Of a stretch of DNA of 58,315 nt, positions 1 through 58,315 are shown piece after piece; positions within the stretch are counted from its first letter, which is position 1; every line of letters begins with the position of its first letter. Position numbers and translations under genes: made by a program. Origin of the DNA: Comamonadaceae bacterium (GTDB taxonomy: Bacteria > Pseudomonadota > Gammaproteobacteria > Burkholderiales > Burkholderiaceae_C); assembly GCA_947451565.1 (NCBI GenBank), contig CANFZT010000002.1, positions 1-58,315 on the forward strand. The letters run 5' to 3'. The notes beneath the pieces were generated by a model. The model did no database searches. It had not been told where the DNA came from and worked only from the letters and a program-made list of their open reading frames with translations.

Positions 1-1
1 A

Positions 2-1015
2 TTGGCAAACAACCTGTTTGTCGCGCCGATGGCTGGCGTGACCGACCGCCCGTTTCGCATGTTGTGCAAACAGTTGGGCGCGGGCTATGCAGTGAGCGAG
101 ATGGTCACCTCGCGCAAAGACTTGTGGACCAGCCTCAAAACCTCGCGCCGTGCTGACCACACGGGCGAGAGCGGCCCCATCGCCGTGCAAATTGCCGGCA
201 CCGATGCAGCCATGATGGCCGAGGCGGCGGCTTATAACATTGAGCGCGGCGCGCAAATCATCGACATCAACATGGGTTGCCCCGCCAAAAAGGTGTGTAA
301 CAAATGGGCGGGCTCAGCGTTGATGCAAGATGAGCCCTTGGCCATGTCCATCGTGCAAGCCGTGGTCGATGCCGCGCAGCCCTACAACGTGCCCGTGACC
401 TTGAAGATGCGCACCGGCTGGTGCGACGCACACAAAAACGCCGTGGCCTTGGCCCGCGCCGCAGAGGCCGCAGGCGTGCAAATGATCACCGTGCACGGCC
501 GCACCCGCGAGCAGGGCTACAAAGGCTTTGCTGAGTACGACACCATCACGGCCGTCAAGCAAGCGGTGCGCGTGCCCGTAGTGGCCAATGGCGACATTGA
601 TTCTCCTGAGAAAGCCCAAGCAGTTTTAAAGCTCACGGGTGCGGATGCGCTGATGATTGGCCGCGCCGCGCAAGGCCGCCCTTGGATCTTCCGCGAGATT
701 GCGCACTACTTAGCCACGGGCGAGCATTTAGCCCAGCCTTTGGTACAAGAGGTGAGCCGTTTGTTGCTGGCGCACCTCGACGAGCACTACGCCCTGTATG
801 GTGAGCGCACCGGCGTGCGCAGCGCCCGCAAACACATTGCTTGGTACATCCGCAGCTTGCCCGGTGGCGAGGCGTTTCGCCAACACATGAACACTCTAGA
901 AGACAGCGCGTCGCAACACCGCGCCGTGGCTGCCTTCTTCGATGACTTGGCCGAGCGTCACGGGCGCCTGCCCGACCCTGTTTTATTAGAAGAACCGTTG
1001 GCTTTGCATGAGTAA
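2..1015 (+). CDS. dusB: tRNA-dihydrouridine synthase B (5' end truncated or at window edge)
   Basis: ORF with Dus hallmarks (APMAGVTDRPFR, INMGCPAKKV, TVHGRTREQGYKG, NGDI, MIGRAAQGRPW). Confidence 0.95.
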   Translation: MANNLFVAPMAGVTDRPFRMLCKQLGAGYAVSEMVTSRKDLWTSLKTSRRADHTGESGPIAVQIAGTDAAMMAEAAAYNIERGAQIIDINMGCPAKKVCNKWAGSALMQDEPLAMSIVQAVVDAAQPYNVPVTLKMRTGWCDAHKNAVALARAAEAAGVQMITVHGRTREQGYKGFAEYDTITAVKQAVRVPVVANGDIDSPEKAQAVLKLTGADALMIGRAAQGRPWIFREIAHYLATGEHLAQPLVQEVSRLLLAHLDEHYALYGERTGVRSARKHIAWYIRSLPGGEAFRQHMNTLEDSASQHRAVAAFFDDLAERHGRLPDPVLLEEPLALHE

Positions 1016-1244
1016 AAAACACATTGAAGAGGTGGTACGTGCCAGCCTCGAAACCTATTTCCGCGACCTCAAAGGCACTGAGCCCGACAACATGCACGAC
1101 ATGATGGTGCGCGTGGTGGAAAAGCCGCTGCTCGAAGTGGTGATGCAGCAGGCCGACCACAACCAATCCCGCGCGGCCGAATGGCTGGGGCTGAACCGCA
1201 ATACTTTGCGCAAAAAATTGCTCGATCACAAACTCATCAAATAA
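1008..1244 (+). CDS. fis: Fis family DNA-binding protein
   Basis: 78 aa, C-terminal HTH NQSRAAEWLGLNRNTLRKKL; dusB-fis order is classical. Confidence 0.93.
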   Translation: MSKKHIEEVVRASLETYFRDLKGTEPDNMHDMMVRVVEKPLLEVVMQQADHNQSRAAEWLGLNRNTLRKKLLDHKLIK

Positions 1245-1263
1245 GTCTCTTTAAAAGTACCTC

Positions 1264-2865
1264 ATGAAAGCACTCATCTCCGTCTCTGACAAAACCGGCA
1301 TCGTCGAACTCGCGCGTGATTTGCACGCCTTGGGTGTGGGCCTGATCTCCACCGGCGGCACCGCCAAGCTCTTGGCCGAACAAGGCTTGCCCGTGACTGA
1401 AGTGGCCGAAGTCACCGGCTTCCCCGAAATGCTCGATGGCCGTGTGAAAACCTTGCACCCCAAAGTGCACGGCGGCTTGCTGGCGCGCCGTGACACGCCC
1501 GAGCACATGGCTGCTTTGAAGGCGCACCACATCGACACGATCGACTTGCTCATCGTCAACCTCTACCCGTTTGAAGCCACCGTGGCCAAGCCCGGTTGTA
1601 CGCTGGCTGACGCGATCGAGAACATTGACATCGGCGGCCCCGCCATGGTGCGCTCTGCCGCCAAGAACTGGAAAGACGTGGGCATCGTCACCGACGCCAG
1701 CCAATATGCGGACGTGATTGCCGAACTCAGGGCATCAAAGGCTCAAGGTCAATGCAAGCTGTCTGACAAACTGCGCTTTGCCTTGTCGGTGGCTGCGTTC
1801 AACCGCATCAGCCAATACGACGGCGCAATCAGCAACTACCTCTCCAGCGTGAACTTTGACGCTGAAAAACTCAGCGAAACCTATGTGCCCGAACGCGCCC
1901 AGTTCAGCGGCCAGTTCAACGAGCAATACGTGAAGGTGCAAGACTTGCGCTACGGCGAAAACAGCCACCAACAAGCCGCTTGGTACCGCGACCTCGCACC
2001 TGCTGCGGGCTCGCTCGCCACCGGCGTGCAGTTGCAAGGCAAAGAACTCAGCTACAACAACATCGCCGATGCCGATGCGGCGTGGGAGTGCGTCAAGAGC
2101 TTCGAGACTTCCGCGTGCGTCATCGTCAAACACGCCAACCCCTGCGGCGTGGCCGTGGGTGCCAATCCGCTCGAGGCCTACAGCAAGGCTTTCCAAACTG
2201 ACCCCACCAGTGCGTTCGGCGGCATCATCGCTTTCAACCGCCCCGTGGACAAAACCGCGGCCGAGGCCGTGAGCAAGCAATTCGTCGAAGTGTTGATGGC
2301 GCCCGACTTCAGCGCCGAAGCGCTGGAAGTGTTCAAGAGCAAAGTGAATGTGCGCTTGATGAAAATCGCGCTGCCTGCCCACTACGGCAACGTGCGCAAC
2401 GCACTCGAAACCAAGCGCGTGGGCTCGGGCCTGTTGCTGCAAAGCGCCGACAACCATGAGCTGGCTTTGGCTGACTTGAAGATCGTCACCGTCAAACAAC
2501 CCACACCTGAAGAGTTGCACGACCTGCTGTTCGCTTGGAAAGTGGCTAAATTTGTCAAATCCAATGCCATCGTGTTCTGCAAAAACGGCATGACCATGGG
2601 CGTGGGCGCAGGCCAAATGAGCCGCCTCGATTCAGCTCGCATCGCCAGCATCAAGGCCGAAGCCGCCAAGCTCAGCCTGCAACACACCGTGGTGGCGAGC
2701 GACGCCTTCTTCCCGTTCCGCGACGGCCTCGACGTGGTGGTGGATGCAGGCGCGACCTGTGTGGCCCAGCCCGGTGGCTCCATGCGCGACCAAGAAGTGA
2801 TCGACGCCGCCAACGAGCGTGGCGTGGCGATGGTGTTCACGGGTGTACGTCACTTCCGTCATTGA
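1264..2865 (+). CDS. purH: Bifunctional AICAR transformylase/IMP cyclohydrolase
   Basis: [52 protein letters not shown]. Confidence 0.97.
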
Positions 2866-2904
2866 CCTTCATAGGTAGCATTGGCATAATCTGCCAATGC
2901 TACC
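2862..2904 (+). promoter_or_regulatory. Putative autoregulated promoter/operator of the parDE-like module
   Basis: TTGACC (2862-2867), 17 bp, CATAAT (2885-2890); perfect 13-bp inverted repeat GGTAGCATTGGCA (2874-2886) / TGCCAATGCTACC (2892-2904) with 5-bp spacer over the -10. Confidence 0.65.
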
Positions 2905-2921
2905 AATCCAAGGATGTTGCC

Positions 2922-3203
2922 ATGCCCACCCGCAATGTTGTGCTCACAGACCATCAGGCCACTTTGGTGGAAGAGTTAGTGACCAGCGGTCGCTACCAAA
3001 ACGCCAGCGAAGTGCTACGTGAAGGGCTTCGACTCGTGGAGCAGCGCGAAGCCGAGGATGCTTATCGCCTAGAAGCGCTGCGCACTGCTGTACAGACCGG
3101 CATCGCGGATATTGAAGCAGGGCGGTTCAAGACTTTTGATTCCAAAGAATCATTGCGTTTGCACCTTCAATCCGTGACGGCCAAAGCGACGGCTGTTGCA
3201 TGA
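2922..3203 (+). CDS. ParD-like ribbon-helix-helix antitoxin
   Basis: MPTRNVVLTDHQATLVEELVTSGRYQNASEVLREGLRLVE is typical ParD/CopG; start moved to ATG 2922 (AAGGA upstream). Confidence 0.88.
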   Translation: MPTRNVVLTDHQATLVEELVTSGRYQNASEVLREGLRLVEQREAEDAYRLEALRTAVQTGIADIEAGRFKTFDSKESLRLHLQSVTAKATAVA

Positions 3204-3550
3204 GCGCAGTTTGGCGTGTGCGTCTGTCAGAGCAAGCCGAACAAGACCTGCTCAGCATCACGTTTTGGACGGTCGAAAACTTTGGCGCACACCAGGCCGT
3301 GGCTTATGCCCAAACCCTATCGCTCGCAATTGAAGCTTTGCACGATGGCCCTGAAATTTTTGGGGCCAGCGTGCGTGAAGATATTGGTCTAGGTATTCGA
3401 AGCTTGCATGTGGCGAGGCAAGGCAGAAAAGGCCGTCATTTTGTGGTGTTCAGGACGGCGCCAGAGCAGACAATAGACGTTCTGCGTTTGCTACATGACA
3501 GCATGGATTTGGCGAGACACTTACTTTTGGCCAATGACCCAAAACATTGA
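3200..3550 (+). CDS. ParE/RelE-superfamily toxin
   Basis: VRLSEQAEQDLLSITFWTVENFG...GLGIRSLHVARQGRKGRHFVVFR; overlaps antitoxin by 4 bp. Confidence 0.85.
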   Translation: MSAVWRVRLSEQAEQDLLSITFWTVENFGAHQAVAYAQTLSLAIEALHDGPEIFGASVREDIGLGIRSLHVARQGRKGRHFVVFRTAPEQTIDVLRLLHDSMDLARHLLLANDPKH

Positions 3551-4913
3551 TGCGCCGCACAGTGCTCACCCTTCCAACCAGGACAAAAATCGTTTGAACT
3601 TTTCTGATTTAGGCCTCGCCCCCGCGCTGCAAAATGCCTTGGCCGACATGAGTTTTGCCCGCCCCACGCCCGTTCAACGAGAGGCGATTCCCCATGTGCT
3701 GCAAGGCCGCGATGTGCTGGCCCAAGCCCAAACCGGCTCTGGCAAAACGTTGGCTTATGTGTTGCCCCTGTTACAGCAACTCATGGCCACCGCCGCCTTG
3801 CGTGATGCCGTCGCCGATTCAGCGCACGTCAAAACCAAGCGTATCACCCAAGTGCTGGTGCTCGTGCCTACGCGCGAACTCGCCACACAAGTGAGCGACG
3901 TGCTGCGCGACTTGGCGCGACCCCTCACGCAGTCCATCAAGGTGGGTACCGTATTTGGTGGTGTGTCTATCAACCCGCAAATGATGAGCCTGCGTAGCGG
4001 TGCCGATGTGGTGGTGGCCACGCCCGGCCGCCTGCTCGACATCGTGGACCACAACGCCTTGAACTTGGGCCAAGTGCAGCACCTCGTGTTGGACGAAGCC
4101 GATCGCTTGTTGGATCTCGGTTTTGCAGAAGAGTTGCAACGTGTGCTGGCGCTGCTGCCTGCCCAGCGGCAAAACCTGTTGTTCAGCGCTACCTTTGAGC
4201 CAGCGGTGCAAACCTTGGCTGAGGCGCTGTTGCGCGATCCTGCGCGCATCACCATCGCCAACACTGAGGCGCACGCGCCCGACATCGCGCAACGAGCCAT
4301 TCAGGTGGACGAAAAAAGCCGCACCGCTTTGTTACGTCACCTGATCAAAACCTATGCGTGGAAGCGTGTGCTGGTCTTCGTCGCTACGCGCTACGCGTGT
4401 GAGCATGTGGCTAACAAGCTCTACAAAGCGGGTGTGTTTGCCACTGCGTTTCATGGAGAGATGAGCCAAGGCGCACGCCAAGATGTGCTCGCCGAGTTCA
4501 AAGAAGAACGCTGGGAAGTGGTGGTCACCACCGACCTCGCGGCACGCGGCATTGATATTGCACAGCTACCCGTGGTCGTGAACTACGACTTGCCACGATC
4601 AGCCACCGACTACACCCATCGCATTGGCCGTACAGGTCGTGCAGGCGCGCATGGTGAGGCTGTGAGTTTTGTCACTGCTGCCACGCTGGCACATTGGCAG
4701 CTGATTCAAAAACGCGTTCAGGTGCAGCTGCCACTTGAAGTGCTCGAAGGCTTCGAGCCCACCGAAGTGCCTCCGCCAGCATCACCCTTGAACGACGGCA
4801 CGGGCGGTATCAAAGGCAAACGCCCGAGCAAGAAAGACAAATTGCGGGCCGCGGCTGCAGCAACGCAAGCCTCGCAGCGAGAGCCATCAAGCGAAGAGGC
4901 TTTTAAGCGCTGA
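3534..4913 (+). CDS. rhlE: DEAD-box ATP-dependent RNA helicase (RhlE-like)
   Basis: Q-motif, AQTGSGKT, PTRELA, DEAD, SAT, HRIGRTGRAG; start taken at ATG 3534. Confidence 0.9.
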   Translation: MTQNIDAPHSAHPSNQDKNRLNFSDLGLAPALQNALADMSFARPTPVQREAIPHVLQGRDVLAQAQTGSGKTLAYVLPLLQQLMATAALRDAVADSAHVKTKRITQVLVLVPTRELATQVSDVLRDLARPLTQSIKVGTVFGGVSINPQMMSLRSGADVVVATPGRLLDIVDHNALNLGQVQHLVLDEADRLLDLGFAEELQRVLALLPAQRQNLLFSATFEPAVQTLAEALLRDPARITIANTEAHAPDIAQRAIQVDEKSRTALLRHLIKTYAWKRVLVFVATRYACEHVANKLYKAGVFATAFHGEMSQGARQDVLAEFKEERWEVVVTTDLAARGIDIAQLPVVVNYDLPRSATDYTHRIGRTGRAGAHGEAVSFVTAATLAHWQLIQKRVQVQLPLEVLEGFEPTEVPPPASPLNDGTGGIKGKRPSKKDKLRAAAAATQASQREPSSEEAFKR

Positions 4914-4947
4914 GCGCTTGCACATCCACGCAGGCATCCATCAACGA

Positions 4948-5301
4948 TCAATCGTTGTTGTCGTCATCCAAGCCGTCAAAGGCGTGGCGTTCTTGGTGCT
5001 CGTGCGCTTCGCCCGCAGGGCGCTTGGTGCGCACGCCGGGCTTGGCCAATAGTTCGACGTAAAACTGCGTGGCTTGGTTGGCTACGGCGTTGTCGATGCA
5101 GGTGATGACGTTGGCCAAGTGCACCACGTCGGCGGTGTCTTCGGTCAAGCCAAATTTGCAATCAAAGTCCCAAAAGTCGGCGCCTTCGGGCAAGTCGCGG
5201 CGACGTTCGCGTTTGAGGTATTTGCGAATCTCGTGTTTGATGGCTTCGAGCAAACGGTCTGGGTGTTTGCCTTCAACTTGGAGTTGGAATGTTTTTTTCA
5301 T
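4948..5301 (-). CDS. Conserved small protein (DUF6172-like)
   Basis: MKKTFQLQVEGKHPDRLLEAIKHEIRKYLKRERRRDLPEGADFWDFDCKFG; start set at 5301. Confidence 0.7.
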   Translation of the reverse strand: MKKTFQLQVEGKHPDRLLEAIKHEIRKYLKRERRRDLPEGADFWDFDCKFGLTEDTADVVHLANVITCIDNAVANQATQFYVELLAKPGVRTKRPAGEAHEHQERHAFDGLDDDNND

Positions 5302-5386
5302 GTGGGTCCTTGTGGGGAAATGCGCCCGAGAGGACGAGAAGAGAAAGCGCCTGACGGCGCGATGGATAAGAGTTTCGCTTGGCGGT

Positions 5387-6682
5387 TTACAACTGCGCGA
5401 ACACGTCCGCGGCCACAGCCACCGTTTGTGCAATGTCGGCGTCGGTGTGTGCGGCACTCACAAAGCCAGCTTCGTACAAGGCGGGCGCAATGTACACGCC
5501 GCGGTCGAGCAAGCCGTGAAAGAGCTTGTTGAATTTGGGGCTGTCACTGGTCATGACCTTGGCGTAGTTTTGTGGCAACTCGGGCAATAAGAAAAAGCCA
5601 AACATGCCGCCTTGGCAATCGGCGCTGAACGGCACGCCTGCTTTCTCGGCGGCACCTTTAAGGCCATCGACCAAGCTTTGTGTGCGCGCACCCAGTGCAT
5701 CAAAGAAGCCGGGCTTGGCAATTTCGCGCAAGGTGGCCAAGCCGCACGCGGTGGCCACGGGGTTGCCACTCAAGGTACCAGCTTGGTACACCGGACCTGT
5801 GGGGGCCAACTGCTGCATGATGGCGCGTGGGCCACCAAACGCAGCCAGTGGCATGCCGCCACCAATGACTTTGCCCAGCACGGTGACATCGGGCTGGAAG
5901 CCGGGGATGAGCTTGGCATACACGCTTTGGGCGCTGCCCAAGGCGACACGGAAACCCGTCATCACCTCATCAAACACAAACAGCGCGCCGTGCTCGGTGC
6001 ACAACTCGCGGCAACGTTTCATGAACGGCACGCTGGCACGCACAAAGTTCATATTCCCAGCAATGGGCTCGATCATCACGCAGGCGAGTTCTTTGCCGTG
6101 CAGTGCAAAAGCTTCTTCGAGTTGTGCGATGTTGTTGTACTCCAGCACCAGTGTGTCGCGCACTACCTCAGGCGGCACGCCCGCACTAGTGGGGTTGCCA
6201 AAGGTGGCGAGGCCCGAGCCTGCTTTGACCAGCAAGGCATCGCAGTGGCCGTGGTAGCAACCTTCAAATTTGATGAACTTGTTGCGGCCTGTGGCACCGC
6301 GTGCCAAGCGCAAGGCGCTCATACCCGCTTCGGTACCGGAGCTGACCAAGCGCACCATCTCCATCGAGGGTACATGCTTCAAGATTTCTTCTGCCAGTTC
6401 AATCTCGCGCTCGGTCGGTGCGCCAAACGAGAAGCCGTCGAGGGCCGCTTTTTGAACCGCTTCGAGCACCACAGGGTTGCCGTGGCCCAAGATCATGGGG
6501 CCCCAAGAGCCGATGTAGTCGATGTACTTTTGGCCGTTGGCATCCCAAAAGTAAGCGCCTTGGGCGCGTTGTACAAAACGTGGTGTGCCACCCACGGCGC
6601 GAAACGCGCGCACGGGCGAGTTCACACCACCGGGGATGACTTTGGCGGCGCGGTCAAACAGGGTTTGGTTCAAGTCGGTCAT
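5387..6682 (-). CDS. hemL: Glutamate-1-semialdehyde 2,1-aminomutase
   Basis: [41 protein letters not shown]. Confidence 0.97.
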
Positions 6683-6694
6683 GGTGTCTTTGCT

Positions 6695-7630
6695 TCAATG
6701 CTTGGTTTCGTGGCGTGGTAGCGAGAAGTCTTCCGCAGTAGCGGGTAAGCCATCGCTGTCTTCGCTTTCTTCGTCTTCTGCCTCTGCCCAAAATAGGCGG
6801 TCAGGCAGGATATGGCCCATACCAGGTCGAAAGCCGCTGTTGAGGCTTTGGTCAAGGTAGTTCAGCGCTTCGCGTGTGGCCAACTCTAGGTCAGTGCCTG
6901 CTGCCAACACGGCAGCGAGCGCGATGCTGAGGGTGTCACCTGCGCCTGCGAACACGACATCAAAGCGCTCAAAGCGTTCGCTCACCATCACAGTGTGTGC
7001 GGTGGCCAAGGCGTTTTCGACGTGTTGATCGGGGTGGTTGATGCCTGTCACCAAAACATAAGGCACGCCCACTTCGGCTGCGGCGCGTGCAATGTCGCGG
7101 GGGCTGGGGCTTTTTTCGCTGCTCCAATCCGGCAGCAGCCAACGCCACAAGGTGTTGTGGTTGCCGACCAAGACCGTGGTTTGGGGCAGGATCAGCTCGC
7201 GGAACGCGTCGAGGTAGGCGTCAATTTTTTCGTCTTCCCACCATGAGAGGTTGGGCATGTAGGCGATGACGGGTAGTTCGGCGTAGTCAGTGCAGATTTC
7301 TGCAATCACGCTCAGGTTGTCGGGGTTACCGCAAAAACCGACCTTGATGATTTGCACGCGGATGTCTTCCAGCACGCTGCGGGCCTGTTCGGCCACGGCA
7401 TCATCATCAAAAGCGATATGGTCAAAAATTTCGGCGGTATCGCGCATGTACGCGCCCGTCACCACGGGTAAGGCATGTGCGCCAACAGACCCAGCGGCCA
7501 GCACATCGGCTGACAAGCCGCCTGCACCACTGGCGTCGTTGGCGTTGAACACCAGCACGCAGGGAGGCGCGCCGCTGATCTCGTCAGACAGAGCAATTTC
7601 AGTGGGGAGGGGGGTATTTTCTGGCGCCAT
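6695..7630 (-). CDS. thiD: Hydroxymethylpyrimidine/phosphomethylpyrimidine kinase
   Basis: NANDASGAGGLSADVLA, VFAGAGDTLSIALAA; ORF extends to 7651. Confidence 0.85.
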   Translation of the reverse strand: MAPENTPLPTEIALSDEISGAPPCVLVFNANDASGAGGLSADVLAAGSVGAHALPVVTGAYMRDTAEIFDHIAFDDDAVAEQARSVLEDIRVQIIKVGFCGNPDNLSVIAEICTDYAELPVIAYMPNLSWWEDEKIDAYLDAFRELILPQTTVLVGNHNTLWRWLLPDWSSEKSPSPRDIARAAAEVGVPYVLVTGINHPDQHVENALATAHTVMVSERFERFDVVFAGAGDTLSIALAAVLAAGTDLELATREALNYLDQSLNSGFRPGMGHILPDRLFWAEAEDEESEDSDGLPATAEDFSLPRHETKH

Positions 7631-7696
7631 GAGTCGGTCGATACAATGCATTTCATTCTATGCGTTGACGAAAGAAATACTGTGGCAAATACTTGG

Positions 7697-7849
7697 ATGT
7701 GTCTGATTTGTGGATGGATTTATGACGAAGAGGCTGGCAGCCCTGAGCATGGTATCGCGCCTGGCACGGCATGGGCGGATGTGCCCATGAATTGGACCTG
7801 TCCAGAGTGTGGCGCACGCAAAGAAGATTTTGAAATGGTCCAAATCTAA
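7697..7849 (+). CDS. Rubredoxin
   Basis: MCLICGWIYDEEAGSPEHGIAPGTAWADVPMNWTCPECGARKEDFEMV with two CxxC knuckles. Confidence 0.95.
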   Translation: MCLICGWIYDEEAGSPEHGIAPGTAWADVPMNWTCPECGARKEDFEMVQI

Positions 7850-7854
7850 GCACT

Positions 7855-8502
7855 ATGGAAGTCCGTGCGCAGTTTGAAAGCCATGTGCTGGCCCTGCTGC
7901 GTCAGCGTCCAGCGGTGGATTTGTCTTCGGCACGCGAACTGGAGTTGCTGTGTCAGCGTCAGCTAGATGCCGAAAATCTGCCTGGTTGGCGCACATTTTG
8001 GTCATTGGCCACCCATTTTTTTGAAGGCTTACGCCTAGCGCCCGGTCGTCGCATCGAAGAACCTGAAGCCAGCGCGGCCTCGCAAGTGCTCAGCGGTTTG
8101 CAGCTGCGTGAACAGTTCAATGAACACGACAAACCCATCGAAGACAGCTTGCAGGTCATCAATCACCTGCTGTTTTTAGAGCAAGCAGACATCATTTCAC
8201 AGCGTTTGGTGAACACCCTCAATGATTGGTCTGAGTCGCCTGAAGCCGATTTGCCCACCGAAGCCCAAGTGGATGTGCAAAGCATGGCTCAACTCGCTGA
8301 AGATGTGCAACTGACCGCCGTGCAGCAGGTGGCCGATTCGTTGGCGGTTCAATTGGCCCGCTTGCGCGCCAAACGCGTGGCCGATGACATCAAAACCAGC
8401 CTGAGTGGCGCCCAAGAGCTGAGCCGCTTGTTGCAGCACTTTGCCGTAGGCAGTGTGCGCGAAGCCCAGCCGCAAGTGCTGGCGGCACTCAGAGGCGAAT
8501 AG
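7855..8502 (+). CDS. Hypothetical protein, conserved-looking, family not recognised
   Basis: 215-aa ORF 5 bp after rubredoxin; no motif recognised. Confidence 0.65.
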   Translation: MEVRAQFESHVLALLRQRPAVDLSSARELELLCQRQLDAENLPGWRTFWSLATHFFEGLRLAPGRRIEEPEASAASQVLSGLQLREQFNEHDKPIEDSLQVINHLLFLEQADIISQRLVNTLNDWSESPEADLPTEAQVDVQSMAQLAEDVQLTAVQQVADSLAVQLARLRAKRVADDIKTSLSGAQELSRLLQHFAVGSVREAQPQVLAALRGE

Positions 8503-8516
8503 CCTCTGATTTCCTG

Positions 8517-8533
8517 CTGCCGAGGGGCGGCAG
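8517..8533. terminator. Possible hairpin between convergent genes
   Basis: CTGCCG-AGGGG-CGGCAG; no clear T-tract. Confidence 0.35.
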
Positions 8534-8542
8534 TGATGGCGC

Positions 8543-10042
8543 TTATTTCACCTTCTTTACCACCTCATAACGCGCCAGTGTGAGCAGGCGTGCCTCGGCG
8601 TGGTCCACGATGGGTTTTGGGTAATCGCGCCCTAACACGAACCCAGCTTCTTCTAACTCTAAGGGCTTGGCCAGCCACGGTGCGTGGATGGCTTTGTTGC
8701 TGAGCTTGGCCAGTGCGGGCACATAGCGGCGGATGAACTTGCCTTCAGGGTCAAATTTTTCGCTTTGGTTGGTCGGGTTGAAGATACGAAAGTAGGGCTG
8801 CGCATCGCAACCGCTAGAGCTGGCCCACTGCCAGCCGCCGTTGTTGGCGGCGAGGTCAAAGTCGTTCAGGTGCTCCGCAAAATAGCGCTCGCCCCAACGC
8901 CAATCAATGCCAAGGTCTTTGGTTAAAAAGCTGGCCACCACCATGCGCAAACGGTTGTGCATGTAACCTGTTTGGTTGATTTGCGCCATGGCTGCGTCCA
9001 CCAGCGGGTAGCCGGTGCGGCCTTCGCACCACGCCGCAAATAGATCTTTGGCATGCTTGTGATGGTCCCATTTGATGTCGTTGTATTCGGGCTTGAAAGC
9101 ACCCGTCACCACACGCGGATGGTGGTGCAAGATTTGGTGATAAAAATCGCGCCAAATTAGCTCGGACAACCAGGTTTCAGCCCCCTTCGAGCCCATCAAC
9201 ATGCGCTTGTAAGCCGTGGAGGCGAGTTGGCGGATGGACACCGTGCCAAAGCGCAAATGCACCCCCAAATAGCTGGGGCCCTTGATGGCGGGAAAGTTGC
9301 GCGTCTCGTCGTACTTGTCCATGCGGTCAAAAAAGTCTTCAAACAAAGCCAAACCGCCAGGGCTGCCTGTGGGTACGTGCAAGTTGCTGAGGTTGGTGGT
9401 TTCGAACCCCATCTCGGCCAGCGTGGGCACGCTCACTTGGTAGGCCTTGGGCCGTGCGGCCAAGGCCTTGATGTATTTGCCCACGGGGTAAGACTTCAAA
9501 TAAAAGTCGTTGACCTTTTGCAACCAAGCGTTTTTGTAGGGCGTGAAGACGCCGTAGGGCTTGCCCATTTGGGTCAAGACCTCGCTGCGCTCAAAAATCA
9601 CATGGTCTTTGAAGGTTTGAAAACCAATGCCAAAGTTGGCCAAAGCCCCGCGTACCTGGGCATCGCGTGCCAGTGCATCGGGCTCGTCGTCGTGGTTGGC
9701 AAACACCTCTTGCACGCCTAACTCACAGGCCAGACGTGGCACTTCCTCGGCAGACACGGCGTGGCGAACGATCAAGCCCGCACCGGCTTGGCCTGCCACA
9801 GCGTGCAGCTCTGCGTCTAGCGCCACCAGCGATTCGTGGATGAACTCCACACGGCGGTCTTGACGCGGTAGCGGGTCCAAAATCGTCTTGTCAAATACAA
9901 ACACGCAATGGACTTGTTTACAGCTTTTCAGGGCGTGATACAGCGCTGCGTTGTCAAACGCGCGCAGGTCGCGGCGGAACCACATCAGCCCATTGGCCAC
10001 ATGAGGCAGATGGTGTGAGGATTTAGCTGATTGGTTAGGCAT
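8543..10042 (-). CDS. phrB: Deoxyribodipyrimidine photolyase
   Basis: LMWFRRDLRAFDNAAL, ELIWRDFY, GRTGYPLVDAAM, WQWASSSGCDAQPYFRIFNP. Confidence 0.95.
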   Translation of the reverse strand: MPNQSAKSSHHLPHVANGLMWFRRDLRAFDNAALYHALKSCKQVHCVFVFDKTILDPLPRQDRRVEFIHESLVALDAELHAVAGQAGAGLIVRHAVSAEEVPRLACELGVQEVFANHDDEPDALARDAQVRGALANFGIGFQTFKDHVIFERSEVLTQMGKPYGVFTPYKNAWLQKVNDFYLKSYPVGKYIKALAARPKAYQVSVPTLAEMGFETTNLSNLHVPTGSPGGLALFEDFFDRMDKYDETRNFPAIKGPSYLGVHLRFGTVSIRQLASTAYKRMLMGSKGAETWLSELIWRDFYHQILHHHPRVVTGAFKPEYNDIKWDHHKHAKDLFAAWCEGRTGYPLVDAAMAQINQTGYMHNRLRMVVASFLTKDLGIDWRWGERYFAEHLNDFDLAANNGGWQWASSSGCDAQPYFRIFNPTNQSEKFDPEGKFIRRYVPALAKLSNKAIHAPWLAKPLELEEAGFVLGRDYPKPIVDHAEARLLTLARYEVVKKVK

Positions 10043-10064
10043 GTTCACCCTTTAAAATTGGCAT

Positions 10065-10730
10065 ATGACCGCTGATTCTGCCTCCATCAACCTGACGCAT
10101 CATTTTTTGATTGCCATGCCCGGTTTGGAGGACGAGGCTTTTGCCAAAAGCGTGGTCTATGTGTGCGAACACAGCGAGCGGGGAGCCTTAGGCTTGGTCA
10201 TCAACAAACCCAGCGACTTGTCGATGGAAGGTTTGTTTGACAAAGTTGACCTGCCTCTGCATCGCCAAGATTTGCTGAATGCTCCTGTGCTGCAAGGCGG
10301 CCCTGTTCACACCGAGCGCGGCTTTGTATTGCACGATGCCATGTGGGTTGACGTGCCAACCCAAGGCGCTGACCAAGACTCGAACCAAGAAGCCGCTCAA
10401 GAAGCGGCGGCCCTAAGCGCTATCAGCGACAAAGAATCGGTCTATGCCTCGACCATGACGATTTCTGGTGGTTTGGAGATGACCACCTCCAAAGACGTGC
10501 TCGAAGCTTTGTCGATGGGGGCGGGTCCCAAACGTGTCTTGATTTCTCTGGGTTACTCAGCTTGGGGTGAAGGTCAGCTGGAGTCTGAGTTGGCCGAAAA
10601 CAGTTGGCTCACGGTGGGGGCAGATACCGCCGTCATTTTTGACACACCGGTGGAGCAGCGCTACGAACGCGCCATGAAGTTGTTGGGCTTGGAGTCATGG
10701 ATGCTGTCTAGCGAAGTAGGGCACTCATGA
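10065..10730 (+). CDS. yqgE: YqgE/AlgH family protein
   Basis: HHFLIAMPGLEDEAFAKSVVYVCEHSERGALGLVINKP. Confidence 0.93.
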   Translation: MTADSASINLTHHFLIAMPGLEDEAFAKSVVYVCEHSERGALGLVINKPSDLSMEGLFDKVDLPLHRQDLLNAPVLQGGPVHTERGFVLHDAMWVDVPTQGADQDSNQEAAQEAAALSAISDKESVYASTMTISGGLEMTTSKDVLEALSMGAGPKRVLISLGYSAWGEGQLESELAENSWLTVGADTAVIFDTPVEQRYERAMKLLGLESWMLSSEVGHS

Positions 10731-11140
10731 ACGCAGTTAATCCCGCAGTGCCTGCCCACTTTCAATCGTTCTTGGCGTTTGACTTTGGCGTTAAACGCAC
10801 CGGTGTGGCCTATGGCAGCCGCCTGCTGCGCGAGGCGCAGCCGCAAGCCACCGTTAACGCCGAGGGCAATGCACGTTGGGCGCTCATCACCCAACGCATT
10901 GCCGAGTGGCAACCCGACGCGCTGGTGGTGGGCGTGCCTTACCACCCCGATGGCGCCGCACACGAGAACACGGCCAAGGCCCAAAAGTTTGCACGCCAGT
11001 TGAACGGACGTTTCAACCTGCCAGTGTTTGAAGTGGACGAGCGTTACAGCACCACCGAAGCGCACAGTCAGGGCGCCAAAGATGCGGACGCGGCCTCGGC
11101 GTGCATCATCCTCAATCAATTTTTTCGAGAGAACTTATGA
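10727..11140 (+). CDS. ruvX: Putative pre-16S rRNA nuclease / Holliday junction resolvase-like (RuvX/YqgF)
   Basis: FLAFDFGVKRTGVAYG, VVGVPYHPDG, DERYSTTEA; 4-bp overlap with yqgE. Confidence 0.93.
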   Translation: MNAVNPAVPAHFQSFLAFDFGVKRTGVAYGSRLLREAQPQATVNAEGNARWALITQRIAEWQPDALVVGVPYHPDGAAHENTAKAQKFARQLNGRFNLPVFEVDERYSTTEAHSQGAKDADAASACIILNQFFRENL

Positions 11141-11640
11141 GTACCCACGGAAACCTCATGCTGGACGCGGAGAGCTTGTACACCGAGTTGCTCAAAGGCG
11201 TGCGTAGCCTGCTCACGCCCACCACACGTTTGGTGGGCATCACCTCGGGCGGCGCTTGGTTGGCCGCACGTTTGCAAAAAGATTTGAAACTTGAAGGCGA
11301 GGCCGGCAGCATTTCGTCAGCCATGCACCGCGATGACTTTGCGCAACGCGGCTTGGCCGATGGCGGTCAAACCAAGCTGCCGTTTGAAGTGAACGGCGCA
11401 CACCTCATCGTGCTCGACGATGTGCTCTACACCGGCCGCACCATTCGCGCTGTGCTCAATGAGTTGTTTGACTACGGCCGTCCCGCCAACGTGCAACTGG
11501 CCGTGTTGGTCGACCGTGGTGGCCGCGAACTGCCCATTCAGGCCGACTTCGCGGCAGCGCGTGTGGCCTTGCCCGCCACCCAATCGCTGGCGCTGACCAA
11601 AGACGACAACGGCCAATTTAATTTCTCAGTCAAGGGCTGA
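11137..11640 (+). CDS. pyrR: Bifunctional pyr operon regulator/uracil phosphoribosyltransferase
   Basis: LVGITSGGAWLAARL, HLIVLDDVLYTGRTIRAVLNELFDYGRP. Confidence 0.92.
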   Translation: MSTHGNLMLDAESLYTELLKGVRSLLTPTTRLVGITSGGAWLAARLQKDLKLEGEAGSISSAMHRDDFAQRGLADGGQTKLPFEVNGAHLIVLDDVLYTGRTIRAVLNELFDYGRPANVQLAVLVDRGGRELPIQADFAAARVALPATQSLALTKDDNGQFNFSVKG

Positions 11641-11655
11641 TCGCACAGAACTCCT

Positions 11656-12618
11656 ATGCTCTACAAACGCAACCCCCAACTCAACAAAAACGGCGAGCTG
11701 ATTCACCTGCTCTCCACCGAAGGTTTGTCACGCGACATCCTCACGCACATCTTGGACACTGCGGCCAACTTCGTGTCGGTCAACGACCGCGAGGTCAAGA
11801 AGGTGCCGCTCTTGCGTGGCAAGAGCGTGTTCAACCTATTTTTTGAAAACAGCACACGCACACGCACCACCTTCGAGATTGCGGCCACCCGCTTGTCCGC
11901 TGACGTGTTCAACCTCGACATCGCGCGTTCATCCGCAGCCAAGGGCGAGTCGTTGCTCGACACCATCGCCAACCTGAGCGCCATGGCTGCCGACATTTTT
12001 GTGGTGCGCCACAGCGAGTCGGGCGCGCCTTACCTGATCGCCGAACATGTGGCCCCGCATGTGCATGTGGTCAACGCCGGTGATGGTCGTCATGCACACC
12101 CCACCCAGGGTTTGCTGGACATGTACACCATCCGCCACTACAAAAAAGATTTCACCAACCTCACCGTGGCCATCGTGGGTGATGTGTTGCACTCACGCGT
12201 GGCGCGCTCGGACATCCATGCACTCACCACCCTCGGCTGTGCTGAAGTGCGGGTGGTTGGCCCCAAGACCTTGGTGCCCAGCGACTTGTCCGCCATGGGC
12301 GTGAAGGTGTTCAACAACTTGGAAGAAGGTATCAAGGGTTGCGACGTGGTCATCATGCTGCGTTTGCAAAACGAACGCATGAGTGGCGCTTTGTTGCCCT
12401 CGAGTCAAGAGTATTTCAAATCGTTTGGCCTCACGCAAGAGAAGTTGCAACTGGCCAAGCCTGATGCCATCGTCATGCACCCAGGCCCGATCAATCGAGG
12501 TGTGGAGATTGACTCGGCCGTGGTCGACGGGCCGCAAAGTGTCATCTTGTCGCAGGTGACGTTTGGTATTGCTGTGCGAATGGCCGTGATGTCCATCGTG
12601 GCGGGGAATGAAGCATGA
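11656..12618 (+). CDS. pyrB: Aspartate carbamoyltransferase catalytic subunit
   Basis: [40 protein letters not shown]. Confidence 0.97.
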
Positions 12619-13943
12619 ACATCCTGATTCAAAACGGTCGTGTCATCGACCCAGCCTCTGGCTTTGACCACAACGCCGATGTGGCGGTGGCTGAGGGCCA
12701 CATCGTGGCAATTGTGAAAACTGATGCGAAGAGTGGCGAAAAATTACCCGCCAATTTCAAAGCCGAACAAACGATTGATGCCAAGGGTTGTATCGTCGCC
12801 CCAGGCTTGGTGGACTTGCAAGTGCGCTTGCGCGAACCCGGTTACGAGCATGAAGGCATGTTGGCCTCCGAGCTGTTGGCTGCTGTGGCCGGTGGCGTGA
12901 CCAGCCTCGTGTGCCCACCCGACACCGACCCCGTGTTGGACGAGCCGGGCTTGATTGAAATGCTCAAGTTCCGCGCCGAGAAGCTGCATCGCGCGCGCGT
13001 GTTCCCGCTGGGTGCACTGACCCGTGGTTTGAAGGGGGAAGTGCTGACCGAAATGTCAGACCTCACCGATGCAGGCTGCGTGGGCTTTAGCCAAGCCGAA
13101 GTGCCGTTGGAAAACACCCAGGTGTTGCAACGCGCTTTGCAATACGCAGCGACCTTTGGCTACACCGTGTGGCTGCGACCGCAAGAAGTTCATTTGGGCA
13201 AAGGCGTGGCCGCCAGCGGCCCACTCGCCACCCGTTTGGGTTTGAGCGGTGTGCCTGTGGCCGCAGAGACCATCGCACTGCACACCATCTTCGCGCTCAT
13301 GCGCAGCACCAAGGCCCGCGTGCACTTGTGCCGCATCTCTAGCGCCGAAGGTGTTGAGCTGGTGCGTGCTGCCAAGAAAGAAGGCTTAGCGGTGACAGCT
13401 GACGTGAGCATCAACTCGCTGCATCTGAGCGACCACGACATTGGCTACTTTGACAGCCGCGCCCGCGTCACCCCTGTGCTGCGCCAACAGCGTGACCGCG
13501 ATGCTTTGCGTGCCGCATTGGCCGACGGCACCCTGGACGCTTTGGTGTCAGACCACACGCCGATTGATAACGATGGCAAGGCGCTGCCCTTTGCCGAAGC
13601 CGAATCGGGTGCCACAGGCTTGGAGCTGTTGCTCAGCCTCTCACTCAAGTGGGCGCAAGACAGCAAGGTGAGCTTGTTGCGTGCGCTCGACGTGCTGACC
13701 GCACAACCTGCCAAAGTGTTGGGCAAGGTGCAAGGACAGAGTACCAGCTTGGGCCAACTGCATGTGGGCGGTGTGGCTGACATCGTGGTGTTTGACCCAG
13801 CAGTTGAATGGCACGTCACCCCCGATGCACTGCACAGCCAAGGCAAGCACACACCGTTTGCGTTTGACATGACGGGCATGTCTTTGCCTGCACGCGTCAA
13901 AGCCACGTTGGTGGCGGGCCACTTGGCCTACCAAGTGGTTTGA
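12615..13943 (+). CDS. pyrC: Dihydroorotase-like protein, probably non-catalytic PyrC' (PyrX) type
   Basis: Type I DHOase fold by sequence ([21 protein letters not shown]), but the HxH metal motif reads QVR; directly after pyrB. Confidence 0.85.
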
Positions 13944-14671
13944 TGCGCAGCTTGAAAGCGATCGTCAAGTTTCTGCGCGTCATCGCATGGGTGCTGCGTG
14001 GCTATTGGATGGTGCGCACCGCGTTTACCAAACTCAGCGATGAGCAGCAAGCCCGCGCGGTCGAGGTGTGGGCGCGTGGCATGTTGGCCATCATTGGCAT
14101 CGAGGTGCGCGTCAAAGGCCACCCTGCACAAGGCCCTGTGCTGATGGCTGCGAACCATATTTCATGGCTGGACATTTTGGTGATGCACGCTGCGTGCCAT
14201 TGCCGTTTTGTGGCCAAGTCTGAAATTCGCAGCTGGCCATTGGTGGGCGTGCTCACCACGGGTGGTGGCTCGCTGTACATCGAACGTGGCTCGCGCAACG
14301 ACGCCATGCGTGTGGTGCACCAAATGGCCAATGCCTTGTGTGATGGTCAAGTGCTGGCTGTGTTCCCAGAAGGGGTCACGGGGGACGGCATCACGGTGTT
14401 GCCGTTTCATGCCAATTTGTTACAAGCGGCGATTTCTGCGGAGGCACCCATTCAGCCTGTGGCATTGCAATTCATGGATGCGCAGACCCAAGAGCGCAGC
14501 TTGGCGCCTTGCTATCACGACCATGACACCTTGATCAGCTCTTTGTGGCGCACGCTTTGCGCACCGCCTCTGCTAGCACAGGTGCGCTACGGTGACATAC
14601 AAAGGGCACAAGGTCGTCAACGTCGCGAGTGGGCGAAAGACCTACAAGCAACCGTGGCACAGTTGATTTAG
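13943..14671 (+). CDS. 1-acyl-sn-glycerol-3-phosphate acyltransferase (PlsC-like)
   Basis: NHISWLDILVMHA (HX4D-like), FPEGVTGDG. Confidence 0.88.
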   Translation: MRSLKAIVKFLRVIAWVLRGYWMVRTAFTKLSDEQQARAVEVWARGMLAIIGIEVRVKGHPAQGPVLMAANHISWLDILVMHAACHCRFVAKSEIRSWPLVGVLTTGGGSLYIERGSRNDAMRVVHQMANALCDGQVLAVFPEGVTGDGITVLPFHANLLQAAISAEAPIQPVALQFMDAQTQERSLAPCYHDHDTLISSLWRTLCAPPLLAQVRYGDIQRAQGRQRREWAKDLQATVAQLI

Positions 14672-15945
14672 CGCAGGGTATCGGCCCAAATGTTTTGCGC
14701 CCAGTTCAGCGCATACACACCTTCCAGTTCATTCGGCGCAGTGGACACGCCGCCTGAACCTGCCACCGTTTTATAGGTCTTGTCTTTCGCGTCGTATTGG
14801 TGAACCGAAGCCACATGCACCACCAGCTTGTCGCTCACAAAGCTGTAGCAAGTGTTGGTAAGCAAAGGGTCTGGATTGACAGGGAGGTCTGACAGCTGCG
14901 CCACGATGGCCGCAGCCGTGACCTTGCCTTGCGAGTTGGCCATGTGGCCCGACTTGGGCATGCCAGGGGCTAGCAAAATTGAATCGCCAATCACGTGCAC
15001 GTCTTTGGCTTGGGTGGATTCAAAGGTTTGGTAGTTCACACCGCACCAGCGTGCATTGGCGTTGGCCAAGCCACTTTGAATGGCAATCGTGCCTGCGCGC
15101 ATGGTGGGCAAGACGTTGATCACATCGGCCTTCACATCGCCTTGGATTTCGAACTTCAGCGTCTTGGTTTTGGCATCCACTGCCACTGTTTTATGTTGGC
15201 TGCGGTACTCCAAGATGTCCTTGTAGTTGTCAGCCCAAAACTTCTTGAACAACGGGCCTTTAGACGTGACGTCTTGGTTGGCATCCAAGATCAACACTTT
15301 GGATTTGGGCTTGTATTGCTTGAAGTAATGTGCCACTTGGCTGGCACGCTCGTAGGGGCCGGGTGGGCAGCGGTAAGGTGCTTCGGGGATGGTGATGGCA
15401 AACACGCCACCATCATCCATGGCTTCGAGTTGCTTGCGCAGTGCCAGAGTTTCTGGGCCTGCCTTCCATGCGTGCAAGATTTGGCCAGAGGCATTGGCCG
15501 CTTGCAAACCTTCAATGCTGCTCAACACCAAGTCAATGCCGGGTGAGAGCACCAGCTTGTCGTAGCGAATGCTGGGGCCGCTGGCCAGAGTGACGGTTTT
15601 CTTGGCCGCATTCATGCTGGCCACATAGTCGCGCACCACATTCACACCGTGATTGCCCGAGAGCTTGTCGTAAGGCGTGGTGATGTCGGCCATGCTCTTG
15701 CTGCCGCCAATGACCAAGTTAGAAATTGGGCACGACACGAAGGCTGAGTTGGGTTCAATCAGCGTGACATCGATGTTGTAGTTCGACAGCATGCGAATGT
15801 ATTTGGCTGCTGTTGCACCGCCATAGCCACCGCCCACCACGACCACGCGTGCTTTTTCAGGAATGCGCCCGGTCGAGGCGCAACCGATCAATGAACCCAA
15901 CGAACCCAATGCCAAAGAGGCTTGTACAAAACTGCGACGTTTCAT
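14668..15945 (-). CDS. FAD-dependent sulfide dehydrogenase flavoprotein subunit (FccB/SoxF type)
   Basis: MKRRSF.. Tat-like N-terminus, VVVVGGGYGGATAAKYIR, CPPGPYERA, VIGDSI, MPKSGHMANSQG. Confidence 0.88.
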   Translation of the reverse strand: MKRRSFVQASLALGSLGSLIGCASTGRIPEKARVVVVGGGYGGATAAKYIRMLSNYNIDVTLIEPNSAFVSCPISNLVIGGSKSMADITTPYDKLSGNHGVNVVRDYVASMNAAKKTVTLASGPSIRYDKLVLSPGIDLVLSSIEGLQAANASGQILHAWKAGPETLALRKQLEAMDDGGVFAITIPEAPYRCPPGPYERASQVAHYFKQYKPKSKVLILDANQDVTSKGPLFKKFWADNYKDILEYRSQHKTVAVDAKTKTLKFEIQGDVKADVINVLPTMRAGTIAIQSGLANANARWCGVNYQTFESTQAKDVHVIGDSILLAPGMPKSGHMANSQGKVTAAAIVAQLSDLPVNPDPLLTNTCYSFVSDKLVVHVASVHQYDAKDKTYKTVAGSGGVSTAPNELEGVYALNWAQNIWADTLR

Positions 15946-15957
15946 GATGTTGTCCTT

Positions 15958-16293
15958 TTAGCGTTGGAGGCTGGCGTAATAGGTGGCGACGCTGTTGATT
16001 TGCGCATCGGTGAGGCCTTTGGTGAGCTGATGCATCACGGTGGCAGGGCGTGTGCCTTCTTTGAAGGCTTTCATTTGCAAGACCATGTAGTCTTTGGGCA
16101 TGCCTGCCAATGCAGGAATGGCAGAGCCTTCTGTGGTGCGGCCGTCTGTGCCGTGGCAATTGGCGCAGGTGGCGGCCGTCGCGCGTTGGTAAAGCGCATC
16201 GGCGGCAGTCTGTGCGTAGGCACTTGAAATAAAACAGGCAGACGCTGCGGCCATCAAAGCCAAGCGGTGTCGCACAGAGAAGCGTTGTGTCAT
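15958..16293 (-). CDS. Periplasmic c-type cytochrome (FccA/SoxE type)
   Basis: Signal peptide, single CANCH haem motif; adjacent to the flavoprotein subunit. Confidence 0.85.
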   Translation of the reverse strand: MTQRFSVRHRLALMAAASACFISSAYAQTAADALYQRATAATCANCHGTDGRTTEGSAIPALAGMPKDYMVLQMKAFKEGTRPATVMHQLTKGLTDAQINSVATYYASLQR

Positions 16294-16387
16294 AGTGAAC
16301 TCCAGCTCGTCTAAAAATTGATAAAACGAAACCGTGAGTCTAAGCGGATTTGCTAGGGCAAAATGCGCCTTTACCGAGAGAAAACTC

Positions 16388-16843
16388 ATGTTGAACCGAC
16401 GACAAACACTCCAGCACAGCTGGGCTGTGGCCACGCTGCTGGGCACAGCCGGCTTTATGCCGTTCAAAGCCATTGCGTTTGATAAATCCGCGTTTGAAGC
16501 CAAGTCAATTGCGGCGGCACTCAAGGCTTTAGGAGCCTCAGCACCTGTTGCCAGTTCAGATGTCACCATCACGGGCCCTGAAATTGCCGATAGTGGTGTG
16601 AGTGTGATGGTAGGTTTTGGCACGACCTTGCCCAACGTCAAACGCCTGTTGTTGTTGGTCGATAAAAATCCTTCTGCGTTGGTGGCTAGCTTTCAAGTCA
16701 GTCCTGCGGTCGACAGCCAGTTTTCACTGCGCATCAAGATGAACCAATCGTCCGATGTGTACGCCGTGGCTTTGACGCAAGATGGCAAAGCCTATTTCGC
16801 CAAGCGCGACATCAAGGTCACCATTGGTGGTTGTGGCGAATAA
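16388..16843 (+). CDS. soxY: Thiosulfate oxidation carrier protein SoxY
   Basis: Signal sequence; C-terminal GGCGE; adjacent soxZ. Confidence 0.9.
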   Translation: MLNRRQTLQHSWAVATLLGTAGFMPFKAIAFDKSAFEAKSIAAALKALGASAPVASSDVTITGPEIADSGVSVMVGFGTTLPNVKRLLLLVDKNPSALVASFQVSPAVDSQFSLRIKMNQSSDVYAVALTQDGKAYFAKRDIKVTIGGCGE

Positions 16844-16860
16844 CGAGAGGAACACACACC

Positions 16861-17178
16861 ATGTCTGAAGCATCTCGTATTCGCATTGTTCCCGCTGGCA
16901 GCAACGCTACCGTGCGCGTGTTGATGAGCCATGAAATGGAATCTGGTCAGCGCAAAGACGGCAACGGCAAAGTTATTCCCGCTTGGCATATCCAAGACGT
17001 GACGGTCTTGCTCAATGGCAAGCCTGTGCTCACGGCAGAGTGGGGCACGGCCGTGTCTAAGAACCCATTTTGGCAATTCACCTTGAAAGGCACCAAAGCA
17101 GGCGATAAGGTGGTCATTCAATGGAAAGATAACCGGGGCGACAGCCGCAGTGATGAGGCCACCGTCGGCTCGATTTAA
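16861..17178 (+). CDS. soxZ: Thiosulfate oxidation carrier complex protein SoxZ
   Basis: LMSHEMESGQRKDGNGKVIPAWHIQDVTV, NPFWQFTLKG. Confidence 0.93.
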   Translation: MSEASRIRIVPAGSNATVRVLMSHEMESGQRKDGNGKVIPAWHIQDVTVLLNGKPVLTAEWGTAVSKNPFWQFTLKGTKAGDKVVIQWKDNRGDSRSDEATVGSI

Positions 17179-17247
17179 TTTGCCTTAGATGTTTTGGTTA
17201 TTAACAACCAAAAACTCTGTAGTTCCCTTTTAGTGCGTCTGCGCTAA

Positions 17248-17278
17248 GAATCCATCCATTGCAAATGTAGATGGATTC
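17248..17278 (+). promoter_or_regulatory. 5'-leader hairpin just upstream of the Shine-Dalgarno of the orphan sulfate-binding protein gene
   Basis: GAATCCATC (17248-17256) / GATGGATTC (17270-17278), inner CATT-GCA-AATG; AAAGGG SD follows. Confidence 0.45.
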
Positions 17279-17291
17279 AAAGGGAACCAAA

Positions 17292-18305
17292 ATGATTCAA
17301 CGTAAAGACTTTCTCAAGACGCTTGCAGCCACCGCACTACTGGCTGTCACGGGTATTGCTGCAGCACAACCTGCGCCCGTCACACTGCTCAATGTGTCGT
17401 ACGACCCGACCCGCGAGTTGTACGTCGAATTCAACCAAGCATTTTCTAAGCAATGGAAAGCCAAGACGGGTCAAGACGTGACCATCAAACAATCGCATGG
17501 TGGCTCTGGCAAACAAGCTCGCTCCATCATCGATGGTTTGGACGCCGATGTGGCTACCCTCGCATTGGGCGGTGATACCGATGCTTTGCATGAGCACGGT
17601 GCGCTCATTCCTAAAGACTGGCAAAAGCGTTTGCCACACAACAGCTCTCCCTACACTTCGACCATTATCTTGGTGGTGCGCGAAGGCAACCCCAAAGGCA
17701 TCAAAGACTGGGACGACTTGGTCAAGCCCGGCATCAGCGTCATCACACCCAACCCTAAAACATCGGGTGGCGCTCGCTGGAACTACTTGGCCGCTTGGGA
17801 GTTTGCCAAACGTAAATATGGTGGTGATGCAAAAGCCAAAGACTTCGTGAAAAAACTCTACGAGAACGTGCCCGTGCTCGACACGGGTGCGCGCGGCTCC
17901 ACCATCACCTTTGCACAACGCAACCAAGGTGATGTGTTGATCGCTTGGGAAAACGAAGCCTACTTGCTCGAAAAAGAATTCGGTGCCAAGTTTGATGTGG
18001 TTGTGCCTTCCATCTCTATCCTTGCTGAACCTGCTGTGACCGTGGTGGACAAAAACGTGGACAAGAAGGGCACACGTGCCGTGTCGCAAGCGTATTTGGA
18101 ATACCTCTACAGCGACGAAGGCCAAGACATCGCTGGCAAAAACTTCTACCGTCCTACATCGCCGAAGGCGCAAGCCAAATACGCCAAACAGTTTCCTAAG
18201 CTGAACTTGGTCACCATCGACAAGTCGTTTGGCGGCTGGAACAAAGCCACCAAAGACCACTTTGCTGACGGCGCGAGCTTCGACCAAATCTATTTGAAGA
18301 AGTAA
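17292..18305 (+). CDS. sbp: Sulfate ABC transporter substrate-binding protein (orphan paralogue)
   Basis: [47 protein letters not shown]; paralogue of 53047-54039. Confidence 0.92.
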
Positions 18306-18310
18306 TCGTC

Positions 18311-18901
18311 ATGTCTGTTTTGTTAATTGCTGGCAGCCCCTCTGAGCGTTCGCGCACCGCCGCGTTGCTCAGCGCAGTGGGGCAGCGCTTGGAGTTTCGA
18401 GGTGCACAGGCAGAGACCCTGCGTGTGCGCGACTTACCTCCCCAAGCGTTGCTGTTGGCAGACTTTGGTCACCCCGCGGTGATTCGCGCCACAGCCCAAG
18501 TGGCTGCTGCTGACATCGTGGTGGTGGCCACACCGGTTTACAAAGCTGCCTACAGTGGCGTGTTGAAAGTGTTTTTGGATTTGCTGCCGCAGACCGCACT
18601 CAAAGGCAAAACCGTATTGCCATTGGCAACTGGTGGCAGCCCACACCACATGTTGGCTTTGGACTATGCACTGCGGCCTGTGTTGCAGTCGCTGGGCGCA
18701 AAGAATATTTTGCCTGGCATCTACGCCACCGACTCACAGGTGGTGGTCAATCCCGAAGGTGGATATCACGTCGATGAAGACATTGCGGATCGTTTAGATG
18801 ACGCTGTCAACACCTTGATCAACGACCACATTGCCCCTACGCTCACCAACGCTGGTCGTTTCTCGAATGTGCACTTCTCACAAGTGCGATGTAGTGTCTA
18901 A
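18311..18901 (+). CDS. ssuE: NADPH-dependent FMN reductase
   Basis: IAGSPSERSRTAALL, VVATPVYKAAYSGVLKVFLDLLP; heads ssu genes. Confidence 0.92.
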   Translation: MSVLLIAGSPSERSRTAALLSAVGQRLEFRGAQAETLRVRDLPPQALLLADFGHPAVIRATAQVAAADIVVVATPVYKAAYSGVLKVFLDLLPQTALKGKTVLPLATGGSPHHMLALDYALRPVLQSLGAKNILPGIYATDSQVVVNPEGGYHVDEDIADRLDDAVNTLINDHIAPTLTNAGRFSNVHFSQVRCSV

Positions 18902-19033
18902 CCACGCCCTCGTGTTTGCATAAAGCGCTGGCTTGAAGCAAACGTCTTTCTAACTCCCCGACTCATTTTTTGAAACCGCTGTGAATGCGGTCTGGGCGAA
19001 GCCTTGGCCATTCACACCTGAATAGGACGTTTT

Positions 19034-20008
19034 ATGACATTCGCATCTGATATTTCTCGTCGCCGTTTTCTCTCTGTGGCTGCAGCCGCGTCAACGGTCG
19101 TAAGCACCTTGGGCGTTAGCTTGCCAGCCTTCGCCCAAAAGGCCACTCGCACTCTGCGCATTGGCCATCAAAAGGGTTGGCTCTCCATCCTCAAAGCACG
19201 CGGCACCTTGGAAAAACGTTTGGCCCTATTGGGTGTGAACGTGACCTGGACCGAATTCAACGCAGGCCCTGTGCAACTCGAAGCTTTGAACGTGGGCGCG
19301 ATTGACTTTGGTGATGTGGGCGAAGCGCCCCCCATCTTTGCCCAAGCTGCTGGCGCACCGCTGGTGTATGCCGGTGCCACCGTACCTCGCCCGCGTCTTG
19401 AGGCCATCATCGTGCCCAAAGGCTCACCCATCAAAACCGTGGCAGACCTGAAAGGCAAACGCGTGGCCTACAACAAGGGCTCGAATGTGCAGTACTTCTT
19501 GGTCAAGTTGCTAGAGAAAAACGGCCTCAAGTACAGCGATGTGCAGTCTGTGTTTTTGCCTCCGCCTGATGCACGCGCAGCCTTTGAAAAAGGCGCGGTC
19601 GATGCTTGGATCATCTGGGATCCGTTTTTGGCTTCCGCACAAAAAACACTTGATGCACAGTTGTTGGCCGATGCCACTGGCATTGCCAAGAACCGTGGTT
19701 ACTACTTCACTTCTCGTGAGTTCGCCACGCACAACACTGATGTGTTGAAGATTGCCATTGAAGAAGTCAACAACATCGACACCTGGATTTCTAAAAACAA
19801 ACCCGCCGCTGCGGTTGAGTTGTCGCAAGTGTTGGGTTTGGACAAGAGCATCACCGAGGTCTACATCGGTCGTGCAGCGTTTGGCACCGCTCCCGTGACG
19901 CAAGGCATCTTGGAAGAGCAGCAAAGCATTGCGGACACCTTTTTCGAGCTCAAGCTCATTCCTAAAAAGCTCAACCTCTTGCACGCCGCACCTGTGAACT
20001 TGAGCTAA
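19034..20008 (+). CDS. ssuA: Aliphatic sulfonate ABC transporter substrate-binding protein (copy 1)
   Basis: RTLRIGHQKGWLSILKARGTLEKRL, EAPPIFAQAAGA, AWIIWDPFLA. Confidence 0.93.
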   Translation: MTFASDISRRRFLSVAAAASTVVSTLGVSLPAFAQKATRTLRIGHQKGWLSILKARGTLEKRLALLGVNVTWTEFNAGPVQLEALNVGAIDFGDVGEAPPIFAQAAGAPLVYAGATVPRPRLEAIIVPKGSPIKTVADLKGKRVAYNKGSNVQYFLVKLLEKNGLKYSDVQSVFLPPPDARAAFEKGAVDAWIIWDPFLASAQKTLDAQLLADATGIAKNRGYYFTSREFATHNTDVLKIAIEEVNNIDTWISKNKPAAAVELSQVLGLDKSITEVYIGRAAFGTAPVTQGILEEQQSIADTFFELKLIPKKLNLLHAAPVNLS

Positions 20009-20030
20009 GTCACAAGCCAAAGGAGTTGTC

Positions 20031-21065
20031 ATGACATATGAATTTTTCAAACAAAAGCCCAAGGCTTTGACGCCTAGTGGCAACCGACGCGAGCTGTTGC
20101 GGATGCTGGCTTTGTCAGCCGGTGCATGGGGATTGACAGCACCTTTCACCACGCCTAGTGCTTTTGCTCAGACCAAAGACAAGGCGACCACAAGGCCGTT
20201 GGAGCAGTTGCGCATTGGTTACCAAAAGTCAGCAGTTAATTTGGTGATCTTGAAGCAGCAAGGTGTGTTGGAGAAACGTTTTCCAAATACCAAGGTGTCG
20301 TGGATCGAGTTTCCGGCTGGCCCTCAGCTGTTAGAGGCTTTGTCGGTGGGTGCGTTGGAGTTTGGCCTTACGGGTGATTCACCCCCTGTGTTTGCGCAAG
20401 CCGCAGGCAAAGATTTGTATTACGTGGGTGCCGAGCCTGCCAAGCCCGAGAGCTCAGCTGTTCTGGTGTTGCAAGACTCGCCCATCAAAAACTTGGCCGA
20501 TTTGAAAGGCAAAAAAATTGCTTTGCAAAAAGGCTCTAGTGCGCACTACCTGTTAGTGCGTGCAGTCGAGAAGGCGGGCTTGCAGTGGAGCGACATTCAG
20601 CCCATCTACCTCACCCCTGCTGATGCGCGTGCCGCGTTTGAGCGCAAGAGCGTCGATGCTTGGGTGATATGGGATCCGTTTTATGCCGCCACTGAATTGG
20701 CCTTGCCCACACGCGTCATCACCACGGGTGTGGGTTTGTCTGGCAACAACTCGTTTTACTTGTCGTCCACTGCATTGGCCAACCAATACCCAGAGGTATT
20801 GCTGGCCTTGTTTGAAGAACTAACCCGTGCTGACCGCTTTGTGCAAGAGCACCGCCCCGAAGCCATCAAGCTGATTGCGGGCTTTAGTGGATTGGATGCC
20901 GGTGTGGTCAGCCTTTTTTTGAAGCGCCGCCCGCGTTCGCCAGTTGGGTTGCTCAATGCTGAAGCCGCAGCCAGCCAACAACAAGTGGCTGACGCGTTTG
21001 CACGACTGGCCCTCATACCTAAATCAGTGCGTGTGTCTGACATCGTTTGGCGCCTCGCCCGTTAA
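20031..21065 (+). CDS. Aliphatic sulfonate ABC transporter substrate-binding protein (copy 2)
   Basis: LRIGYQKSAVNLVILKQQGVLEKRF, DSPPVFAQAAG, AWVIWDPFYA. Confidence 0.92.
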   Translation: MTYEFFKQKPKALTPSGNRRELLRMLALSAGAWGLTAPFTTPSAFAQTKDKATTRPLEQLRIGYQKSAVNLVILKQQGVLEKRFPNTKVSWIEFPAGPQLLEALSVGALEFGLTGDSPPVFAQAAGKDLYYVGAEPAKPESSAVLVLQDSPIKNLADLKGKKIALQKGSSAHYLLVRAVEKAGLQWSDIQPIYLTPADARAAFERKSVDAWVIWDPFYAATELALPTRVITTGVGLSGNNSFYLSSTALANQYPEVLLALFEELTRADRFVQEHRPEAIKLIAGFSGLDAGVVSLFLKRRPRSPVGLLNAEAAASQQQVADAFARLALIPKSVRVSDIVWRLAR

Positions 21066-21089
21066 TCCATTTCTATTGAAGAGAACATC

Positions 21090-22238
21090 ATGAACATTTT
21101 TTGGTTTATCCCTCTGCACGGCGATGGCCGTTACCTTGGTACATCACAAGGCGCACGCGCTGTGGACCACGCCTACATGAAGCAAATCGCGCAAGCCGCT
21201 GACAAGCTGGGCTACGGCGGTGTGTTGCTGCCTACAGGTCGTTCCTGCGAAGACCCTTGGATTTCGGCTGCGAGTTTGATTTCATCCACGCAACGTTTGA
21301 AGTTCTTGGTGGCTTTACGTCCCAGCATCATGTCACCCACGGTGGCCGCACGCCAAACCGCCACGCTCGATCGTTTGAGTGAAGGTCGTTTGTTGGTCAA
21401 TATCGTGGCGGGTGGCGACAGCAGTGATTTAGAAGCTGATGGCACTTTCTTGAGCCATGACGAGCGTTACGAGCATGCCCGCGAATTTTTGGATGTCTAC
21501 ACCCGCGTTCTGTCGGGCGAAACAGTGGACTTTGAAGGCAAGCACGTCAAGGTCAAAGGTGCGCGCCAGTTGTTCCCACCGGTGCAACGACCCTACCCGC
21601 CGCTGTACTTTGGTGGTTCCTCCGATGCGGCGCACGATTTAGCGGCCGAGAAGGTCGAGCTCTATCTCACTTGGGGCGAACCTCCAGAAGAAGTGGCCAA
21701 GAAGTTTGACGACGTACGCAAACGCGCCGCCAAGCTCGGACGCAAAGTGAAGTTTGGTGTGCGTTTGCATGTCATCCCACGCGAAACCAACGAAGAGGCT
21801 TGGGCTGCGGCAGACGATCTCATCAAACATTTGGACGACGCCACCATTGCTAAAGCGCAAGCGGGCTTGGCCAGCATGGATTCAGAAGGCCAACGCCGCA
21901 TGCGCGAGCTGCACGGTGGCAACCGCAACAAGCTAGAGATCAGTCCCAACCTATGGGCGGGCGTGGGCTTGGTGCGCGGCGGTGCTGGCACGGCCTTGGT
22001 GGGCGATGGTGAAACCATTGCCAAACGACTCAAAGAGTATCAAGAGATTGGTGCAGATACGTTTGTGTTGTCTGGCTACCCACACTTGGAAGAGACCTAT
22101 CGCTTTGCCGAGTTGGTATTCCCACACATTGGTGTGAATCCACACGCAACAGCCGCCAATGTCAACTTAGTCAGCCCCTTTGGCGAAGTGATGGCCAACA
22201 ACTTGGTACCCGTTGAAAAACGCGTGTCGCAAAGCTAA
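21090..22238 (+). CDS. ssuD: FMNH2-dependent alkanesulfonate monooxygenase
   Basis: [56 protein letters not shown]. Confidence 0.96.
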
Positions 22239-22244
22239 GTGCGT

Positions 22245-23129
22245 ATGTCAAGAATCTCTGATCAACAACTTGCCGCTTTCACCACCATGGAGTCGGGCGT
22301 ATTTCAAACCACTTGGTATCAAGATCCACAAGTGTCATGGTTCCCTTGGGACAAGCTGCGCAGCTTTGCACAGGCGGTGTTTCAAAGACTCTTGCCTTGG
22401 ATCGTGCCGTTGCTTCTGCTAAGTGTGTGGCAAATCTCATCTGTACAAGGATGGATATCGGTGCGCGTGTTGCCTGCACCACTCTCGGTGGTCGATGCCG
22501 CATGGACCTTGGCCGAATCAGGCGAGCTGTGGAAGCATGTGCAAATCAGCGCAGGCCGAGCACTACTGGGCTTGGCTGTGGGCGGTGGCTTGGGCTTGGC
22601 ATTGGGGCTGCTCACTGGCTCCATCCGATGGGCTGAAACCTTGCTTGACTCCACGATTCAGATGGTACGCAACATTCCCGCCTTGGCCTTGATCCCCTTG
22701 GTCATCCTGTGGTTTGGCATTGATGAAACCGCCAAGCTGTTTTTGATTTCGGTCGCTGTGTTCTTTCCGATTTACATCAACACCTTTCACGGCATTCGCA
22801 ACGTGGATGTGGGTTTGATTGAGATGGGCCGCACCTACGGTTTGTCCCAGTGGGGGCTGTACACCCAAATCATCTTGCCGGGTGCACTGTCTTCCATCTT
22901 GGTGGGGCTGCGGTTTTCACTCGGGCTGATGTGGGTCATCTTGATCGTGGCTGAAACTATTTCGGCACAAGCCGGTATCGGTTACCTCACCATGAATGCG
23001 CGTGAATTTTTACAAACCGATGTGGTGTTGGTGGGCATCTTGCTCTACGCCGTGTTGGGCAAATTGGCCGACGTATTTGCCAAAGGCTTGGAGCGCTATT
23101 GGTTGCGTTGGCATCCTGGCTACCAGTAA
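22245..23129 (+). CDS. ssuC: Sulfonate ABC transporter permease
   Basis: Hydrophobic permease, [28 protein letters not shown] 22239 is an alternative start. Confidence 0.92.
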
Positions 23130-23142
23130 CGGAAAGACAGAC

Positions 23143-23973
23143 ATGACACACACAACTTCCTCTACACCTACGGGTGCTTCCTCGGGCGGGGTTCGCCTTG
23201 ACATTCAAAACTTGGGCAAGACCTATGGTCAACGCCAAGTATTGAACAACACACAACTCACGATTGAGCCTGGCGAATTTGTCGCCATCGTGGGCCGCAG
23301 CGGTTGCGGCAAAAGTACCTTGCTGCGTTTGGTTGCAGGTCTTGAAGCCCCTACACAGGGCAAGCTTCAAGTCAACGGTCAAGACGTGAAGGGCTTGCGT
23401 ACAGACACACGCATCATGTTTCAAGAAGCACGCTTGTTGCCTTGGCAGCGCGTGGCCGACAACGTGGCTTTGGGCTTGCCCGAATCACACCACGACGATG
23501 CAGTGAAGGTGTTGAACCAAGTTGGCTTGGGTGACCGTTTGAATGAGTGGCCCGCAAAGCTCTCTGGCGGTCAACGCCAACGCGTAGCTTTGGCTCGCGC
23601 TCTGGTGCATAACCCACGCTTGTTGTTGCTCGACGAACCCTTGGGCGCTTTAGATGCGCTGACTCGCATCGAGATGCATGCACTCATTGAGCAACTCTGG
23701 CGCGACAACGGCTTTACTGCTTTGCTGGTCACCCACGATGTGCAAGAGGCTGTGGCATTGGCCGATCGGGTCATCTTGATTGAAGACGGCGTCATTGCCT
23801 TGGATGAGCGCATCGACTTGGCACGTCCGCGCTCACGCGGTGATGCGAAATTTGCGGCACTAGAAAAACGCATCTTGGATCGCGTGCTGCAACACCCAGA
23901 CGAAGAACAAAGCCCTGCGAACGACGAAACATGGCCAGGCTTGCCTGCTCATGGTTTGCGCTGGGCCATTTAA
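23143..23973 (+). CDS. ssuB: Sulfonate ABC transporter ATP-binding protein
   Basis: [41 protein letters not shown]. Confidence 0.94.
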
Positions 23974-24018
23974 AACCTTTCACACACTTTTTTATCACGG
24001 ACCTTTAAGGAGAAACCC

Positions 24019-24234
24019 ATGTCCATTCAAGCCATCAACGTACGCAACCAATTCAAAGGCAAAGTGCGCGAAATCATTCGTGGCGATGTCGTGTCAGAAA
24101 TCGATGTCGAAACCCCTTGGGGCATCGTCACCTCGGTCATCACCACACGCTCGGTGGATGACTTGCAACTCGTCATCGGCTCTGAAGTGGTGGCCTTGGT
24201 CAAGTCGACCGAAGTGTCGCTGGCCAAGTTGTAA
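24019..24234 (+). CDS. ssuF: Mop/TOBE-domain molybdopterin-binding-like protein (SsuF type)
   Basis: 71 aa NQFKGKVREIIRGDVVSEIDVETPWGIVTSVITTRSV; follows ssuB as in the Pseudomonas ssuEADCBF order. Confidence 0.85.
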   Translation: MSIQAINVRNQFKGKVREIIRGDVVSEIDVETPWGIVTSVITTRSVDDLQLVIGSEVVALVKSTEVSLAKL

Positions 24235-24262
24235 TCGGTGTCACGGAGAGCGCTCAGCGTCG

Positions 24263-25615
24263 ATGCATATGACAACAATAAAAAAACAACTTCACCTGGG
24301 TGCTTTCTTTTTTGGCGCAGGCCACCACTTAGCGGCTTGGCGACACCCATCGGTCAATCCCAAGGATTACACCGATATTCAAACTTTGAAAGAATGGGCG
24401 AAATTGGCTGAGTCAGCCAAATTTGACGCCATATTTTTTGCAGACAACGTAGGGATGAGTGATGGGCCTGCTGACTTGCTCGCCCGTAATGCTTTGCCCT
24501 ATGTGTATGACCCCATCTTGCTGCAAACCGCGCTGGCTGGCGTCACTGAACGCATTGGCTTGGTGGCTACGGTGTCCACCACGTATTTGCCACCGTATCA
24601 CTTGGCACGCAAGTTTGCGACGTTGGATCACCTCAGTGGTGGGCGAAGCGGTTGGAATTTGGTGACCTCTGGCAGCGAGTTTGAAGCCAAAGCGTTTGGC
24701 TTGCCTCATCAGATTGAGCATGCACAACGTTACAAAATTGCACATGAGTATGTGAAGGTCGTCAAAGACCTGTGGGACTCGTGGGAAGACGATGCCTTTG
24801 TGCATGACCAAGCGCATAACCGATTTTTTGATTCTGCCAAGTTGCATCGTATCGATCACCAGGGTGAGAAATTCCGGGTCAGCGGGTCTTTGCAAGCGCC
24901 TCGCGCACCACAGGGCTACCCCGTGCTGGTGCAAGCTGGCTCATCCAATGACGGTCAAGATTTGGCTGCTGCCACCGCAGAAGTGGTCTTCACGGCCCAG
25001 CAAACGGTGGAGGATGCGCGTGCGTTCTACACCTCTTTGAAGTCACGCTTGCCGCACTGGGGTCGCAGCGAAAACGATTTGAAAATCATGCCAGGCATCT
25101 CACCTTTTGTGGGAAGAACCCAGGCAGAAGCGCAAGAAAAATTTGAACAGTTGCAAGACCTGATCGACCCTGTGTTGGGCGTGGGTTTGTTGTCTGGGTT
25201 TTTAGGTAACGTGGATTTGTCGGGCTATCCCATTGATGGGCCATTTCCAGTGGACCTGCCCGTTGGCGAAGGATGGAAGAGTCGACATGAATTGTTTAAC
25301 AAACTGGCTCAACGTGAAAACTTGAGCATCCGTGAACTCTACAAACGTGTGGCCACAGGGCGTGGTCATTGGACTTTGGTGGGAACGCCGGATTCAATCG
25401 CGGATGAGCTGGAGCATTGGTTTACCACGGGCGCTGCGGATGGCTTCAATATTTTGTCGCCTACTTTCCCGCATGGTTTGAAAGACTTTGCTGAGTTGGT
25501 GATTCCTGAGCTGCAACGTCGTGGACTGTTTCGTACAGCGTACGAAGGTCGAACCCTACGCGATCACTTGGGCTTGTCGCGTCCTGCGCATCCGCAAGCA
25601 AAGGCGGGTAAATGA
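24263..25615 (+). CDS. LLM-class flavin-dependent monooxygenase (NtaA/SnaA/DszA family), copy 1
   Basis: KKQLHLGAFFFGAGHHLAAWRHPSV, FDAIFFADNVG, SGGRSGWNLVTS, VLVQAGSSNDGQ; start at ATG 24263 or 24269. Confidence 0.92.
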   Translation: MHMTTIKKQLHLGAFFFGAGHHLAAWRHPSVNPKDYTDIQTLKEWAKLAESAKFDAIFFADNVGMSDGPADLLARNALPYVYDPILLQTALAGVTERIGLVATVSTTYLPPYHLARKFATLDHLSGGRSGWNLVTSGSEFEAKAFGLPHQIEHAQRYKIAHEYVKVVKDLWDSWEDDAFVHDQAHNRFFDSAKLHRIDHQGEKFRVSGSLQAPRAPQGYPVLVQAGSSNDGQDLAAATAEVVFTAQQTVEDARAFYTSLKSRLPHWGRSENDLKIMPGISPFVGRTQAEAQEKFEQLQDLIDPVLGVGLLSGFLGNVDLSGYPIDGPFPVDLPVGEGWKSRHELFNKLAQRENLSIRELYKRVATGRGHWTLVGTPDSIADELEHWFTTGAADGFNILSPTFPHGLKDFAELVIPELQRRGLFRTAYEGRTLRDHLGLSRPAHPQAKAGK

Positions 25616-26556
25616 ACATTCAGCAGCTTCGTGCCGTGCGCGAGACGGTTCGCAACGGCTTTAACTTGACCGAGGTGGCTGCCAAGCTATACACCTCACA
25701 GCCTGGTGTCAGCCGTCAAATTAGAGAGTTAGAGGAAGAAATTGGGTTTGACATTTTTGGCCGCAGTGGCAAGCGCCTCACAGGGTTGACCCCTCCGGGT
25801 CAATCGCTCTTGCCATTTGTCGAGCGCATTTTGATTGACTTAGAAAACATCAAACGTGTGGGCGGTGAGTTTTCATCTAAGCAAGAGGGGCGGTTGACGG
25901 TGGCGGCCACGCATTCGCAAGCGCGCTATGCATTGCCACATGTGGTGCGAGATTTTCGTGTGTTGTTTCCTAAGGTGAGCTTGCACTTGCATCAAGGCTC
26001 TCCTAAGCAAGTGGCAGAAATGTTGCTTAGTGGCGAGGTAGACATTGCTGTGGCTACCGAGGCCTTGGCGACCTACCCGCAGTTGGTGACATTGCCATGC
26101 TATCGGTGGACTCACAATGTGGTGGTGCCACCAGGTCATCCCTTGTTGGAGGTCAACGGGCCGATCACGCTGGCACAGTTGGCGCGTTACCCCATCATCA
26201 CGTATGAGCAAGGCTATACAGGTCGTTCACACATTGACGAAGCGTTTCTGAACGAAGGGCTGCACCCAGATGTGGTGCTCACGGCGATGGATGCCGATGT
26301 GATCAAAACCTATGTCGAGCTGGGCATGGGGGTGGGCATCATTGCATCTGTGGCTTTGGACGAAGAGCGTGACCAGAACCTTCGCATCTTGGATGGCCGT
26401 CATTTGTTTGAGGTCAACCAAACGCGCTTGGCCATTCGACGTGGCACTTGGCTCAGAGGCTTTGCTTACAGCTTCATCGAAACTTTTGTGCCAACTCTGA
26501 CACGTGCTGTGGTTGAAGAGGCTTTGCAAAACTCTGAAGCCATTGTCGAAGACTAG
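25612..26556 (+). CDS. CysB-family LysR-type regulator (CysB/Cbl/SsuR-like)
   Basis: MNIQQLRAVRETVRNGFNLTEVAAKLYTSQPGVSRQIRELEEEIGFDIFGRSGKRLTG is CysB-type. Confidence 0.93.
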   Translation: MNIQQLRAVRETVRNGFNLTEVAAKLYTSQPGVSRQIRELEEEIGFDIFGRSGKRLTGLTPPGQSLLPFVERILIDLENIKRVGGEFSSKQEGRLTVAATHSQARYALPHVVRDFRVLFPKVSLHLHQGSPKQVAEMLLSGEVDIAVATEALATYPQLVTLPCYRWTHNVVVPPGHPLLEVNGPITLAQLARYPIITYEQGYTGRSHIDEAFLNEGLHPDVVLTAMDADVIKTYVELGMGVGIIASVALDEERDQNLRILDGRHLFEVNQTRLAIRRGTWLRGFAYSFIETFVPTLTRAVVEEALQNSEAIVED

Positions 26557-26671
26557 CCATTCCTAGATTCTTGGAAAGTTCGCATATCGATGCGCGAAAT
26601 TCTTCTTTGACCCGAGTAATGAAGTTGCCTATCGTTGATTCATCTCTGCATCACATAGAAAGGAATTTGAG

Positions 26672-27541
26672 ATGACCCGATTGAATGACTTGCCCAATAC
26701 ATTCACGCGCTTTGTGGCGCTGCCCTACACACCAAAGATTGGTGCTTATGTCCACGGATTGGATGTGTCGAAACCCTTGGATGAGTTGGCGCAATCTGAA
26801 TTGAAAGCAGCGCTGGCACAGTTTCAGGTGTTGTTTTTTGAAGATCAAAAAATCACGCCTGATCAGCAGGTGGCGTTCACGCGCATTTTTGGGCACGTCA
26901 ATGAGGTCAAGGCTTTCTTCCCCCGGGTAGACGGCCATCCCGAAATTGAAATCGTTGAAAGCACGGCGCAGCGTCCTTCGGCGGCCAACAATTGGCATGC
27001 GGACATCACTTGGCGTGACAACCCACCCATCGGTACAAGTTTGTATGCGCAAATCTTGCCGCCTTCTGGTGGCGACACGATTTGGTCGAGTCAAACAGCT
27101 GCTTATGAGTCGTTGACGCCAGAGTTTCAGGCGTATCTCGAAACGCTGACAGCCGTGCACACCTGGGAGATCAGCCGTTGGACGGAATACCTCTTGAGCA
27201 AGGACCACGGTCAAGAGCAGTTGCAGCAAGCCCGCGCCAAATACCCTCCCGTTGAACATCCAGTGATTCGTGTTCATCCGATCACGGGCAAGAAAATTGT
27301 GTACGTCAATCCAACGTTCACCAGCCATATCAAGGGGCTGTCACGCGTTCAAAGCGATGCCTTGCTGACTCAGCTGTTTGCTTTAGCCACTGTCCCCGAA
27401 TTTCAAGCACGTCTACGTTGGAAAGAAAACACGTTGGCTGTGTGGGACAACCGTTCAACCCAGCACTATGCCGTGGGTGACTATTTTCCGAGTCATCGCA
27501 AGTTGCATCGCATCACATTCACCGCAGATCAAGCTTTCTAA
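26672..27541 (+). CDS. TauD/TfdA family Fe(II)/2-oxoglutarate dioxygenase (copy 1)
   Basis: NNWHADITW (HxD), SGGDTIWSSQTAAYESL, HPVIRVHPITGKKIVYVN, RSTQHYAVGDY. Confidence 0.92.
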   Translation: MTRLNDLPNTFTRFVALPYTPKIGAYVHGLDVSKPLDELAQSELKAALAQFQVLFFEDQKITPDQQVAFTRIFGHVNEVKAFFPRVDGHPEIEIVESTAQRPSAANNWHADITWRDNPPIGTSLYAQILPPSGGDTIWSSQTAAYESLTPEFQAYLETLTAVHTWEISRWTEYLLSKDHGQEQLQQARAKYPPVEHPVIRVHPITGKKIVYVNPTFTSHIKGLSRVQSDALLTQLFALATVPEFQARLRWKENTLAVWDNRSTQHYAVGDYFPSHRKLHRITFTADQAF

Positions 27542-27559
27542 AAGGTTGGTTCATGTTTG

Positions 27560-27588
27560 GCCTGCGTGCTTGGCACGCAGGCTTTTTT
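27560..27588 (+). terminator. Rho-independent terminator
   Basis: GCCTGCGTGC-TTG-GCACGCAGGC followed by TTTTTT. Confidence 0.93.
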
Positions 27589-27710
27589 ATGCCTGGTGCG
27601 TATGAGCATATAGCTCAAACATGGGTGTAGATCGATATCTGATTTTCGTCGTTCACAGGCAGTGACGAAGTCCGTAGAGTCGCTGGTTTTCTGGTGTTGA
27701 AAGACGTGTT

Positions 27711-28511
27711 TTGAGTGAATTCCGTATTTGGCGTGATACCGCGCACTGGCAAAGTGTTGTCGCCGATGCCTTGTTGGCATGGGTGTTCCCACTGGTTCTT
27801 TTACTGCTTTGGCAAGCCTCTCATGTGTATGAGTGGGTGCCAGATCAAGTGTTACCAGCACCTGGCCATGTGTGGGACACCTTGGTTGAGTTGAGCTTGT
27901 CTGGCGAGTTGTGGGGGCATTTGCAAATCAGTGCGCAGCGTGTGTTCTATGGCTTTTGGGTGGGTGGATCACTTGGTTTTTTGCTCGGGGTTGGCTTAGG
28001 ACTATCTCCCACCTTCAATGCGTACGTCTATCCATCGTTCAAAGCATTCAGTCAAGTGCCAGTGATTGGTTGGTTGCCATTGCTGATGTTGTTGGTAGGG
28101 ATTGATGAGGCTTTGAAAATTTTGTTGATCGCCAAAGCGGCCATGGTCCCCGTGGCGGTCAATACCTGCCAAGGCATTCAAGCCGTGGCCAATCAATACG
28201 TTGAAGTGGCGAAAGTGTTTCGATTCACGCGTCGCCAATTGCTCACGCACGTGGTGTTGCCTTCTGCGACGCCTCAAATTTGGAACGGGTTTCGCTACGG
28301 ATTCACCCACGCATGGTTGGCTTTGGTGGTGGTTGAGCTGTTGGCATCTTCCGAAGGAATTGGTTTTTTGATTGTCTATGGTCGCCAGCTATTTCAGCTA
28401 GACATTGTTCTCGCAGCTGTGGTGGTGGTGGGCGTCTTGGGTTATTTGATTGACAAAGCATTGAGCGCTTCTGAGGCTTATTTGCTGCGTTGGCGTAAAG
28501 CAGGTCTGTGA
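27711..28511 (+). CDS. ABC transporter permease (SsuC/TauC/AtsB-like)
   Basis: Hydrophobic permease; QVPVIGWLPLLMLLVGIDEALKILLI; TTG start uncertain. Confidence 0.88.
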   Translation: MSEFRIWRDTAHWQSVVADALLAWVFPLVLLLLWQASHVYEWVPDQVLPAPGHVWDTLVELSLSGELWGHLQISAQRVFYGFWVGGSLGFLLGVGLGLSPTFNAYVYPSFKAFSQVPVIGWLPLLMLLVGIDEALKILLIAKAAMVPVAVNTCQGIQAVANQYVEVAKVFRFTRRQLLTHVVLPSATPQIWNGFRYGFTHAWLALVVVELLASSEGIGFLIVYGRQLFQLDIVLAAVVVVGVLGYLIDKALSASEAYLLRWRKAGL

Positions 28512-29323
28512 GTTTGAGGATGTCTCAGTCTTTATTGAAAAAAACCAACATGGCATCTGTAGCGCTGGCTTTGCGTGGATGGGTGTTGCCTGTGGTGTTG
28601 TTGCTCGTGTGGTGGGCAGCGGTCGCATGGAAGTGGACCAGCTCGCCCATTTTGGTATCACCCATCGCCGTTTGGGACCGTGCTGTTGAACAGGTCTTGA
28701 GTGGTCATTTGAGTGAGGCTTTGTTGGCAAGCTTGCATCGCGGTGCGTATGGATTTGCGTGGGGCAGCTCTGCAGGATTTTTATTGGGTTCGCTTTTGGG
28801 TTTATCTCGCTTGTTTGAAAAGTTGATTGCTCCCAGTTTTCATACGTTCAAACAAATTTCACTGTTCGCATGGATTCCTCTGTTGTCAATGTGGTTTGGC
28901 GTGGGTGATGAATCCAAGATTGCCTTCATTGCTTTGGCTGCATTTTTCCCGGTCGTGCTCAACACCTTTGAGGGGTTTCGCAGTGTGCCGCGTGAGTCCA
29001 TTGAGGTGGCACGTGTCTTTGCCTATATCCCGACTCAGTTGTGGTTGCGGGTGGTTTTTCCTTCTGCGGCGCCCTCTGTGCTGACGGGCATTCATTTGTC
29101 GCTGATTTACACCTGGCTGGCGACTTTAGGCGCTGAGTATTTGATGTCTTCAGGCAAAGGAATCGGCAACACCTTGATCGAAGGACGCGAACACTTTCTG
29201 ATGGACTTGGTGTTGTTTGGCGTACTGGTGATTGGAAGCATCGGTTTCTTGCTGAACTATTCCTTGTCGATTTTGGAACGCCATGTTTTGGCTTGGCGCC
29301 AACAAACCATCGCACGTTATTGA
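28508..29323 (+). CDS. ABC transporter permease, second of the pair
   Basis: [26 protein letters not shown], permease repeats; overlaps preceding gene. Confidence 0.88.
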
Positions 29324-29331
29324 GAGTACAC

Positions 29332-30168
29332 ATGGCACACACAGGTACATTGGGCATTCATCGCCTTTACAAAAAATACAAGGTCAAAGGCCAAGACCTT
29401 TCGGTGTTGGAAGACATCAACTTACAAATTGAGCCTGGTGAGTTTGTCAGCATTGTTGGCAGCAGCGGTTGTGGCAAGTCCACACTGTTGCGCTTGATCA
29501 TTGGCTTAGAAGAAGGCTATGAAGGTGCCATTGAATTGGATGGCCAACGCATTGCCGGCACAAGCTTGAATCGCGGCATTGTGTTTCAAGAGCATCGACT
29601 GTTTCCCTGGCTCACGGTGGAGCAAAACATTGGTGTCGGTTTGTTGAATTCAGACTTGACCGAGGGGTTGCGCCGCCAAGCAGTGCGTGAACACATCGCG
29701 CTAGTCGGATTGGAAGGGTTTGAAACGGCCTACCCGCATCAACTTTCTGGAGGCATGTCTCAACGTGTGGCCATTGCACGTGCGTTGGTGAATCGACCTG
29801 AAATTTTGCTGCTGGATGAGCCTTTTGGGGCGCTAGATGCGTTGACGCGTGCCCATTTGCAAGATGAGCTGAAACGAATTTGGCAAAGCGAGGGCATCAC
29901 CATGATCTTGGTGACCCACGATGTCGAAGAAGCGGTGTATCTGGGTGATCGTGTGGTGGTCATGGAGCCTCGTCCCGGTCGCGTTCGGCAAAACATCCCG
30001 ATTGAATTGCCACACCCAAGAGACCGTAGTCAATTGGCTTTTGTGCGAATCAAAGAATCGGTCTTGGCTGAATTTGCGAACTTGGACGCAGGCGACACCT
30101 CACCCACATTCGCGCACGACTTTGTGCCAGCCCATATCCCGATTGATGCATGGCAATTTGCTGTCTGA
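29332..30168 (+). CDS. ABC transporter ATP-binding protein
   Basis: [46 protein letters not shown]. Confidence 0.94.
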
Positions 30169-30192
30169 GTGATTTTTTTTGAAAGGTAATGA

Positions 30193-31290
30193 ATGTCTCG
30201 TGTGAATTTGATGAAGCGCCGCCTCCTGTCTGCGAGCTTATTGGCTGCGATGGTGGGCAGCTTTTATGCACTGCCAGTTCGTGCTGCTGATGTGCCCTCT
30301 GTGATTCGTATCGGATCGCCCGAGTTGGGTGTGGGCGGTAAATCGGCCACTGGAACAGGCGCAGCCTCCGTGGTGCAACACCAAAAATGGTTAGAGCAAG
30401 AGTTTGCAAAAGATGGCATCAAAGTGGAGTGGGTGTTCTTCCGTGGTGCTGGCCCTGCTGTGCACGAAGCGGTATCAGCCAAACAGTTGGACTTCTTTTA
30501 CTTGGGCGATTTGGCGTCTGTGATTGGCAAAGCACGCGGGCTGCCATCGAAGTTCATATTTCCCACAGCACGTGGCACCAACAGCTATTTGGCCACGGCA
30601 CCTGGCGTTGAGGTGAAAACAGCCGCTGATTTGAAGGGTTTGAAAATTTCGGTTCTCAAAGGCACGGCATACCAGAGACCGTTTGACCATTTGTTGGCTT
30701 CGGCTGGTTTGACAGAAAAAGATGTCAAGCTCATCAACCTCGATTGGCCGAGCTCTAAGGCGGCTTTGGTGGCCAAAGAGATTGATGCCACATTTGGCGG
30801 CTCTGATTTGTTCTTGCTCAAAGACAAAGGCGTCAACATTCCACTCAGCACCAAGGGGCGTGGTCCTGAATTCAAAATTGATGCTGGATTTTTGGCTACC
30901 GAGGATTTCATCACCAAATACCCCGCCATCACAGCGCGTGTGGTCAAGCAGCTTGTTCGTGCAGCGCATTGGAGTTCGGAAGAAAAAAACCGAGAAGCTT
31001 TTATCAAATTGGCGGTTGAAAACAGCGGTCATCCAGAGGTGTCGCTGCGTGCTGAATATGAGGGGGAGGCGTTGAAATCTCGCTTCTCCCCCTTGATCGA
31101 CGATGACTTAATTGCCGACTACCAACGCGTGGTGGATGAAGGTCTCAAGCTGGGCTTGATTCGCCAAGGCTACAACGTGAATGAGTGGTTTGACGCCAGC
31201 TTTGTGCAGCAAGCACTCAAAGAGCTCAAGCTAGAAAAGTACTGGGTCGAGTTAGATGCCAAAGGCAAAGCCAAATCGAAAGGCAAATGA
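30193..31290 (+). CDS. ABC transporter substrate-binding protein (sulfonate/sulfate ester type, AtsR-like)
   Basis: Signal peptide, VIRIGSPELGVGGKS, VEWVFFRGAGPAVHEAV; operon with ABC and sulfatase genes. Confidence 0.88.
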   Translation: MSRVNLMKRRLLSASLLAAMVGSFYALPVRAADVPSVIRIGSPELGVGGKSATGTGAASVVQHQKWLEQEFAKDGIKVEWVFFRGAGPAVHEAVSAKQLDFFYLGDLASVIGKARGLPSKFIFPTARGTNSYLATAPGVEVKTAADLKGLKISVLKGTAYQRPFDHLLASAGLTEKDVKLINLDWPSSKAALVAKEIDATFGGSDLFLLKDKGVNIPLSTKGRGPEFKIDAGFLATEDFITKYPAITARVVKQLVRAAHWSSEEKNREAFIKLAVENSGHPEVSLRAEYEGEALKSRFSPLIDDDLIADYQRVVDEGLKLGLIRQGYNVNEWFDASFVQQALKELKLEKYWVELDAKGKAKSKGK

Positions 31291-32624
31291 GCATGACCGA
31301 TTTGAAGCGCCCCAATATTGTGTTTGTGTTGGCCGATGACTTGGGGTGGGCAGACCTGAGTGTGTACGGACAAACTGATTTTGAAACACCGCACTTAGAC
31401 CGCATGGCGGCAGAGGGGGTGCGTTTCACGCAAGCCTATGCCAATTCGGCGGTGTGCTCGGCAACGCGTTTTGCGCTGATCACTGGACGCTATCAATACC
31501 ATTTCAGAGGTGGTTTGGAAGAACCGCTCGTGCGTCAAGCGCATGTGCATGGCTTGCCTCCCGAGCACCCAACTCTCCCTTCGGTGTTACGTGATAACGG
31601 GTATGCCACAGCATTGATTGGCAAATGGCACTTGGGGAGCCTGCCAAACTTTGGCCCTTTGAAAAGTGGCTATGACAAGTTTTTTGGCAACTATGGCGGT
31701 GCCATTGACTACTTCACGCACAAGCCGGGCGTGGGTGAGGCCGTACCGCGTGATTTGTATGAGGGTGAAGTGCCTGTCGAGCGAGTGGGCTATTTCACAC
31801 AGCTTTTGGCAGATGAGGCCAGCTCTTGGATCAAGTCACAAAGCAAAGACAAACCATTCTTTTTGTCTCTGCATTTCACCGCACCTCATTGGCCTTGGGT
31901 GGGGCCGGAGGATGAAGAGGTTTCAAAGAATTTGAAAAACATTTTTCACTATGACGGCGGCAATTTGTTGACCTATGCCAAGATGGTTCGATCGTTGGAT
32001 TCAGCGGTGGGGCAAGTGCTTCGTACCCTCAAGGCACAAGGCTTAGATGACAACACGATTGTGGTGTTCAGCAGCGACAACGGAGGGGAGCGATTTGCAA
32101 AAACATGGCCGTTCACAGGTCAAAAAACTGAATTACTCGAAGGGGGGCTCCGTGTGCCTACGCTGTTGCGTTGGCCCGCCAAACTCAAATCTCAAGTGAG
32201 CGAGCAAGTGACTATCAGCATGGATTGGTTGCCCACTTTGTTGGCGGCAGCCGGTGTATCGCCTACTTTGCCGTATGTGCCAGATGGTGAAAACATATTG
32301 CCTGTGCTAACGGGTGAAAAACCTTCGTACGACAGAACCTTGTTTTGGCGCTACAAGGCGCAAGCGCAACGTGCTGTGCGCGATGGCAACCACAAGTATT
32401 TGAAGATCAACAACAACGAGTTTTTGTTTGATGTGGTCGACGATGTGCGTGAGCGGGCCAATTTGCGCGACAAAGAACCGATTGTTTTTGAAAGGCTGAA
32501 ACAGCTTTGGAATGATTGGAATGCCAAATTCTTACCCATCACCGATGAGGTATTCACACATGGCTTGACGCCAGATATTCAAGCAGATCGTTATCGACCC
32601 GAGCGTGAAACCCATGGCATCTGA
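31287..32624 (+). CDS. Sulfatase (arylsulfatase family)
   Basis: NIVFVLADDLGWADLSVYGQTDFETPHLDRMAAEGVRF, CSATRFALITGRYQ, GKWHLG, FSSDNGGE. Confidence 0.93.
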   Translation: MSMTDLKRPNIVFVLADDLGWADLSVYGQTDFETPHLDRMAAEGVRFTQAYANSAVCSATRFALITGRYQYHFRGGLEEPLVRQAHVHGLPPEHPTLPSVLRDNGYATALIGKWHLGSLPNFGPLKSGYDKFFGNYGGAIDYFTHKPGVGEAVPRDLYEGEVPVERVGYFTQLLADEASSWIKSQSKDKPFFLSLHFTAPHWPWVGPEDEEVSKNLKNIFHYDGGNLLTYAKMVRSLDSAVGQVLRTLKAQGLDDNTIVVFSSDNGGERFAKTWPFTGQKTELLEGGLRVPTLLRWPAKLKSQVSEQVTISMDWLPTLLAAAGVSPTLPYVPDGENILPVLTGEKPSYDRTLFWRYKAQAQRAVRDGNHKYLKINNNEFLFDVVDDVRERANLRDKEPIVFERLKQLWNDWNAKFLPITDEVFTHGLTPDIQADRYRPERETHGI

Positions 32625-32748
32625 ATCAAATTCTCATCATTCTGTGGCATCAAATGCCAATGACCGTCTGACCTTGCTGGAAGTTGGTCAGATGGTATTG
32701 ATGGTGGCTATTGCTTCCTTTGGAATTTACTTTGTTTGGATTAATTAA
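32614..32748 (+). CDS. Putative 44-aa single-transmembrane small protein
   Basis: ATG overlaps sulfatase stop by 11 bp; MASESNSHHSVASNANDRLTLLEVGQMVLMVAIASFGIYFVWIN; absent from the supplied ORF track. Confidence 0.5.
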   Translation: MASESNSHHSVASNANDRLTLLEVGQMVLMVAIASFGIYFVWIN

Positions 32749-33370
32749 CTTGATTTAGCGCTTCGATTGTGCGTGTTGCTTTGACACTCTCGCGCTCGTT
32801 GTAGCGCGTCAAGTAGTCGCTTAGCACGGGCGAGATCTCTAACAGGTTGCTACGCGACTGAATCCATCCCAAGAAAACCCCCAAGTAAATATCTGCAATC
32901 GTGAAGCGTTCGCTCACCAGCCAGGTGTGATGCTGCAGGTGTGTCACGATGGGTTGTAGAGCCGCCAACAAAAGCTGCTGTCCTTTTTGTTGAATATGGG
33001 CATGTTGTTCGACATCATCATGAAAACGCTGAGGTCGATTGATGACACGAAAACTTGCTGCATGCACTTCGCTGCTCAGGTAGCCGAGCCACGATTGGAT
33101 GAGACTTCGCTCAAGTGTGTAGGGGGGCGCAAACAAAGTTGTGTTTGGTCTGAGGTCCGCTAGGTAGGGCAATATGGCGGTGTTTTCGGTGAGTAAATTG
33201 CCATCCTCTAGAACGAGTGCAGGGACACGGCCAAAAGGTGAAATTTGTCGATGAGCAGCCTGTGGGTCAGTGAGAGACACAGCGACGATTTCAATGGGGA
33301 GTTTGAGTTCGTTGACCAGCACATGACTGGCAAAGCTGCATGCACCTGGGGCGATATAAAGTTTTGACAT
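32741..33370 (-). CDS. Glutathione S-transferase family protein
   Basis: MSKLYIAPGACSFASHVLVNELKLPIEIVAVSL, SPFGRVPALVLEDGNLLTENTAILPYL. Confidence 0.92.
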   Translation of the reverse strand: MSKLYIAPGACSFASHVLVNELKLPIEIVAVSLTDPQAAHRQISPFGRVPALVLEDGNLLTENTAILPYLADLRPNTTLFAPPYTLERSLIQSWLGYLSSEVHAASFRVINRPQRFHDDVEQHAHIQQKGQQLLLAALQPIVTHLQHHTWLVSERFTIADIYLGVFLGWIQSRSNLLEISPVLSDYLTRYNERESVKATRTIEALNQVN

Positions 33371-33385
33371 CGGTGTCTTTCTGTT

Positions 33386-34366
33386 TCAAATCACAAAAAT
33401 AGATGAGCCAGTGAGTTCTCTGGATTCGAGCGCATGGTGTGCCTGAGGCGCCTGTGCCAATTCGTATCGGTGTTGAATGTCAACATTGATTCGTCCACTG
33501 GCAATCAATGCAAAGAGTTGAGAGACCAGATCCTTTTTCTCCGCTGGATCGCTGATGTAATCGGCCAGTGCAGGGCGAGTGAGATGAAGAGATCCTTTGA
33601 CGGCAAAGATATGAGGATCAAAGGCCGGAATAGGACCACTGGCTGCGCCCACACACACCATCCAACCCCGCTTTTTGAGCGTGTCCAAAGAGTTCAAGAA
33701 TGTTGACTTGCCTACGCTGTCAAACACCACATCGACGCCAACACCGTTGGTGATTTCGCGCACACGTTGGGCGACGTTTTCATGGCTGTAGTTGATGACA
33801 TGGGCACAGCCGTGTTTCAGCGCAAGCTCGGCTTTTGCGTCAGATGACACAGCGCCGATGACTTCAACTCCCAAGAGCTTGGCCCACTGTGACACGATCA
33901 AACCCAACCCGCCCGCCGCCGCATGAAGCAGTAAGGTGTCACCTGCTTTGAATGGGTACAAACGACGCAGCAAATACGCAGCCGTGAGTCCGCGCATAGT
34001 GGCTGCAGCCGCGGTTTCGAAGTCGATGATGTCTGGCAATGGAATCAAGACCGAAGTTGGAACGATATGGTCAGATGCATACGCTCCGAGCGTGTTGATG
34101 AAACCGGTGTATGTGACACGGTCTCCTACCTTGACGTTGTCAACGTCATCGCCTAGTTCAGTTACCACGCCTGCTCCCTCTACGCCGATGCCTGAAGGTA
34201 AAGATATGGTGTAGGTACCGTTTCTAAAGTAGGTGTCAGCGTAGTTCAGCCCAACGGCTGCTTGCCGCAGTCGTACCTCGCCACGTTGAGGCGCTGGTAG
34301 CTTGATGTTTTGAAGATGCAAAACGTCTGGGCCACCCACAGGATTAAATCGAATAGCTTGAGTCAT
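33386..34366 (-). CDS. Zinc-independent quinone oxidoreductase (NADPH:quinone reductase family)
   Basis: GIGVEGAGVVTELGD, LLLHAAAGGLGLIVSQWAKLLG. Confidence 0.92.
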   Translation of the reverse strand: MTQAIRFNPVGGPDVLHLQNIKLPAPQRGEVRLRQAAVGLNYADTYFRNGTYTISLPSGIGVEGAGVVTELGDDVDNVKVGDRVTYTGFINTLGAYASDHIVPTSVLIPLPDIIDFETAAAATMRGLTAAYLLRRLYPFKAGDTLLLHAAAGGLGLIVSQWAKLLGVEVIGAVSSDAKAELALKHGCAHVINYSHENVAQRVREITNGVGVDVVFDSVGKSTFLNSLDTLKKRGWMVCVGAASGPIPAFDPHIFAVKGSLHLTRPALADYISDPAEKKDLVSQLFALIASGRINVDIQHRYELAQAPQAHHALESRELTGSSIFVI

Positions 34367-34372
34367 GTGTGA

Positions 34373-35308
34373 TCAACGTGCAGACTGTGGACCTTTATTT
34401 AAGACGGCCGATACACGCTCGCCCCATCGATCTTCAGGGTAGTAGTCCCAAATGGCGCGATGTTGTACGGCCCAGTTGTCCCAAAACAGCAAGGTGCCGG
34501 GTTCCCACTTCACGCGGACTTGAAAGTGCGGGTTCTTCTCGATGTGCTGATACAAATGTTGCAGCACCGCAGTACTTTCTGCTGTGCTGAGCTCAACGAT
34601 GTGAGATGTGAAACCACTGTTGACGTACAGAAACTTTTGACCTGTGAATGGATGCTTGGCAACCACAGGGTGCGTTGCTGTTGGAAACGTCTTGCCTGCT
34701 TCAGGCTTGGTGCCGTAGCCAATGGTCCATGGCAGGGCACCATCATGCACGGCCGTGAGTCCTTCTAAGAACTGCTGATAGGCAGGGGAGAGTGATTCAT
34801 AAGCCAACACATTGTTGGCAAATGCCGTATCGCCTCCACCAAATTGAGGCAATCGAGTGACATGCAGAAACGATCCCCAAATGGGATGCGCATCACACGA
34901 TACATCGTTGTGCCAGCCTTCGCCTGCGGTGAATTCAGAATCTTTGGTTGTTTTCCAAGCCAAGACGTCAGGGTCAAACTCTTGGCTATCACCGAGTACC
35001 TTGGATGACTCTTGGCGCGCTTTGGCTAAAGCATGTCGGTGCAAAGTTCCAAAACGACGCACAAAGGCTTTGTGTTGTTCTCGGGTCAGTTGCTGATTGC
35101 GAAATGCGACGACCAAGTTTTCATGCATCGCTCTTCGGATTTCAGAAAATTGCGCATTTGAAATGTCTTTGGATAAATCCACGCCATGCACTTCTGCACC
35201 TAGCGTAGGCGTTAAGCGTCGAACCTCAATGTGTGTATAGGGTTTGCGTTCAATGCCATGCCAATTCAATAACGCTTTCTTGGCCAAGCTGTTCGGGTGG
35301 AGGCTCAT
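34373..35308 (-). CDS. TauD/TfdA family dioxygenase (copy 2)
   Basis: GWHNDVSCD (HxD), FGGGDTAFANNVLAYESL, NWAVQHRAIWDY; ORF extends to a TTG at 35362 but ATG 35308 is more plausible. Confidence 0.9.
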   Translation of the reverse strand: MSLHPNSLAKKALLNWHGIERKPYTHIEVRRLTPTLGAEVHGVDLSKDISNAQFSEIRRAMHENLVVAFRNQQLTREQHKAFVRRFGTLHRHALAKARQESSKVLGDSQEFDPDVLAWKTTKDSEFTAGEGWHNDVSCDAHPIWGSFLHVTRLPQFGGGDTAFANNVLAYESLSPAYQQFLEGLTAVHDGALPWTIGYGTKPEAGKTFPTATHPVVAKHPFTGQKFLYVNSGFTSHIVELSTAESTAVLQHLYQHIEKNPHFQVRVKWEPGTLLFWDNWAVQHRAIWDYYPEDRWGERVSAVLNKGPQSAR

Positions 35309-35344
35309 ACAGTCAATTTGTTTTGAAAAACTGACTGTATGAGC
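35303..35344. repeat. Perfect 13-bp inverted repeat, 16-bp spacer
   Basis: GCTCATACAGTCA (35303-35315) / TGACTGTATGAGC (35332-35344); contains the start codon of the minus-strand TauD gene. Confidence 0.85.
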
Positions 35345-35513
35345 GACAAGTTGATAAAGCAAAGAAGCTTTTCATCTATGGAGCTGAGAAATTCTCACAA
35401 CATGATTGCTTAGAAGTTTTTTGTATGTGAAGAGACAAATAAATTCCTTTACGTGGCACAGATCAAGCTGAAAAATCTTCAGAGATTGAAATCATTCTTA
35501 TGGAGGTATTCCA

Positions 35514-36854
35514 GTGACAACTGAAAAAAGGCAACTGCACTTGGGTGCATTTTTGCAAGGGGTAGGACATCATTTGGCTGCTTGGAGGCATCCTGACATT
35601 GATCCTTCCCATGCATTTAACTTGAATCATTTCAAAAATTTGGCACGGTTGGCTGAGTCCGCTAAATTTGATGCGATATTTTTTGCTGATAACTTGGGGC
35701 TGCCCAGCGCACCTGCGTCATTGCTTGCGAAAGCAGCCCCTGCGCACCCGTTTGATCCGTTACTGTTGTTGTCAGCCTTGACCTCAGTCACTGAGCGAAT
35801 TGGCCTGGTTGGGACCGTATCTACAACTTACCTGCCACCTTATCACTTGGCGCGTAAATTTGCCTCTTTGGATCACTTCAGCAATGGCCGTAGTGGATGG
35901 AATTTGGTCACTTCGGGCACAGATTTCGAAGCAAAGAATTTCGGACTTGACCAACAAATCAGTCATGCAAGCCGCTATGCACGGGCAGCTGAATATGTGG
36001 ATGTTGTCAAACACTTGTGGGACAGCTGGGAAGACGAGTCAGTGGCCTACAACCAATCAAGTGCTCAATTTCTAAAGCCACACACATTACACCGAGTGGA
36101 CCATCAAGGCCAACACTTCAAAGTCGAGGGTGCACTGCAAGCGCCTCGCCCTGTGCAAGGGTACCCAGTATTTGTGCAAGCCGGTTCATCTGATGATGGA
36201 CAAGATTTGGCGGCTGCGACTGCAGAGGTTGTTTTTACTGCTCAGCAAACCGTTGAAGATGCGAGGGCTTTCTATCAAAGCTTGAAGGCTAGGGTTGCTA
36301 AGTTTGGACGCAACCCAGATGCTGTGAAAGTATTGCCTGGAATTTCCCCCTACGTAGGTAAGACAGATGCCGAAGCGCAAGAAAAGTTTGAACAACTTCA
36401 ATCCCTGATTGACCCAGAGGTCGGTTTGGGCTTGCTGTCGGGCTTTATTGGGGGAAGCGTTGACTTCTCTAAATATCCCTTAGACGGACCACTCCCAGAG
36501 CTGCCAGCGACAGAAGGGTGGCAGAGTCGGCAGGAATTATTTGTGAAGTTGGCTAAGCGTGACAACTTGTCAATTCGGCAGCTATACCAACGCATCGCTG
36601 CCGCGAGAGGTCATGCCACGGTGATTGGCACGCCGCAAAGTATTGCAGACCAGTTAGAGCACTGGTTTAGTACCGAGGCGGCAGACGGATTCAATATCTT
36701 GGCACCTACGTTGCCTTATGGATTGGAGGACTTCGCGCAGTTGGTCATTCCTGAATTGCAAAAACGAGGCTTGTTTAGAACGCAATACACAGGGCGAACC
36801 TTGCGTGAGCACTTGGGCCTGGCACGGCCTGAACATCCCCATCTGAATTTTTAA
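35514..36854 (+). CDS. LLM-class flavin-dependent monooxygenase (NtaA/SnaA/DszA family), copy 2
   Basis: Paralogue of 24263-25615 along its full length; GTG start with GGAGG. Confidence 0.92.
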   Translation: MTTEKRQLHLGAFLQGVGHHLAAWRHPDIDPSHAFNLNHFKNLARLAESAKFDAIFFADNLGLPSAPASLLAKAAPAHPFDPLLLLSALTSVTERIGLVGTVSTTYLPPYHLARKFASLDHFSNGRSGWNLVTSGTDFEAKNFGLDQQISHASRYARAAEYVDVVKHLWDSWEDESVAYNQSSAQFLKPHTLHRVDHQGQHFKVEGALQAPRPVQGYPVFVQAGSSDDGQDLAAATAEVVFTAQQTVEDARAFYQSLKARVAKFGRNPDAVKVLPGISPYVGKTDAEAQEKFEQLQSLIDPEVGLGLLSGFIGGSVDFSKYPLDGPLPELPATEGWQSRQELFVKLAKRDNLSIRQLYQRIAAARGHATVIGTPQSIADQLEHWFSTEAADGFNILAPTLPYGLEDFAQLVIPELQKRGLFRTQYTGRTLREHLGLARPEHPHLNF

Positions 36855-36871
36855 ATTAAAAGGAAAAATCA

Positions 36872-37930
36872 ATGAAGAAGAAATTATTTGTACTGTTGAC
36901 GGGAGCCTTGTTACTTCTATTCGCTCAAGCGCAAACAACGCCACAGGTCATTCGTATTGGTGTGGCTACCCCAGGTGTTGGTAGTCCTGTTCGCACAGGG
37001 GGATCTAGTACATCAGTTGCCTATTCAGAGAAAGCATTTGAGGAAGAATTTAAAAAAGACAACACCAAGATTGAATGGATCTTCTTCAAGGGTGCAGGCC
37101 CTGCTGTGAATGAGGCCCTAGTCAACAAGCAAATTGATTTTGCATGGCAGGGCGATTTGCCATCGATCGTGCATCGTAGCAACCAAGTCAAAACCAAAAT
37201 TATTCTGGGAAGTGGTGTTCGAGGTGGTTTGTATTTGGGGGTGTCGCCTGACTCAACCATCAAAGGGATTGAGGACTTGCGAGGTAAGCGTGTGGCTGTT
37301 TTCAAGGGCACCAATTTGCACCTAGCAGCTGTGCGTGCGCTCGCTGACAAAGGCATTTCGGAGCGAGATGTGAAGCTGGTTAACTTAGATCCAGCAACTG
37401 CAGCAGCGGCATTGGTGGCGCACGATTTAGATGCTGTGTTTGACTATGTCGGTGTGTTCCAACTGCGAGACAAGGGGTTGGCCAAAATCATCTGGTCAGC
37501 GCATGAGGATTCATTCAAATACACACGCCAAGCGGCTTTGTTGGTTACCGATGAGTTTGCGCAGAAATATCCTAATACGGTTGAGCGTGTGGTCAAGGTG
37601 GTGGTCAAGTATGCGTACAAATACTCGAACGAAGCTCGGCGTGCGGAATTGTTTGAAACATGGGGTAAGGCTGAATATCCAGAGGGTATATGGCGTGAAG
37701 ACTTTGTTGGCCAGCCTTTAAAGGTGCGTTTTTCACCCTTGCTTGACCCGTTTCTTGTGGCCCGATACGAGGACTCAGCCAATGAGGCATATAACCTGAA
37801 ACTGATTCGCTCTAAGCCTGAAATCGCCTCTTGGTTTGACCGTCGCTATTTGAATGCTGCGTTGAAAGAGTTGAAGCTCGAAGGGTTTTGGCCTGAGTAC
37901 GCAGCCAATGGCAAACAAGTAGGACGCTGA
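36872..37930 (+). CDS. ABC transporter substrate-binding protein (AtsR-like, orphan)
   Basis: Signal peptide; VIRIGVATPGVGSPVRTGGSS, WIFFKGAGPAVNEAL; paralogue of 30193-31290. Confidence 0.88.
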   Translation: MKKKLFVLLTGALLLLFAQAQTTPQVIRIGVATPGVGSPVRTGGSSTSVAYSEKAFEEEFKKDNTKIEWIFFKGAGPAVNEALVNKQIDFAWQGDLPSIVHRSNQVKTKIILGSGVRGGLYLGVSPDSTIKGIEDLRGKRVAVFKGTNLHLAAVRALADKGISERDVKLVNLDPATAAAALVAHDLDAVFDYVGVFQLRDKGLAKIIWSAHEDSFKYTRQAALLVTDEFAQKYPNTVERVVKVVVKYAYKYSNEARRAELFETWGKAEYPEGIWREDFVGQPLKVRFSPLLDPFLVARYEDSANEAYNLKLIRSKPEIASWFDRRYLNAALKELKLEGFWPEYAANGKQVGR

Positions 37931-37953
37931 TCACTACGTTGTTGTTGGATAAA

Positions 37954-37984
37954 AAAATGCCCGGCTAAGCCGGGCATTTTTGAT
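37954..37984. terminator. Bidirectional rho-independent terminator
   Basis: AAAATGCCCGGC-TAA-GCCGGGCATTTT between convergent genes; perfect 12-bp stem. Confidence 0.95.
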
Positions 37985-38003
37985 GGCGCAATGATCACAT
38001 CGA

Positions 38004-38945
38004 TCAAGCTGCTTGCTCAAGCGCCTTAGGGGAGTTGGCGGCTTGCGGGTTGGCTGTAATGCGCAATGAACGTGATGATTGACCATCGACGTTCACGGGC
38101 ACCTCGCCTGCCACTGTGACGCGACGCACAATGCGGTGCTGTGTGCCGTAGTCATTGATGGCGTAGTGTTGTGTTGCGCGGTTGTCCCAAATCGCCACAT
38201 CGCCTTGTGCCCATTGCCAGCGCGCTGTATTTTCCAAACGAATCACGTGATTTTGCAAAATCGAAATCAAGCGTTGAGAGTCACCACCAGTGTGGTTGAC
38301 CAAACGTTTGACAAAGTGCCCTAAAAGCAAACTGCGCTTGCCTGTTTCTGGATGCACACGCACCACGGGGTGTTCTGTTTCATAAACCGTCGAGGTGAAC
38401 AAGGACTTGAAGCGTTGAATGTCTTCAGGACTTACCTGGGTTACACGGTGAGTGGTGTAGTCGTAGTCGTTGGTGTGCAGGGCCCACAGTTTGTCAGCCA
38501 AAGCGCGTAGGTCTTCGGGCAAGTCTTCATAAGCCGCTTCTGCATTGGCCCACACCGTATCCCCGCCAGCTGCAGGAATTTTCACGCCACGCAAGACAGA
38601 AATTTTGGGATAGGCCACATCAAAGGTTACATCGGTATGCCAAGAGTTGGCACGCCCGCCGTGCTCGGAGTCAAGTTCCAACACATGGCTGGTGCCGCCT
38701 TTAGAGGGGACGGTGGGGTGCGACACCACATCGCCAAACAAAGTGGCAAAGGCTTCTTGGGAAGCGTCGTCTAGGTGGTCTTGGTCTCGAAAGAAAATCA
38801 CTTTGTAGTGGAGCAGTGCTTGTTTGATGTTTGACACAACAGCTGGGTCAAGATCGGTGCTGAGTTTGATGTTGCGAATCACAGCGCCGATTCGGCCTGC
38901 GTGTGGCTTTAAATCAAGGTCAAAGGTAGGGTAGGTTGTGGACAT
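38004..38945 (-). CDS. atsK: Fe(II)/2-oxoglutarate-dependent alkylsulfatase (AtsK-like, TauD superfamily)
   Basis: GRIGAVIRNIKLSTDLDP, HYKVIFFRDQDHLDD, RANSWHTDVTF, FTSTVYETEHPVVRVHPETGKRSLLLGHFVKR, IWDNRATQHYAINDYGTQHRIVRRVTVAGEVPVNVDG; resembles recalled Pseudomonas AtsK. Confidence 0.85.
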   Translation of the reverse strand: MSTTYPTFDLDLKPHAGRIGAVIRNIKLSTDLDPAVVSNIKQALLHYKVIFFRDQDHLDDASQEAFATLFGDVVSHPTVPSKGGTSHVLELDSEHGGRANSWHTDVTFDVAYPKISVLRGVKIPAAGGDTVWANAEAAYEDLPEDLRALADKLWALHTNDYDYTTHRVTQVSPEDIQRFKSLFTSTVYETEHPVVRVHPETGKRSLLLGHFVKRLVNHTGGDSQRLISILQNHVIRLENTARWQWAQGDVAIWDNRATQHYAINDYGTQHRIVRRVTVAGEVPVNVDGQSSRSLRITANPQAANSPKALEQAA

Positions 38946-38961
38946 GTCATTCTCCGAGGGG

Positions 38962-41331
38962 TTAGAAATCTGCTTTCACTGTCACGCCCAATGTGCGTGG
39001 CTGTGCGGGGGAGCCATAGTAGGCACCTTTGAGGCCAGCGGTGTTCACGGCTAAGAAGTAATGTTTGTCGGTGGCGTTTTTGACCCACAACGAAACATCC
39101 CAATTGGTACCTTGCGACTTGAAGGCGTAACCGCTTGCCAAGTTGACAACACCGTATGAGGGAATCCATGTGTATTCAGAGTCTGAAATGTCGCCATAGC
39201 TGCCTGAGCGCCATGCGTAGTTGGCATTGGCCCATACGTTGTCACCGTTATCCAGTTTGGTCGTGTACCGTGCATTGGTGTTCAAGATCCAACGTGGGGC
39301 ACCGTTGACAGGGTGGCCACTTAGGTCAGCCACGCCACCTACGCCGTTGCCATAGTTGTTTTCAAGCGCTGGAGGTGCTTTGGTGAATGAGGTGTAGTTG
39401 GCATGGTTGTAAGAGCCATTCAACCCAAGTGCCCAGTGACGGCTGACTTGCGAGGCAACTTCAAACTCAATCCCTTTGGTTTCTACGTCGCCAGCATTGA
39501 TGATTGCTGCTTTTGCCAGACCTTGCGAGTCATAGATGTAAGAGTTGGTTTGATAGCCTTGGATTTTGGTCAAGAACAAATTGGCATTGAATAAAGAGCT
39601 TTTATCTTGGCTAGTGCTCTTGAAGCCCACTTCCACGCTTTGAGCTTTCTCTGGTTCGACATTCAGGCTTTGGACGCCCACGGTTGGCCCTGTGCCGATA
39701 CCGTTGATGTTGAATCCACCTGACTTGCTGCCAGAGCTGTAGCTGGTGTAGCCCAACAAATTGTCTTGAAACTTGTGGCTCAAGCTCAACAGACCGGAGT
39801 AGCTTTTGTCTTTGCGACTCAATGAACCAGAGTCCCATGGGCCGAATAAAGCCAATGAATTGCGCGTGGCCGCCAGTGCTGCTTGAGTCGGCGCAGGCGT
39901 GATGCTATCTGTCCATTGGGTACGTTGTGTCTGTGCTGTTTTCGACTCATCTGTGTAGCGCAGCCCTGTGGTGATGTCTGTTTGAGGCGTGAGATGGAAA
40001 ACAGTTTGCCCAAACAAAGCGTAGCTATCGGTTTTGGCATTGCCGTAGGTGTTGGTATTCAGATTTCCAAAAACAGCGTTGTAGTTGGCGGGCTGATTTT
40101 GTGCCGTCCCTGCGTAATCACCAAATGAGTAAAAGCTGTTGTTGCTGATGTTTTGATGGAAATAGTAGGCACCCACCACATAGTCAAACTTTTCTCCTTT
40201 GGGAGATGCCAAGCGAACTTCTTGTGACAACTGTGAATCTTCCACATTGAAGCCGCCATCACGAATGCCATCTGCAGTGGTTAGGTCCAAATCGTTGTGA
40301 GGTTTGAACTTCCACTTGCGCGCAGCTGTGATGGATGTCAATTTGTGACCGCTGTCTAGGTTCCAGTTGGCTTCTGCTGAAAGGCCAGATTGATCAATTG
40401 CAAAGTGTTGGTTGCCGTTGATGTTGACCTGATATTTATAGGGATCGGTAATGAAACCGCCGGACACATAGGGTGTCAAACGACTGATGAAGGTGCTGCC
40501 TTGTGCATTGGTCGCTTGGTTGATGGAATAGGGAATGTAGGCGTTGGTGGAGCGTTCTTTGTTGTATTCAGCAATCAAGCGCAGATCAAATTTGCTGTCG
40601 GGTTGAATGAAAACTTGCCCGCGAGCACCTTCGCGTTTAGACCCGCTGAGATCGCGACCGTCGTACAAGTTTTTCACAAACCCATCACGATCTGATTTGT
40701 ACACCGCCAAACGCGTGGCGATCGTTTCGTTGAGGGGTTGATTGAAGACGGCTTTGATTTGCTGGGTGCCATATGAACCCAAAGTGGTCTCAACGTGACG
40801 TTCTTCATCAAAAGATGGTTTTCGAGTGCTGATGTTCAAAACACCGGCGGTGGTGTTTTTGCCAAACAACGTGCCTTGTGGCCCACGCAGTAGATCGACT
40901 TGTTCTAAGTCCAGCAAATCAAAAACAGCCATACCTGGGCGACCCAAGAATACGTTGTCCAAATACAAACCCACACTGCCTTCGAGCCCTTCGTTAGCCG
41001 GGTTGTTGCCGATGCCGCGAACCGCCAATGATGATTGACGGCCGTGAATGAATGCAGAGTTCAAGCTAGGCAGGGTTTGCTGTAAATCTTGCACTTGATA
41101 GATGCGACGTTCTTCGAGTTGCGTGCCATCCACAGAGCTGATTGGAATTGGAACATCTTGAGCCGCTTCTTCGCGTCGCGTGGCATTGACAGTGACTTTA
41201 GGCAACGTTTCAGCAGTAGTGTTCGATGTCGACTGTGCATATGCGTTAGTTGCGAAATGCATGGAGCCTATGGCTGCAATTGAGAGTGCCGCGATTTGAG
41301 TTAACTTCGGCTTTTTGTTTTTCTTTCCCAT
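38962..41331 (-). CDS. TonB-dependent outer-membrane receptor (probably sulfate ester/organosulfur uptake)
   Basis: Signal peptide, plug domain VTVNATRREEAAQDVPIPISSV, DLLRGPQGTLFGKNTTAGVLNI, C-terminal beta-signal ending F. Confidence 0.95.
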   Translation of the reverse strand: MGKKNKKPKLTQIAALSIAAIGSMHFATNAYAQSTSNTTAETLPKVTVNATRREEAAQDVPIPISSVDGTQLEERRIYQVQDLQQTLPSLNSAFIHGRQSSLAVRGIGNNPANEGLEGSVGLYLDNVFLGRPGMAVFDLLDLEQVDLLRGPQGTLFGKNTTAGVLNISTRKPSFDEERHVETTLGSYGTQQIKAVFNQPLNETIATRLAVYKSDRDGFVKNLYDGRDLSGSKREGARGQVFIQPDSKFDLRLIAEYNKERSTNAYIPYSINQATNAQGSTFISRLTPYVSGGFITDPYKYQVNINGNQHFAIDQSGLSAEANWNLDSGHKLTSITAARKWKFKPHNDLDLTTADGIRDGGFNVEDSQLSQEVRLASPKGEKFDYVVGAYYFHQNISNNSFYSFGDYAGTAQNQPANYNAVFGNLNTNTYGNAKTDSYALFGQTVFHLTPQTDITTGLRYTDESKTAQTQRTQWTDSITPAPTQAALAATRNSLALFGPWDSGSLSRKDKSYSGLLSLSHKFQDNLLGYTSYSSGSKSGGFNINGIGTGPTVGVQSLNVEPEKAQSVEVGFKSTSQDKSSLFNANLFLTKIQGYQTNSYIYDSQGLAKAAIINAGDVETKGIEFEVASQVSRHWALGLNGSYNHANYTSFTKAPPALENNYGNGVGGVADLSGHPVNGAPRWILNTNARYTTKLDNGDNVWANANYAWRSGSYGDISDSEYTWIPSYGVVNLASGYAFKSQGTNWDVSLWVKNATDKHYFLAVNTAGLKGAYYGSPAQPRTLGVTVKADF

Positions 41332-41525
41332 GTGGGTTCCTTTCTATAAGAGCCCCGAAATTTATTAGCGACTAATCACTTTGTGAACGAACAATTTTTC
41401 AGATGGGTATGCGTTGCTGTTGCATATCGATAGTTGTTTTTTTTCGTTCTCAATGCTTGGTGCTTTCACAACAATGCACCCGTGCTGATGAAGTCAGCTT
41501 ATGTGTCGTTCAAGAAAGGATATGA

Positions 41526-42155
41526 ATGAGTCAATTAGCGATTCATCCAAACGAGGTTTGGGAAACCCCGTCATGGCGAAACCACGTGTCGGGGCAGGTG
41601 GTGGGATGGGTGGCTGCATCCATCTTGTTGCATGGTGTAGTCGTCGGGGCGTCGCGTTATTGGCCGGCGGATGATGCTGAGCTATTGCAAGAGGCTGTGC
41701 CGCACGAAATTGCCGTAGAGCTCACCCGATATGTGCCACTGCAGCCTCAGCGGGTTGCTGCACCGCCACAGCCGCTAGCCAAGCCAGTGCGAACAGAGGC
41801 AGACGGGCCTAAGGTCACGCCAGCGCCTAGCCTAGCCCAAGCGACACAAGCCACGACGCGACAAGAGGTGTTCACAGAGCCCGATGTGAGATCGGCCTAT
41901 TTGCACAACCCCGCACCTGCCTATCCTGCGCAGGCTCAGCGTTTGAATTGGGAAGGTGTGGTGCAGCTCAAGGTCTTGGTTTCTCCAACGGGGCAAGCCA
42001 TCGAGGTGTTATTGCATCAAAGCTCGGGTCGCAGGAGTTTGGACGACGCAGCACTCAATACCGTCAAAAAGTGGACGTTCAGTCCAGCCAAGAAAGGCTC
42101 AACGCCAGTAGAGGCTTGGGTTCTTGTCCCTATCGAATTCAAACTAGGAAGTTAA
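41526..42155 (+). CDS. tonB: Energy transducer TonB
   Basis: N-terminal TM, Pro-rich spacer, YPAQAQRLNWEGVVQLKVLVSPTGQ..SSGRRSLDDAAL. Confidence 0.93.
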   Translation: MSQLAIHPNEVWETPSWRNHVSGQVVGWVAASILLHGVVVGASRYWPADDAELLQEAVPHEIAVELTRYVPLQPQRVAAPPQPLAKPVRTEADGPKVTPAPSLAQATQATTRQEVFTEPDVRSAYLHNPAPAYPAQAQRLNWEGVVQLKVLVSPTGQAIEVLLHQSSGRRSLDDAALNTVKKWTFSPAKKGSTPVEAWVLVPIEFKLGS

Positions 42156-42159
42156 TCAC

Positions 42160-42924
42160 ATGGCAATTTCATCTACATCTTCTGATCTCATCGTCGATGG
42201 GACGCTTTGGGCGCTCGTCGCGTTTTCAATCACCACATGGACGTTGATTTTTTACAAGGTTCGCCAGCACATTCAAATCAATGTGCACAACAAAAAGTTT
42301 TTAAAACAGTTTTGGAGCTCCAAGGATTTGCTGTCAGCCGCCAAAGTGGCGCATGAACAAAGCCCTGCTGGTCGTTTGGTGCATGCCGGGTTTAAGGCTG
42401 TACTGGAAGCAGATGCTGGAGCTGCCAAAGATTTGGAACACAGCGCAGATCGACAAGAGTTACTTGAGCGATTTTTGCGTCATCAAATTCACAAAGAGCG
42501 CCGACAGTTAGAGACCGGGTTGAGTGTGTTGGCCAGCATTGGCAGCACGGCTCCGTTTGTGGGCTTGTTTGGTACTGTGTGGGGCATCATGCATGCGCTC
42601 TCAGCTATTGGGGGTGCATCGTCAGCCAGCTTGGATGTGGTGGCAGGTCCGATCGGTGAAGCATTGTTGGCGACAGGTATTGGCATTGCGGTGGCTGTGC
42701 CTGCTGTGTTGGCTTACAACGTATTTTTGCGCCGCCTCAAAGTCATTGGGGCTGACCTTGATGAATTTTCAAACGATTACGTCAACTTGCTTCGCAAGTC
42801 TGACTTCAAGGTGCCCAATCTCAGCCAAATTTATGTGCTGGCAGATAAAGATGAATCATCATCTTTGCATCAACTCAATGTATCCAATGTGACGCACTGG
42901 ACAGCAACAGAAAGGACTGCGTAA
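42160..42924 (+). CDS. exbB: MotA/TolQ/ExbB proton channel protein
   Basis: TAPFVGLFGTVWGIMHALSAIG, VAGPIGEALLATGIGIAVAVPAVLAYN. Confidence 0.94.
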   Translation: MAISSTSSDLIVDGTLWALVAFSITTWTLIFYKVRQHIQINVHNKKFLKQFWSSKDLLSAAKVAHEQSPAGRLVHAGFKAVLEADAGAAKDLEHSADRQELLERFLRHQIHKERRQLETGLSVLASIGSTAPFVGLFGTVWGIMHALSAIGGASSASLDVVAGPIGEALLATGIGIAVAVPAVLAYNVFLRRLKVIGADLDEFSNDYVNLLRKSDFKVPNLSQIYVLADKDESSSLHQLNVSNVTHWTATERTA

Positions 42925-43340
42925 TGGCCATCTCTACTTCTCAGGATGGGGACGAAGTCCTCAGTGAAATCAATATCACGCCATTGGTTGATGTGATGCT
43001 GGTGTTGTTGGTTGCATTCATCGTTACAGCGCCCTTGCTGAGTAATGCCATCAAGGTGCAGTTGCCTTCGACAGCCTCGACCTCTGCACCTGAGTCTAAG
43101 AAAAACTTTACTTTGAGCATTGATGCCAATGAAGTTGTTTACTTAGACAAGGTGAGAGTTGAATCGCAAGACTTGGAGGGGAGATTGGCATCGTTGAAGT
43201 CTCAATTTCCAGATGCGGCAGTGCATTTGCATGCGGATACCGCAGTTCCTTATGGCGCTGTGGCAAAGGTGATGGCACATGTCGAGCGTGTCGGAATTTC
43301 CAAGTTGTCAGTGGTGACTACGCCCAACTCGCGTAGCTAA
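42924..43340 (+). CDS. exbD: Biopolymer transport protein ExbD
   Basis: EINITPLVDVMLVLLVAFIVTAPLL. Confidence 0.95.
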   Translation: MAISTSQDGDEVLSEINITPLVDVMLVLLVAFIVTAPLLSNAIKVQLPSTASTSAPESKKNFTLSIDANEVVYLDKVRVESQDLEGRLASLKSQFPDAAVHLHADTAVPYGAVAKVMAHVERVGISKLSVVTTPNSRS

Positions 43341-43381
43341 CCTCTTTAGAGAGAGGCTTAAATTTTCAAAAAGGAAGATAG

Positions 43382-43654
43382 ATGAATAAAACAGAATTGA
43401 TTGAGCACATTGCATCGCAGGCTGACATTTCAAAAGCCGCTTCAGGGCGCGCGCTCCAAGCGGTGCTAGATGCAGTCAAGAAAACCCTCAAAAAAGGTGA
43501 CTCGGTCACGCTCGTAGGTTTTGGAACTTTCAGTGCAAGCAAGCGTGCTGCACGTACTGGGCGCAACCCACGCACTGGCGCTCCGTTAAAAATTAAAGCG
43601 GCTAAGGTGCCTCGCTTCAAACCCGGTAAAGGACTGAAAGATTCACTGAATTGA
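43382..43654 (+). CDS. hup: HU family DNA-binding protein
   Basis: [53 protein letters not shown]. Confidence 0.96.
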
Positions 43655-43670
43655 CACAGTATTCATGAAC

Positions 43671-43692
43671 AGCCCGCTATAAGCGGGCTTGT
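43671..43692. terminator. Hairpin terminator between convergent hup and metY
   Basis: AGCCCGCT-ATA-AGCGGGCT then TGTTGT. Confidence 0.8.
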
Positions 43693-43718
43693 TGTATCTG
43701 AATCCTTCGAATCTAGAT

Positions 43719-45014
43719 TTAAGTTGCAGAAAGCGCTTGGTCCAAATCGGTAAGCAAATCATCAATGTGTTCAATGCCAATGGACAAGCGAATAGCGTCT
43801 TCAGACACGCCTGCTTTGGCCAACTCTTCGGGTGCGAGCTGGCGATGTGTGGTGGACGCAGGGTGCGTGGCTAGCGATTTGGCATCGCCGATATTGACCA
43901 AGCGTGTGAACAACTGCAGCGCATCCAAGAACTTTGCACCTGCTTCACGTCCGTGCCCTTGGGTCGACTTGACGCCAAACGTCAACAGGCCTGAGGCATG
44001 CCCGCCCAGGTACTTTTGCGCGAGTGCATGGTCGGGGTGGTTGCTCAGTCCCGCGTAATTGACCCAACCCACTTTGGGGTGTTGTTCCAAATGTTTGGCA
44101 ATTTCAAGTGTGTTGCTGTTGATACGTTCCAGTCGTAAGGCCAGCGTTTCGATGCCTTGCAAAATCAAGAAGGCGTTGAACGGTGAAATGGCTGCTCCTG
44201 TGTTGCGCAAGGGAACGACACACGCTCGACCGATGTAGGCGGCTGGCCCCAATGCTTCGGTGTACACCACGCCGTGGTAGCTCACGTCGGGTTCGTTCAA
44301 GCGCTTAAAGCGCTCTTTGTGTTTTGCCCATGGGAATTTTCCGCTGTCCACAATGGCGCCACCAATCGAGGTGCCATGACCGCCGAGGTACTTGGTCAAC
44401 GAGTGAACCACAATGTCTGCGCCATGTTCAAACGGACGCAGCAAGTAGGGTGTGGCCACGGTGTTGTCCACAATGAGTGGCACACCATGCTTATGGGCAA
44501 TGTCTGCAATGCGTGCAATGTCTGTGACGTTGCCTTGTGGGTTGCCCAAAGACTCCACAAAAATAGCCTTGGTTTTGCCATCGATCAAAGGCTCAAAACT
44601 ATCGGGGTTGCGGTGGTCAGCAAACCGTGTGGTGATGCCAAACTGCGGCAAGGTGTGCGCCAACAAGTTGTAGGTGCCGCCGTACAAGGCTGTGCTGGAG
44701 ACAATGTTGTCACCGGCTTCAGCTAAGGTTTGAATCGCATAGGTCACAGCAGCTTGACCGGAGGCCAACGCCAACGCTGCAATACCGCCTTCTAGCGATG
44801 CAATGCGTTGCTCCAACACGTCTTGTGTGGGGTTCATGATGCGGGTGTAAATATTGCCTGGTACTTTCAGGTCAAACAAATCTGAGCCATGTTGTGCGTT
44901 GTCAAAGGCGTAAGCCGCCGTTTGATAAATCGGAACAGCCACGGCTTTGGTCGTCGGGTCTGGTTGATAGCCCGCATGAACCGAGCGTGTTTCAAATTTC
45001 CAATGGGTGGTCAT
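43719..45014 (-). CDS. metY: O-acetylhomoserine aminocarboxypropyltransferase / sulfhydrylase
   Basis: ETRSVHAGYQPDPTTKAVAVPIYQTAAYAFDNAQHG, SLTKYLGGHGTSIGG. Confidence 0.94.
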   Translation of the reverse strand: MTTHWKFETRSVHAGYQPDPTTKAVAVPIYQTAAYAFDNAQHGSDLFDLKVPGNIYTRIMNPTQDVLEQRIASLEGGIAALALASGQAAVTYAIQTLAEAGDNIVSSTALYGGTYNLLAHTLPQFGITTRFADHRNPDSFEPLIDGKTKAIFVESLGNPQGNVTDIARIADIAHKHGVPLIVDNTVATPYLLRPFEHGADIVVHSLTKYLGGHGTSIGGAIVDSGKFPWAKHKERFKRLNEPDVSYHGVVYTEALGPAAYIGRACVVPLRNTGAAISPFNAFLILQGIETLALRLERINSNTLEIAKHLEQHPKVGWVNYAGLSNHPDHALAQKYLGGHASGLLTFGVKSTQGHGREAGAKFLDALQLFTRLVNIGDAKSLATHPASTTHRQLAPEELAKAGVSEDAIRLSIGIEHIDDLLTDLDQALSAT

Positions 45015-45308
45015 ACGTGTCCTGTGTAGTGAATGAAGGCTGCAGTCTGCGTTTGGTTCGATAAGAGAGCAACGAATAAAAACGCATGTCGATATATCAA
45101 GCTCACTGCATCTTGTTGAGGTTTGTCAGTTTGTGTGCATAGACGGTTTTGTAATTTGCTATTGCGTAATTTGTCGTTCTCAAATCGTCAAAACCGCCAA
45201 ACAATCGCGCACCAGTATTCATACGAATTGAGTTGAGTGATGACACATACAGATCAGCCATGGGGCCGCCATGACATAAACATCAAACAATGCTTGAAAG
45301 CCTAGGAT

Positions 45309-45446
45309 TTGATTGCAATTGCTTTAGTTTTGGTGTGTGCAAATTGCGTGTTGGCTATTTTGTTGCTGTCCATTCCACCTGCTCAAGCAAAACAAATTCA
45401 ACGCCCGCTGCTCGGTGCGGAGCCGCAAGTGACCAAGGTGGGATGA
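45309..45446 (+). CDS. Putative small secreted/membrane protein (45 aa)
   Basis: TTG-start ORF translating to IAIALVLVCANCVLAILLLSIPPAQAKQIQRPLLGAEPQVTKVG; stop TGA is 1 nt before the next ATG. Confidence 0.35.
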   Translation: MIAIALVLVCANCVLAILLLSIPPAQAKQIQRPLLGAEPQVTKVG

Positions 45447-45447
45447 G

Positions 45448-46413
45448 ATGCAACACACGCACAATGAATTGAATCGTCGGCAGTGGTTGATAGCTACGGC
45501 CTCGCTGCTGGGCAGTACATGTGTGCATAGCCAGGGGCACGAGCGCGGTGTTTTGCGAATCGGCTATCAAAAGTCATCTGCTTTGATCACGGTGCTCAAA
45601 GCCAAAGGAACGCTTGAGCCCTTACTAGCAGCGAAAGGGATTCGATTGACATGGCACGAGTTCAGCACAGGCTTGCCATTGCTGGAGGCTTTGAATCTGG
45701 GCAATGTCGACTTCAGTGCCGATGTGGCTGACACCGTGCCCGTGTTTGCGCAGGCTGCGGGTGCACAAATTACGTATGTTGCGCAAGAGGCGCCATCTCC
45801 TTTGGCTCAGGCCATTGTGGTGCAGGCAGATTCCAGCATTCGTGACGTTTCATATTTGAAAGGTAAGAAGGTGGGTGTGGCCAAAGCAGCGGGTGGACAT
45901 TACTTGTTGATTGCTGCGCTAGCAAAAGCTGGGTTGTCTTTCAAGGATATTGAGCCTGCCTATCTAACACCAGCCGATGGACGCGCTGCATTTGAAAAAG
46001 GTGCGATTGATGCCTGGGTGGCTTGGGACCCATTTTTGTCAGCGGTGGTGACGCAAAGTCACGCGCGCGTTTTGCCCGTTCCGCGCGAGACCGCTTCATA
46101 CCAACGGTATTACTTGGCATCGGATGTCTATGCCAAAGCCAATCCGGATGTGTTGCGGCTGCTAGTGAGTGAGCTTCAAAAAGCAGGGGCGTGGGTCAAG
46201 AAGCAGCCCAAAGAAGCGGCTGCCTTATTGGGCGGCGTGTGGGGTTTGGAATCTCATATTGTTGAGCAGGCCAACACCCATCGCAGTTATGCGGTGCGTG
46301 CTGTCACGCCAGCGGGTTTGGCAGAGCAGCAAAAGATTGCTGATGCTTTTTTTGGCGAAAAACTATTGCCCAAACGAGTTGACACGCAAGCCTTGCCGTT
46401 GTTCAAACTTTGA
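45448..46413 (+). CDS. Aliphatic sulfonate ABC transporter substrate-binding protein (orphan SsuA-like)
   Basis: VLRIGYQKSSALITVLKAKGTLEPLL, VPVFAQAAGAQ, AWVAWDPFLSA. Confidence 0.9.
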   Translation: MQHTHNELNRRQWLIATASLLGSTCVHSQGHERGVLRIGYQKSSALITVLKAKGTLEPLLAAKGIRLTWHEFSTGLPLLEALNLGNVDFSADVADTVPVFAQAAGAQITYVAQEAPSPLAQAIVVQADSSIRDVSYLKGKKVGVAKAAGGHYLLIAALAKAGLSFKDIEPAYLTPADGRAAFEKGAIDAWVAWDPFLSAVVTQSHARVLPVPRETASYQRYYLASDVYAKANPDVLRLLVSELQKAGAWVKKQPKEAAALLGGVWGLESHIVEQANTHRSYAVRAVTPAGLAEQQKIADAFFGEKLLPKRVDTQALPLFKL

Positions 46414-46430
46414 CATTGAAAGAAATTTGT

Positions 46431-46556
46431 ATGCATTTCTCTAAATTGATTCATCGCACACCCAAGCGTGTGGTTGGCGCATTTGTGTTCGCTTACAGCA
46501 GTACCTTGGTCATGGTTGCATTGCCACCAGCGCTAAAGCTTGTTCAGATGATTTAG
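46431..46556 (+). CDS. Putative 41-aa single-TM small protein
   Basis: MHFSKLIHRTPKRVVGAFVFAYSSTLVMVALPPALKLVQMI; basic N-terminus then hydrophobic segment. Confidence 0.35.
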   Translation: MHFSKLIHRTPKRVVGAFVFAYSSTLVMVALPPALKLVQMI

Positions 46557-46561
46557 AAATA

Positions 46562-46594
46562 AACAAACAAATAAACAGTAGTTTGAGTTTTGAC
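46562..46594 (+). promoter_or_regulatory. Shared 33-bp 'cys box' element, copy 1 (rhodanese-cysK-cysE-encapsulin operon)
   Basis: AACAAACAAATAAACAGTAGTTTGAGTTTTGAC; 28/33 identical to 52401-52433; ends in a TTGACT -35-like hexamer. Confidence 0.7.
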
Positions 46595-46673
46595 TAGCCG
46601 CCTATAGAGTTCATTCAACCGTCTTGAGACCGCAATGCAAGACACAGACATGAACTTGAAAAGGGATAAAAAA

Positions 46674-47141
46674 ATGACAGATGTTTTAGAGCAGCAAGTG
46701 GGGGGCAATACCTTGGAAGAGGCCAAAGCCTTGGCCCACGAAGAAGGGTTGAGCTACGCAGGTCGCGTGTCGCCCAAGTTGGCTTGGGAATTGTTCTCCA
46801 GCGGTCAAGCGCAATTGGTGGATGTGCGCAGCACGGAAGAACGCAAGTTTGTGGGCCATGTGCTAGGTACCGTGCATGTGGCGTGGGCTACAGGTACGGC
46901 GCTGACGCGCAATCCCCGCTTTGCCCGCGAGCTCGAAGCCAAAGTGGGCAAAGACGCTGTGGTGCTGCTGCTGTGCCGCAGTGGCAAGCGCTCGGCCTTG
47001 GCTGCCGATGTGGCGGCTAAAGCAGGGTTCACGCAGGTCTACAACATTGCCGAAGGTTTTGAAGGCGAATTAGATGAACACCAGCATCGCGGTGGGTTTG
47101 ATGGTTGGCGCTTCCATCAGCTGCCTTGGGTGCAAGACTGA
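46674..47141 (+). CDS. Rhodanese-like sulfurtransferase
   Basis: [24 protein letters not shown], active-site loop CRSGKRS. Confidence 0.94.
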
Positions 47142-47161
47142 GATTGACAAAGGAATTTCAC

Positions 47162-48136
47162 ATGACACACGTTTTCAACGACAACTCGCTGTCCATTGGC
47201 CGCACGCCCTTGGTCAAACTCAATCGCATCACCGATGGTGCAGCAGCCACCGTGTTGGCCAAGATTGAAGGGCGCAATCCCGCTTACTCCGTCAAGTGCC
47301 GCATTGGCGCTGCCTTGGTGTGGGACGCCGAAAAGCGCGGCGTGTTGGGTGCTGGCAAAGAAATTGTGGAGCCTACCAGTGGTAACACGGGCATTGCGTT
47401 GGCCTTTGTGGCTGCAGCGCGTGGCATACCCATCACGCTCACCATGCCTGACACCATGAGTTTGGAGCGTCGCAAATTGTTGTTGGCCTACGGTGCCAAG
47501 TTGGTGCTGACCGAAGGCGCCAAAGGCATGAAAGGCGCGATTGCCAAAGCTGAAGAAATTGCAGCCAGCGATTCCAAGTATGTGCTGCTGCAACAGTTCA
47601 AAAACCCAGCCAACCCAGCGATTCATGAAAGCACCACTGGTCCCGAAATTTGGGAAGACACCGAGGGTGCGATTGACATCTTGATTTCCGGCGTGGGCAC
47701 GGGCGGCACCATCACCGGTGTGTCGCGCTACATCAAGAAGACACAGGGCAAGGCCATTACCTCAGTAGCTGTCGAGCCGACGGCTAGCCCAGTGCTGACG
47801 CAAACGCGTGCGGGCGAAGAAGTGAAGCCTGGGCCACACAAGATTCAAGGCATTGGCGCAGGCTTTGTGCCGGATGTCTTGGACTTGTCTCTGATTGATG
47901 CGGTTGAGCAAGTCAGCAATGAAGACGCTGTGGAATTTGCCCGTCGCTTGGCGCGTGAAGAGGGTATCTTGGCCGGCATCTCTTGCGGGGCAGCCACCGC
48001 CGCAGCGGTGCGTTGGGCCAAGAAGCCTGAGAACGCAGGTAAAACCATTGTGGTGGTGTTGCCAGATTCGGGTGAACGTTACCTGAGCTCTGTCTTGTTT
48101 GAAGGCGTGTTCAACGAGGCAGGTTTGGCAGCATGA
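47162..48136 (+). CDS. cysK: Cysteine synthase A
   Basis: [55 protein letters not shown]. Confidence 0.96.
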
Positions 48137-49077
48137 GTGATTTGACTTTAGACCCACGCGCTGCATCGTTTGATTTGCAGCATGTGGTTTCTGAATTGGC
48201 AGCAGTGCGCCAACGTTGGCGTGAGGCGCAGCAGCGTTCCACCGAGCCGGGAGGACGCGAGTTGCCATCACGTGAGGCTTTGTCGGACATCGTCAAAGGC
48301 TTGCGTGGGGCTTTGTTCCCTATGCGTTTAGGGCCGTCAGATTTGCGCCAAGAGAGTGAAGACTTTTATGTCGGGCACACACTCGACTCGGTGTTACATG
48401 GTTTGTTGCATCAGGTACGTTTAGAGCTGAGTTATGCCGCACGTCACGATGCGTCGCAGTCTGAAGCGAAAGTGGATGCGCATGCTTTGCACATCGTGCG
48501 TGAGTTAGCACATGCGTTGCCGCACATCCGTGAGCTGCTCGACAGCGATGTGACTGCAGCCTTTGAAGGCGACCCAGCCGCACGCAGTGTGGACGAGGTG
48601 CTGCTGTGTTACCCCGGCATCGAAGCCATGATTCACCACCGCTTGGCGCATCGCTTGTATGCCTTGGGTGTGCCGCTGTTGGCACGCTTGGTGGCAGAGT
48701 TGGCGCATGCGCAAACAGGCATCGACATTCACCCAGGGGCCACGATTGGGGCTGGCTTTTTCATCGACCACGGCACAGGCGTGGTGATTGGCGAAACCGC
48801 CGTCATTGGCCAGCGTGTGCGTGTGTACCAAGCAGTCACTTTGGGGGCGAAAAGCTTTCCGACCGATGCCGATGGCCACCCCGTCAAAGGCTTACCGCGC
48901 CACCCACATGTGCATGACGATGTGGTGATTTATGCCGGTGCCACTGTGCTGGGGCGCGTGACGATTGGCAAAGGCGCATCCATTGGCGGAAATGTGTGGG
49001 TGACGCACGATGTGGCACCGGGGGCCCAAGTCACTCAGGCACGTTCGCAGCGTGACGAGTCGGTGGCCATGTTATGA
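48133..49077 (+). CDS. cysE: Serine O-acetyltransferase (CysE/EpsC type)
   Basis: [31 protein letters not shown] hexapeptide repeats; 4-bp overlap with cysK. Confidence 0.95.
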
Positions 49078-49343
49078 GCCAGCTTCCGAATCATTTCGGA
49101 TTGGCTTTGCGTCACTTGCGCGAGCAAAAAGGCTGGTCGCAAGAGGCCCTGGCAGAGCACGCCGACTTGAATCGTTCGTATGTGGGTGAACTAGAGCGTG
49201 GCCAAGCCATTGCCTCGTTACTCACCATCGAAAAACTCGCCTTCGCTTTTGGCGTGAGTGTGACCACCTTGGTTTCGCATGCCGAGCGAATTTCTTCCTC
49301 CCAAACCCTCAAAGGCATTGAATTGACGGCTATAGCATGTTGA
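49074..49343 (+). CDS. XRE-family HTH transcriptional regulator
   Basis: GLALRHLREQKGWSQEALAEHADLNRSYVGELERG; 4-bp overlap with cysE. Confidence 0.93.
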   Translation: MSQLPNHFGLALRHLREQKGWSQEALAEHADLNRSYVGELERGQAIASLLTIEKLAFAFGVSVTTLVSHAERISSSQTLKGIELTAIAC

Positions 49344-49404
49344 TCGATGGCTCTGAACGTTTGACACTTCTTCACCTTTTTTGTAACTTTCTCGGAGCTT
49401 TCCC

Positions 49405-50334
49405 ATGTCGGAACAAACATCTTCTCAGCTCGCGCTGAGCGACAACGCTGCACGTCAGCTAGCCAACGCCACCAAAACGGTCCCCATTCTGTCGACTATC
49501 AGCCCACGTTGGTTGACACACTTGCTGCAATGGTCACCTGTGGAAGCTGGTATCTATCGCTTGAACAAAGTGAAGAACCCAGAAGACGTGCTCGTGGCAT
49601 GCGCCAAACGCGATGAGTCTGAGCTGCCACAAACCTTTGTGGATTACGAAGACCAACCCCGTGAGTACTTCCTCAATGCGGTGTCCACCGTGCTCGACGT
49701 GCACACCCGCGTGAGCGACTTGTACAGCAGTCCACACGACCAGATCAAAGAGCAATTGCGCTTGACGATCGAGACCATCAAAGAAAAACAAGAGAGCGAA
49801 CTCATCAACAACCCTGACTACGGTTTGTTGGCCAGCGTCGCCCCTGAGCAAGTGGTTTACCCACTCACCGGTGCACCCACACCTGACGACTTGGACGAGT
49901 TGTTGACCAAAGTATGGAAAGAACCCGCCTTCTTCTTGACGCACCCCTTGGCCATCGCTGCTTTTGGTCGCGAGTGCACACGCCGTGGTGTGCCTCCACC
50001 GACCGTGAGCTTGTTTGGTTCACAGTTCCTCACATGGCGCGGAATCCCTCTGATTCCTAGCGACAAAGTGCCAGTGGCTGACGGCAAAACCAAAATCTTG
50101 CTGTTGCGCGTGGGCGAAAAACGCCAAGGCGTGGTGGGTGTGTATCAGCCAGGTTTGGCTGGCGAACAAAGCCCAGGTTTGTCTGTGCGTTTTATGGGCA
50201 TCAACCGCAGCGCGATTGCGTCCTACTTGATCAGCTTGTATTGCTCGCTGGTGGTGCAGTCTGACGATGCGTTGGCTGTGTTGGAAGATGTTGAGATTGG
50301 CAAGTTCCATGAGTATCCAGACACTTACAAGTGA
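49405..50334 (+). CDS. Family 2A encapsulin shell protein (SrpI-like)
   Basis: QLALSDNAARQLANATKTVPILSTISPRWLTHLLQWSPVEAGIYRLNKVKNPE, HTRVSDLYSSPHDQIKEQLRLTIETIKE, GIPLIPSDKVPVADGKTKILLLRVGEKRQGVVGVYQPGL; matches recalled SrpI/MMP-I family sequence. Confidence 0.95.
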   Translation: MSEQTSSQLALSDNAARQLANATKTVPILSTISPRWLTHLLQWSPVEAGIYRLNKVKNPEDVLVACAKRDESELPQTFVDYEDQPREYFLNAVSTVLDVHTRVSDLYSSPHDQIKEQLRLTIETIKEKQESELINNPDYGLLASVAPEQVVYPLTGAPTPDDLDELLTKVWKEPAFFLTHPLAIAAFGRECTRRGVPPPTVSLFGSQFLTWRGIPLIPSDKVPVADGKTKILLLRVGEKRQGVVGVYQPGLAGEQSPGLSVRFMGINRSAIASYLISLYCSLVVQSDDALAVLEDVEIGKFHEYPDTYK

Positions 50335-52324
50335 AGTTCACAGCCCGTTAGACGTTGGCGCTTTGGCGCAACTCGCGGGTCAGTTCTTTGCTGCATTGCC
50401 AGGTGAACGTGCTGAGCCGCAGACGGCACTGAATGTGGCGCCTTCGCCTACCGCCTTGGGCGGTGTATCTGCGCCTGTGAATGTGTTGCCAGCTGGCTCA
50501 TCGCTGGGCCCCTTAGGTAACGGCCCACAGTTGCCGGGCACGATTGCGCCCGGTGCCAATGCCGCACCTCAGTCGCCGCAAAGCGTGTTGAACCTCGGTG
50601 CGTCTTCCCCATCCTTGGTGCCACACTCTGCTGCGCCGAATGGTGTGCCTGACCATGCCTCCATCGTGCCGCCTGCTGTGGATGGTCGTGTGGGCAGTGG
50701 CTCACTCGGTGTGCCACAGGCTTACGCGCCTTCGCTGCCCGCAGTGGGTGGTGCCTCGCCTGAGCGAGCTGAGGCCATTGGCCCTGCGCACCAGCGTTCA
50801 CCTGCGCCCTCGACGCCCTACTACTTCTTGGGTGAGTCCGCGGGGTACCCCACTACAGTGCAAAGCTTTGACGTGCCGCGCGAAGACCGTGTGTCTGCGC
50901 AGTCGTTTGGCTTGCCGGGGGCCGATGACTTGCGTGCGTTGCTGGGTGAAAACCCACGACACCAAGCGCAGCCGTTGCCTGCACATGCACCCACCACCGC
51001 CACTGAGCGGCCCACATCGCCTTATTACTTTGCACAACCCACGCGACAAGCGCACGGGTTTTCAGAGCGTGTGCCACAAGCTGACGAGGCCCGGCATCCG
51101 GGCTTTGACGTGCATGCGGTGCGCCGTGATTTTCCCGTCTTGCAAGAGCGTGTGAATGGCAAACAGTTGGTGTGGTTTGACAACGCGGCTACTACGCACA
51201 AACCGCAATCGGTGATTGATCGCATTGCTTACTTCTATGCCCACGAGAATTCCAATATTCACCGTGCGGCCCACGAGTTAGCAGCGCGTGCCACCGATGC
51301 TTACGAAGGTGCCCGCGAAAAAGTGCGTGCCTTCTTGGGTGCAGGTTCAGTCGAAGAAATCATCTTTGTGCGCGGTGCCACCGAAGCCATCAACTTGGTG
51401 GCCAAGACTTGGGGCTGGCAAAACGTGGGTGAGGGCGATGAAATCATCGTCTCTAACCTTGAACACCATGCCAACATCGTGCCTTGGCAACAGTTGGCTG
51501 CAGCCAAAGGTGCCAAGCTCAAAGTCATTCCTGTGGATGACAGCGGCCAAGTGCTGCTGGACGAATACAAGAAGCTCTTGAGCGACCGCACCAAGATTGT
51601 GTCGGTCACGCAAGTCTCGAACGCTTTGGGCACCGTGGTGCCTGTGAAAGAGATCGTCGACTTGGCCCATCGCGCAGGTGCTGTAGCTTTGGTGGATGGC
51701 GCGCAATCGGTGAGTCACATGCGTGTGAACGTGCAAGAAATTGGTGCTGACTTCTTTGTGTTCTCCGGGCACAAAGTGTTTGGCCCCACTGGCATTGGCG
51801 TGGTGTATGGCCGTCGTGAGTTGCTCGACGACATGCCACCTTGGCAGGGCGGCGGCAACATGATTGCCGACGTGACTTTTGAGCGCACGTTGTTCCAACC
51901 ACCGCCCAACAAGTTTGAGGCTGGCACCGGCAACATTGCTGATGCTGTGGGTTTGGGCGCTGCGATTGACTATGTGCAACGCATTGGCATGGAAAACATC
52001 GCACGCTACGAGCATGACTTGTTGGTCTATGCCACACACCACTTGAAGCCGATTCCTGGCGTTCGCTTAGTGGGCACGGCCCATGAGAAGGCGAGTGTGT
52101 TGTCGTTTGTGTTGCAGGGCTACACCACCGAAGAAGTGGGCAAGGCCATGAATGCAGAAGGCATTGCGGTGCGAACCGGTCACCATTGCGCGCAGCCTAT
52201 TTTGCGTCGCTTTGGTTTGGAAACCACGGTGCGCCCATCGCTGGCGTTTTACAACACCTGCGAAGAGGTGGACCGCATGATTGCGGTGGTACGCCGCCTC
52301 AGTGGCAGTCGTGCTAAGTCTTAA
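50309..52324 (+). CDS. Family 2A encapsulin cargo cysteine desulfurase (SufS-like with about 265-aa N-terminal disordered cargo domain)
   Basis: C-terminal SufS-type domain (WFDNAATTHKP, GATEAINLV, SGHKVFGPTGIGVVYG, RTGHHCAQP); N-terminal Pro/Ala/Ser-rich region; overlaps shell gene by 26 bp. Confidence 0.95.
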   Translation: MSIQTLTSEVHSPLDVGALAQLAGQFFAALPGERAEPQTALNVAPSPTALGGVSAPVNVLPAGSSLGPLGNGPQLPGTIAPGANAAPQSPQSVLNLGASSPSLVPHSAAPNGVPDHASIVPPAVDGRVGSGSLGVPQAYAPSLPAVGGASPERAEAIGPAHQRSPAPSTPYYFLGESAGYPTTVQSFDVPREDRVSAQSFGLPGADDLRALLGENPRHQAQPLPAHAPTTATERPTSPYYFAQPTRQAHGFSERVPQADEARHPGFDVHAVRRDFPVLQERVNGKQLVWFDNAATTHKPQSVIDRIAYFYAHENSNIHRAAHELAARATDAYEGAREKVRAFLGAGSVEEIIFVRGATEAINLVAKTWGWQNVGEGDEIIVSNLEHHANIVPWQQLAAAKGAKLKVIPVDDSGQVLLDEYKKLLSDRTKIVSVTQVSNALGTVVPVKEIVDLAHRAGAVALVDGAQSVSHMRVNVQEIGADFFVFSGHKVFGPTGIGVVYGRRELLDDMPPWQGGGNMIADVTFERTLFQPPPNKFEAGTGNIADAVGLGAAIDYVQRIGMENIARYEHDLLVYATHHLKPIPGVRLVGTAHEKASVLSFVLQGYTTEEVGKAMNAEGIAVRTGHHCAQPILRRFGLETTVRPSLAFYNTCEEVDRMIAVVRRLSGSRAKS

Positions 52325-52343
52325 GGCCCAAGCGTTCCCAAAG

Positions 52344-52382
52344 AAGCGGTGAATCGGCCATATGCCGACTCACCGCTTTTCT
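52344..52382 (+). terminator. Rho-independent terminator of the encapsulin operon
   Basis: AAGCGGTGA-A-TCGGC-CATAT-GCCGA-C-TCACCGCTT then TT. Confidence 0.85.
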
Positions 52383-52400
52383 ATATATGCATACGTTATT

Positions 52401-52433
52401 AACTAACAAATAAACAGTCGTTTGCGATTGGAC
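52401..52433 (+). promoter_or_regulatory. Shared 33-bp 'cys box' element, copy 2 (sulfate transporter operon)
   Basis: AACTAACAAATAAACAGTCGTTTGCGATTGGAC; ends in TTGGAC. Confidence 0.7.
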
Positions 52434-52456
52434 AATTCCCTTTCACAATCGCGGCT

Positions 52457-53050
52457 ATGTCTCAAACACCCACCATCCTCATCGTGCCCGGTTGGCGCGA
52501 TTCTGGCCCCGGCCACTGGCAAAGCCTGTGGGCCGAGTCCATCAAGGGCGCCGTGCGCGTGCAGCAAGACAACTGGATTTCCCCCACGCGCAGCGCATGG
52601 GTGGGCCGTATTGCCGAAACCATCCTCTCCCAAGACGGCCCTGTGGTGTTGGTGGCACACAGCCTAGGCTGTATTGCTTCGACACACTTGCCACCCGAAG
52701 CGGTGGCACGCATTCATGGTGCTTTGTTGGTTGCACCGGCTGACCCTGAGCGCCGTGCGCCTTTGGTGGACTTTGCGCCTGTGCCGTACCATACGCTCCC
52801 TTACCGCAGTGTGGTGGTGGCCAGCAGCAACGACCCGTATTGCCCTGTGCGCACCGCTGGGGCGTACGCTAGGTCGTGGGGCAGCGAGTTTGTGCGTTTG
52901 CAAAATGCAGGGCATATCAATATCGATTCTGGTTTTGGCGCTTGGCCACTGGGCTTGGCACTTTTGCAATCTTTGGTGGAAACACCATTGGTTTTCAAGG
53001 CGACAACATCTGTGGCATCTACTCAATCTTTGGAGCTTCAAACCGCATGA
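52457..53050 (+). CDS. RBBP9/YdeN-type alpha/beta hydrolase
   Basis: ILIVPGWRDSGPGHWQSLW, VLVAHSLGCIAS, NAGHINIDSGFGAWPLG. Confidence 0.92.
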   Translation: MSQTPTILIVPGWRDSGPGHWQSLWAESIKGAVRVQQDNWISPTRSAWVGRIAETILSQDGPVVLVAHSLGCIASTHLPPEAVARIHGALLVAPADPERRAPLVDFAPVPYHTLPYRSVVVASSNDPYCPVRTAGAYARSWGSEFVRLQNAGHINIDSGFGAWPLGLALLQSLVETPLVFKATTSVASTQSLELQTA

Positions 53051-54039
53051 AAAAATTCATACACACCACTTTGGCCGCAGCGTTGTTGGCAGTCAGCTCA
53101 TTGGCTTCTGCTCAAACTTTGTTGAATGCGTCGTATGACGTGGCCCGCGAGTTTTACAAAGACTACAACCAAGCTTTTGTGGCCCATTACAAAAAGACCA
53201 CAGGCAAAGACATCAAGATTGACCAAGCCCACGGCGGCTCTAGCGCACAAGCCCGTGCGGTGAACGACGGCTTAGATGCCGATGTGGTCAGCATGAACAC
53301 CACCACCGACATCGAGTTCTTGGCCAGCAACGGCGTGGTGGCGAAAGACTGGGCGAAGAAGTTCCCCAACAACGCGTCTCCTACCACCTCAACCATGTTG
53401 TTTCTCACACGCAATGGCAACCCCAAGGGCATCAAGGATTGGGACGACCTGACCAAGCCTGGTGTGCAAGTCATCATCGTCAACCCCAAAACCGGTGGCA
53501 ATGGCCGCATGGCATATTTGGCAGCTTGGGCCTATGCGCGTAAAAAAGGCCAGACCGATGCACAAGCTGCTGAGTTTGTGGCCAAGATTTTTAAGAACGT
53601 GCCCGTGCTCGCCAAAGGTGGCCGTGACGCGACCACCATCTTCTTGCAACGCAACATCGGTGATGTGCTGGTGACGTTTGAATCCGAAGTGGTGTCAGTC
53701 GATCGTGAGTTTGGCGAAGGCAAGGTGGATGCTGTGCATCCCTCGGTCAGCATCATTGCGGAAAACCCAGTGGCCGTAGTGGAACGCACCGTGGCTAAAA
53801 AAGGCACAGGCGAATTGGCCAAGGCATATTTGAACTACTTGTATTCAGACGAAGCGCAAGAGATTGCTGCTAAGCACGCTTTGCGTCCACGTTCTCCTGC
53901 GTTGCTGAAGAAATATGCATCGACCTTCAAGCCCATTCAGTTGGTGCCTGTGAGCGAGTATTTCGGCTCACTCAGCGAAGCGCAAAAAGTGCACTTCAAT
54001 GATGGTGGCCAGTTTGACAAAATTTATACAGTTAAGTAA
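53047..54039 (+). CDS. sbp: Sulfate ABC transporter substrate-binding protein
   Basis: TLLNASYDVAREFYKDYNQAF, HGGSSAQARAV; directly followed by cysT-cysW-cysA. Confidence 0.94.
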   Translation: MKKFIHTTLAAALLAVSSLASAQTLLNASYDVAREFYKDYNQAFVAHYKKTTGKDIKIDQAHGGSSAQARAVNDGLDADVVSMNTTTDIEFLASNGVVAKDWAKKFPNNASPTTSTMLFLTRNGNPKGIKDWDDLTKPGVQVIIVNPKTGGNGRMAYLAAWAYARKKGQTDAQAAEFVAKIFKNVPVLAKGGRDATTIFLQRNIGDVLVTFESEVVSVDREFGEGKVDAVHPSVSIIAENPVAVVERTVAKKGTGELAKAYLNYLYSDEAQEIAAKHALRPRSPALLKKYASTFKPIQLVPVSEYFGSLSEAQKVHFNDGGQFDKIYTVK

Positions 54040-54042
54040 TTC

Positions 54043-54897
54043 ATGGCATTGTTCTCTTTGGCGCGCAGCCACAAGGCTGCGCGTGTTCTTCCCGGCTTCA
54101 ACATCACCTTAGGTTTCACGATCACATACCTGAGCTTGATTGTGTTGATTCCGCTCTCCGCATTGATTTTCAAAACCTTCACGCTCACGTGGGACCAATT
54201 TGTTGAAGCTGTCACAGGCCCACGTGTGATGGCGTCGTACAAACTCACCTTTGGCGCGTCACTCATTGCTGCCTTGGTCAATGTGGTGTTTGGTTTGCTC
54301 GTAGCCTGGGTGCTGGTGCGTTACGACTTCTTCGGTAAGAAGGTCGTCGATGCATTGGTCGATTTGCCCTTTGCTTTGCCTACTGCGGTGGCCGGTATTT
54401 CGCTCACCGCTTTGTTAGCGGGCAATGGCTGGGTGGGGCAGTACTTGGAGCCCATGGGCATTCAGCTCGCGTTCAACCCCAATGGCGTGGTGATTGCACT
54501 CATCTTCATTGGCTTGCCCTTTGTGGTGCGCACGGTGCAGCCGGTGTTGGAAGATGCAGAGAAAGAACTAGAAGAAGCCGCCACCTGTTTGGGTGCCACG
54601 CGTTGGCAAACCTTTACACGCGTGATTTTTCCCAGCATCGCACCAGCTTTGCTGACGGGCTTTGCCATGGCATTTGCCCGTGCGATTGGTGAATATGGCT
54701 CGGTGATTTTCATTGCGGGCAATATGCCCATGGTGTCTGAAATCACACCGCTCATCATCATCGGCAAGTTGGAGCAATACGACTACGCCGGAGCCACGGC
54801 CGTGGCGGTGGTGATGTTGGTCATCTCGTTTATTTTGTTGTTGGTCATCAATGCACTACAGGCTTGGCAACGTCGCCATACAGGAGCACCAGCATGA
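54043..54897 (+). CDS. cysT: Sulfate ABC transporter permease CysT (CysU)
   Basis: Permease; [47 protein letters not shown]. Confidence 0.95.
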
Positions 54898-55787
54898 GCG
54901 CCGTAACAAACCCTTCCGTACGCAATGCACAAGCGGGCACGACTGAGCCCGCATGGGTGCGCTACAGCCTCATTGGTGTGGCGCTCACGTTTATGTTTTT
55001 CTTCTTGGTCTTGCCATTGGCGGCGGTGTTCACCGAAGCTTTGCGCAAAGGCTTGGAGGCCTATTGGGTGGCGTTGCAAGAGCCCGATGCATGGTCGGCC
55101 ATTCGCCTGACCTTCATCACCGCACTCATTGCCGTGCCTTTGAATCTGGTGTTTGGTATTGCGGCCGCATGGGCCATTGCCAAGTATGAGTTCACGGGCA
55201 AAGCGTTTTTGACCACACTGGTGGACTTGCCGTTTTCGGTGTCCCCCGTAGTGGCCGGTTTGATTTATGTGTTGATGTTCGGTGCACAGGGCTGGTTTGG
55301 GCCGTGGCTACAAGAACACGACATCAAAATCATTTTTGCTGTACCCGGCATTGTCTTGGCGACTGTGTTTGTCACGTTCCCCTTCATCGCGCGTGAGTTG
55401 ATTCCGCTCATGCAGGCGCAGGGCAATGATGAAGAGCAAGCCGCCATCGTGTTGGGCGCCACAGGCTGGCAAACCTTTTGGTATGTCACGTTGCCCAACA
55501 TCAAGTGGGGTTTGATCTACGGCGTCATTTTGTGTAACGCACGTGCCATGGGCGAGTTTGGCGCGGTGTCGGTGGTGTCGGGTCACATCCGTGGGCAAAC
55601 CAACACCATGCCATTGCATGTGGAAATTTTGTACAACGAATACCAATCGGTGGCGGCGTTTGCCGTGGCCTCGCTGTTGGCCTTGTTGGCCTTGGTGACC
55701 TTGGTGTTGAAGTCGTTTGTGGAATGGCGTCATGCCCGTGAGCTGAAAGCCACGGCTGATTTGCCACCCGAGAACCCACACGCATAA
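54894..55787 (+). CDS. cysW: Sulfate ABC transporter permease CysW
   Basis: [58 protein letters not shown]. Confidence 0.95.
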
Positions 55788-55807
55788 ATCAATAAGAGTA
55801 CCGAATC

Positions 55808-56902
55808 ATGAGCATCGAAATCAGAAACATCCACAAACAGTTTGGCGACTTTCAAGCGCTGGGCGATGTGATCCTCGACATTCACTCTGGCGAATTGATC
55901 GCTTTGTTGGGCCCATCGGGCTGCGGCAAAACCACGTTGCTACGCATCATCGCGGGTTTAGAAACAGCGGACGCTGGCACGATTTTGTTCAGCGGTGAAG
56001 ACACCACGCACGTGCATGTGCGCGAGCGTCAAGTGGGCTTTGTGTTCCAGCACTACGCCTTGTTCCGTCACATGACGGTGTTTGAAAACGTAGCCTTTGG
56101 CCTACGCGTGAAACCACGCAACGAGCGCCCCAGCGAAGAACAAATCAAAAAGAAAGTGCACGACTTACTGAGCCTCGTGCAACTCGATTGGTTGGCCGAT
56201 CGTTACCCATCACAACTCTCAGGCGGTCAACGTCAGCGCATTGCCTTGGCTCGCGCTTTGGCCGTCGAGCCCAAAGTGTTGTTGTTAGACGAGCCGTTCG
56301 GTGCTTTGGACGCCAAGGTGCGTAAAGAGTTGCGCCGTTGGTTGCGCCGTTTGCACGACGATTTGAATGTGACCACCATCTTTGTGACGCACGACCAAGA
56401 AGAAGCCCTCGAAGTGGCTGACCGAGTGGTAGTGATGAACAAAGGCAATGTCGAACAAGTGGGCAGCCCACAAGAAGTGTGGGAACACCCAGCCAGCCCG
56501 TTTGTCTATGGCTTTTTAGGCGATGTGAATTTGTTTCATGGCCGCGCTCACGAAGGCGAAATGCACATTGGTGTGGAAGACCAAACCGTGCGCGTGGCCA
56601 GCCCCGAGCACCATGCCGCACAAGATGCCAAAGCCTTTGCCTATGTGCGCCCGCATGATTTGGATGTGCGCCGCTTCACCTCAGGCAGAGAAGACGAGGG
56701 CGGCATCGTAGCGCAACTCACGCGTGCCATTGTGGTGGGCCCGATTGCCCGCTTAGAGCTGGTAGCGGCTGAAGGCGATGGACCGTCAGATCAGCAGATC
56801 ATTGAAGCGCAAATCCCTGCATCGCAGTTTTACGAGCAGGGATTTACAGAGGGTGAGACCTTGGTGCTCACACCGCGCAAAGCGCGGGTGTTTGTGGCCT
56901 AA
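55808..56902 (+). CDS. cysA: Sulfate ABC transporter ATP-binding protein CysA
   Basis: [78 protein letters not shown]. Confidence 0.97.
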
Positions 56903-56909
56903 CGCTGAC

Positions 56910-57815
56910 TTAGTTAGAGTATTGCTTGAGCCAGGCTACAGCGCGGCTCCAGCCGTCAGCCGCGGGACCAGCACGGAAGCTGGCACGGTAGTCGGCATGA
57001 AACGCGTGTGGCGCGTCTGGGTACAACACAAACTCTGAGGCCTTGGCCGCTTTGTTGCCTTTGGTGGCAGCCTGCGCTAGGGCTTCTTTCATATTGTTCA
57101 CGGATGTCACGGGAATGCCTGTGTCTGCACCGCCATACAAGCCCAACACTGGCGCTTTCAGTGACGCGGCCAATTCGATGGGGTGCTTGGGGTTGTTGGC
57201 GTTGGTTTGGCCTTCCATTCGACCGTACCAAGCTACAGCTGCTTTGACCTTTGGATTGTGCTCGGCATACAGCCATGCGATGCGCCCGCCCCAGCAAAAT
57301 CCTGTGATGGCCACCTTGTTGGCATTGCCGCCGTTTTGAGTGGCCCACTTCACCGTGGCATCCAAATCGGCCATCACTTGTGCGTCCGGCACTTTGCTGA
57401 TGATTTCGGCTTGCAGCTTGGCAATCTCTTTGAACTGACTGGGGTCACCTTGACGTACAAACATTTCGGGCGCGATGGCCAAATAACCTTCTTTGGCAAG
57501 ACGACGTGTGACATCGGCAATGTATTCATGTACGCCAAAAATTTCAGAGATCACCAGCACCACGGGTAGGTTGGTTTTGCCAGCAGGGGCAGAGCGGTAA
57601 GCAGGAACTTTGAAGCCATTCACATCAATCTCAACGCGACCGCTGGTTAAACCTTCAGCAGAAGTTTGAATGGCAGTTTGCGCCATCAGTGGCATGGCGG
57701 CTGCGGCATAGCCAATGCCCAATGCAGTTTGCAATGCCAAGCGGCGTGTGGGTGTGAGTGAAGCCTCTGTGCTGTTGAGCAGGGCGTGTGTGTCGGCGAT
57801 GTGGTTGTGGTTCAT
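56910..57815 (-). CDS. Dienelactone hydrolase family protein (exported)
   Basis: VLVISEIFGVHEYIADVTRRLAKEGYLAIAPEMF, ITGFCWGGRIAW; Tat-like N-terminus TPTRRLALQ. Confidence 0.92.
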   Translation of the reverse strand: MNHNHIADTHALLNSTEASLTPTRRLALQTALGIGYAAAAMPLMAQTAIQTSAEGLTSGRVEIDVNGFKVPAYRSAPAGKTNLPVVLVISEIFGVHEYIADVTRRLAKEGYLAIAPEMFVRQGDPSQFKEIAKLQAEIISKVPDAQVMADLDATVKWATQNGGNANKVAITGFCWGGRIAWLYAEHNPKVKAAVAWYGRMEGQTNANNPKHPIELAASLKAPVLGLYGGADTGIPVTSVNNMKEALAQAATKGNKAAKASEFVLYPDAPHAFHADYRASFRAGPAADGWSRAVAWLKQYSN

Positions 57816-58255
57816 GGTGTCTCTGTGTGTTGTGTGTGTGAATGAACGAAGCGTTGTGCAACTTCATACGCGATCATGCCAAAAATCATCGCCAATACGA
57901 ACACAAGGGCTTTGTCTTGACCCGCTGCCATGCTGACCAATGCTGGCCCTGGGCAAAAACCAGCCAAGCCCCAGCCTGCGCCAAACATCAAATTTCCCCA
58001 AATCAAGCGCTTGTCGATGTGAGTTGATTGAGGCAAGTGCAAAGCACCGCCAAAAAAATTGGTGGTTCGCTTTTTAGCCAATGCAAAAGCGAAGAAACCA
58101 ACGGCAATCGCGCCACCCATCACAAATGCCAAGGAGGGATCCCACTCACCCAAGAGATCAAGAAACCCCAACACCTTGCCTGGGTCGGTCATCCCCGAGA
58201 GCATCAAGCCCAAACCAAACAACAAACCGACGACGAATTCACTGATGCGTTGCAT
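57812..58255 (-). CDS. YeeE/YedE (DUF6691-type) membrane protein, putative sulfur transport
   Basis: VGLLFGLGLMLSGMTDPGKVLGFLDLLGEWDPSLAFVMGGA, LMFGAGWGLAGFCPGPALV. Confidence 0.9.
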   Translation of the reverse strand: MQRISEFVVGLLFGLGLMLSGMTDPGKVLGFLDLLGEWDPSLAFVMGGAIAVGFFAFALAKKRTTNFFGGALHLPQSTHIDKRLIWGNLMFGAGWGLAGFCPGPALVSMAAGQDKALVFVLAMIFGMIAYEVAQRFVHSHTQHTETP

Positions 58256-58264
58256 GATGGCTCC

Positions 58265-58315
58265 TTAGAGAATGTGCTTGATCACAAACACAGTGGCAAA
58301 CCCCGCCGCCATGAA
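58265..58315 (-). CDS. C-terminus of an adjacent YeeE/YedE-type protein (truncated by window)
   Basis: Reverse strand reads FMAAGFATVFVIKHIL-stop, 9 bp upstream of the next gene. Confidence 0.6.
   Translation of the reverse strand, partial: FMAAGFATVFVIKHIL

Follow-up and report, generated by a model that had tools for sequence, protein, structure and literature searches.

How translation initiates at a start codon held in one arm of a long inverted repeat is the question raised by TauD2, a gene for a 311-aa TauD/TfdA-family dioxygenase (34373-35308, minus strand) in a 58,315-nucleotide stretch of Comamonadaceae DNA, analyzed at full length and referred to here as the window. TauD2 heads a run comprising TauD2, quinone reductase, and GST, opposite a divergent NtaA/DmoA-family FMN-dependent (LLM) monooxygenase gene (35514-36854, plus strand) with a GTG start and the Shine-Dalgarno (SD) sequence GGAGG. 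The perfect 13-bp inverted repeat that an earlier note had described around the TauD2 start is found at exactly the reported place (35303-35344), with the form GCTCATACAGTCA-N16-TGACTGTATGAGC and perfect 13-mer arms at 35303-35315 and 35332-35344. Its outer end lies 169 nt from the GTG start (35514), in agreement with the distance of about 170 bp given previously. Extended inward, the repeat spans 35303-35319 and 35328-35344, with 17 nt per arm, one mismatch, and an 8-nt loop (35320-35327, minus strand). In the sense of the TauD2 mRNA, the 5' arm is GCTCATACAGTCAGTTT (35328-35344, minus strand), of which the outer 13 nt (35332-35344) are perfect, and the 3' arm is AAATTGACTGTATGAGC (35303-35319, minus strand), which includes the start and Ser2 codons; as claimed, the ATG (35306-35308, minus strand) lies in this arm when the minus-strand RNA folds. 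The single mismatched position is G.U in the minus-strand RNA, where the predicted fold is an uninterrupted stem of 17 bp (16 Watson-Crick pairs and one G·U, -23.9 kcal/mol), and A.C in the plus-strand RNA, whose stem is predicted at -21.4 kcal/mol. This one position weakly suggests a minus-strand preference of the hairpin.

As judged by homology, the ATG at 35308-35306 is the true TauD2 start, since orthologs all begin at the same Met-Ser. Met-Ser occupies the homologous position at 18 distinct orthologous loci of other genera, and the first 90 columns of a seven-sequence alignment of the N-terminus are gap-free. An upstream TTG (35362) is ruled out as the start because orthologs begin at the ATG. 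TauD2 has an intact reading frame that retains the metal-binding HxD (HND) and the distal His, but its score falls far under the curated cut-off for taurine dioxygenase proper. The lack of an SD before the ATG is confirmed for the preceding 20 nt (TTTCAAAACAAATTGACTGT). This lack is ordinary for the genome and carries little weight, since 450 of 794 ORFs of at least 200 aa (57%) lack a 4-nt SD core at all of their candidate starts.

The repeat itself exceeds chance expectation. With a quality criterion of at least 16/17 pairs and a loop of up to 30, a calibration sample of 1.1 Mb of stretches from the same genome contains 17 repeats of equal quality (about 15 per Mb), and mononucleotide shuffles of 450 kb of the genome contain none. 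Many of the 17 are terminator-like intergenic hairpins, several of them A/T-flanked, or members of one dispersed repeat family, and only the TauD2 repeat lies over a start codon that homology supports. Opening positions -12 to +13 at the TauD2 start is predicted to take 23.0 kcal/mol, where the mean is 8.3 (sd 4.1). This places it third of 765 starts, and the two costlier ones were assigned heuristically, without a homology check. When the total folding energy of -50 to +30 is ranked instead, TauD2 comes only 47th of 765, since G+C content is higher in other regions.

The reading favored here, tentatively and with slightly under even confidence, is that of a lineage-specific mRNA hairpin that occludes the start codon in the 5' region of the transcript covering TauD2, quinone reductase, and GST. 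In the predicted ensemble, the unpaired probability of the ATG is ~0.001 (about 0.1% of the ensemble) for transcripts with 5' ends between 35400 and 35344, rising to about 0.5-0.99 for transcripts whose 5' end lies at or downstream of 35336. The earlier proposal that the hairpin sequesters initiation is partly supported: in a transcript that begins at or upstream of 35344, the predicted fold pairs the ATG. If transcription begins upstream of 35344, the 3' arm would pair the TauD2 start and free ribosomes would initiate poorly; the hairpin, if transcribed, probably affects TauD2 translation. An escape would be available if transcription began inside the repeat, with the ATG predicted to be mostly free from 35336 downstream. 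No good promoter is found for a start inside the repeat, and the only upstream candidate is a weak sigma-70-like promoter, TTCACA-18-AATCAT (35402-35431, minus strand), which would place the hairpin inside the transcript and is at chance level, about as many being expected at random.

Upstream translation would be the most economical way to open the hairpin. A putative 20-codon upstream ORF, MKSFFALSTCRSYSQFFKTN (35313-35375, minus strand; ATG at 35375; no SD), extends across the 5' arm and the loop, with its stop codon ending 4 nt ahead of the TauD2 ATG; a ribosome terminating there would melt the stem and could reinitiate. Translational coupling works by RNA-unfolding or reinitiation models (reviewed in PMC12548453), and the resemblance lies in a stem that hides the start, as the predicted fold does for TauD2 in the manner of a coupled leader, in an upstream ORF that crosses the stem, and in a 4-nt spacing at which coupling is efficient. 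In contrast to such systems, the ORF ahead of TauD2 is very short and SD-less, and it is not conserved, the arrangement being missing at ortholog starts. An ATG ORF in the same arrangement also arises in 29% of leaders in which the sequence upstream of the hairpin is shuffled, and its presence alone is therefore not evidence of coupling. In a cysteine attenuator, a run of Cys codons is expected; the upstream ORF, with its single Cys codon, is unlike this. Transcription of the 5' arm, lowered initiation by the fold, translation of the upstream ORF, and any link to sulfur supply are what we infer under the occlusion reading, and a condition-responsive translational switch that controls a taurine-dioxygenase-type operon, with the leader peptide being translated to open the 17-bp hairpin over the SD-less start, seems quite improbable.

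Riboswitch expression platforms and RNA thermometers share with TauD2 an initiation region that is paired in the default predicted fold. Their stems, however, are marginal and switchable, whereas the TauD2 stem is a near-perfect 17-bp helix with no competing fold in the centroid. The window contains no Rfam match at the curated gathering score, other matches being only chance-level microRNA far under that score. The TauD2 hairpin is best described as start-codon occlusion of a known kind, and no membership among riboswitches, thermometers, attenuators, or operators is claimed for it.

The same hairpin may instead have no regulatory role and be a by-product of recent mutation, in which template switching placed a reverse-complement copy of a short stretch around the start codon just upstream of it and the resulting hairpin has been tolerated because the gene is weakly needed, because transcription starts inside the repeat, or because initiation happens anyway. 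This explanation is a serious possibility, although we lean against it. The 5' arm is the part needing explanation, because the encoded protein constrains the first two codons, which lie in the 3' arm. The ATGAGC end of that arm is ancestral coding sequence (the M-S codons are invariant), making the 5' arm the likelier new copy. Perfect hairpins are known to arise from template switching during replication in a single step (PMC8794818), and the TauD2 repeat resembles such hairpins as a near-perfect reverse-complement copy at short distance in one lineage only. It differs from them in that its origin is not reconstructable here without a repeat-free close relative, and the event is inferred without a repeat-free ancestral sequence. 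Ortholog leaders lack the repeat but are not alignable with the TauD2 leader. Moreover, if the gene is in use, a stem over its start should carry a cost, and the intact frame with its metal-binding residues speaks against the by-product explanation. The hairpin was possibly born in one template-switch event, an origin that is compatible with an effect on translation and not an alternative to it.

The distribution of the repeat bears on both explanations. The search for the same repeat elsewhere in the genome, advised in the earlier note, returns no second copy, and the paired motif is missing from 84 genus and 401 family genomes. No inverted repeat of at least 8 bp crosses the start at any of the 18 distinct orthologous TauD loci, and viral contigs contain neither an exact match nor a relative. 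Absence from orthologous loci, one of two outcomes that the earlier note would count against its proposal, holds at all TauD ortholog starts examined, but these sit in other neighborhoods: at several of the loci TauD2 lies behind sulfonate transporter genes and not, as in the window, at the head of a separate run that faces the LLM gene. Other genus genomes contain no LLM relative with E <= 1e-100, and the LLM relatives retrieved have neither a divergent TauD2 neighbor within the retrieved stretch nor an inverted repeat of at least 10 bp just upstream. With only one sequence carrying the repeat, pairing changes cannot be compared for covariation.

Alignment indicates that the TauD2/LLM part of the window is missing at the same site in five of five relatives, a setting that fits a by-product and leaves no orthologous leader for comparison; no orthologous intergenic region is present in the collections searched. 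In one relative, window position 18279 directly abuts 51284, and another has a gap between 24228 and 52377. The TauD2/LLM segment is AT-richer, with a GC of about 0.49-0.52 compared to 0.57-0.59 at the window's start. From these alignments, gain of the segment here and loss in the relatives cannot be told apart. Evidence for a conserved regulatory system around the hairpin is absent.

The wider region, about 18280-52390, is an organosulfur gene block encompassing transporters, LLM monooxygenases, two TauD-family genes, a sulfatase, a TonB-dependent receptor, and a CysB-family regulator. The block is AT-richer than the window's start and largely absent at the same site in five relatives, one of which has the part at 18.3-24.2 kb. 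A family 2A encapsulin shell protein followed by a cysteine desulfurase cargo protein is encoded at 49405-52324. The leader of the sulfate-binding protein gene (17214-17295) contains the inverted repeats GTTCCCTTT/AAAGGGAAC and AATCCATC/GATGGATT beside the start at 17292. Within this leader, TCGTTCCCTTTT is kept in most genus relatives, including ones without the partner arm, which suggests a conserved promoter or an element of CysB type. Pairing with the ribosome-binding site was considered for this gene (ATG 17292) and rejected: the upstream arm GTTCCCTTTT seems to act as promoter DNA and not as one side of an RNA stem, since it is conserved in relatives that lost the partner arm.

An operator overlapping the TauD2 start, the other function proposed in the earlier note, would require a dimeric regulator that, when bound to the 42-bp dyad, represses TauD2 and perhaps also the divergent LLM gene at a distance of 169 bp. 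In its favor, the dyad is long and perfect and separates divergent genes that belong to one pathway, and a CysB-family regulator is encoded at 25612-26556. Against this, no second paired copy exists in the genome, in the 84 genus genomes, or in the 401 family genomes, a half-site search of the window and of these genomes gave no support, with fewer matches in the window than the chance mean, and the dyad does not recur before co-regulated genes or in relatives. No regulator gene adjoins the divergent pair, and another palindrome, TGAGAAATTCTCA (35385-35397), is better placed; perfect, unique in the window, and of T-N11-A form, it lies in the TauD2/LLM intergenic region as a possible, speculative LysR-type site. 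The operator is accordingly unlikely.

A terminator, dispersed repeat, or assembly artefact is highly improbable: hairpins of equal quality do occur at the genomic frequency given above, many of them terminators between genes or members of one repeat family, but the tails of this one, CTCCACCC (minus) and GACAAGTT (plus), have no T run on either side, no gene ends there, its single copy rules out a dispersed palindrome (REP/MITE type) or mobile element, and both flanking reading frames are intact and run away from the repeat.

Hairpins of these other kinds are present elsewhere. A 14-bp perfect terminator-like hairpin, AAAAATGCCCGGCT/AGCCGGGCATTTTT (37953-37981), lies between convergent genes ending at 37930 and 38004. 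Outside the window, the same genome contains a dispersed hairpin family with a conserved core, CTGGNGTACCAGAAATC, and long, variable, mutually complementary arms, at L045 (17794-17852 and about 17930-18000), L054 (about 12200), L055 (8640-8701), L074 (14-73), L076 (11351-11410 and 11459-11520), and L079 (about 121). Some copies are inverted pairs 100-200 bp apart, and no Rfam match is found at the family's positions. The core has 11 exact matches in the genome and 10 in the close relative G009, with none in nine other genus genomes and none for the reversed control.

Neither a functional nor an accidental outcome at TauD2 would surprise a specialist. If the hairpin is an accident, it would illustrate that a single event can put a hairpin over a start codon. 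If it is functional, it would provide a natural case of start-codon occlusion in organosulfur scavenging, possibly opened by translation of a leader ORF.
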